Below are positions 1 to 34,157 of a stretch of 34,157 nt of DNA, piece after piece. The notes below the pieces were generated by a model, which saw only the letters and a program-made list of their open reading frames with translations, ran no database searches and was not told the origin of the DNA. This DNA is from a virus. The stretch covers positions 1 through 34,157 of IMG/VR virus record IMGVR_UViG_3300027899_000003. One strand, 5' to 3'. Every line of letters starts with the position of its first letter. Positions within the stretch are counted from its first letter, which is position 1. The position numbers were made by a program, and so were the translations under genes.

Positions 1-127
1 AATGGTAAGGAGGTAATAACCTTTGTTAAGATAGATTTTATTGTAATCGGAGGTCGAAAGATTGACCACGTTTATTTTCGCAGGAAAGATAAACACGATT
101 TAATTATGCCTTTGGTCGAATGGAATT
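1..127. repeat. Terminal direct repeat showing circularity
   Basis: These 127 bases are identical to 34031-34157. The gene cut at the right end continues in frame at base 1, so this is most simply an assembly overlap of a circular or circularly permuted molecule, giving a unique length of 34,030 bp. A true physical terminal repeat is possible but less likely, because it would lie inside a coding sequence. Confidence 0.93.
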
Positions 128-162
128 TAAAGGGTAAATTTGAATGGACAATAATTAATTAA
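1..162 (+). CDS. 3' part of 61-residue hypothetical protein (continues from 34007)
   Basis: In frame from base 1 to the TAA at 160-162. Joined to 34007-34030 it makes a 61-residue basic protein (starts MTRNTRYTNGKEV, ends FEWTIIN) with no recognised domain and no membrane segment. Its ATG overlaps the endolysin stop codon (ATGA), so it is translationally coupled to endolysin and lies last in the phage's own part of the lysis operon before the inserted cassettes. Function unknown; a small lysis-associated or fold-protective protein would fit the position, but nothing in the sequence proves it. Confidence 0.7.
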   Translation, partial: NGKEVITFVKIDFIVIGGRKIDHVYFRRKDKHDLIMPLVEWNLKGKFEWTIIN

Positions 163-279
163 GGCAAAATATTGGCAAAGGTCGGGAAAAATAGCACTAC
201 TGATGAGTTGTGTAGGAATGTTGCCAAAAGTGCAAATGCTCATTCTAATTACCGTCAGCCTACCTTTTGCCAATATATT
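163..279 (+). repeat. Large imperfect hairpin region after the lysis genes
   Basis: This gene-free stretch is dominated by an inverted repeat: ATATTGGCAAAGGT at 169-182 pairs with ACCTTTTGCCAATAT at 262-276, with one bulged T. Inside it GCACT (194-198) can pair with AGTGC (229-233), ATGAG (203-207) with CTCAT (239-243), and TTGGCAA (173-179) has a competing partner TTGCCAA at 221-227. It may be a structured RNA, a terminator-like element without a clean U tract, or a folded recombination site. It ends exactly where the cassette array begins (GTT at 280). Confidence 0.6.
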
Positions 280-350
280 GTTAGCTGGAGTTTTTTGTCA
301 GCCTATAACTTGACAAATTGATTTAAAAAGTAAACCTATAAACTGACAAA

Positions 351-566
351 ATGAAAATAAGTACAATAGATAAAAACAACTGGTACACAATGGATATTGA
401 AAAATGCGAATGGAGTAGCGACCATATTCCAGTAATTTCATTTGAATTAAATAACCTTTCAAATGATACAAAATATCCTATCCCAAAAGAAACAGGATTT
501 AATATGAGTATTGAAGATGCTAAACAACTTCACGCTTGGTTGGGTGTCGTTTTAAATGGCAGATAA
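351..566 (+). CDS. Hypothetical protein, cassette 1 cargo
   Basis: A 71-residue protein with no recognised domain. Visible features are a beta-rich centre (IPVISFELN), then a helix-forming end with the pattern SIEDAKQLHAWLGVVL. This last part resembles the end of the 84-residue protein at 33309-33563 (NKNEAEYLGKFLLAFV) in residue pattern only. The stop codon TAA is part of the following attC-like site (TAAC at 564-567). A 19-base near-repeat (302-320 and 335-353, 16 of 19 identical) leads into the ATG. Typical integron cassettes carry one small orphan gene like this; function unknown. Confidence 0.75.
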   Translation: MKISTIDKNNWYTMDIEKCEWSSDHIPVISFELNNLSNDTKYPIPKETGFNMSIEDAKQLHAWLGVVLNGR

Positions 567-642
567 CGGTTTGCAGATACACGCTGTGAGCGTTGGATTG
601 AGGGAGGGAAATAGCGTGTATGTGCTGTTATAAGCTGGCTGC
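558..642 (+). repeat. attC-like recombination site B
   Basis: A foldable site between cassettes 1 and 2. The left arm TAACGGTTTGCAGATACACGCT cannot be quoted as one perfect stem: GCAGATACACGCT (573-585) pairs with AGCGTGTATGTGC (613-625) with a single mismatch, and the outer TAAC (564-567) pairs with GTTA (627-630), with extra unpaired bases on the left side. Short conserved ends, variable centre and asymmetric unpaired bases are the hallmarks of attC sites. It shares the pattern TAACG-N4-GCAGATA and the 12-mer TATGTGCTGTTA with site C. Confidence 0.62.
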
Positions 643-701
643 AGTTGATTACCGAAAAACTCAAATCGAAGCACTAAACAAAAGAATTAAAAAAAAGAGG
701 G

Positions 702-1514
702 ATGGAAATAAATAAAATATATAACGAAAATTGCCTTGAAACAATGGCTAAAATGCCTGATAATTTCATTGACTTAACGGTTACTTCACCACCGTATGAC
801 AATTTGAGAACTTATAATGGCTATTGTTTTGACTTTGAAAATGTAGCTAAGGAACTTTACAGGGTGACTAAGGAACAAGGTGTTTTGGTTTGGGTAGTAG
901 CTGATTCTGTGATAGATGGCTCTGAAAGTGCAAATAGTTTTAGGCAAGCATTGTATTTTAAGGAACAAGGATTTAACCTGCACGATACAATGATATATCA
1001 AAAAAACAGTTATCCGTTTCCGCCTAAAAACAGATATTATCAGCAATTTGAATATATGTTTGTTTTTAGCAAAGGAAAGCCTAAAACTACTAATTTACTA
1101 AAATGTGAAAGCGGTAACAAAAAGCGTAAATCTACACAAAGGAATAAGGATGGAACGACAAGTTCATTTACATCAGAAGGTAACAAAGAAAGGATAATGG
1201 ACAATGTTTGGCTTGAAGATACTGGATATATGAGAACGACAAAAGACAAATACGCATTTAAGCACCCTGCAATGTTTCCTGAAAGTTTAAGTGAAAAACA
1301 CATACAAACTTGGAGCAATGAGAGTGATTTGGTTTATGATTGCTTTATGGGAAGCGGAACAACCGCTAAAATGGCAATTTTGAATAACAGAAAATACATT
1401 GGAAGTGAGATTTCAGAAGAATATTGTAAGATTATCGAAACTCGTATTAAAGATTGCGGTGGGCTTTTTTTTAATTCTTTTGAAACGGAATTGTCAAACG
1501 AAGCAGGAACGTAG
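702..1514 (+). CDS. DNA adenine/cytosine-N4 methyltransferase, cassette 2 cargo
   Basis: A 270-residue S-adenosylmethionine-dependent amino-methyltransferase (N6-adenine or N4-cytosine). Catalytic motif IV TSPPYD is at residues 28-33 and the cofactor-binding motif DCFMGSGTT at about 213-221, an order of motif IV, target-recognition region, motif I typical of the beta class. The variable middle (about 130-175, Lys/Ser/Thr-rich) would set target specificity. No restriction endonuclease lies next to it, so it is an orphan enzyme, probably modifying phage DNA against host restriction. It sits as the single cargo between two attC-like sites, unlike the phage's second methyltransferase at 23612-24853, which is in the replication block. 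Confidence 0.9.
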   Translation: MEINKIYNENCLETMAKMPDNFIDLTVTSPPYDNLRTYNGYCFDFENVAKELYRVTKEQGVLVWVVADSVIDGSESANSFRQALYFKEQGFNLHDTMIYQKNSYPFPPKNRYYQQFEYMFVFSKGKPKTTNLLKCESGNKKRKSTQRNKDGTTSSFTSEGNKERIMDNVWLEDTGYMRTTKDKYAFKHPAMFPESLSEKHIQTWSNESDLVYDCFMGSGTTAKMAILNNRKYIGSEISEEYCKIIETRIKDCGGLFFNSFETELSNEAGT

Positions 1515-1616
1515 CAGCTTGCGTATAACGTGATGCAGATAAGCGAAGGCACAAATAGCGTTGGCATTGTGCGGTAGAATTTGGGCTTTTGCTTATGTGC
1601 TGTTAGCAGTAGGTTT
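1514..1616 (+). repeat. attC-like recombination site C
   Basis: A foldable site between cassettes 2 and 3. GCAGATAAGC (1535-1544) pairs with GCTTATGTGC (1591-1600) with one mismatch at the same position as in site B, and outer TAAC (1526-1529) pairs with GTTA (1602-1605). An inner stem GCACAA (1549-1554) with TTGTGC (1567-1572) closes a 12-base loop. Left end TAACG-N4-GCAGATA and right end TATGTGCTGTTA are the same as in site B while the centres differ, as expected for members of one attC family. Confidence 0.62.
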
Positions 1617-1651
1617 TATCACGAATTATTAACTTAAAAACAAATATAAAA

Positions 1652-1912
1652 ATGACACAAGAACAATGGGAAGACGAAGCTGGATATGCAGCACAAGCCG
1701 AAGCAGAATATCAGGCTGAAATGGAATACTATGCTTACTTAGATAAGCTAATTGAAGATAAGCAATATCAATTACACGCTGTCGAAATAGCTTTAGATAT
1801 GCTTAATTCAAAAGAGTTTGCCAATAGTGGTATGTCGCCTAAAGATTGGTTAGATTCAGAAAGAAAACGTCTGGCAGTCAAAAGTCTAAATGATAGCACA
1901 AAGTCTGTTTAA
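1652..1912 (+). CDS. Hypothetical acidic helical protein, cassette 3 cargo
   Basis: An 86-residue, very acidic, almost wholly helical protein rich in Glu, Ala, Gln and Tyr (for example EAEYQAEMEYYAYLDKL). No domain recognised and no membrane segment. It is preceded by an A-rich leader and followed directly by the AAACTTACTGCTAAC element complementary to its own cassette start. Acidic composition could fit a small inhibitor or DNA mimic, but that is speculation; nothing else in the sequence supports a function. Confidence 0.7.
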   Translation: MTQEQWEDEAGYAAQAEAEYQAEMEYYAYLDKLIEDKQYQLHAVEIALDMLNSKEFANSGMSPKDWLDSERKRLAVKSLNDSTKSV

Positions 1913-1962
1913 ACTTACTGCTAACTACCAAATATGCGCTACATTTACACGCATATCCAACA
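1911..1962 (+). repeat. Degenerate right-hand cassette site
   Basis: Begins with AAACTTACTGCTAAC (1911-1925), complementary to the start of cassette 3, and continues with a short hairpin, ATATGCG (1932-1938) pairing with CGCATAT (1950-1956). No closing GTTA is present, so this last site is truncated or fused to phage sequence, as would happen at the edge of an insertion into a secondary site. Confidence 0.45.
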
Positions 1963-1972
1963 AAAAACAACT

Positions 1973-2227
1973 ATGAATCTAAAACAAAAGTACAGAAGCC
2001 CCGACAACAAGCAGTTAAAAAAGATTGCAGATTATTTAATTTACGTTTTGCTGCCTTTCATTCAAACATCGTTAGCACTTGCAGAAAGTCAAGGATTAAT
2101 CAGTTTAAAGCAAGCATTTTGGGGCGGATTGGCAGCTACATTTCTGCTGATTAATACTAAATTTTTAACTAAATTCACAACCGAAACACCAAGCAGAACT
2201 GATTTAATTAATGGGGATGGGTGCTAA
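1973..2227 (+). CDS. Holin candidate
   Basis: An 84-residue protein from the ATG at 1973 (an upstream in-frame ATG at 1934 would start inside the cassette-end hairpin and adds a polar 13-residue stretch, so it is less likely). It has a basic N-terminus, two membrane segments (about residues 18-35, IADYLIYVLLPFIQTSLAL, and 46-64, FWGGLAATFLLI), and a polar C-terminal tail, the build of small phage holins. It follows the endolysin on the same strand after the cassette insertion and precedes a spanin-like gene by 11 bases, so it completes a lysis module. No family name can be given with confidence. Confidence 0.6.
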   Translation: MNLKQKYRSPDNKQLKKIADYLIYVLLPFIQTSLALAESQGLISLKQAFWGGLAATFLLINTKFLTKFTTETPSRTDLINGDGC

Positions 2228-2238
2228 AAAATAACAAT

Positions 2239-2832
2239 ATGAACATAAAAACAACCGCTATTGGCACAGCAATAATTATAACTTTGCTGCTCGTTAAATT
2301 CTGCAATAAAACACAACCTTTGCCACATAACATTGATTATAAAGAGCAATTAGAACTGGCTGTCAAACAGCACGGTCACGAAGCCTCAATATTGATGAAT
2401 GAACTTGCTGAAATCAATAAGAAGTTAGCCGATGCAAATAACAAGTATAATGCCTCTAATAGCTACGCAAATAAGTTAGCGGCATCTAATATCGAATTGA
2501 TTAAGAAGTTGCGCCAAAACGCACCAAAAGATTGTCAACCTTATATTGATTCAACCAATGTTTATCATTTAGAAATCGAAAGCGCAAAGGATAGTGTTTA
2601 TGCCGATTTATTAAGTGCGAAAATGCTATCAGATTCGGCATCAGTTATAAAAGATTCCGTTATTATTGACTTATCCCTGCAAGTTGGAGGCTTAAAAGCA
2701 TTGCATACAATGGATAAAGCCGACCTTAAACAAGCACAAAAAGAAGCGAAAAAGCAGAAACGAGGTAAGGTAGCAGCGTATGTTATTGGTGGCGCACTAT
2801 TTGTTTGGTGGGCGTTTGTTGGATTGAAATAA
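2239..2832 (+). CDS. Coiled-coil membrane protein, spanin-like
   Basis: A 197-residue protein from the ATG at 2239; an in-frame GTG at 2221 overlaps the upstream gene. It has an N-terminal membrane segment (about residues 7-19, IGTAIIITLLLVKF), a long helical coiled-coil region (about 35-165, with AEINKKLADANNKYNA-like heptads), a basic stretch KKQKRG, and a second hydrophobic segment at the C-terminus (YVIGGALFVWWAFVG). A periplasmic coiled coil anchored in a membrane, last in the lysis operon, suits an Rz-like spanin, and anchoring at both ends resembles unimolecular spanins, although those usually carry a lipoprotein signal, which is absent here. Confidence 0.5.
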   Translation: MNIKTTAIGTAIIITLLLVKFCNKTQPLPHNIDYKEQLELAVKQHGHEASILMNELAEINKKLADANNKYNASNSYANKLAASNIELIKKLRQNAPKDCQPYIDSTNVYHLEIESAKDSVYADLLSAKMLSDSASVIKDSVIIDLSLQVGGLKALHTMDKADLKQAQKEAKKQKRGKVAAYVIGGALFVWWAFVGLK

Positions 2833-2845
2833 TTTCCTATCTTTG
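2815..2845 (+). promoter_or_regulatory. Bacteroidota-type promoter, rightward
   Basis: TTTG at 2815-2818, a 19-base spacer, then TATCTTTG at 2838-2845. This is the TTTG-N19-TAnnTTTG form found at other intergenic sites in this genome. It lies in the last codons of the spanin-like gene and points into 60 bases with no open frame, ending at a terminator. Confidence 0.6.
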
Positions 2846-2850
2846 CCCAC

Positions 2851-2905
2851 GTGTTTCATAGTTAGTTAGATAGCAGCCTCGCAGAAATGTGGGGCTGTTT
2901 TTTTT
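2851..2905 (+). ncRNA. Predicted small RNA of about 55 nt
   Basis: Start inferred about six bases after the promoter -7 box and end at the U tract of the hairpin at 2874-2897. The transcript would hold no start codon with a usable frame. Its 3' end overlaps by two to three bases the stop codon of the leftward membrane-protein gene at 2904-3080, so it is antisense to the extreme end of the late transcript. It could be a regulatory RNA, or simply an insulated terminator with a chance promoter match. Confidence 0.4.
2874..2905 (+). terminator. Rho-independent terminator, rightward
   Basis: CAGCCTC (2874-2880) pairs with GGGGCTG (2891-2897) with one G-U pair, around a 10-base loop, followed by eight T. 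It closes the plus-strand lysis transcript where it meets the leftward structural transcript. Read leftward the stem has no following U run, so it is one-way. Confidence 0.75.
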
Positions 2906-3080
2906 ACCGCTCATCAATAATCCCCAACATCACTAACAACGCTATCACACCGCCTTTAAATGTCGCTGCAATGGACTTGCCAAGTTGCCTATAGTGATAT
3001 AGCATTACGCATAGAAATAACAACACAACGCAGATAGCAGCCATTAATGGTTTAAGGTCATTAAAGTTTTGGTTTGTCAT
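2904..3080 (-). CDS. Small membrane protein, holin-like
   Basis: A 58-residue protein with two hydrophobic segments: residues 11-29 (PLMAAICVVLLFLCVML) and 41-55 (FKGGVIALLVMLGII), joined by a short basic loop (HYRQLGKS). It is the last gene of the leftward transcript and overlaps the preceding small membrane gene by 20 bases. Size, topology and position after the tail fibre suggest a holin or antiholin, giving the phage membrane-active candidates on both strands. No family assigned. Confidence 0.6.
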   Translation of the reverse strand: MTNQNFNDLKPLMAAICVVLLFLCVMLYHYRQLGKSIAATFKGGVIALLVMLGIIDER

Positions 3081-3282
3081 CGGGTTTGTTCTTAATAGCC
3101 ACCCTATAAGATGCCCACATTGATATGCACAATGCCCCTAACTTTGCAAATTCGTACAAACTTGCCGAGATGCCGACTAAATCGAGGTTGACAAATAAAT
3201 CTGATAGCCACACCCCTGCTTGAAGTGTGATTGATGTGATGATTACTGGTATGCTATTGTCGGGGTGGTTGTGATGTATCAT
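3061..3282 (-). CDS. Small membrane protein, holin-like
   Basis: A 73-residue protein with two moderately hydrophobic stretches (about residues 11-36 and 44-62) and a charged C-terminus (KNKPDDKPKL). The start ATG overlaps the previous stop as TAATG. The N-terminus is His/Asn-rich (MIHHNHPDNS). Together with the overlapping 58-residue gene downstream it could be a holin/antiholin pair, or a membrane anchor for lysis timing. Assignment rests on topology and position only. Confidence 0.55.
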   Translation of the reverse strand: MIHHNHPDNSIPVIITSITLQAGVWLSDLFVNLDLVGISASLYEFAKLGALCISMWASYRVAIKNKPDDKPKL

Positions 3283-3455
3283 TATCTTTTAGGGAATGTT
3301 AATGCCTCTACGGCAGTTTGTAATTCTTGCATTGTTGCATAGCCAGTATCGGCAAGGTAAACGAATTTAATATCAAAGTCAAGTTCGATATGACATCCGT
3401 TATCACCGATTTGAGCAAAGTAATTGCTCGTTACATTTTGTCCGTATATTATCAT
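3282..3455 (-). CDS. Small hypothetical protein after tail fibre
   Basis: A 57-residue open frame (begins MIIYGQNVTSNYFAQIGDNG, ends ALTFPKR) that overlaps the tail-fibre stop as ATGA and the next gene as TAATG, a tight packing that argues it is translated. The predicted fold is a beta start followed by an amphipathic helix (MQELQTAVEAL). It could be a fibre-associated cap or chaperone from its position, but no similarity is recognised. Confidence 0.65.
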   Translation of the reverse strand: MIIYGQNVTSNYFAQIGDNGCHIELDFDIKFVYLADTGYATMQELQTAVEALTFPKR

Positions 3456-5350
3456 AATTTTTCTATTGAATACATTGTTGCTCTTAAACTATCTGCTCCA
3501 TTAAGTGCATTGACCGCAAATATAATATATTGGTCAACTGTCCAATTAATAGCAAGTGTAGTTACACTTGCAGGACTTGGCACATTATTATAATCAGAAA
3601 GTAAACTTGTTGTGACACTAACTACCTCTGTGTTTGTTGTTGCATTTTTTATTGCTAAATACCTTTGCAAATTAGCGGCTAAAGTTGTGGCTCCTAAAGT
3701 TGCAAGTGATACTACTATTGCGCCCGTTAAACTTGAAGTAGTATTTACGTAAATTCTTGTTTCTTTTCCACCTGATACACCCGTTGCTCTTATTCTGTGA
3801 TTTATTCTTATTACATCATCAACTGCAAATGTGTTGGCAGGAATTAATACTGAAATACTAATTATGTTAGTAGTTGATGATGATAATGCACCATCTGCTG
3901 CTGATGCGAATACTGTTACTTTATTGTTCAATTGCGTTTGAATATTGCTACTCACCCCATCCAAATAACCAAATTCAGTATTGCTTACATTAGCATCAAT
4001 GTCCGTTGCTGCTACTGCCCTTGCCTCCCATAGTGAAGTTGAGGTGTTGTAAAATAGACCATTCTTATTAGAAGGTGTTTGCGCGCTAACATCGTGAATT
4101 TCTTTGAGCTCAAACCCGTTTTGAATATTAACGATTATCTCCCCAACCGTTGCGCTTTTTCTCGATACAACACCGATGTAAACTAAATGTGCAGGTGCAT
4201 AAGGTTTAGAAGCCAATCCAAATATTAAGTTGCCCGAAGTACCAAGCCAAACAGCATCACCTACTGCTGTTGCTGCTGATGTATCTAAACCATCAATCAA
4301 ACCGCTTGTAATAACATTTACAATGGCATTTGTTGCGCCCGTAGTTTCCAACAATCCTAATGTTTTGCTACTTGTTGCTTCTGTTGTATTGTCTGCTTTA
4401 GAAACGAGTATATTAGTTCCATTTGCACCCGAAATATACACCGCTTGACCTTTAGTTATTGATTCAGCTAACTTAACTGTTATTCTATCAACTGCATTCG
4501 TATTGATGTCAGCTATTGTAGTGCCTCCGTCTTGAATAAGTTTTCCAGTTGTACCATCGAATGTCGCAATGTTATTATCAACTGCTGATGCTGGACCAAC
4601 TACATCACCACCACCTGCAACAATATCACTCAACATTGCAAAGGTTTCTATGCCACCTGCTTTGTTCGGTATTTCAAAATTGGTTGTTGTTGCAAGTGTT
4701 GGTGATGTTATTACCGCATCTGCTCCTAATGGGTTTACTATTTTTATTTGGTCGTGCTTAATTACAACGCTTTCAGTTCCATTATCAACAGTTAACCCTA
4801 CTGATGTTGTAGCACCTGCATCCGTTACTTGTTGTAATGTAGGTATGCCTCCGATTGCCCACACCGCAGCTGTTGCCGTTGCATCGCTACAAATGTAAAC
4901 AGTCCCATCATCTAACACCCAACGTGACCCCGCTTTAAATCTTAACGTTTCATCAAAACTTATGTCAGGTACATAGTTAAAACAATTTGTTGATTCTCGT
5001 AAAAATCCATTGTTATCAAAAACGTGATGAATGCCTGCCTGCCACATGTCCTCGTAACCAACCGAACATATACGGCTTATGCCGCCTGTGCCTCCGAAGT
5101 CGTAAGTGCCTTTTTTTAGCAGTGAAGTGTTTTCTAATTCAACAGCATCGGCATTATTTACCTTAACATTTGTGCCACCTGTTACGTTGCCATTGGTTAA
5201 TGTTTGCGCTAACGTTTGATTACCTGCCGCCAAATCAGCTATATCCTGCACCGTTGTTTTTTTAGTCACACCACCTTGCACAATAGGCAAAGGTTCTGTG
5301 CCTGCTAATGCGCCTGCGCTTGTTAACGCGCTTATTTTTTCATCTGCCAT
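3452..5350 (-). CDS. Large tail fibre / receptor-binding protein
   Basis: A 632-residue, Ala/Thr/Val/Gly-rich, low-charge protein, the largest after the primase. The N-terminus (DEKISALTSAGALAGTE) shares a motif with the 172-residue protein at 17492-18010, pattern ISxLxxAxxLxGTExxxIxQ, likely the particle-attachment part. The middle holds fibre-like repeats (GQAVYISGANGTN, GDAVWLGTSGN), and about residue 455 a phrase typical of fibres is seen, YLDGVSSNIQTQLNNK. The C-terminal 150 residues are probably the receptor-binding head. It follows the LysM baseplate protein with a one-base overlap and would decide host range. Confidence 0.8.
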   Translation of the reverse strand: MADEKISALTSAGALAGTEPLPIVQGGVTKKTTVQDIADLAAGNQTLAQTLTNGNVTGGTNVKVNNADAVELENTSLLKKGTYDFGGTGGISRICSVGYEDMWQAGIHHVFDNNGFLRESTNCFNYVPDISFDETLRFKAGSRWVLDDGTVYICSDATATAAVWAIGGIPTLQQVTDAGATTSVGLTVDNGTESVVIKHDQIKIVNPLGADAVITSPTLATTTNFEIPNKAGGIETFAMLSDIVAGGGDVVGPASAVDNNIATFDGTTGKLIQDGGTTIADINTNAVDRITVKLAESITKGQAVYISGANGTNILVSKADNTTEATSSKTLGLLETTGATNAIVNVITSGLIDGLDTSAATAVGDAVWLGTSGNLIFGLASKPYAPAHLVYIGVVSRKSATVGEIIVNIQNGFELKEIHDVSAQTPSNKNGLFYNTSTSLWEARAVAATDIDANVSNTEFGYLDGVSSNIQTQLNNKVTVFASAADGALSSSTTNIISISVLIPANTFAVDDVIRINHRIRATGVSGGKETRIYVNTTSSLTGAIVVSLATLGATTLAANLQRYLAIKNATTNTEVVSVTTSLLSDYNNVPSPASVTTLAINWTVDQYIIFAVNALNGADSLRATMYSIEKL

Positions 5351-5850
5351 TATAATTGTATTTTAGATCCGTTTTCTTGCAATAAATAAAATCCGTCTTC
5401 CAACAAAATAAAATAAGGAATTAATGGTGCTTCGCTTTCGCTTTGCGTTGCAAATATAGTGTTAAATGGAATGTTATTTGGTATTTTAGTAACTTGAATT
5501 ATTTGTGTTCCAACATCCGTTGAAGCAATATCTAATCCTGTGAGCTTGCAAAATTCAGCCACGCGATTAAGGCCATAACCAAACTGCAAAGCCAAATCAT
5601 AAACCGATTGCGTTTGCTTAATAAAATAGCTTCTATCAGGTTGTTGTGGTGTGTTCTGTTGCTTTATTGCCGCAGATACAACATTGCGCTTAATTGTATC
5701 GTCAAAAGTTAGCGTAAGGCCCTCTATTGAATCGGTTATTGTTAGGTCATTATCATTGCATAACTTAACCGAATATTGAGCATCACCATAAACGATTATA
5801 GCAACATCATAAATGCCTTGCCCATTCTTAACCGCGTACAGCATCGACAT
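5350..5850 (-). CDS. Two-LysM baseplate/tail protein
   Basis: A 166-residue protein with two LysM-like repeats, about residues 4-50 (YAVKNGQGIYDVAIIVYG) and 77-122 (YFIKQTQSVYDLALQFGYG). LysM modules bind glycan chains and are common in baseplate proteins joining tube to hub. The gene overlaps the gp25-like wedge gene by 23 bases and touches the fibre gene, so it belongs to the baseplate-fibre block. The C-terminal end (YFILLEDGFYLLQENG) is hydrophobic-aromatic and may bind the fibre. Confidence 0.7.
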   Translation of the reverse strand: MSMLYAVKNGQGIYDVAIIVYGDAQYSVKLCNDNDLTITDSIEGLTLTFDDTIKRNVVSAAIKQQNTPQQPDRSYFIKQTQSVYDLALQFGYGLNRVAEFCKLTGLDIASTDVGTQIIQVTKIPNNIPFNTIFATQSESEAPLIPYFILLEDGFYLLQENGSKIQL

Positions 5851-6133
5851 TGAAATTAGAACTATTGTTATCGCTAAAGTTAACAGTTATTGAACTGAAT
5901 CCATCCTGCGCTAATTGTAGCAATATTTGTTTTTTAAGTTGTAATTGTGCGCCCGAACTATTTAGGTAGTTATCAATTCCAACACCGCACAAAATGTACT
6001 CTTTCCAATCGCCTTGTGCGGAATTTATTATGTCAACAATATGGTCTTCATCACTGTCACCGATAACAAAATCGTTGTTAAATATCAGCGCATCACCATC
6101 GCTGTCTTGTAAGAAATCTTTAGCCGTTGCCAT
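5828..6133 (-). CDS. gp25-like baseplate wedge protein
   Basis: A 101-residue protein resembling the GPW/gp25 and Mu gp46-like wedge family: a short N-terminal strand region (GDALIFNNDFVIGDSDEDHI), a conserved helix start in QGDWKEYILCGVGIDNYL, and an end expected to complete the small alpha/beta fold. In contractile tails gp25 proteins sit at the baseplate and help start sheath assembly. It overlaps the spike gene by 14 bases and the LysM gene by 23 bases. Confidence 0.75.
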   Translation of the reverse strand: MATAKDFLQDSDGDALIFNNDFVIGDSDEDHIVDIINSAQGDWKEYILCGVGIDNYLNSSGAQLQLKKQILLQLAQDGFSSITVNFSDNNSSNFNVDAVRG

Positions 6134-6656
6134 GTTTTACAGTTGTGTTTTCGATTTGTGAAATGTTTATTTGTGGTAATACAAGTGCTGATAAAATACC
6201 TGCTTGTGTTGTTGTTACACCTCCATCAACTCCTGATAATGCTGCGCCCATTGCTGTAAGATTAGCACTTAATGTAGCTTTCAACGTATTAATTTCGGTT
6301 TGTAAGTTATTCAATGCAGTATTCAACACTTGCACTTTTACCAAACCGCCATTCGCATCGCCAGCCAAATAAACTTGGTCAACCTTGCTCACCATTGTCA
6401 AGTACGCGTTTGCTTGCGATGTTTGTTGAATGATAACCACGCTGCCATCTTTAGGTATCAATGTAAAACCTTTATCAGCATCGGCATTCAATAGCACCTC
6501 GTAAAACTCCGCACTGCCATCTATCGGGGTGCAAGTGCATGTGAACGTAGCCAAATCAATGTCGCTCACATTGCACACTACACCCTCATATTGCAAGTCA
6601 TTAAGACCGCTTAACGCTTGTATTGCTTGCCGTATATCTGTTACTTGTACGCTCAT
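6120..6656 (-). CDS. Baseplate spike/assembly protein (gpV/gp45-like)
   Basis: A 178-residue protein. The N-terminal part (about residues 20-95) is beta-rich with an OB-like pattern, VCNVSDIDLATFTCTCTPID, as in phage spike proteins; the second part (about 108-165) is a helical coiled coil, LNNLQTEINTLKATLSANLTA, that could trimerise. It lies directly after the hub gene and before the gp25-like gene, the usual place of the tail spike in myoviruses. No metal-binding HxH tip motif is visible, only HGNG at the extreme end. Confidence 0.65.
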   Translation of the reverse strand: MSVQVTDIRQAIQALSGLNDLQYEGVVCNVSDIDLATFTCTCTPIDGSAEFYEVLLNADADKGFTLIPKDGSVVIIQQTSQANAYLTMVSKVDQVYLAGDANGGLVKVQVLNTALNNLQTEINTLKATLSANLTAMGAALSGVDGGVTTTQAGILSALVLPQINISQIENTTVKHGNG

Positions 6657-6657
6657 A

Positions 6658-7644
6658 TTATGCTATTCTACGTTCTAATTCAATCGTTTGTTTACCGCCC
6701 TCCGATGTGCTTACCTCCGTTGTAACTGATTTGATTAAGTATTTACCTTTGCGCTCTGGATACTTCCAACTATCAATAACAGCGTAATCGCCCGGAACAA
6801 CTAACGGCTCTAAAAAAGTTTTGAAGCTTCCATAATAACCAGTGTAGTTTGCTTGCTCTAAAAATGAATTACACTTTAAATCTAAATCGGCTTTTGTGCC
6901 ACCCAACTGAAATACTGTGCGAATGTCACCCGATGGGTCACCGTAGATAAATTCTTCACGCGCATTGTTTTTAATCAATATGCCTTTAACTTGCACCTTA
7001 ACATCATCTTTTTTTAAATACGTTAACTGCATTCCCTCCTTAACCATCATTTCAAATAAGAAAACCGCTTTCATTGCCTCCTCTTTATAAAATGGCAATC
7101 CAACACGAAGCACTCCGTTTTTAAAAAACGAAAATAAACCGTATTGGTCGCGTAAAACTTGCAACACTTTACCAACGCTTGCTTCTTGCAGTTTTATCTT
7201 ACCCAATTGTGCGGTTAAATCAACTTTGTACGGCACTTTAATATTAGTTAGCATCTTACCAATAAAAGTGTTTAAATCAACGCTTAAAAAAGATAAGTTA
7301 GGCGAAATGGCTTGCTTCAACAAAAACATTTCATCCTCGCACAATAATTCAATCGGCACGTTGTTGTTTATCTTTGCAATGTATCCTGTGAATATTACGG
7401 TTTCATTGGGGTGATAGGCAGCAATAATTTTAATCTTATCACCTCTGCGCATTATCGCATTTTCACCCTCGTAAATGTTTTTTTTATTGTACTTGACATT
7501 ACGCGGTAACATAACCGAAGCCGTTTGTGTTTGCTTATCAAATGAACGCGTAACCGTTACTTTATTCACCTTATCAAAAGTAAATATTTCACTACGGCCA
7601 TCGCCTTGCTGCTCTAATATTACGCGGCAAACGATTCTAAACAT
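6658..7644 (-). CDS. Baseplate hub protein (gpD/gp44/gp27-like)
   Basis: A 328-residue protein with the build of late-control/hub proteins: N-terminal beta domain with a KVTVTRSFDKQTQTASV strand pair, then YEGENAIMRRGDKIKI followed by FTGYIAKINNN, and a C-terminal LVVPGDYAVIDSWKYPERKG followed by KYLIKSVTTEVS, which matches the usual hub pattern of a spacing domain and final beta strands. It would form the ring that joins tail tube to spike. It overlaps the preceding gene by 8 bases. Confidence 0.75.
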   Translation of the reverse strand: MFRIVCRVILEQQGDGRSEIFTFDKVNKVTVTRSFDKQTQTASVMLPRNVKYNKKNIYEGENAIMRRGDKIKIIAAYHPNETVIFTGYIAKINNNVPIELLCEDEMFLLKQAISPNLSFLSVDLNTFIGKMLTNIKVPYKVDLTAQLGKIKLQEASVGKVLQVLRDQYGLFSFFKNGVLRVGLPFYKEEAMKAVFLFEMMVKEGMQLTYLKKDDVKVQVKGILIKNNAREEFIYGDPSGDIRTVFQLGGTKADLDLKCNSFLEQANYTGYYGSFKTFLEPLVVPGDYAVIDSWKYPERKGKYLIKSVTTEVSTSEGGKQTIELERRIA

Positions 7645-8302
7645 CTTTAGTTGTTTTGGTTATTGTATAATCTATATCGCTAACACAACTTAACTGAAAA
7701 TATTGCACATTGCGAAGTCCTTGTTGCTGCGATAATTGACAACTTTCAACAACGATTTGAGTAACACCAAGTATATTATTTAAGAAGTCATTTGTAACCT
7801 TTAACGATACTGGCGCACTCGAATATGATTTAATCAATCGCGCATCGTCATCGGGGTATTCATCAGGGTTTTGTGATGCCACATATCCGCGAATAGTAAT
7901 AGTCATATCACTTTCGCCAATGTACTCTTTAACCGTACCTTTTAAATCAATTACATCCGTTTTAATGATTGTTTTATTAACCGTTGCATCAATTATAACA
8001 CCGTTAAGGAATAAACCTTGCGCTGCTGATGCTGCGGTGTTACTTGCTAATTGGTTTGGTGTTTCAACGTACTCGTTTGTGAAATCATTAAATTCATAAG
8101 TTGTATATTCAGGCATTTCAATAAATAAAGTGCCATAGATAGGTGTGCCTAAAGATGAAGTTGCATCAGGTGTATCTGTTTTTATATTCAAGTTGTTACC
8201 TGCAACAATAGCACGTTGCACCAATGGAAGCCCAAACCCTTTTGCAAGTGTGCGCACATTTACTTTTTGTGCGGGCGATGGTATGTTAAATTGTAAACTC
8301 AT
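7637..8302 (-). CDS. Baseplate/tail protein, DUF6046-like
   Basis: A 221-residue protein between tape measure and hub, resembling a family seen in Bacteroidota phages (DUF6046), by memory of the pattern rather than a search. It is beta-rich, with YGTLFIEMPEY near residue 58 and a strand motif DMTITIRGYVASQNPDEYP at about 130-150. In contractile phages this position holds the protein that links tube and tape measure to the hub. It starts two bases after the tape-measure stop. Confidence 0.6.
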   Translation of the reverse strand: MSLQFNIPSPAQKVNVRTLAKGFGLPLVQRAIVAGNNLNIKTDTPDATSSLGTPIYGTLFIEMPEYTTYEFNDFTNEYVETPNQLASNTAASAAQGLFLNGVIIDATVNKTIIKTDVIDLKGTVKEYIGESDMTITIRGYVASQNPDEYPDDDARLIKSYSSAPVSLKVTNDFLNNILGVTQIVVESCQLSQQQGLRNVQYFQLSCVSDIDYTITKTTKDV

Positions 8303-8304
8303 AT

Positions 8305-9705
8305 TTATTTTGTTGCCATTAATTGGAAATCATTAACTGCCTCTATCAATGCCTGCGCAATAACTTCTTTGATTTGTGTTGCGCCCTCTTTAATATTTGT
8401 TGTATTTAACACAACCGATCCAAATTCTTTGATTGATATATTGAAATTCTGCACACCTCTACTTTCAACAATGTTTGTTCCTGTGCCACCTTTGGCTTTG
8501 GGTGAGGTTGGTGATGTTGGTGCGCCTCCCATAGCTGCTGCGGTTGTTTGTGCAGGTGTTTTTTGCAATAATGATATTTGACCTTTAACGGCATCAATAG
8601 CACCTAATACCGTAGCACGTTTGCGACCAAATTCAGTTGCATCAATTTCTTTTTTATTGTAAGCCTGCCTAACATTTGTAAGTAAATTAAATAATTCAGT
8701 TTGTCTACCTATGGCTTCATTCAAAGTTTGTGCAGGCGCATCAATATACATCATACTTAATGCTTTTTGATATTGCCTTTGTTCTGCTTGTGCGCCAATA
8801 TCAAAGTATGAAAGTGGGTTAAAACTTGATTTAAATTGTTTAGCACCATATTTAGAAAAGTTTTCTGCTTCTAAATTTGCTTCGCTAAATGCTCTTGACA
8901 TATTTGCTACTAACCTATCTGCAAATGATACTGAACTTGCTATAATTCCATCTTGCGATTTACCTATATTAACTTTTAACTGCTCATAGCTATCACCCAA
9001 TGCACTTATTTTTCCTCCAACAGTTTTGGTTTGTTCTGCCATCATATTAAAGAACATGCCACCCTCTGCTGTCATTGATTGAAATGCCTTTTCAACTTCT
9101 GCAAATCCAACCTTGCCACTTTCAACAAGCTTCATCACCTCGCTATCAGCAACACCAAATTGTTTTGCTAATTCTTTAACAATAGGAATACCGCGACCTG
9201 TAAATTGATTAATATCTTTACTAAACGCTCTGCCTTGCGTTTTTAACGTACCATACAAATACGCAATATCACCAAATGGTATCTTTAATCCACTTGCAAC
9301 ATCGCCTAACATACGGATGTTTTCAACTACTTTGCCTGCGCTAAAACCGTATGCTAAAAGTTGCTTTGTTGCATCCTGAACCTCAACTAAACTAAATGGT
9401 GTTGTTTTGGCAGTTTGAACTAACTGATTCTCTAATGCCTTTGCCGCCTGCGCATCGCCATTCATTAATGTTCTTAATGATGCTGAAAAATACTCGTAAT
9501 TTACTAAACTATCTACAACCGCCTTGCCAAATGATACAACACCAGCAACACCCAAACCAATACCCAAAGCACCACCCAAACCGCTCAATGATTTCTGCGC
9601 TTGACCTACCGCTCCGTTTAGTTTTTCAGTGTTAGTTGTAGCCGATTTTATGCCACTGCTAAACTTGTCTTTAAGGCTTAATATGTATTCAACCGAATTG
9701 TTCAT
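8305..9705 (-). CDS. Tape measure protein
   Basis: A 466-residue protein with tape-measure features: N-terminal LSLKDKFSSGIKSATTNTEK, a hydrophobic Gly/Ala stretch (about residues 40-62, LSGLGGALGIGLGVAGVVSF), and the conserved TPFSLVEVQDATKQLLAYG region (about 96-115). A Pro/Ala/Gly/Lys-rich linker lies near 392-412. Tail length scales with this protein; 466 residues points to a short tail. Its ATG overlaps the stop of the frameshifted chaperone product (ATGA), which couples the two, as in many phages. Confidence 0.9.
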   Translation of the reverse strand: MNNSVEYILSLKDKFSSGIKSATTNTEKLNGAVGQAQKSLSGLGGALGIGLGVAGVVSFGKAVVDSLVNYEYFSASLRTLMNGDAQAAKALENQLVQTAKTTPFSLVEVQDATKQLLAYGFSAGKVVENIRMLGDVASGLKIPFGDIAYLYGTLKTQGRAFSKDINQFTGRGIPIVKELAKQFGVADSEVMKLVESGKVGFAEVEKAFQSMTAEGGMFFNMMAEQTKTVGGKISALGDSYEQLKVNIGKSQDGIIASSVSFADRLVANMSRAFSEANLEAENFSKYGAKQFKSSFNPLSYFDIGAQAEQRQYQKALSMMYIDAPAQTLNEAIGRQTELFNLLTNVRQAYNKKEIDATEFGRKRATVLGAIDAVKGQISLLQKTPAQTTAAAMGGAPTSPTSPKAKGGTGTNIVESRGVQNFNISIKEFGSVVLNTTNIKEGATQIKEVIAQALIEAVNDFQLMATK

Positions 9706-10174
9706 TTCTTGTCTTGAATTGTACCGTTAAACTTTAACACCCACATGATGCTTTCAATAGCTTCTGCCCATTGTTCATCATTCATTTGGTTTGGGTCTGT
9801 TTGATAATAAAAACGGATGAGTGCATTTTGACGCGCAAACTCATCCGTTTCAAATAACTTTTTTGCCGAATCTAATTTTTTTTTAGTTCGCCTGCTTCAA
9901 TTTCTAACATTGGCAGGATAGTTCTTGCTGCGCTGCGTAATGCTTTAAAATCACCTATGATTGATTCCACATCACCACTAACACAAAGTGTTCTTAAAAA
10001 CGATTCTACACCCTGCAATTCATCTTTAGCAATCAACGCTGAAACAACCTTATAAGCTATCCTATCCATTTCGCGTAATTGAACTGTGATAGGTGTGCCT
10101 TGTCTATTTAAGACCGTTAATGTGTAAATTTCAACACCCGCGTACTTTGACTTTAATTCTTCAATATTATCCAT
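9702..10174 (-). CDS. Tail assembly chaperone fusion made by -1 frameshift
   Basis: The 100-residue upstream frame ends CTA AAA AAA AAT TAG. A run of nine A (9876-9884) contains the slippery heptamer A AAA AAA; slipping back one base reads on as KLDSAKKLF and continues for 58 residues to a TGA at 9702-9704 that overlaps the tape-measure ATG. The fusion would be 157 residues. The extension is helical and ends WAEAIESIMWVLKF followed by NGTIQDKK. A pair of chaperones made by frameshift just before the tape measure is the well-known G/GT arrangement of lambda and of many myoviruses. The extension has no usable start of its own before 9798. Confidence 0.85.
9872..10174 (-). CDS. Tail assembly chaperone, short (unshifted) form
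   Basis: A 100-residue helical protein between tube and tape-measure genes. It contains LNRQGTPITVQLREMDRIAYK (conserved in phage tail chaperones only loosely) and ends GELKKN at the slippery run. In lambda the short form is made in large excess over the fusion and both bind the tape measure while the tail tube polymerises around it. Position, size and slippery end support the call. Confidence 0.82.
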   Translation of the reverse strand: MDNIEELKSKYAGVEIYTLTVLNRQGTPITVQLREMDRIAYKVVSALIAKDELQGVESFLRTLCVSGDVESIIGDFKALRSAARTILPMLEIEAGELKKN

Positions 10175-10204
10175 TTGTTTTTTGATTTGGTTTCGACAAA
10201 TTTA

Positions 10205-10633
10205 CTAAACAAATTCGATATGTGAAATAATTAAATCTAATTCCATTGGTATTGATGTGTCACCCGTTGCAGAAGCAATCATGTTTTTCATAAATCTGCA
10301 GTTGCGAATCTTATGAACAACAGGAATCAAATTAACATCGGTAAACGTTACAATGATGTCAAACTCTGGAATGTCTTGTATGCGACCATTTGGGGCAGCC
10401 GTTACAATGTTCATCACTTCGTTCATCAATATTGTAACCTTTGCGCTCGGTGTAATCTGACCATAACCACGCGCAACAGGATAACGACCTGTTGCGTATA
10501 TGTTTTCGATTGCGTCTTCTTCTCCATATTCAATGGCAGTTACTCCAATGATAGGTGTGCCAAGTATGATGCAAGTAATATCTGCGAACTCATACGCTTT
10601 TCCGTTTATTAACGGTAATCCATTTGCTGCCAT
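10205..10633 (-). CDS. Tail tube protein
   Basis: A 142-residue beta-rich protein immediately downstream of the sheath gene, the standard place of the myovirus tube. It has a strand-rich N-terminus (NGKAYEFADITCIILG), a central loop with YATGRYPVARGYGQ (about residues 47-60), as seen in Mu-like and T4-like tubes, and a final strand pair FDIIVTFTDVN and MELDLIISHIEFV. Hexameric rings of this protein would line the tail beneath the sheath. Confidence 0.8.
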   Translation of the reverse strand: MAANGLPLINGKAYEFADITCIILGTPIIGVTAIEYGEEDAIENIYATGRYPVARGYGQITPSAKVTILMNEVMNIVTAAPNGRIQDIPEFDIIVTFTDVNLIPVVHKIRNCRFMKNMIASATGDTSIPMELDLIISHIEFV

Positions 10634-10636
10634 GTT

Positions 10637-12187
10637 TTATACTGATTTTACGAATCCAACATTTACTTTAATGATACGCGCAACACCTAAAGGAACATTC
10701 TGCAATGTCAATTCAAGTGTTGAGGTAGCAAGTACATCTTGGGCGGGGTTAATAATAATTTTATGTGCTGATAACTCGCCATCGGCCTCCATTTGAACTA
10801 ATGGATTGTTTGCCAATGTTTCAAAGTAACCAATCGTGCCTGCGGTCAAAGTGCCATCTGCATTCACTTTCAATGGTGAACTTAATGCAGGTAACATATT
10901 TGCCCTAACTACACGCGTAATTTTTTGGTAAACGCGATTGTTTTCGATTGTTGCATAGTCGCTTGCTTGCGTTATTGTTGTTCTGCTATCAGACCAATAA
11001 CTTCCAGCGATGCCTGTGAGCTTGCGCAAAAACGTATATGAGTAGTTGTTTAGGCTTTCAAATTGACTATCTGCAAGTGCTGAATATAATTGACCGTTGC
11101 TGAATGCAATCGTGTCTAATTCGCTTCCTAATGCCATGTTGAATTTGCCAACCCAAGCGATTGATTCACTTACAACAGATAATGAAACCGCGCCTAACAT
11201 CGCACCTATCGCACCAACTGATTTGCCAGTTGCTTTGTAAATGTAATACCCATCATTTGCGCCATCTTGTGCAATGCACACGCTTACATTTGGTGCTGTT
11301 TGTGTTGATAGGTCAACCAATGTAGCAACGCTTCCTGTTGCGCTTATTTCAGCGTTCAACATAATTTGCATAGGTTTGTAAACCGCTTCATTTGCCGTTG
11401 CGATAGCTTGCAATGCCGCACATTGTGCCGCGCTGAATGCTACGTTTTTTTCAAACACCATTGCTTGCTTAATTTCGCCCATTGCGTAGTTTTGCATTGT
11501 GGTTAACGCTGCAAATGTGTATGTGCTTGCTTCTTCCTCGTATAAACCTACATACAACTGCCCTTTAGTTTGTATTCTAAAATACTCGCTAATGTGGTAG
11601 TATAATGTATCAATCCAACCCGCAACACCTAACACTGTTGAACCGCTGCCAGTTGGTTGTGTCCATGTTCCTACGATGCCACCACCTCTTACAATAGATG
11701 CGTAAGGTGTGCCGCTATTTGGGAATATACCCTCACCCGCTTTGGTTGTAACAAATAAATTTGCCGTTGTATTACTCGCACTAAAACCATGTGTTTGTGT
11801 GCCTGCGTTTACTGCTGCTGCAATAGCTGCTGCTGCTGTTGTGGTGCTTACCGCATCGGCACTTGTTAATGTGTAATCTAATATAACATATTCAAGTCCT
11901 AAAATGCCTGTGTATGTAATACTAAATGTATTGCCTGCCGCAGGTGTGCCACTAATAACACACTTTGCAACCGCTGCTGTTTCGCCTAAATGTGTATTAG
12001 TAATTCCTAAATTTTCAGCATCTGCAACTGAAAATATTTTTTTGATTCTGTCGCTTGAAGTAAAGCCAGTTGGTAATGTGCCACCACTTGGATAGTAATG
12101 TGCATAACCCGAAACGTAATCTGTTCCGGGCAATGCTCTACCTAAACCGCTTGTGCTTTTGACAAAGTTTATATTTGGTAATGCCAT
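10637..12187 (-). CDS. Contractile tail sheath protein (DUF2586-like)
   Basis: A 516-residue protein beginning LPNINFVKSTSGLGRALPGT, the start pattern of sheath proteins of the DUF2586 type. The C-terminal part (about residues 385-516) has the sheath core: a helix-rich stretch with LRKLTGIAGSYWSDSRT and the end region LELTLQNVPLGVARIIKVNV, which supplies the strand exchanged between subunits. A sheath gene proves a contractile (myovirus) tail. It is preceded by a strong terminator after the capsid gene, so sheath and capsid levels can be set separately. Confidence 0.85.
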   Translation of the reverse strand: MALPNINFVKSTSGLGRALPGTDYVSGYAHYYPSGGTLPTGFTSSDRIKKIFSVADAENLGITNTHLGETAAVAKCVISGTPAAGNTFSITYTGILGLEYVILDYTLTSADAVSTTTAAAAIAAAVNAGTQTHGFSASNTTANLFVTTKAGEGIFPNSGTPYASIVRGGGIVGTWTQPTGSGSTVLGVAGWIDTLYYHISEYFRIQTKGQLYVGLYEEEASTYTFAALTTMQNYAMGEIKQAMVFEKNVAFSAAQCAALQAIATANEAVYKPMQIMLNAEISATGSVATLVDLSTQTAPNVSVCIAQDGANDGYYIYKATGKSVGAIGAMLGAVSLSVVSESIAWVGKFNMALGSELDTIAFSNGQLYSALADSQFESLNNYSYTFLRKLTGIAGSYWSDSRTTITQASDYATIENNRVYQKITRVVRANMLPALSSPLKVNADGTLTAGTIGYFETLANNPLVQMEADGELSAHKIIINPAQDVLATSTLELTLQNVPLGVARIIKVNVGFVKSV

Positions 12188-12202
12188 TTATTTTTTAGTA
12201 TT

Positions 12203-12237
12203 AAAAAAGGCCTACCTACATTATAGCGGGTAGGCCT
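12203..12237 (-). terminator. Rho-independent terminator after the major capsid gene
   Basis: Read leftward, AGGCCTACC pairs perfectly with GGTAGGCCT (plus-strand arms 12208-12216 and 12229-12237) around a 12-base loop and is followed by six T. It lies 24 bases after the capsid stop codon and before the sheath gene, so it ends or thins out the protease-decoration-capsid transcript. Confidence 0.85.
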
Positions 12238-12261
12238 CTTTAGTTTATAATTGTTGTTTTA

Positions 12262-13197
12262 TTAAGATACCCAAGTTTGAACCAAAGCAGCAACACCTTT
12301 CATGTCAGCACGCAAAATTGCAGAACCTAACATTACTTCCATGTTGAAGATTGAACCTAAATATTCAGGCTTACCGTTACCGTTTGAACCACTATCATAC
12401 AAAGGTGTCATTGAACCTAATGCACGAGCAACAGTTGTAGAATGGAATGCGATACAAGCAAGGTTGTCAGTTGTTGCAGTTGCAGCACCGAAAGCTTTTG
12501 GGCTTGTTGCTGAATTAGCGTAAACTGATACCACTGGGCGCATCATGATTTCAAAACCATAAAGCATAGCTACAATTCCGTTTTGCAATACGTTTGGTTG
12601 GTTTTGGAAACCATTGTAAGATGCTCTGATTACATCACTGATTTGGAATAACTCCCAAAACATATCAGTTGACATTAACAACTTACGATTTTGTCTTGGC
12701 ACATTGTCCTTGTCTAACTTGTTTGCTAATGCAGCAATGTCAGCAAGTGTAACCGCTTTACGTGTTCCTGTTGCACCCGGTGCTAATGATGTAGCAACTG
12801 CTGAACCTGTTGTGCTAACGATGTTAGAAGCACCTGTTGCAGACCAAGAAATAGCAACTTCATCACCAATACGTTGTGTAAGTGTGCTGATTTGTTGACC
12901 TAAAACTGATTGACGCTTGTCATAGCTGATTTGTAACTCATCCAAATTAGTAATCAAAACTGGCTCTAAAGCGAATTGATTTAATGAATAAGTGCGGTCT
13001 GTGTCCGTTCTTTCGTTTATTGAAAGTGGGAATGTTGTAGGGTTTTTAACCACAGTTGGGTTTGAACCTGATTGTGGAACGTGTACAGTTCCGAATGCGA
13101 TGTACGCTGAATGATCTACTGAATAAGGTAGGAAGTCAGCATTTCTGTTTAATGCCTCTTGAACATCCGATACCCAAATTTCTTTTATTAAAGCCAT
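12262..13197 (-). CDS. Major capsid protein
   Basis: A 311-residue protein with the HK97-type features expected of a coat protein: N-terminal VSDVQEALNRNADFLPYSVD, a strand-rich extension YIAFGTVHVPQSG, a long alpha helix in LITNLDELQISYDKRQSVLG (about residues 83-102), a central domain with KLDKDNVPRQNRKLLMSTDM, and a C-terminal beta region. The start follows the protease, a small gene and a decoration-like gene, and a strong terminator follows it, an arrangement fitting the most abundant virion protein. No delta domain is visible; scaffolding is likely supplied by the protease C-terminus. Confidence 0.85.
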   Translation of the reverse strand: MALIKEIWVSDVQEALNRNADFLPYSVDHSAYIAFGTVHVPQSGSNPTVVKNPTTFPLSINERTDTDRTYSLNQFALEPVLITNLDELQISYDKRQSVLGQQISTLTQRIGDEVAISWSATGASNIVSTTGSAVATSLAPGATGTRKAVTLADIAALANKLDKDNVPRQNRKLLMSTDMFWELFQISDVIRASYNGFQNQPNVLQNGIVAMLYGFEIMMRPVVSVYANSATSPKAFGAATATTDNLACIAFHSTTVARALGSMTPLYDSGSNGNGKPEYLGSIFNMEVMLGSAILRADMKGVAALVQTWVS

Positions 13198-13228
13198 TTT
13201 GTATTTGTATTATTTATTATTATTATTA

Positions 13229-13564
13229 TTAATCAATTTGAATTTTTGCGCCACATGGTAAAAATATAGTACCATCATACCAAAATGATTGACACCATGT
13301 CTTACCTGCTACACCTGTAACTGTTGGGGCATCAATGCCTGTTCCAAAAGTAAATGTTTCAGTTGCGGTTGTTTTTACTTTTAAATGCAATGCTGCACCA
13401 GCTTTTAATTCGCTTGAAAGCGTTAAATCAAGTGTTGCGTTACCAGTTAAGGTAGGTAGTGTTGAAACAACGGTTTCGTTGTTGCTAATTGTAGCTGCTG
13501 TTGTTCCTGTGGCAGTGATGGTTAATGTACCTACTGCACCAAAAGGGTTGTTAATTGTTGCCAT
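13229..13564 (-). CDS. Capsid decoration-like protein
   Basis: A 111-residue beta-rich, Thr/Ala/Gly-rich protein with very low charge (TLTITATGTTAATISNNETV). Its position between protease and major capsid gene is where phages such as lambda carry the head decoration protein, and size and composition fit a small surface protein. It lacks clear similarity to gpD by eye, so a capsid fibre or another head protein remains possible. Starts by a TAATG overlap with the upstream small gene. Confidence 0.6.
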   Translation of the reverse strand: MATINNPFGAVGTLTITATGTTAATISNNETVVSTLPTLTGNATLDLTLSSELKAGAALHLKVKTTATETFTFGTGIDAPTVTGVAGKTWCQSFWYDGTIFLPCGAKIQID

Positions 13565-13743
13565 TATTTTTTATTTGTTTTTGTTGGTTTTGTTTCTTCT
13601 TCGGTTTCTCTTACTTTAACGATGTAAGCCATGTTGGTTGACTGCGCATAACTTGCTGCCTCACTATGTTTGATGAAGCAATTGCCGTCTTCAAAACAAT
13701 ATAACATGTTTACCGTTGGGTTTGAACTCCAAATTGCTTCCAT
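13564..13743 (-). CDS. Small hypothetical protein in the head operon
   Basis: A 59-residue open frame (starts MEAIWSSNPTVNMLYCFEDG, ends TKPTKTNKK) that exactly fills the gap between the protease and decoration genes, with two bases before it and a TAATG overlap after it. Its tight fit argues for translation. It has a hydrophobic/aromatic first half with two Cys (NMLYCFEDGNCF) and a charged Lys/Glu/Thr tail. No domain recognised; possibly a minor head protein. Confidence 0.65.
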   Translation of the reverse strand: MEAIWSSNPTVNMLYCFEDGNCFIKHSEAASYAQSTNMAYIVKVRETEEETKPTKTNKK

Positions 13744-13745
13744 GA

Positions 13746-14855
13746 TTAAAATCTTTTATCAGTTGCAGGGTTGTAGTTCGGTGATAAGTTAGCAGGCAAG
13801 TTGTTTATCAATGCCTCAAATGATGCTGCATCATTAACTCTCATTTCTGCTAAACCTTTTGGGTCATTCTTTGACCAATCGTTGAATGTCCAAGCCTCGC
13901 GACCTGCAACTGCTGCTGGCGCGTTTGCTTTGTTTTCAAAGATGGGTGTGTATGCAGGTGTTAACTTGCTAAATACATCTTTCAATTCATCATTTGACTT
14001 GTTAGAAGTTAAGTAAATTTCTTTACTTGCATCGGCAATTTTACCCTCTTTTATTGCATTTTCAACAAGTTCAACTTTCGCTGCTTTCACCGCTTCGTTG
14101 TTAGCATCTTTTAACGCTTGTAATTCGTTGCTCTGTGATTCGATGCTTGCTTCTAATTCAGCAATCTTTGCATCTTTAGCGCTAACCGCTTCAACGATAG
14201 CTTCTTCTGATGCTTCGTTTGATAGCTTTAATAAATCAGTTAATTTATTCATTTTGGTTTCTGTTTTAATTATTACTTTATTATAAATAGCGTGTAACTC
14301 GCGCACTGTTGCGTTCATTGCAGGCTTCATTTTCTTTGTTTCTATAATTTCATCAACTATGCCTAAATTCATACACTCATCGGCAGTCATCCACGTTTCT
14401 TTTGCCATCAAATCTTTGCATTTATCTAATGTTAGATTTGTATTGCGCTCGAATATCTTTGCTAAACTATTTGTAATTAAACTTAACACTTCTTCATCAC
14501 TGCCTCCGTTTGCGTTGTGCATCATAAATGTGCCGTAATCGGCCATGTATTTCTTTTGACCACAAATAGCAATAACACCTGCCATTGAATAAGCCATGCC
14601 ATCAATATAAGTGTTTACAGGTATAGTGCTGTTAAGTATTGCACTAACAATTGAAAGCCCATCGGCAACACTTCCACCAATCGAATTGATGCGAATGTTA
14701 ATGCACTTAACTTGATCTGAATAGTTATCGTTTATATATTGAATATCCTCCGCAATCCACGCTCCGTTAATGCCCATGTCCATACCATCAATATTGCCAA
14801 TATGCTTATAGATAAGCATTGTCGCTACCTCGTTGGATATGTTCGTGATTTTCAT
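13746..14855 (-). CDS. ClpP-type prohead protease with scaffold-like C-terminus
   Basis: A 369-residue protein from the ATG at 14853-14855 (an upstream GTG at 14882 adds nine residues overlapping the likely promoter/operator zone). Residues about 12-190 form a ClpP/S14-like peptidase: NSIGGSVADG, catalytic Ser90 in GMAYSMAG and His113 in MMHNANGG. The second half (about 200-295) is a Lys/Glu/Ala coiled coil (KDAKIAELEASIESQSNELQ), typical of a scaffold fused to its protease. It would cut scaffold and capsid tails during head maturation. The ending NLSPNYNPATDKRF may bind the coat. Confidence 0.87.
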   Translation of the reverse strand: MKITNISNEVATMLIYKHIGNIDGMDMGINGAWIAEDIQYINDNYSDQVKCINIRINSIGGSVADGLSIVSAILNSTIPVNTYIDGMAYSMAGVIAICGQKKYMADYGTFMMHNANGGSDEEVLSLITNSLAKIFERNTNLTLDKCKDLMAKETWMTADECMNLGIVDEIIETKKMKPAMNATVRELHAIYNKVIIKTETKMNKLTDLLKLSNEASEEAIVEAVSAKDAKIAELEASIESQSNELQALKDANNEAVKAAKVELVENAIKEGKIADASKEIYLTSNKSNDELKDVFSKLTPAYTPIFENKANAPAAVAGREAWTFNDWSKNDPKGLAEMRVNDAASFEALINNLPANLSPNYNPATDKRF

Positions 14856-14895
14856 TGTACAAAAATGGTTACATATTTGCACTTCAATTCAAATA

Positions 14896-14924
14896 AGTTA
14901 CTAATTTTGTGATGTTTAGTAACT
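14896..14924. promoter_or_regulatory. Dyad operator between protease and RHH regulator
   Basis: A perfect 9-bp inverted repeat, AGTTACTAA (14896-14904) and TTAGTAACT (14916-14924), separated by 11 bases. It lies in the 79-bp gap between two divergent genes, 10 bases upstream of the regulator ATG and 41 bases upstream of the protease ATG. The dyad and its place suggest a binding site for the adjacent ribbon-helix-helix protein, controlling itself and the head operon. The flanking 11-mer ATTAGTTACTA recurs at 26738 and 33559. Confidence 0.6.
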
Positions 14925-14934
14925 AATATTTGAA

Positions 14935-15114
14935 ATGGCGAATCCAAAAAACGATATAGCAGAAAAGAAACAAGCCGCGAAAGCTCGCGTAACTGCTCAC
15001 TTAACAGGCGAATTAAAAAAAAAATTCTTTGATGAAGTCGAAAGGACTGGCACCAAAGAATCTTATTTGCTCAAAGAAATATTATCTGAACATTATGGAA
15101 AGAATAGGTTTTAG
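14935..15114 (+). CDS. Ribbon-helix-helix DNA-binding regulator (Arc/CopG-like)
   Basis: A 59-residue protein on the strand opposite to all its neighbours. The central part follows the ribbon-helix-helix pattern: a strand RVTAHLTG (residues 18-25), helix A ELKKKFFDEVERTG (26-39), a turn TKES, and helix B YLLKEILSEHY (44-54). Dimers of such proteins insert the paired strands into the major groove. The start ATG lies ten bases from a 9-bp dyad, suggesting self-control, and the gene faces the protease-capsid operon. Its end overlaps the fibre gene end by four bases, tail to tail. Confidence 0.75.
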   Translation: MANPKNDIAEKKQAAKARVTAHLTGELKKKFFDEVERTGTKESYLLKEILSEHYGKNRF

Positions 15115-15944
15115 TTTGTGCTTATAACAGATAACATTACTTGACCTCTTACTGCTAATGTCCCACCTGTATTTATCGGCCAATTAATTAATGGTTGTGG
15201 GGACAAATACATTACGTTATCGTTTGCTTGTATAAGAATGCGCATTGCGCCAGTACTGCCTGTTGTTGTATAAGTTCCAACACCATCATAATCTTCATAA
15301 GATTTGTATGGCATTTGTATTGCTAAATATGATGTTGATGCTGAATTGGAAGCGTTTTTGATATTAAAATTAATCATCATCATAGCACCAGTTAATACTG
15401 TATATTTTACATTCCAATCTGCACTACTTGCAATTGTAAATGTGCCTGCCAAAGCAGTTAGATAAGCAGCATCATAAGGAAAAACAACTTTTCTACCAAG
15501 TCTTAAATTTTCAATAAAACTATAAGTAACAGAACCGCTTCCACTTGGACCACTTGACCAAACTACTTTTCTAACTTCGTGAACATTATTTGATGTTCCA
15601 TCTGAAAACAATGATGGGTCATAATTAGCAGCAGTTACGTATGTTGTTGTAATTGTGCCTACAATAACATCTGTGCCTGTTAATATTCCACTTGCAGCAT
15701 CAGTTAGAAATATTTCTCCATTAATATAAATTGCACCAGCAGTAACTGACCAATTTGAACCGCTATATCCTACATTTGCTCCAACTAAAATAGTACCAAA
15801 TGCAACTAATGGAACTGCTCCCTGCATTGCTGCTAAAGTACTTTGTGTTGTTTCTTGATGTGCCGCTTGTAAATGTGCTAATGTGCCACTTTTAAATGGC
15901 ATTGCACTTGTACTTGAAATGTCTGTAAATTTTACTTTTTTCAT
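15111..15944 (-). CDS. Tail fibre or baseplate-associated structural protein
   Basis: A 277-residue protein starting MKKVKFTDISSTSAMPFKSG, a start seen in Bacteroidota phage structural proteins that attach to the tail end. It has a helical N-terminus (LAHLQAAHQETTQSTLAAMQ), then an all-beta low-charge body with GAIYINGEIFLTDAAS. It follows baseplate J and a gpI-like gene, where myoviruses carry a tail fibre. It could be a short side fibre distinct from the large fibre at 3452-5350. Confidence 0.65.
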   Translation of the reverse strand: MKKVKFTDISSTSAMPFKSGTLAHLQAAHQETTQSTLAAMQGAVPLVAFGTILVGANVGYSGSNWSVTAGAIYINGEIFLTDAASGILTGTDVIVGTITTTYVTAANYDPSLFSDGTSNNVHEVRKVVWSSGPSGSGSVTYSFIENLRLGRKVVFPYDAAYLTALAGTFTIASSADWNVKYTVLTGAMMMINFNIKNASNSASTSYLAIQMPYKSYEDYDGVGTYTTTGSTGAMRILIQANDNVMYLSPQPLINWPINTGGTLAVRGQVMLSVISTN

Positions 15945-15945
15945 T

Positions 15946-16650
15946 TTAATATGTTATTACATCGTAAGTTATGCCTGCATAGTTATACAGGTCGGCAATT
16001 TGCCTAATTATATTTTCATTGTTTGCGCTAATATTTGGTGCAATATCTGTTGCAGGTGGTATTGTTAACGCGTTTGCCACTCCAATAGGCACGTTAATTG
16101 TAAATTCATCACCTGTGTTTGCAATGTTTATAGCTTGTATAAATGTTTGCGCTTCGCCATTGCCGTAAACTATTAACGAACTATTTACCTCTGTAAATCC
16201 AACGTAAAGCACAACATCACTTGTACTGCCCGGGCCTATCCATATATCACTACTACCCGGCACATTTACAAACGTAGTACCAAAATATTCATTCAATGCC
16301 CACTCAAATAATAAGTGCTGTGCATTGTATTTGCAACGCGGCTCAATGCCTACAAACTGGTCTTGAATCTTAAACCAATAGTTTGTGTTTGTTGGTAATT
16401 GACCAGTATTGGCAACCCAGCATTGATAGATTGATTTATCAGTGTACTTCACTTGGTTACCTACTGCATAGGCAGTTGCACCGCTATAAATTGCCGCTGC
16501 ATTGCCATATTGAAACGTGCCAAACATTGTGTTGTATAGCACTTGCAATGGATTTATAAGTGTTTTAGTCCAAGCCTTATAAATTGCAAGCCGTTTTTTA
16601 GGCGGTAGGAAGTTGACCGCAAATGTGTCGGTATTAATGATTGAACTCAT
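15946..16650 (-). CDS. gpI-like baseplate protein with inserted glycan-binding-like motif
   Basis: A 234-residue protein just after baseplate J, where P2 and Mu phages have gpI/gp48. The N-terminus (FLPPKKRLAIYKAWTKTLIN) suits that role. Residues about 54-94 carry a pattern like carbohydrate-binding modules of family 5/12: YSGATAYAVGNQVKYTD followed by IYQC, TGQLP and YW. A similar patch is in the head adaptor at 21080-21754. The rest is beta-rich with a C-terminal helix (NIIRQIADLYNYAG). One-base overlaps on each side show tight coupling. Confidence 0.6.
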   Translation of the reverse strand: MSSIINTDTFAVNFLPPKKRLAIYKAWTKTLINPLQVLYNTMFGTFQYGNAAAIYSGATAYAVGNQVKYTDKSIYQCWVANTGQLPTNTNYWFKIQDQFVGIEPRCKYNAQHLLFEWALNEYFGTTFVNVPGSSDIWIGPGSTSDVVLYVGFTEVNSSLIVYGNGEAQTFIQAINIANTGDEFTINVPIGVANALTIPPATDIAPNISANNENIIRQIADLYNYAGITYDVITY

Positions 16651-17489
16651 TATTGTACGATATAATTTAACGTGTCAACAAACGTATGCGATGCAGTTGT
16701 TTCTTCTGTTACATAACCCGCAATAGTTTGATATTGTACGCTATCAATACCAGTTGATAAGTTGTATAATGTTACACCTGCACCATATCCAACAGTATCT
16801 CTGCGCACTAAAATACGCGTTAACGATATTGAAATTACACCCTCCACCGCTTGCATAGCATCAACTACCGCTTGCGTGCTGATTACTCCGTTAAATGGCA
16901 AGTTAGCCATGTATCTATTCAACGCTGCTTCAACATTTGTTGCAACAACGGATGAATATTGACCGTTGTAGTAAATAGTTGCTGCTACTTCCATCTTATC
17001 ACTTTCTTCGTTTATCAACGTGAACGCAATGCCCGCAGGATTAAACGTTTCAACATAACTTTGAAGCTCCGCCAATTCGCCTCCAGATACGGGTGCAGGT
17101 GGCTCTGATTTCGCTACCTTAATCAGCACCGTTCTGTTTGGTGCAGTTATTACTGCGCACCTCGTTAATATTTGATTTGCAGGTGTAACTGTTGGGTATT
17201 CAATAACAAATGTTGAGGTGTTTAATTCAGCAACATCGCCCGTTTGAAATTTCAACACTTTATTGCGTGTCCATTGTGGTGTGCTTGGAGCAGCGGTGCT
17301 TGCAATGGTTTCTAAATCTATTTTAAATAAATCTTGCAACTGCTCAAATATGGCTATGCAGGAAGCAACAATAAAATAATATAGATTCCATTTCGCAGTT
17401 TGACTTGTTGAGGTCAATGCCGATAATGTTGGGTCTGCATTCTTTGCATCCAACATTGATTGTTTTATTTGCGTTACTGTGCGGGCCAT
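16650..17489 (-). CDS. Baseplate J-like wedge protein
   Basis: A 279-residue protein resembling the gpJ/gp47 family: an N-terminal helical part (LYYFIVASCIAIFEQLQDLF), then a central beta domain that reads like the wedge core, ILTRCAVITAPNRTVLIKVA, and a C-terminal domain with MANLPFNGVISTQAVVDAMQ followed by AVEGVISISLTRILVRRD, close to the typical end of baseplate J proteins. It is expected to form the outer baseplate ring. The gene is far from the hub-spike-gp25 block, an unusual order. Confidence 0.75.
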   Translation of the reverse strand: MARTVTQIKQSMLDAKNADPTLSALTSTSQTAKWNLYYFIVASCIAIFEQLQDLFKIDLETIASTAAPSTPQWTRNKVLKFQTGDVAELNTSTFVIEYPTVTPANQILTRCAVITAPNRTVLIKVAKSEPPAPVSGGELAELQSYVETFNPAGIAFTLINEESDKMEVAATIYYNGQYSSVVATNVEAALNRYMANLPFNGVISTQAVVDAMQAVEGVISISLTRILVRRDTVGYGAGVTLYNLSTGIDSVQYQTIAGYVTEETTASHTFVDTLNYIVQ

Positions 17490-17491
17490 TA

Positions 17492-18010
17492 TTATAGTGT
17501 TAAAACGTAATAGCTTAAATATACATCTAACTCACCATCGCCCGCTAATGGGTTGCCTATTTGCGCACCAATAGTAAACGGCAAGTCATCAATAATTCCT
17601 GTTACGGTTGATGTTGGTGTTACTGAACGTGAAAGGTACTTATCAGATGTTCCTGCAAGCGCACTATTGTAATTCGCAGTCCATAACGAATTATTTGGTG
17701 ACAATGTGATAGTTTGGTTGGTTGTGTATTCAATCGTGCCAAAACGATATCTTAAAACAACGCTAACAGGCACAATTAAAGTATTAGCACCTTGCGCAGC
17801 TACTAATGTAATAGGTGTTGTGTACATGTCTAATATTTGTGCAGAGGTTATTGATGTTTTTTGCACTTTTATTGATTCATTCGCCAATGTATAGGCAGCA
17901 ATAGCATCAACATCAGTTATTGATGTAACTGCATTTTGATTTATAACTACTTTTTCAGTTCCGTCAAGTGCTGCCGCTATTGGTAACTCGGATATTTTTT
18001 GCTCTGCCAT
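17492..18010 (-). CDS. Structural protein with tail-fibre N-terminal motif
   Basis: A 172-residue, low-charge, beta-rich protein. Its start (EQKISELPIAAALDGTEKVV followed by INQNAV) matches the first residues of the 632-residue tail fibre, with the pattern ISxLxxAxxLxGTExxxIxQ, suggesting a common docking surface. The remainder reads as beta strands (RYRFGTIEYTTNQTITLSPN). It lies between the gp37-like gene and baseplate J; possible roles are a head or neck fibre, or a baseplate appendage. Confidence 0.55.
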   Translation of the reverse strand: MAEQKISELPIAAALDGTEKVVINQNAVTSITDVDAIAAYTLANESIKVQKTSITSAQILDMYTTPITLVAAQGANTLIVPVSVVLRYRFGTIEYTTNQTITLSPNNSLWTANYNSALAGTSDKYLSRSVTPTSTVTGIIDDLPFTIGAQIGNPLAGDGELDVYLSYYVLTL

Positions 18011-18011
18011 T

Positions 18012-18587
18012 TTATTGTTGTATTATTAGTGTATAACCTGTTTCTGTTGTTAATTGATAACCTAATTGACTTGCCAATGCTACGGCTTCGGGAATGCTAC
18101 CAGTACGAATGATGTCATCTTCTATTTGTGGCTCATTGTTGGTAATTAACATTGTGACCATTGCTTCCGTTATCGGTAAGCTTGAAGCCGTATAATCAAA
18201 GCCTTGCATTGTGTAGGTGATGATAAACTCTTGAATATTTGTATGGTCAAATGATTGAATTTCACTACGTCTTAAAAATCTACTGTTGTAAGGTGTTGAC
18301 CAATTATGTACCAATGCATTTAGATCTTGTTTTAATTGCAAAACTTCTGTGTCTTCGGTTTTATAACTTTCAAAACCTAAATGTAAAGCTATTGACAATG
18401 TGCCTTGCTGTTGCCCTTGCAAATTCTCAATGTAATCAGCATTTGAAAACTCAATAAAACAGCAAGGATAGTTGAATGGAACGTTCACATCCTCGCGCTC
18501 AAATTGGTTATTCCATAATGCAACATACTTCAACGCGGTTAACGTTTCAATCCTTGCTTTTAATTGATTATATATTGCTAACTGCAT
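18012..18587 (-). CDS. Mu gp37-like (DUF1834-like) tail completion protein
   Basis: A 191-residue protein after the gpG-like gene, where Mu-like phages carry gp37. It begins with a helix (LAIYNQLKARIETLTALKYV) and continues with beta strands FNYPCCFIEFSNADY and LSIALHLGFESYK, the pattern expected of a tail terminator or neck protein. The TAATG start overlap couples it to gpG. The last 50 residues are not conserved by eye. Family placement is by layout and fold impression. Confidence 0.55.
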   Translation of the reverse strand: MQLAIYNQLKARIETLTALKYVALWNNQFEREDVNVPFNYPCCFIEFSNADYIENLQGQQQGTLSIALHLGFESYKTEDTEVLQLKQDLNALVHNWSTPYNSRFLRRSEIQSFDHTNIQEFIITYTMQGFDYTASSLPITEAMVTMLITNNEPQIEDDIIRTGSIPEAVALASQLGYQLTTETGYTLIIQQ

Positions 18588-19027
18588 TATTTAAAAATGT
18601 TATCTAATCTTTTAACAATAACTGCTTTTACTTTCTCGTTTAGGTTGTAACTATCTCCCATAAATTGTCGCTTGGGCATATTTTTTAAACCATTGTTATG
18701 TCGCGCAGCATAAACCAAATCAGTTGAAATCTTAATCGTTAACGCTGCTCTGTTTGCAGGATTACGTATGATTGACCGCCTTAAATCTCCAGTCTTTACT
18801 AATATTGCTCTTGTTGTGTCATCAACAGTTTTACCGCCTTTAGTTTTATACGTTGTGCGCTTTCTCGGTTTCCATTTTTGCACATTCTTGTCATCAAAAC
18901 CTTGCTTCCTAAATGAATCAACAAAGAACACTTTAGCCGTATTCCCAACATCAACAATAGCCGCTTCCATCGCTTTACGCGCTTTCTTTTCTGCCTGTTT
19001 TAAATCGAATTTATTGCTCTTTGCCAT
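18587..19027 (-). CDS. Mu gpG-like virion morphogenesis protein
   Basis: A 146-residue basic protein from the ATG at 19025-19027, which overlaps the upstream stop as TAATG (a longer start at 19051 is less likely). The core, RAILVKTGDLRRSIIRNPAN (about residues 81-100), then VYAARHNNG and MPKRQFMGDS, is characteristic of the phage virion morphogenesis family (Mu gpG, HK97 gp10-like), which acts in tail completion or head-tail joining. Located directly after the gpF-like gene, as in Mu. Confidence 0.85.
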   Translation of the reverse strand: MAKSNKFDLKQAEKKARKAMEAAIVDVGNTAKVFFVDSFRKQGFDDKNVQKWKPRKRTTYKTKGGKTVDDTTRAILVKTGDLRRSIIRNPANRAALTIKISTDLVYAARHNNGLKNMPKRQFMGDSYNLNEKVKAVIVKRLDNIFK

Positions 19028-19818
19028 TATGTCGGTATAGGTAAATTCCAATTCTTTTTAGCCATTTCTTTGTCACCCTTTGCAATGTCAAAGTAAGGGT
19101 GCTTGTCTTTGCCATTTTCCTTAAACACATAGCCATCAATGCCAGCGTTCATCCTAAACAATGGCGGCACATCATCGGGCGGTGTAAACTTGCTCAAATC
19201 AGTTTCTTGCCCCTCTGATAGTTGTATTACGGTACAACGACAACGCCACCCATTCGGGGGGTAGTATTGTTTCCAGAATGGGTCGCTTATTGGGCGAATG
19301 ATATTGTCTAACGCTTGGTGTGTTGGTCTTACTCTGCCATCACCAACGGTTTGATATTGCAATAATGGTAACACATCGGCATCGGCTTCAATACGCTTCC
19401 AATCTGATGCCATACGAGCTGATGCTTTCGCAGTTTGATATTCGGCTTGCAAGTAGTCTTCGTTGTATAGCGTAAACATTGGCTTAACTGCCTCTTTGAA
19501 CTTATAGAAGTTACTTTGCAATTCAGGGTCTGCTAACATCGCAGTCATTGCCCTTGTTTGTTGGTATGTTTTAGCACCCGAAAATATGTAAATGTTATTG
19601 GTTAAATCGGCAACTAATACCTCATCAACAACTGGTGCTAAATCAATGCCCTCTTTTAAATATTTCGCAGTTTTTAAATAAATTCCCTCTGGTAACGTTT
19701 GGTTATTAATCGCACCTATCCACACATCATTCGACATACGATTAAAATCATTCTCGTCAAACGGTGTTGGCGGGTCAACCTCCTTATCAATATTCAATAT
19801 GTCGCAGTAGCCGCACAT
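19027..19818 (-). CDS. Mu gpF-like minor head protein
   Basis: A 263-residue protein with the SPP1 gp7/Mu gpF C-terminal signature: DGRVRPTHQALDNIIRPISD (about residues 167-186) followed by WKQYYPPNGWRCRCTV (about 189-204), including the conserved Cys-rich end. The N-terminal Cys pair in MCGYCDIL is unusual. Proteins of this family bind the portal and enter the prohead as minor head proteins. Immediate one-base overlap with the portal gene. Confidence 0.88.
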   Translation of the reverse strand: MCGYCDILNIDKEVDPPTPFDENDFNRMSNDVWIGAINNQTLPEGIYLKTAKYLKEGIDLAPVVDEVLVADLTNNIYIFSGAKTYQQTRAMTAMLADPELQSNFYKFKEAVKPMFTLYNEDYLQAEYQTAKASARMASDWKRIEADADVLPLLQYQTVGDGRVRPTHQALDNIIRPISDPFWKQYYPPNGWRCRCTVIQLSEGQETDLSKFTPPDDVPPLFRMNAGIDGYVFKENGKDKHPYFDIAKGDKEMAKKNWNLPIPT

Positions 19819-21080
19819 TAACTATAAATGTTTCTTAATCGTTTTGCAATGTTTTCAACTCCACTTTCAACATAAATTTTACCGTCTAATGTTTCAACAC
19901 CTCCTACATCCTCTGCTTGTTCATGCAACATTGTTTCCATTAATTCAATGCCGTATTTATGCTCTAAATATTCATTCTCAAACTTAACATAAGGCATAAA
20001 TGAAGCATCAATCTTTGCTTGCTCAATCAATGGCAAGTTCTCACTATCATCATACTTAAACGTGCAACCTGTTAAATCAAATCCATTGCGAATCATCATC
20101 GGCACTAACTGGTCTTCAATGATAAACTGCATTTTTAACGTGTCCTGCTTCGCTATCATTTCCGCAACACCCTCGTGAACATTCGCGCTTCCGCTGTATG
20201 TTTTTTCATCGGTTGTGCCTGTTTGCCCTAAAATAATCTTACTTATTTCGCTATTGCAACGTTCCACCATTTTATCGAATACTGCATAGGCATCGGTGCG
20301 GCTTGCTTGCATCATTTCGATGTTGTCGTTTAAATCCAACACAGCCCACGAGGCTACACCCATATTGCGCAGCATATTCTCCATGTTTTTGCGTGTCAAT
20401 TCATCGCGCACATCTGTTTTGCCAACACGTATCGGACTGCCAAACACTTCAGCAAACTCCGCCCATGCTGCCATTGCGTTTTTCTTCCAAATAACGTATG
20501 GTGCAAGGTACATCATTAATCCTAAATCTTTCTTTTCACCTACACCAATACACCAGTTATTATATGGTGATACATCAAAATTCTTTCCCTCCGTAACCGT
20601 TGCTGTGTTTGTTCTAACAAGGCTAAATTCAGGCACTACATAAATGCGCGGTATAAGTTCAACACTTGAATACTTATCGTTTATAATTGCACCAAATTGA
20701 ACACAACTAAAGCCCCAAAATATTGAATCTAATGATAAACTTTGGAAGTCATAAAACCACTTTTGGTTAAACAATGCAGTTTTATCTTTATCACATTCGC
20801 CATCAGGTCCATAAACCATAAACTTCTTGCTCAATATCTTTGATTTACGCTGCAACATTGCCGATTGCACCTGCCCATCTAACACAATTTGCTGATAGGT
20901 TTGCATCAATAAAAAGCGGTTTGGGTACATCGGTGATTCAGCCGCTTGTAACGCAATGTTAAACCTTGTTGCATCCTGTCTAACACGTTGTAACTGTTGC
21001 TCAAAGTCAATAGTCTTACGTATGTTAGCCTTTTGCGGTTGTGGTTTATTGAAGTTAAATATATCGTTATACCAAGCCAT
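19818..21080 (-). CDS. Portal protein (Mu gp29-like, DUF935)
   Basis: A 420-residue protein of the DUF935 type: IVLDGQVQSAMLQRKSKILS (about residues 67-86), PYVIWKKNAMAAWAEFAEVF (about 193-212) and GSPIRVGKTDVRD, with ISKIILGQTGTTDEKTYSGS (about 283-302) matching the hallmark near the stem of this family. It forms the dodecameric DNA gate of the head. Slightly shorter than Mu gp29 (about 500 residues). It sits after the gp36-like adaptor and before gpF, a gene order slightly different from Mu. Confidence 0.9.
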   Translation of the reverse strand: MAWYNDIFNFNKPQPQKANIRKTIDFEQQLQRVRQDATRFNIALQAAESPMYPNRFLLMQTYQQIVLDGQVQSAMLQRKSKILSKKFMVYGPDGECDKDKTALFNQKWFYDFQSLSLDSIFWGFSCVQFGAIINDKYSSVELIPRIYVVPEFSLVRTNTATVTEGKNFDVSPYNNWCIGVGEKKDLGLMMYLAPYVIWKKNAMAAWAEFAEVFGSPIRVGKTDVRDELTRKNMENMLRNMGVASWAVLDLNDNIEMMQASRTDAYAVFDKMVERCNSEISKIILGQTGTTDEKTYSGSANVHEGVAEMIAKQDTLKMQFIIEDQLVPMMIRNGFDLTGCTFKYDDSENLPLIEQAKIDASFMPYVKFENEYLEHKYGIELMETMLHEQAEDVGGVETLDGKIYVESGVENIAKRLRNIYS

Positions 21081-21754
21081 TATTTAAAGAAATTATCTTG
21101 TTTGTCTAAACTATTTCCGTAGCGAATTGAATAGCCAGTGCTATCGGTTGAATTGATGTTTAACACCTCTGCCGTATCTGTGCCACTTGCCCATCTGTCT
21201 AATTGGTCTAATGCTTCGCGGTTGCGTTCTATTCTCAAGTCGGGTATGTTGCGCGGATTAATCCTTGCGTGTAGGTTATATAAAGTCATATCCATTGCAA
21301 GCTCAACAAACATCGGGTATCTATTATCGCCAACAGTCCAATAATCGGTGTCGGTTGTTAATACGTTTACCATTGGTGACCAATACGCTGTTAATGTCAA
21401 AGGTTGGTTTGTGCTTGCTGCAATAGCTGTGTAAACATAGCCATTGTCATCTGTTACAATGTTGCCTATAATGTATTCGGTTTTGTTATCCCAGCGATTA
21501 AAGTCATTAACGTGTGTGATTACTTCGCCTAATATAACTCTGTCGCGTGTTCTGTAATGTGTTGCTGCTGAATAGGCATCCATTGTGCCTAATTCAATGT
21601 CAACCATGTATCTTTGGACTAATTTTGTCCTCATTCTACTTATGGCCTTAACCTCGCTATCGTACAAATTTTGCGGGGTGTTCTCGGTTATCTGATTGAG
21701 GTCAACCGTTTGAATTATTGAAAGATAGTCGGAGGTTTTTAAGAATCGTGCCAT
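21080..21754 (-). CDS. Mu gp36-like head-tail adaptor with inserted glycan-binding-like motif
   Basis: A 224-residue protein with a helix-rich adaptor frame: SEVKAISRMRTKLVQRYMVD (about residues 33-52) and VELAMDMTLYNLHARINPRN (about 148-167), IPDLRIERNREALDQLDRWA after it, a pattern of the gp36/DUF1320 family. Between the halves (about 88-126) lies an insert with YIIGNIVTDDNGYVYTA, NQP and YW, like a family 5/12 carbohydrate-binding module. This may decorate the neck. The gene follows the large terminase after a 45-base gap. Confidence 0.6.
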   Translation of the reverse strand: MARFLKTSDYLSIIQTVDLNQITENTPQNLYDSEVKAISRMRTKLVQRYMVDIELGTMDAYSAATHYRTRDRVILGEVITHVNDFNRWDNKTEYIIGNIVTDDNGYVYTAIAASTNQPLTLTAYWSPMVNVLTTDTDYWTVGDNRYPMFVELAMDMTLYNLHARINPRNIPDLRIERNREALDQLDRWASGTDTAEVLNINSTDSTGYSIRYGNSLDKQDNFFK

Positions 21755-21799
21755 GATGCAAAATAATAATAAAAAATTTGATTAATGATTAAAATGTAA

Positions 21800-23173
21800 C
21801 TAAAATCTACTTGCTGATTTATATTCAGCATCTCTACCCACAACAACAAGCGGTTTGATAATTCCTGTTTGAAAGCGTGCATATTGACTGCTAAATACCG
21901 ATGTAATTAAATAACGTGTTAAATCTACAATGTGACCAAATGGCTGGTAACTTACTTTTGTGACAGGATCGGTTACGGTTTTTTTATCTACTTTGCCGTT
22001 TTTATCCTCCTTTGTATTTTCAAAATCTAATATTGCCACGCGGCAACTTTCATCAGCTATGAATGAAATGCCTTGCTCATTGTAGCCTAAAATAGCATTA
22101 AAGAAATCAGCACTCGGGCGCACATTCGGGTTTGATTTAGCCACTCGCCTAATCGGTTTAACCTCATCTAATTCGTTTATCAGTAAGCGAAACAAATCAA
22201 ATCCCTTTTCTTGCTTAACATCGTCTTTTTGGCTGGTGCTATCGCCACAAACATAAACATGTCCGTTGTGCTTCCAATGTCGTAATCGTTGCATTATTGC
22301 TCTGCCCATTGCTTTGGTTGTATTGTCGGGGTTCTTTAAAGCTATGCAATCAATCAATCTAATTTCGTTGTCATCACTAATTTGAAATATACCACAAGGA
22401 AAGTATGGGTTTACGTTTTCATCAAACGAAAGCCAAACTGCCAACGATGGGTCATAGGTTACAATACCAGTGTGTTTAATTGTTGACCAACTTTTAAGAA
22501 ATTCGCCACCGAAATCAACTTTGCCCCATTCACCAAGCACATAAACTTTGTGCAAGTTTGGGTTAGCTTTTACACGCTCGGTTAAATGGTGAATGTAATC
22601 GGCATCGAGGAATGAATTGTCTTTGTAAGTCGTGTTCATCAACATGGTTTCAGCATCAGGTTCATCAAAGAATCTGCGCTTTATCCAGTGCTGCTCACTT
22701 ATCGGGTTAAATGTAATAATAAACTGTTTGTAGTTTTCTGTTTCGCCTCGCACCCTTAACTCTAACTGATTAAAATCTAATTCATCCAACTCGGTTGCTT
22801 CCTCGCACCAAACCGATGTGATACCTGCAATTGATTTAATTTTTTCGGGGTCATCCATACCGGCACAAAGTATTTCATTGCCTGTTGGATTGTGGGTAAA
22901 TCGCATCTCACTTTTGTTTATAGTGAATTCGCTAAATATATCGTACTCTAATAGCTTATCTACAAACAACTGATAAACACTATTACGAATCGTTGTTGCC
23001 ACCTTTCTAATGCACAATATTCGATGGCCTTGCTCCGTTGTGATTCGCAGGATTATCTTTTGAACTGCCGCTATGGATTTGCCCGATCCTGCGCCGCCTT
23101 TCAAAACTGCATATCGTTGCTCGTTTTTAAGGAATGGAATATAGACCTCGTTTACTTCGATTTCACGCTCCAT
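21800..23173 (-). CDS. terL: Terminase large subunit
   Basis: A 457-residue packaging motor and nuclease. Walker A GGAGSGKS at residues 26-33; Walker B SVWCEE at about 120-125, followed by the coupling region FIITFNPIS near 150-158. The C-terminal nuclease half has an acidic site with YVCGDSTSQKDD around 310 and further acidic residues near 374-383 (FIADESCRVA). The sequence type is like PBSX/Terminase_3, often linked to headful packaging, which agrees with a circularly permuted genome. Overlaps the small subunit gene by 22 bases. Confidence 0.93.
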   Translation of the reverse strand: MEREIEVNEVYIPFLKNEQRYAVLKGGAGSGKSIAAVQKIILRITTEQGHRILCIRKVATTIRNSVYQLFVDKLLEYDIFSEFTINKSEMRFTHNPTGNEILCAGMDDPEKIKSIAGITSVWCEEATELDELDFNQLELRVRGETENYKQFIITFNPISEQHWIKRRFFDEPDAETMLMNTTYKDNSFLDADYIHHLTERVKANPNLHKVYVLGEWGKVDFGGEFLKSWSTIKHTGIVTYDPSLAVWLSFDENVNPYFPCGIFQISDDNEIRLIDCIALKNPDNTTKAMGRAIMQRLRHWKHNGHVYVCGDSTSQKDDVKQEKGFDLFRLLINELDEVKPIRRVAKSNPNVRPSADFFNAILGYNEQGISFIADESCRVAILDFENTKEDKNGKVDKKTVTDPVTKVSYQPFGHIVDLTRYLITSVFSSQYARFQTGIIKPLVVVGRDAEYKSASRF

Positions 23174-23631
23174 GAACGTATTTCTTTGCCATTAGTGGTT
23201 AAATCTGTTTTAGTTGCTGCATAACTTCCATCCATCTTATTAAGTTCGGCAATTGCTTTAGTTCTGTCGTTATGGTCTGGCTCGGATGGGTATTCCATAA
23301 TTTTACCAGCAATAACAAATGGTTTCTTAATCTTAATCTCACCCTTTGCAATCTTGCTCAACATCTCCATTCGTTCGGCAGTTGATAGTATATTCTTTTC
23401 TGCTAATTCAGTTATGGCAGTTGATGTTGCATTGTTAATTGCTTGCTTAACTAATTCTTTATGTTCTTGGATTTCCTTTGCATACCTTTTAGCAAGTATT
23501 GAACCTTTGCTTCGTGCAGTATTGCCATTTACTTTTTTTTGTGCAATAGCCTCAATATAGGCTTTATCCTGCGATATGCCATTGGCAACTAACTCAATGA
23601 ATTTAGTGTGTTTAAGTGATGGTGTTGCCAT
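23152..23631 (-). CDS. terS: Terminase small subunit
   Basis: A 159-residue protein with the N-terminal helix-turn-helix of small terminases: FIELVANGISQDKAYIEAIA (about residues 11-30), then NGNTARSKGSILAKRYAKEI (35-54). A central helical oligomerisation region follows, and the C-terminus (KTDLTTNGKEIRSWSVKSK) resembles the usual end that binds the large subunit. It would recognise the packaging start site, often near or in this gene. Overlaps the methyltransferase gene by 20 bases. Confidence 0.88.
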   Translation of the reverse strand: MATPSLKHTKFIELVANGISQDKAYIEAIAQKKVNGNTARSKGSILAKRYAKEIQEHKELVKQAINNATSTAITELAEKNILSTAERMEMLSKIAKGEIKIKKPFVIAGKIMEYPSEPDHNDRTKAIAELNKMDGSYAATKTDLTTNGKEIRSWSVKSK

Positions 23632-24853
23632 TGCGTTTGATTATTAATGTTGGGTCTAACTTCTTCATTCTATCAATGATTACTTGGCAATACTTTGGGT
23701 CTAATTCCATTCCGTAACATTTGCGTTTAAGTTGGTGTGATGCTACCATTGTTGTGCCTGTGCCAAGAAATTGGTCAAGAATTATATCATTTGCTTTTGT
23801 AAATTGTAATGACCATTCCGGTAAATCAATTGGAAAGGTAGCAGCGTGAACATTTGAAAATTCATTATTTCTATTTGGTGCTCCACGATATATATTTGGA
23901 ACTGTTCCTCTAAAATTACCATTTGGTATTGCTCTACTTGCGTTTTCTTTTGAAGATATAAAAAACATATACTCCCAAGCAGATGTCATTACATTTTCAG
24001 CCATTGCAGGAGCACCGTGTCCTTTATCCCAAATTGCTACATCAATAAAATTGTTTTTGTATTGATACAAATACTCAATCAAAGCAATTTTATTTCCTGC
24101 AAGACTTTGAATATTACAAACTAAATATTCAGAATGTATTAATGCATTATTAGTAAATCCGATAAGCAAATCTAAATAATTAGATTGTGTTTGATTATCA
24201 TTATATTCATTATACTTATTATCAGTTGTATGTGTATTTCCACTTAAAGATTCGCTTTTTCCTGCATTATATGGTGGACTTGTAAAAGCTATTTGAGCCT
24301 TTTGCCCATCCATCAACTTTGCCACAGCATCGCTATCAGTTGAATCCCCACAAAGCAAACGATGTTCTCCTATCTCAAATAAATCACCAAGCACAATATC
24401 GGTTTCAATTCCATCAGCAGGCACTTCAAAGTCATCTTCTTTTGCTTCTAATTTCGTAGCAACATCAATCCCCCACTCAACGCAAACCGCTTCACCCAGT
24501 TCGGCCTCAATCAATTCAGCATCAAACACGATGTTAGCCTTTGCAGATGCGTTATCAGCCAATGCCATCTCTCTGCCTTGTGGAGAATCTAAATCAATGT
24601 CTGTGCGTTTTACCGCTATTAATTGAGTGCCATCGGATTCAACAATAAGAACATCTTCAATACCAGAAAATTCAACTGACTTGTTTCCTGCGATTATACG
24701 ATTGTTTTTATCCAAAAGGATACTTCTACCTGCTCCGAACTTTTCAAACGATTTGCGTATCATTTCTGCGCCATTTTCACTACCTTTATTAAAGTTCTTG
24801 TCATCAGCAATTAGTGATGTTGCCTTGATATTTTCCGTTTGTTTACTTTTCAT
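23612..24853 (-). CDS. ParB-domain / DNA methyltransferase fusion
   Basis: A 413-residue protein. Residues about 10-110 are a ParB/Srx-like domain with RSILLDKNNRIIAGNKSVEF and a following MALADNASA. Residues about 150-400 are an amino-methyltransferase: DLFEIGEHRLLCGDS, catalytic TSPPYN at 191-196 and SAM-binding DQFLGTGTT at 360-368, ending CYGMELDPKYCQVIIDRM. Such fusions are common in phages just before terminase and probably protect phage DNA or mark it for packaging. This is the phage's own second methyltransferase, distinct from the cassette-borne one. Confidence 0.92.
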   Translation of the reverse strand: MKSKQTENIKATSLIADDKNFNKGSENGAEMIRKSFEKFGAGRSILLDKNNRIIAGNKSVEFSGIEDVLIVESDGTQLIAVKRTDIDLDSPQGREMALADNASAKANIVFDAELIEAELGEAVCVEWGIDVATKLEAKEDDFEVPADGIETDIVLGDLFEIGEHRLLCGDSTDSDAVAKLMDGQKAQIAFTSPPYNAGKSESLSGNTHTTDNKYNEYNDNQTQSNYLDLLIGFTNNALIHSEYLVCNIQSLAGNKIALIEYLYQYKNNFIDVAIWDKGHGAPAMAENVMTSAWEYMFFISSKENASRAIPNGNFRGTVPNIYRGAPNRNNEFSNVHAATFPIDLPEWSLQFTKANDIILDQFLGTGTTMVASHQLKRKCYGMELDPKYCQVIIDRMKKLDPTLIIKRNGNTIT

Positions 24854-24869
24854 ACCACAAAGATAAGTA

Positions 24870-25217
24870 TTATTTTAATAAGCTTAATATTAGTGATTGA
24901 AACTCCTCAAGTGACCTTACGATGTGATATTGAAAACCATTGCTTGTAACCAACCATTGCCATTCTTTTTGCCCTGCTGATTGCACACCATCAGATGTTT
25001 TGAATTCAATCATAAACGCTTTGGCATCGTAATAAAGCACCATATCACTTCTGCCAGCTATTAGACCTTTTGCTTTATTTCTTGCACCATCAATTTTGTT
25101 CTTGCTATTGTTTAGGTTATAGCATAGCAAACCACGATGTTGTGGGTATGTGTTGTGAAACCAAACAAAGCAATCACTTTGTATTTTATCCTCCGACTGC
25201 TTCTTTTCTTTTTGCAT
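24870..25217 (-). CDS. VRR-NUC-type nuclease
   Basis: A 115-residue protein of the PD-(D/E)XK class: KGLIAGRSDMVLYYDAKAFM (about residues 49-68) carries the catalytic Asp of GRSDM, then IEFKTSDGVQSAGQKEW gives the E-x-K pair and the Q of the VRR-NUC pattern. These small stand-alone nucleases in phages are thought to resolve branched DNA in replication or recombination. The gene overlaps the helicase gene by 32 bases, so nuclease and helicase are produced together. Confidence 0.85.
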   Translation of the reverse strand: MQKEKKQSEDKIQSDCFVWFHNTYPQHRGLLCYNLNNSKNKIDGARNKAKGLIAGRSDMVLYYDAKAFMIEFKTSDGVQSAGQKEWQWLVTSNGFQYHIVRSLEEFQSLILSLLK

Positions 25218-26676
25218 TTAACAAAGTTATAATAAAATCTTGATGCCACCTATTATTTTGCTTTTCATATTTTTTGCACCAAACAGATAGCTGCTCACCT
25301 GCCATCTTAACTGAATGCTCATGCGTTGTTGTTGGCAAATGTTTTAACTCATATTGAATGATGTGGTCGCAAATTTTGTGCAATACTGCATAAGGTTTCC
25401 AACTACGCTCTTCGGCTAATTGAAATAAGTGTTGTGTAGGTATATTCATTGGTTTTTCTCTCGTTAGTTTTACAAGTTGTTTTATTTGTTCTTCTGCTTC
25501 TTGTGCTTTTCTCTCCTCTTCAAAATCGTGACCACAACTTTCGCATTTTACTTTTCTTGTATGCTGAAGATGACCACAATTTGGACACTCCTTAACTGGT
25601 GACATTCCAACACTTTTATTTTCTTTTTTCGTTCCATTTTTAAAATATGTTTGCCAATCAAAAAAATCAGTATATTGACCATGCCTTGCAGTATTTTTAC
25701 CCAAATCAATAACAGTAAATTTGCTTTTATTTTCGCTTGTTCTGCTACCTCTACCAATCATTTGCAGGTATAGTGATAAAGATTTGGTTGCTCGGTTAAG
25801 TATTATAGTTTCAATTGTTGGCTCATCAAATCCAGCAGTCAACACACCCACATTGCAAATTATTGCATCAGGTTCTTCCTTAAACTTTTGCAGAATTTCA
25901 GCGCGTTCTTTTTTTTCCGTTTCACCAGTTATGCTATAAACATTCAAGCCCTCAAATAATAAAGAAGTATAAACTGCATCGTTGTGTTTTAAATTCACAT
26001 TGAATATTAGCGTTTTTTTACCTGCTGATAATTTCCAATAGCTTTCGATTACATTATTAACCATCTTTTCGCTTGAGTAAAATTCCTCCATTTGCTTTTC
26101 ATCAAATTCACCGCCTTTAATTTTAAACTTTTGCGCTGCCACCAAATCAGATGCAAATCCGTAGGCATCACAATCAAGCAAATGATTGTTATCAATTAAA
26201 TCGGTAATGGTAACTGGTTGCAATAGTTCATTATAATAGTTTGCCAATGGGTATTCATTAATCGGTGTTGCAGTAACACCCAACACTTTGCAATTTTCTT
26301 GCTCAAAGAATGGCATTTTCTTAAAGTTACCGATGTGACACTCATCAATAATTACTAATCCAAATTTAGGCAATATCTTTATTCTTTTGTTTACTGTTTC
26401 CACCATGCCAACATAATAAGCATAGTCATTGGGTATTGATTTAATACCTGCTTCAATTAAGAAACAACGCTCACCTAAACTATTTTTTGCTTGTTGTAGT
26501 AATTCATTACGATGCACTAAAATTAACACACTTGTAATATTTTCTGCATAATGCCTTTTGGCTACTTCGCAAAAAGTAAAAGTTTTGCCTGATCCAGTTG
26601 GCATTTGTAGCGCGACATTCTTATTTTGATTGCCCTCAATTAATGCTATTGCTTTTTTTTGGTATTCTCTTAACAT
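25186..26676 (-). CDS. DEAH-box superfamily 2 helicase with zinc ribbon
   Basis: A 496-residue helicase. Motif I MPTGSGKT at residues 25-32, motif II DECH at 111-114, motif III VTATP near 134, motif V about 280-290 (NVGVLTAGFDEP), motif VI MIGRGSR near 315. Residues about 365-395 form a zinc ribbon CPNCGH...CESCGHDF, an unusual addition to phage helicases of this class, probably for DNA binding. The type is close to RecQ/RadD-like phage helicases. It starts 197 bases after the primase stop, next to the repeat-rich gap. Confidence 0.9.
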   Translation of the reverse strand: MLREYQKKAIALIEGNQNKNVALQMPTGSGKTFTFCEVAKRHYAENITSVLILVHRNELLQQAKNSLGERCFLIEAGIKSIPNDYAYYVGMVETVNKRIKILPKFGLVIIDECHIGNFKKMPFFEQENCKVLGVTATPINEYPLANYYNELLQPVTITDLIDNNHLLDCDAYGFASDLVAAQKFKIKGGEFDEKQMEEFYSSEKMVNNVIESYWKLSAGKKTLIFNVNLKHNDAVYTSLLFEGLNVYSITGETEKKERAEILQKFKEEPDAIICNVGVLTAGFDEPTIETIILNRATKSLSLYLQMIGRGSRTSENKSKFTVIDLGKNTARHGQYTDFFDWQTYFKNGTKKENKSVGMSPVKECPNCGHLQHTRKVKCESCGHDFEEERKAQEAEEQIKQLVKLTREKPMNIPTQHLFQLAEERSWKPYAVLHKICDHIIQYELKHLPTTTHEHSVKMAGEQLSVWCKKYEKQNNRWHQDFIITLLNAKRKEAVGG

Positions 26677-26873
26677 AATTTTATTGTTACAGATTTTTTT
26701 ATGTGTTGCAAATGTGAAACACTTGATTTTATTGGTTATTAGTTACTATGTTACAGATTACAGATTATTATCATTATTTTACTTACTACACTATACACAC
26801 ACACACGCACACACGCACATATTATTTTATATGGAGTATAGTAAAAACGCAAAATGTGTGTAATCTGTAACAT
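26677..26873. other. Repeat-rich helicase/primase gap; candidate replication origin
   Basis: This 197-base gene-free stretch holds a perfect 15-bp inverted repeat, ATGTTACAGATTACA (26748-26762) and TGTAATCTGTAACAT (26859-26873), the second ending right at the primase stop codon. A third GTTACAGATT is at 26686-26695. Between them are an AC-rich microsatellite (about 26791-26819) and AT-rich DNA, and the 11-mer ATTAGTTACTA at 26738-26748. Iteron-like repeats, an AT-rich stretch and a place between primase and helicase fit an origin; a terminator or operator is the alternative. No strong promoter for the helicase is seen. Confidence 0.45.
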
Positions 26874-28994
26874 TTAAAAAGTATCTAATTGATTGTCAAT
26901 AGTATAACTTGTTACACTTCCTTTGATTTTTATCTCATAAGCACGAATGGTCTTTGAACCAGTCCTCATAACTTGCTGAAAATACCCACATTTTTTCAAA
27001 GCCTGCCCCATTCGTTTGGTGTTAGTTTTAAAAGTTGGGTGTAATTTTTGCAATTCAAGGATGACATCGGTGTTTGTCATTTTGGATGTTGGGTCATTTT
27101 GAATGTGTCTATTTATCAATTCAACTTCGCTCATTACTTCGATGTTTTTTTCGTTTGCTTTGTTCAAATATTCGATTTCTCTTTTAGTAAGAAACCAAGC
27201 CTCTTTATCTGCTTTCCATTCGTTGTATAGTTCTATAAATAGTTTGTCCTTATCAATAGTTATGTAAGCTTCAAAATCAAAGCTAATTAAGTTTATTGGT
27301 ATAATTCGCCTGTTACCAGTTGGGTCATTGATTACTTCAGCATCATTTGATGTGCCACCTAATACCGCCAAACGCAGCAGGTCTTCAGATACTCTGCCAT
27401 AGGGCATACGAATAGAGAATGTTTGCTGGCTGCTCATACGTTTAAGTTTTGTGGCATCTTTTTTTGATTTACCTCCAAACTCATCATCCACAATCAACCA
27501 CTTTTTAGTCATTAAAATTTCTGAATCTTTGCCCTCATCCAAGTTACTTTCAGCATAAAATTTGCGTAATTTTTTCGGGAGCAGGTTTCTAAAAAATTCA
27601 GTTTTTTTAATTCCTTGCTCACCAGCTATGACTAAAATCATTAGCGAATAAGTGCCATAAGCAGAACCAATCAATCCTAATAACCACTTTTTTAGGTATG
27701 TATCTAAATAATCATCAAAATTATAAACACCATCATTCTCATAGATTAGTTGCTCAATCTCAAAACACTTTTTTAGCTTGTCAAATTCATTATCAGTTGT
27801 CAGATGTGAATTATGTTCAAACCAATCTTTTATAGGATTATACGATGTGCTATTGTCTTTATTTTGAATTAGGGTAAACACTTTGTCCTTTGAAATTCCA
27901 TCATCAATTTTTTGCCAAACTTTAGTGTAGAAATTAGCTAAAATTCTGTCGGTCATTTCCTCACCATTAAATTCAAAGTTGCGTGTTATTTCATTAAATT
28001 TTACATTGTTTAATTTGATAAGTTCAATGATGTTATCTATCTCATTTTTTTCCTTTGTGTTTTCTGATTTGGGAATAAACGCTTCAGCCTCTGCCAATGG
28101 AATGTTTAGCATTTTTAATGCTTCTTGCGGATTATCAGATAACTTAACAATGCTCTTTATTTTCTCTGTCCTTTCAGATGTTGTGCTGATACCTGCTTGG
28201 CGAAAAATATAGTAAACAGATGCAATGCTCACACCAGTTCCGCTACGTTGCAAAGCTATATTGTAATCACGTTCTGCTTGTCTGTGAGAATATTTTGGTG
28301 ATGCTTGGCAAAGTGAATGAAAGTAATTGCGACCACTTTCACTAAATTCTTGGGTCAAAGCAAATGCCAAACGTATGTAATCCTCATAATTATCGAAAAG
28401 GTTCATTGATGCTGCCTTAACTACCATTTCATCAAAATCAGTTTTAATTACAACTGGCTTTGGCTTTGGTTTGTCTTTTTTCTTTAAGTAGGTCTTAAAT
28501 TGTTTAGATTTCTTGTTAATGTAGATGTCTGGGTCATAAGATACAAATCTTAATCTGCTTGTATCCTTACAACTTTTATCCAACACAATAGAAAACTGCA
28601 CCATAAAATATTGCTCTAAAGAAAGAAACGCATCTAAATGCCTTGCACCATCTATACGAATAAAAACTGCATAGCCATTACCAGATAGTGAACGATGCAC
28701 AGAGTAAACGTATTCATTACGTTTTATTCTTTCAATGTCAACATCAGCTATTTGGTCTTTAGCATCAATATCTAAACAAATAAATCCACTATGTTCAAGT
28801 AATTTACTTGCTGCACGTTCTTTAAAACTACCTGATGCAGTTACACAAGTAGTTAACTCTTTTTGTGTTCTGCCTGCACGAAAGTTTAGCACCTCATCTT
28901 GCCACCTACCATTTTTAATGCCATCAAAATACTCATCCACCTCAATGCTGGCATCTGATTGGTTACTCTTTGCACTCTTAAATAATGATATCAT
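26874..28994 (-). CDS. Primase-helicase, VirE_N / PriCT_2 / VirE-like
   Basis: A 706-residue replication protein from the ATG at 28992-28994; an upstream in-frame TTG at 29037-29039 lies inside the folded leader and is rejected. Residues about 30-160 resemble VirE_N (BT4734-like) primase parts with FICLDIDAKD at about 71-80. About 190-270 resemble PriCT_2 (YIRLAFALTQEF). About 430-600 are a VirE/D5-like ATPase with Walker A GEQGIKKT at 458-465 and Walker B KWLIVDDEF at 498-506. It would start and unwind phage DNA replication, acting with the nearby SSB-like, RecT-like and helicase proteins. Confidence 0.88.
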   Translation of the reverse strand: MISLFKSAKSNQSDASIEVDEYFDGIKNGRWQDEVLNFRAGRTQKELTTCVTASGSFKERAASKLLEHSGFICLDIDAKDQIADVDIERIKRNEYVYSVHRSLSGNGYAVFIRIDGARHLDAFLSLEQYFMVQFSIVLDKSCKDTSRLRFVSYDPDIYINKKSKQFKTYLKKKDKPKPKPVVIKTDFDEMVVKAASMNLFDNYEDYIRLAFALTQEFSESGRNYFHSLCQASPKYSHRQAERDYNIALQRSGTGVSIASVYYIFRQAGISTTSERTEKIKSIVKLSDNPQEALKMLNIPLAEAEAFIPKSENTKEKNEIDNIIELIKLNNVKFNEITRNFEFNGEEMTDRILANFYTKVWQKIDDGISKDKVFTLIQNKDNSTSYNPIKDWFEHNSHLTTDNEFDKLKKCFEIEQLIYENDGVYNFDDYLDTYLKKWLLGLIGSAYGTYSLMILVIAGEQGIKKTEFFRNLLPKKLRKFYAESNLDEGKDSEILMTKKWLIVDDEFGGKSKKDATKLKRMSSQQTFSIRMPYGRVSEDLLRLAVLGGTSNDAEVINDPTGNRRIIPINLISFDFEAYITIDKDKLFIELYNEWKADKEAWFLTKREIEYLNKANEKNIEVMSEVELINRHIQNDPTSKMTNTDVILELQKLHPTFKTNTKRMGQALKKCGYFQQVMRTGSKTIRAYEIKIKGSVTSYTIDNQLDTF

Positions 28995-29099
28995 TTTATA
29001 TAAATTAAATAAGCCCCTATCGAGATGCGCCACCGCCAAGAGGCTGCATCAAGATAAGGGCTATGCTATTAATAATTTCTTTCAAGTTGGCGGTTATTT
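28995..29099 (-). promoter_or_regulatory. Structured leader of the primase-helicase mRNA
   Basis: A leader of about 105 nt. Arms at plus 29012-29028 and 29046-29062 pair over 14 of 17 positions around a 17-base loop, and this hairpin is followed in mRNA sense by the T-rich TTATTTAATTT, so it may act as a terminator. The 5' end of the mRNA has ACCGCCAA on the sense strand opposite plus 29087-29094 (TTGGCGGT), and this pairs with TTGGCGGT from the loop (plus 29033-29040). That gives an alternative fold: an attenuator-like or riboregulated leader. No known RNA family is recognised. Confidence 0.5.
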
Positions 29100-29105
29100 C
29101 GTTTG

Positions 29106-29137
29106 CAAATATAAGTAATAATTACTTAATCTGCAAA
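29106..29137 (-). promoter_or_regulatory. Promoter of the primase-helicase gene, leftward
   Basis: On the minus strand TTTG (plus 29134-29137), a 20-base spacer, then TATATTTG (plus 29106-29113). A 17-bp palindrome, TAAGTAAT-A-ATTACTTA (29112-29128), fills most of the spacer, so a repressor would block it directly. The -33 element lies in the last codons of the Gp157-like gene. Confidence 0.6.
29112..29128. promoter_or_regulatory. Palindromic operator inside the primase promoter
   Basis: TAAGTAAT-A-ATTACTTA is a perfect 8-bp dyad around one central base, located between the -33 and -7 elements. Half-sites resemble those of the dyad at 14896-14924 (AGTTACT/AGTAACT) but are one base shorter and have different spacing, so the same or a different regulator may bind. 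Palindromes arise easily in AT-rich DNA; placement in the spacer is what makes it notable. Confidence 0.45.
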
Positions 29138-29616
29138 TTACGATGTGTTGCAATGCTGCAACCAGTAACTTCAACACCATCCTTTAATGCTGCCTTAATT
29201 GCAGCCTTATCGGCTTGTTCGGTAACCTTTACCACCTTGAATGCAGCAGGCAAAGCATTCACATCCTCCACCTCAACTGATTCAGATTTGCGAAAATTAA
29301 TCTTTACCAATGGTGTTTTGATTTCCTCAATCTGGAATGTGTCCATTGCGTGTTTGATTCGCTCCTTAAGGTATTCAGATGCCTTTTCACGCTGCTTCTT
29401 TAAGTTTTGCAACCTCTTTATTTCAGCATCAATAATGTCAACATCAGCATCCATTTGCTTGATTACAAAAGAATAAGCTACTGATTTGTTTTGCAGTTGT
29501 TCTTCTGTGATTGCTAACTGCTCTTCTAAAAGCGGGGTAAGTTCCCCGCCATTTTCGATTAATTCTTCTGCTAATTGGTTATAGCTTTGCTCAATTTGAT
29601 AGATTGTTAGTTTCAT
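29122..29616 (-). CDS. Gp157-like (Siphovirus Gp157 family) protein
   Basis: A 164-residue protein with the build of Gp157: a long N-terminal helical coiled coil (YNQLAEELIENGGELTPLLE, then DADVDIIDAEIKRLQNLKKQ) and the conserved C-terminal domain with IEEIKTPLVKINFRKSESVE (about residues 96-115) followed by ALPAAFKVVKV. Members accompany phage recombination genes and have been linked to resistance functions in phage. It overlaps the RecT-like gene by one base (TAATG). Confidence 0.85.
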   Translation of the reverse strand: MKLTIYQIEQSYNQLAEELIENGGELTPLLEEQLAITEEQLQNKSVAYSFVIKQMDADVDIIDAEIKRLQNLKKQREKASEYLKERIKHAMDTFQIEEIKTPLVKINFRKSESVEVEDVNALPAAFKVVKVTEQADKAAIKAALKDGVEVTGCSIATHRNLQIK

Positions 29617-30290
29617 TATTGTGCTGGTGTTAACTTGTTTTTCATATCATCCTTTGCAGCTAATACTCGTAGGTCAGTTTTTTGGTTAAGGGTTAATTTC
29701 TTCCAAACTGCTTTGATTTCATCTAACGAAACACACACTTGAATGTCATTAATAATCTCATCAATAGTGATGTCAACTTCAACGTGAGTAACTTCTTCAG
29801 TTGTCACTACTTGCATTTCCTCTGGCACATAAACTGGACCGCTAAAGATGTCCGGACAATACCATTTCACTCCATTGCTTATAGCCCTTGCAAATAGCAT
29901 ATTCTTTGGGAATTTGTCGATATTCTTGGTTAATGCTTTTTTAGCATCTTCAATAGTGAATGTGCTATTACCAATCTTTGTGTTACCTTGATAGAAATCT
30001 ATGCTGCAAACCTTTTCAGATGCTTCTACAACACGATAGTCATACTTGCCACTACCTTTTAATCTTGATGCAATTAAACCAGCACCTATTGTCGGTTTAC
30101 CTTGAATGATGTGGATACCAGTCATCGCAGCAAATGGAGGGATACCGATTTCTTGCCCTGCTTGAATCTTCACTATTGCTTGGGCTGCTGATTTTGTGTC
30201 TGCAAACATTCCACTCTCTGCGAATGCTTTGGCCAAATTCATAAGTTCTGAAATTGGCAGTTGTTGTACTATTGAAACTTGTGTGTTCAT
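29616..30290 (-). CDS. RecT-like single-strand annealing protein
   Basis: A 224-residue protein with the RecT-like signature: LMNLAKAFAESGMFADTKSA (about residues 17-36), AIVKIQAGQEIGIPPFAAMT (42-61) and GKPTIGAGLIASRLKGSG (68-85). This family pairs complementary single strands in phage recombination. The C-terminal 55 residues (EVDITIDEIINDIQVCV) are helical and probably oligomerisation or partner binding. The gene sits between the DUF3127-like OB-fold gene and Gp157, a common phage recombination set. Confidence 0.85.
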   Translation of the reverse strand: MNTQVSIVQQLPISELMNLAKAFAESGMFADTKSAAQAIVKIQAGQEIGIPPFAAMTGIHIIQGKPTIGAGLIASRLKGSGKYDYRVVEASEKVCSIDFYQGNTKIGNSTFTIEDAKKALTKNIDKFPKNMLFARAISNGVKWYCPDIFSGPVYVPEEMQVVTTEEVTHVEVDITIDEIINDIQVCVSLDEIKAVWKKLTLNQKTDLRVLAAKDDMKNKLTPAQ

Positions 30291-30311
30291 TTTGTTAGTT
30301 GTTTTTAAGGG

Positions 30312-30641
30312 TTAAAATAAATTATCGTCTGAAATCGATGTTGTACTTGGTACTGATTCCGTAAATGGGTTAGCATCAACCTTCCAACAAACTATGGTAT
30401 TAAATACCTTAACTTCACCTTGTGGACTGGTCCATTCTCTGCCACGAATGTTGATGTGCGCTTCAATGTCTTGACCAACTTTCAAATCATCTGCTATTGA
30501 GCAGGCTTTTTGTTGTAGTTCAATTGATACGATTTGCGGATAAGTGTCTGCTGTTGTTAAGATTAGTTCCCTCTTTGAGAACTTTCCATCACTAACTGTT
30601 TGCGTTGCGCCAATGCGCTTGATTTGTCCTTTGATTGTCAT
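30312..30641 (-). CDS. DUF3127-like OB-fold protein with SSB-type tail
   Basis: A 109-residue OB-fold protein of the DUF3127 type. N-terminal strands IKGQIKRIGATQTVSDGKFS lead to SKRELILTTADTYPQIVSIE, VGQDIEAHINIRGREW and FNTIVCWKVDA. The last residues, SISDDNLF, are an acidic-hydrophobic tip like the C-terminal tail of SSB (DDDIPF), which recruits partner proteins. It probably binds single-stranded DNA during phage recombination. The start has an AAAAACAAACACAATG leader as in other early genes. Confidence 0.75.
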   Translation of the reverse strand: MTIKGQIKRIGATQTVSDGKFSKRELILTTADTYPQIVSIELQQKACSIADDLKVGQDIEAHINIRGREWTSPQGEVKVFNTIVCWKVDANPFTESVPSTTSISDDNLF

Positions 30642-30652
30642 TGTGTTTGTTT

Positions 30653-30964
30653 TTATTGATTGTGAGTATTAACTTTTGGCTTATATAAAAATTGGTCTAA
30701 TATGACCTCAACAAAAGATGGGTTAGTGATGATATCCTTACCACCTATTTCAAGTTCCCAGTTGTCATTCTCCCTTGCACAGCCACAAACTTTCATTATC
30801 CAGTTTGCTTTATGCAGTTCGAATGATGCTTCGAGGTCGCCCTCATCATTCCAAACGTAAAATGTTTTGCTGTCGCTTTCATACTCGATTCGCATTTGGC
30901 TGCCATCGATTTTCCAAGTTGTTACGCTTGTAATTGTTTTTGTGATGTTTTGATGTGTGTTCAT
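30653..30964 (-). CDS. Hypothetical protein
   Basis: A 103-residue protein, mixed beta with aromatic residues: TSVTTWKIDGSQMRIEYESD at the start, MKVCGCARENDNWELEIGG about residues 52-70, and VEVILDQFLYKP at the end. No domain recognised; the CGC motif could be a metal or disulfide site. In the early leftward operon, 11 bases upstream of the OB-fold gene and two bases after a 57-residue gene. Probably a host-takeover or recombination accessory protein, unproven. Confidence 0.65.
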   Translation of the reverse strand: MNTHQNITKTITSVTTWKIDGSQMRIEYESDSKTFYVWNDEGDLEASFELHKANWIMKVCGCARENDNWELEIGGKDIITNPSFVEVILDQFLYKPKVNTHNQ

Positions 30965-30966
30965 TT

Positions 30967-31140
30967 TTAAGATAGATTTTGGATTAGTTCTGTGTAAAAT
31001 TCGTGTGAGAAATCAAGTATTTTTTTTGTGTCGGAGTCAATAATGTCGGTTACCATATAACCTGCATTTATTCCGCATTCGATGTCTGCTGGCTCCCATT
31101 CAAATGTGATGGTGAGGTTGATAGTTTTAGTTTTTGGCAT
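30967..31140 (-). CDS. Small hypothetical early protein
   Basis: A 57-residue open frame (starts MPKTKTINLTITFEWEPADI, ends TELIQNLS) that fills the gap between two early genes and stops two bases before the next ATG. Its leader AAAAACACACACAATG matches that of the 186-residue gene upstream, which supports translation. It is a beta start with a helical end; function unknown. Confidence 0.65.
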   Translation of the reverse strand: MPKTKTINLTITFEWEPADIECGINAGYMVTDIIDSDTKKILDFSHEFYTELIQNLS

Positions 31141-31170
31141 TGTGTGTGTTTTTAGTGTTAGTTTTTAAAT

Positions 31171-31187
31171 GGGGGTGTTTAGCCCCC
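31171..31187. terminator. G/C hairpin between early genes
   Basis: GGGGG (31171-31175) pairs with CCCCC (31183-31187) over a 7-base loop. In the direction of the genes (leftward) it is followed by ATTTAAAAAC, a poor U tract, so it could be a weak attenuator or an RNA-stability hairpin. Rightward it is followed by TTGTTTGTTTTTT, but no rightward gene is known there. Confidence 0.5.
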
Positions 31188-31198
31188 TTGTTTGTTTT

Positions 31199-31759
31199 TT
31201 ACTTTACACTTGCTATTGATGTGCTGATAAATGACTTTAATACTGCTCTGTCAATTCCAGAACCACCACAATCAAAGCAGATACCATTTGCGTAGTAAGC
31301 AAACGCTGGGATAACACCTTTTCCGTTGCATTTACCGCAAGAACAATCTCCTTGTGATGCAAATACTTTTGGAGCAAAGAAATCAACACCATTGCGAATA
31401 ATGCTTATTAATTGTGCAACTCTGATTTGTATATCTTCAATGCTTAATATGTAGTTGTCTAAATGGTTTTTCACTTCCATTCCCCATACAACTTGGCTTG
31501 ATGTCTTTGCAATAAAATCACCATAATACGTTTTACCAAAAATAGTCACCATATATGCCGTGCAACGCTTTTTGCCATTGCTTGATGTATACCAAAATGA
31601 TTGCCCACCTTCTTGTGCATTATACTTTTCAGCATTGATAAACTTAATAGTCATCACTCCGCTATCAAGTAGCAAGTTCATATTTCTAACCGCTCTCTCA
31701 CGATTAGTGTTGGTGTTTTTGTAACCAGCCTCATTAAGTAATTGAATAATTGTGTTCAT
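31199..31759 (-). CDS. Hypothetical protein with C-terminal zinc-finger motif
   Basis: A 186-residue protein from the ATG at 31757-31759; a TTG start ten codons upstream would lie inside the promoter -7 box, so it is rejected. Residues about 138-171 have a DnaJ-like zinc pattern, CSCGKCNGKG then CFDCGGSG (Cys 139, 141, 144, 161, 164). The N-terminal part starts with helices (IIQLLNEAGYKNTNTNRERA), like a winged-helix start. It may act as a DNA or RNA-binding early regulator, but no family is recognised. It follows its own promoter at 31787-31817. Confidence 0.7.
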   Translation of the reverse strand: MNTIIQLLNEAGYKNTNTNRERAVRNMNLLLDSGVMTIKFINAEKYNAQEGGQSFWYTSSNGKKRCTAYMVTIFGKTYYGDFIAKTSSQVVWGMEVKNHLDNYILSIEDIQIRVAQLISIIRNGVDFFAPKVFASQGDCSCGKCNGKGVIPAFAYYANGICFDCGGSGIDRAVLKSFISTSIASVK

Positions 31760-31786
31760 TGTGTGTGTTTTATTTGTTTGTTGATG

Positions 31787-31817
31787 CAAATGTAATTATA
31801 CTTTTTAAACCTACAAA
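31787..31817 (-). promoter_or_regulatory. Bacteroidota-type promoter, leftward
   Basis: Minus-strand TTTG (plus 31814-31817), 19-base spacer, TACATTTG (plus 31787-31794). It drives the 186-residue zinc-finger gene and those after it; the transcript would begin about 31780, leaving a 20-base leader before the ATG at 31759. Confidence 0.7.
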
Positions 31818-31831
31818 TTTATTTTAACCTT

Positions 31832-32077
31832 TTAACATATTTTAACAAATCTCTTCGCAAGGTTATAGACCTTAAAATGTTGAGGTTTCCAGTTTGCGAC
31901 ACGGTTTCGGAGGATATTTTTCACTTGTTCTTGAGTCATATAGCACTTTTCGCCAATGGTCACAAATGCGCCTTTACCAGCGTTTCTTCCATAGGTTTCG
32001 ACTCGTTCAATGTTTATTTTTTTAATGGCATCGTAAATTTCTTGTAATTCTTCGGGTGCTGGTTTATTTATTTTCAT
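31832..32077 (-). CDS. Hypothetical early protein
   Basis: An 81-residue basic protein: MKINKPAPEELQEIYDAIKK, then YGRNAGKGAFVTIGEKCYMT and a helical end (QVKNILRNRVANWKPQHF). It looks like a small DNA-binding or early takeover protein; no family recognised. It overlaps the preceding gene by four bases (ATGA). Confidence 0.65.
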   Translation of the reverse strand: MKINKPAPEELQEIYDAIKKINIERVETYGRNAGKGAFVTIGEKCYMTQEQVKNILRNRVANWKPQHFKVYNLAKRFVKIC

Positions 32078-32439
32078 AATTCACTCATTATTAATAACTG
32101 ATTTGTATTCATTTTTTTTGCTTTTCTCATAGCCATATAAATGTTGTTAGCTATTCGTTGTTTGAAATCCATAGCTGCTTCAATAGTTGCGAAATCTTCG
32201 CTCCAGTCTTCTGCTAATTTGCTTTTGTTCTTTAATCGTTCAACAATGCCAGATATTATACTGGTGATTTCGTGTACTTGCATCCCGAAAACCATAGCAC
32301 ATTCAACCGATGTAAGACCACTATTATACTTGAGCCAGACATCCCAATGCTCTTGCGTAATGGTTGCAGGTTTTGGAACGTGAATGTAACTGTCACAAAT
32401 TGCCCTGCCTAATTTGCGTTTTGGTTTAATCTTTTGCAT
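32074..32439 (-). CDS. Hypothetical early protein, HTH-like
   Basis: A 121-residue basic protein. Residues about 40-65 (LTSVECAMVFGMQVHEITSI) look like a helix-turn-helix, in which the phage-encoded element would recognise DNA; the rest is helical (LKNKSKLAEDWSEDFATIEA) with a basic end (MAMRKAKKMN). Third gene in the first leftward operon, it starts within the end of a 53-residue gene. Possibly an early transcription regulator; the HTH call is by eye. Confidence 0.6.
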   Translation of the reverse strand: MQKIKPKRKLGRAICDSYIHVPKPATITQEHWDVWLKYNSGLTSVECAMVFGMQVHEITSIISGIVERLKNKSKLAEDWSEDFATIEAAMDFKQRIANNIYMAMRKAKKMNTNQLLIMSEL

Positions 32440-32587
32440 TGCGTATGTTATATTGCATTAACACTAATGCTGAATGTATGGCTTCAGCATTGCCACCTTT
32501 ATGCGTAAGTTTTGCGCCTCCTTTAGGAATGTAGGCTGCTGGATTGCTTCGGTAACCGAAGAGTAGTTTTTGGATTAGTTGTTTCAT
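32426..32587 (-). CDS. Small first gene of the leftward operon
   Basis: A 53-residue open frame (starts MKQLIQKLLFGYRSNPAAYI, ends YNIRNAKD) beginning 25 bases after the -7 box of the leftward promoter and overlapping the next gene by 14 bases. It is basic and Gly/Ala-rich with PKGGAKLTHKGGNAEAIHSA. The first gene after an early promoter in phages is often a host-takeover protein. Function unknown. Confidence 0.6.
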   Translation of the reverse strand: MKQLIQKLLFGYRSNPAAYIPKGGAKLTHKGGNAEAIHSALVLMQYNIRNAKD

Positions 32588-32612
32588 TTTGTTTTTTTTT
32601 TAGATTCGACCG

Positions 32613-32643
32613 CAAACCTACTATAAATTTTTATTAAAACAAA
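32613..32643 (-). promoter_or_regulatory. Divergent early promoter, leftward arm
   Basis: Minus-strand TTTG (plus 32640-32643), 19-base spacer, TAGGTTTG (plus 32613-32620). It fires the long leftward operon beginning with the gene at 32426-32587. Its -33 element abuts that of the rightward promoter; together they form the palindrome CAAAATTTG. Confidence 0.75.
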
Positions 32644-32644
32644 A

Positions 32645-32675
32645 TTTGTATTTAATTATTTTTACTTTATATTTG
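32645..32675 (+). promoter_or_regulatory. Divergent promoter, rightward arm
   Basis: TTTG (32645-32648), 19-base spacer, TATATTTG (32668-32675), then a 16-base leader to the ATG at 32692. It would drive the plus-strand operon of small genes, endolysin, cassettes, holin and spanin-like gene up to the terminator at 2874-2905. Confidence 0.75.
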
Positions 32676-32691
32676 CCAAAATTTAAACACT

Positions 32692-32883
32692 ATGAAAACA
32701 AAACTATCATTATTTATGTGGGCAGTTGCCGTTTTATTTATGTCTTTTTGGTCTGTATCATTCGCTATGTCTGGAGTATACTATGACAATTCAGAATTCG
32801 TTACCTTTACACTTTCATTTTGCGCTTCACTTGTTAGTGCTGTATGTGGAGCAGGGTTTATGCAGCAATGGATGAAGAAATGA
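32692..32883 (+). CDS. Small two-segment membrane protein
   Basis: A 63-residue protein with a basic start (MKTKLS), a hydrophobic segment at about residues 6-26 (FMWAVAVLFMSFWSVSFAMS) and a second at about 38-57 (FTLSFCASLVSAVCGAGFM), ending in a basic tail (QQWMKK). Could be a membrane-active early protein such as superinfection exclusion or an antiholin. First gene of the rightward operon; ATGA overlap with the next gene. Confidence 0.65.
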   Translation: MKTKLSLFMWAVAVLFMSFWSVSFAMSGVYYDNSEFVTFTLSFCASLVSAVCGAGFMQQWMKK

Positions 32884-33296
32884 AACTGCTTTACAAACCA
32901 ACAAATCTAACCTGCGAATTTATTGTGCCAGACATTGAAAAGTCCGATGGGGTGCAAAAGGTCATTGGCTTTTCAAGAGGTTGGCATCATTGGAATAGCA
33001 TCCGTTTAGGTATTCGCAAAGAAGAGAACTATTGTGTGTTGTATTTTTATGCATACATCAAAGGTGAACGCACTATTCAACGGATAGGGAGATATGAAAT
33101 TGGCGAACTTGTCAAGTGCGAATTAAATTGGGGCAGTTACATTGAGTGCAAGGCTAACGATGGTTATGTTTTTAGGGTTGCTCCGAAGTGTTCTTTTCCG
33201 ATTGGCTATCAGTTGTATTCTTACGCAGAAAAAGATGGTGTGGAGGGTGTGAAAGTGGATATTAATATTGAGATAATGAATTTAAAAATTAATTAA
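32880..33296 (+). CDS. Hypothetical beta-rich protein
   Basis: A 138-residue protein from the ATG at 32880, whose ATGA overlap with the previous stop decides the start (longer frames read from 32844 are less likely). All-beta pattern: NLTCEFIVPDIEKSDGVQKV, GRYEIGELVKCELNWGSYIE, and a C-terminal pattern FPIGYQLYSYAEKDGVEGVK then VDINIEI, like the Bacteroidota family with GYxLYPYFGG ends. Function unknown. Confidence 0.7.
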   Translation: MKLLYKPTNLTCEFIVPDIEKSDGVQKVIGFSRGWHHWNSIRLGIRKEENYCVLYFYAYIKGERTIQRIGRYEIGELVKCELNWGSYIECKANDGYVFRVAPKCSFPIGYQLYSYAEKDGVEGVKVDINIEIMNLKIN

Positions 33297-33308
33297 ACAA
33301 AATATAAA

Positions 33309-33563
33309 ATGAAAATACAATTTAAACCAAAAGAAATATTTATAGAAAATGCTAAAGATTTAATTTCAGAAAACTGCGTAGTTAATATTAGTCCTGCTTG
33401 TGCATTTGGACAATTTAGCAATCAATTAATTTTATCAATAGAGGATGAAAATATTGATTCTTGGATATCTATTTATATTAATAAAAATGAAGCAGAATAT
33501 TTAGGAAAATTTCTTTTGGCATTTGTTAATGAAAAACATATTGATGTTAATGCTGAAGATTAG
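33309..33563 (+). CDS. Hypothetical protein
   Basis: An 84-residue acidic protein: MKIQFKPKEIFIENAKDLIS, then CVVNISPACAFGQFSNQLIL and a helical end (NEAEYLGKFLLAFVNEKHID). Fold impression is a beta sheet with a final helix. Its stop codon overlaps the 11-mer ATTAGTTACTA (33559-33569), an operator-like element. Twelve bases after the previous stop and 24 bases before endolysin. Function unknown. Confidence 0.68.
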   Translation: MKIQFKPKEIFIENAKDLISENCVVNISPACAFGQFSNQLILSIEDENIDSWISIYINKNEAEYLGKFLLAFVNEKHIDVNAED

Positions 33564-33587
33564 TTACTACAACATAACTTATAACCT

Positions 33588-34010
33588 ATGAAACCAAAAG
33601 ATGAAACCAAGCCGTACGAATCGAGATTAATCGAGGATTTACATCCAACACTTGCGAATGCTTACAAGAAAGCCGAAGCGCAATTCAATGCAACACATAA
33701 CGATGTTCACGTTATTATTGTATGCACTTATAGAAACAATGCAATGCAGGAGGCTTATTATCGTAAGCGACCGAAAGTTACCAATGCTCGTGCTGGTCAG
33801 TCACCGCATAACTATTACCCATCAAGGGCTTTTGATATTGCATTTGTGAAAGTTGGTAAACGTGAACTTGACTATTCCGCAAAGCATTTTAAAGAATTTT
33901 GGGAGTTGCTGCAGTCGGCATCTAATAAATTAACTTGGGGTGGCAACTTTAAATCGTTCAAAGACCTACCCCACGTGGAGTTAACTAACTGGAAAATGAC
34001 AATCGTATGA
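33588..34010 (+). CDS. Endolysin, M15 peptidase family
   Basis: A 140-residue L-alanyl-D-glutamate or D,D-peptidase-type endolysin (M15). The zinc site pattern SPHNYYPSRAFDIAF (residues 72-86) supplies His74 and Asp83, and DLPHVEL (126-132) supplies His129 with Glu131 as the catalytic base. YRNNAMQEAYYRKRP (48-62) is the usual upstream helix. It would cut the peptide stems of host peptidoglycan at lysis. No signal peptide, so it needs a holin; holin and spanin-like genes lie beyond the cassettes in the same operon. Overlaps the 61-residue gene as ATGA. Confidence 0.9.
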   Translation: MKPKDETKPYESRLIEDLHPTLANAYKKAEAQFNATHNDVHVIIVCTYRNNAMQEAYYRKRPKVTNARAGQSPHNYYPSRAFDIAFVKVGKRELDYSAKHFKEFWELLQSASNKLTWGGNFKSFKDLPHVELTNWKMTIV

Positions 34011-34157
34011 CACGCAACACACGCTACACGAATGGTAAGGAGGTAATAACCTTTGTTAAGATAGATTTTATTGTAATCGGAGGTCGAAAGATTGACCACG
34101 TTTATTTTCGCAGGAAAGATAAACACGATTTAATTATGCCTTTGGTCGAATGGAATT
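34007..34157 (+). CDS. 5' part of 61-residue hypothetical protein
   Basis: Starts ATGACACGC, overlapping the endolysin stop, and runs off the right edge in frame. It continues at base 128 of the window because 34031-34157 equals 1-127. The full protein is 61 residues; see the entry at 1-162. Confidence 0.7.
   Translation, partial: MTRNTRYTNGKEVITFVKIDFIVIGGRKIDHVYFRRKDKHDLIMPLVEWN
34031..34157. repeat. Right copy of the terminal overlap
   Basis: Identical to bases 1-127; together they show the molecule is circular or circularly permuted. Confidence 0.93.

Follow-up and report, generated by a model that had tools for sequence, protein, structure and literature searches.

The window, that is, the whole stretch of DNA analyzed here (34,157 nucleotides), is a 34-kb circular phage contig with a 127-bp direct terminal repeat at its ends. 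Its host is not known directly, and we infer a phage of Bacteroidota; its terminase shows only a distant likeness to terminases of Flavobacterium and other phages. The lysis genes lie on the + strand in the order endolysin, a 61-amino-acid (aa) gene (g61), a block of cassettes, a holin-like gene, and a spanin-like gene. The endolysin (Peptidase M15; 33588-34010) matches PF13539 (9.3e-07) and phrog_465 (5.4e-16). The left flank of the cassette block is g61, which occupies 34007-34157 and, because the contig ends repeat, continues across the join at 1-162. The right flank is a small membrane protein of 84 aa (1973-2227), named holin-like by position and length in the absence of a Pfam or PHROG match. 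The next lysis gene (2239-2832) is called spanin-like by position only, as it had no confident family match in Pfam or PHROG. A tRNA scan of the window gave no match.

Between g61 and the holin-like gene, three + strand genes are each flanked by their own complementary ends, GTTRRRY ... RYYYAAC. Cassette 1 (280-567) comprises R' GTTAGCTG, a 71-aa open reading frame (ORF) without a Pfam or PHROG match (351-566), and R'' CAGATAAC; cassette 2 (627-1529) comprises R' GTTATAAGCTGG, a gene for an N6/N4 DNA methyltransferase (702-1514; PF01555, 3.4e-47), and R'' GCTTGCGTATAAC; and cassette 3 (1602-1925) comprises R' GTTAGCAGTAGGTTT, an 86-aa ORF (1652-1912), and R'' AAACTTACTGCTAAC. The R' boxes are GTTAGCTGG at 280, GTTATAAGCTGG at 627, and GTTAGCAGTAGG at 1602, and the R'' boxes are CAGATAAC ending at 567, GCGTATAAC at 1529, and CTGCTAAC at 1925. 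An earlier, sequence-only reading had claimed such paired start and end elements for the three genes. This claim held: all elements were in place, and the complementarity was reproduced (7/8 for cassette 1, 13/16 for cassette 2, and 14/15 for cassette 3). When the 12 nucleotides (nt) beyond GTT and AAC were compared in a 3-by-3 matrix, ends of the same cassette had 7, 9, and 11 complementary positions, against 4 to 8 for ends of different cassettes. Dinucleotide shuffles of the flanks did as well in 4 of 1,000 cases for cassette 3, 243 for cassette 2, and 819 for cassette 1. Cassettes 1 and 2 would not stand alone against such shuffles, and the window by itself proves only cassette 3.

The sites between the genes have the form R''-5 nt-L''...L'-1 nt-R', and three attC-like sites were found, all on the + strand. 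Site A (163-282) consists of AATTAAG, a spacer, long arms (165-179/266-280; 93% complementary), and GTTAGC, and its body is assigned to cassette 1 in the phage lineage of the window. Site B (560-635) has R'' CAGATAAC, the spacer GGTTT, the arms GCAGATACACGCT and AGCGTGTATGTGC, a single T, and R' GTTATAAGC. Site C (1522-1610) has R'' GCGTATAAC, the spacer GTGAT, the arms GCAGATAAGCGAAGGC and GGGCTTTTGCTTATGTGC, a single T, and R' GTTAGCAG; an 18-nt part of its arm, GCAGATAAGCGAAGGCAC, is present in 76 viral stretches. The predicted folds have −20.3 kcal/mol on the + strand and −16.7 kcal/mol on the other strand for site A (z = −3.2), −14.3 and −8.0 kcal/mol for site B (z = −4.8; 0 of 200 shuffles were as good), and −17.2 and −9.4 kcal/mol for site C (z = −3.4). 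The model thus predicts that the hairpins fold significantly better than shuffles and that the + (coding) strand folds better than the − strand. According to the same single-strand predictions, which are the only basis for this point, the pairing of the arms GCAG(A/C)TA and TA(T/G)GTGC includes a G.G mismatch and no bulge, and the asymmetry of the sites comes from the 5:1 spacer, not from a single extra-helical base. Two of the criteria for a cluster of attC sites lacking an integrase (CALIN) are fulfilled: at least two attC sites split by single-gene cassettes (here, three sites) and cassette-specific R'/R'' complementarity.

The sequence-only reading had the array at 280-1925. We correct this to an inserted block from about 163, just after the g61 stop codon, to 1972, because the block also takes in the first hairpin (163-282) and, at its end, an attI-like element (1923-1960). 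The other parts of that reading fared as follows. A cassette array between the endolysin/g61 genes and the holin/spanin genes is supported by sibling phages, by the folds, and by shared cassettes. The absence of an integrase held in the sense that no tyrosine recombinase was detected in the whole 34-kb phage contig. The statement that gene cassettes are unusual in phages is partly outdated, since a 2023 study described clusters of attC sites (CALINs) in virulent phages (Qi et al. 2023, PMC9892861), and phage cassette clusters as such are therefore already known. Our refinement is to place the cassettes in a Bacteroidota-specific attC family and to note their inversion relative to textbook cassettes.

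We examined 61 sibling loci from related phages, found by an endolysin scan. The order endolysin-g61-holin-spanin was kept in most of the fuller loci. Where g61 is retained, it is conserved at ∼86 to 96% aa identity, and the holin-like gene, where found, at 83 to 96%; the exception is L055, with a partial holin-like match of 76% elsewhere in the contig. The gap between g61 and the holin-like gene was empty (1 to 3 bp) in eight siblings (L003, L005, L028, L035, L045, L048, L050, and L054) and held different cassettes with the same anatomy in five (L007, L008, L025, L027, and L062). The check for empty sites and other cargo thus found both, in favor of the cassette reading, as do the attC-like folds and the cassettes shared with distantly related phages. 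Intrinsic terminators and chance inverted repeats are ruled out by the exact limits, the end pairing, and the empty sites.

One could also explain the locus by lysis-operon mosaicism, in which homologous or illegitimate recombination exchanges the genes, and the hairpins are leftovers or regulators with no present role in exchange. For this speak other siblings that carry plain genes without hairpins (the 65-aa gene and others) at the same spot, as well as the conserved flanking genes, which could recombine. Against it, the limits of exchange are exactly GTT and AAC between otherwise unrelated neighbors, the end pairing is cassette specific, and 99 to 100% identical cassettes occur in different contexts. 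We therefore consider mosaicism very unlikely and retain the cassette reading.

Several siblings showed further variation. L036 and L041 have further cassette-type sites upstream of the endolysin, at ∼5.0 to 5.4 kb (endolysin at 6001), which indicates a second insertion place in this phage family. The holin-spanin gap is a second length-variable gap in several siblings. In the g61-holin insert of L019, the 65-aa gene is preceded by an additional copy of the g61 3' end (...GGTAAATTTGAGTGGCAAATAATTAATTGA), which looks like a duplicated target, and the small insert of L026 ends in a tRNA-like 3' end (GGTTCGATTCCGTCTTCATCCAC), possibly a noncoding cassette or a remnant.

Beyond the siblings, at least 120 viral stretches had the site pattern AACGNNNNGCAGMTA-N25-55-TAKGTGCTGTTA, as did 22 genome stretches, the latter all from Bacteroidota where a taxon is named; by our own estimate, about one would be expected by chance in the genome collection. 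We read 177 sites, located in 145 loci. Across 57 pairs of consecutive sites, almost all of them outside the window, cassette-end complementarity averaged 6.96 of 12 positions, compared to 4.79 within one site and 4.70 at random. Cassette ends pair with each other, and R'' does not pair with R' inside one site.

Homologues of the window cassettes were found with the same limits. Homologous methyltransferase cassettes in L271, L275, L277 to L279, L281, L284, and L287 share the GTT..AAC limits and differ in their hairpins. Homologues of cassette 3 share both limits in L349 to L352 and the AAC end in L348. The carriers of close relatives of the window cassettes have terminases 35 to 47% identical to that of the window or none detectable; several of these contigs are fragments. 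Any tyrosine recombinase was encoded in 11 of 50 other carrier phages. A 352-kb Bacteroidota contig (L193) and the phage contigs L069, L258, and L265 share one cassette at 99% identity.

We then compared loci sharing a gene on one side of a hairpin. With the same downstream gene (93 to 100% identity) and a different upstream gene, the hairpin body was kept in 23 of 28 cases; with the same upstream gene, it was kept in 0 of 9 (random, 6%). Among cassette 3 homologues, the upstream body of the window is found in L349, L350, and L351 and not in L352, and L348 starts too close to the gene to be judged. The sequence after the CTTACTGCTAAC of the cassette 3 gene was unlike that of the window in 5 of 5 homologues, with L348 and L350 resembling each other. 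Among methyltransferase cassettes (60 to 96% protein identity), only the GTT..AAC unit was kept, and the bodies around it differed. The linkage of the body to the downstream gene indicates that the cassette consists of body, R', gene, and R'', opened at AA|C. The textbook criterion, an attC 3' of the cassette gene that moves with the gene, is not met, as here the attC is 5' of the gene.

The orientation of genes relative to the hairpin strand differed between phages and chromosomes: viral loci had 128 genes in sense and 20 in antisense, whereas genome loci had 9 and 17 (P = 1e-7 by Fisher's test). The genome sample is small, and prophages may account for some of its sense loci. The chromosomal arrays L186, L190, and L200 have the textbook order of gene followed by attC. 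The 128:20 ratio in phages, set against the textbook order in chromosomal arrays, indicates that phage cassettes are gene inverted. This inversion is likely a general property of the phage pool, within the limits of a motif-based sample.

The 5-nt spacer, which adjoins the AA|C cut, was the same in only 12 of 32 pairs sharing a body. Such reshuffling is not predicted by a one-strand mechanism, in the textbook version of which the spacer travels with the body; a spacer travelling with the upstream gene was not supported either (2/5). The spacer behaves like the overlap region of a two-strand exchange. In L069, L258, and L265, copies that share body and gene have different spacers after R'' (GTGAT, GTTTT, and GCTTT).

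This raises the alternative of Xer-type mobile modules like pdif, in which two strands are exchanged at double-stranded Xer sites and not at a folded attC. In its favor are a recombinase that is XerA-like without an I2 domain (described below), the spacer reshuffled as an overlap region would be, and arms without an extra-helical base. However, the long cassette-specific R'/R'' complementarity is only sensible if the ends meet in one folded site of a circle, the sites are long imperfect palindromes and not dif-like (11+6+11), and a single attI-like acceptor exists. We regard pdif-like modules as unlikely and integron-type cassettes as very likely.

The genomes with the site family encode XerA-like recombinases (P0001). 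P0001 has 25 aa between two aligned blocks in place of the 67 aa in IntI4, so the IntI-specific insert is absent. It scores 216.5 bits against NF040815 (XerA; "site-specific tyrosine recombinase/integron integrase"), just below the 220 cutoff; that model's name points to archaeal XerA, and we found no attC arrays described for it in the literature. In 18 genomes carrying the sites, no TIGR02249 match was above the cutoff, and the best matches were split into two parts, with the IntI insert skipped. Relatives of P0001 occur in 129 of 240 genomes of one family and the exact attC pattern in 8 of 240. Their co-occurrence is thus uninformative as evidence, and many of the enzymes must act on other sites, or attC bodies were missed by the pattern.

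The 3' end of the P0001-relative gene is often 60 to 230 bp from a contig end, and a search for the exact attC pattern beside such recombinases failed within 1.5 kb. A looser 1:5 geometry succeeded further downstream. In loci with enough sequence, arrays could be read from the recombinase 3' end: sites with 1:5 spacers numbered 15 in the canonical orientation and 4 on the other strand, compared to 6 and 6 for a control geometry. End pairing in these canonical arrays was perfect for four cassettes in L387 and two in L383. An attI-like motif, TATA..A|GTTR, was present in 20 of 32 recombinase loci, 83 to 119 nt past the stop codon (67 nt in L393), and its R' pairs with the R'' of the first cassette at 11 of 12 positions in L383 and L387. 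The motif was absent from the scanned stretch of the other 12 loci, some of which have almost no sequence left; the L410 contig ends inside the motif. A subset of the L384 to L414 loci without the motif (e.g., L385, L389, L390, and L402) has a conserved ORF directly after the recombinase (MN..IKLFESK.IRSVWNE).

At the right end of the window array, the − strand at 1923-1960 reads GTAGCGCATATTTGGTA G|TT and contains a box, GCGCATA, whose first base is 14 nt ahead of G|TT. A box [GT]CGnnTA at −14 of G|TT was found at 20 of 68 phage array ends and at 10 of 21 host attI-like sites, compared to 15 of 5,000 random GTT positions; the window has it too. The TATA-type motif describes phage array ends poorly (8/68), and the CGnnTA box fits instead. 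Given the shared box at the same spacing, the conserved hairpin before the holin-like gene is best read as an inverted attI-like site. As for the criteria of a complete integron, an attI next to the integrase is met in the Bacteroidota loci, the phage having only the inverted attI-like sequence; an integrase with an I2 domain is not met, as the platform enzyme lacks the insert and the phage has no detected tyrosine recombinase.

A more conventional explanation is that an ordinary IntI with an I2 domain, from another bacterium, moved ordinary cassettes and the phage acquired a CALIN. Phage CALINs are known, IntI1 recombines five of the six phage attC sites tested (PMC9892861), and the R''/L''/L'/R' anatomy is identical. 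Against this explanation stand the lack of TIGR02249 matches above the cutoff in the site-bearing genomes, the named hosts of the site family (all Bacteroidota), the existence of a dedicated platform that combines a XerA-type enzyme with matching attI and attC, and the flipped gene orientation in phages. These make it very unlikely.

We therefore favor reading the block at 163-1972 as an array of three cassettes that belongs to an integron-like system native to Bacteroidota. This reading is likely, with recombination inferred and not observed. That a XerA-type enzyme moves the phage cassettes is likewise a probable inference without an observed recombination event, and the link between recombinase and sites rests on synteny and shared motifs. 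In the proposed mechanism, a host recombinase acting in trans during infection would recognize the folded + strand 5'-RYYYAA|CGNNNNGCAG...TGCTGTTRRRY-3', cut at AA|C, and insert or swap circular cassettes at the attI- and attC-like sites of the phage. The recombinogenic hairpin strand is also the coding strand, so that transcription with the lysis operon, and hence retention, would be limited to cassettes with the gene flipped relative to the textbook order. A bolder reading, which we consider more likely than not, is a second integron lineage of Bacteroidota with a XerA-type recombinase without I2 and its own attI and attC types, in which phages would be the main cassette reservoir, with attI-like acceptors and a gene-inverted pool shared across distantly related phages.

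Among known systems, phage CALINs, especially that of Polaribacter phage P12002L, are similar: they, too, are attC arrays without an integrase, carry small ORFs and DNA methyltransferases, and occur in phages of Bacteroidota. P12002L also has asymmetric spacers (R''AACGTACTT...GGTGTTACC) and genes in the same sense as those of the window. It differs in its site bodies and in an orientation described as divergent (PMC9892861), and its sites do not match the window motif. In that paper, we found no empty-site comparison, phage-wide pool, attI-like acceptor, or Bacteroidota platform. Sedentary chromosomal integrons (e.g., in Vibrio) share the combination of recombinase, attI, and array, the cassette-specific end pairing, and the G|TT cut point. 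They differ from the present platform, which has a XerA-type recombinase without I2 and the array 3' of the recombinase gene; their sites have single extra-helical bases, unlike the G.G mismatch and 5:1 spacer seen here, and the phage members here carry a flipped gene. In CTXphi, a hairpin without extra-helical bases mimics a double-stranded site and host XerCD acts in trans (PMC4792948), but the whole phage integrates at dif, not single-gene cassettes in arrays. The only complete integron that an IntegronFinder survey names for Bacteroidetes proper is that of Salinibacter ruber (PMC9024848), a scarcity that may possibly stem from search tools requiring IntI. We found no description of a XerA-type platform in Bacteroidota or of gene-inverted phage cassettes in the literature searched, which is weak evidence because that literature left out preprints and the bulk of subscription journals.

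Extra-helical bases, which are accommodated by the I2 domain, block second-strand exchange (PMC4792948), and this domain is held to be the adaptation through which integrases can use folded single-stranded attC sites. If our reading is true, a natural platform without I2, whose hairpins have no single extra-helical bases, would provide a test of how the ability to use folded attC sites originated. Phage-borne acceptors would make phages active cassette exchangers and not accidental carriers, and the swapping of methyltransferase and unknown small genes into the lysis operons of Bacteroidota phages would be explained. The flipped orientation would offer a simple, testable rule for the cassettes that phages keep. 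Methyltransferase-type cargo would probably shield phage DNA from host restriction. Outside the array, a second N6/N4 methyltransferase (PF01555 domain, 413 aa) is encoded on the − strand at 23612-24853, adjoining the terminase genes.
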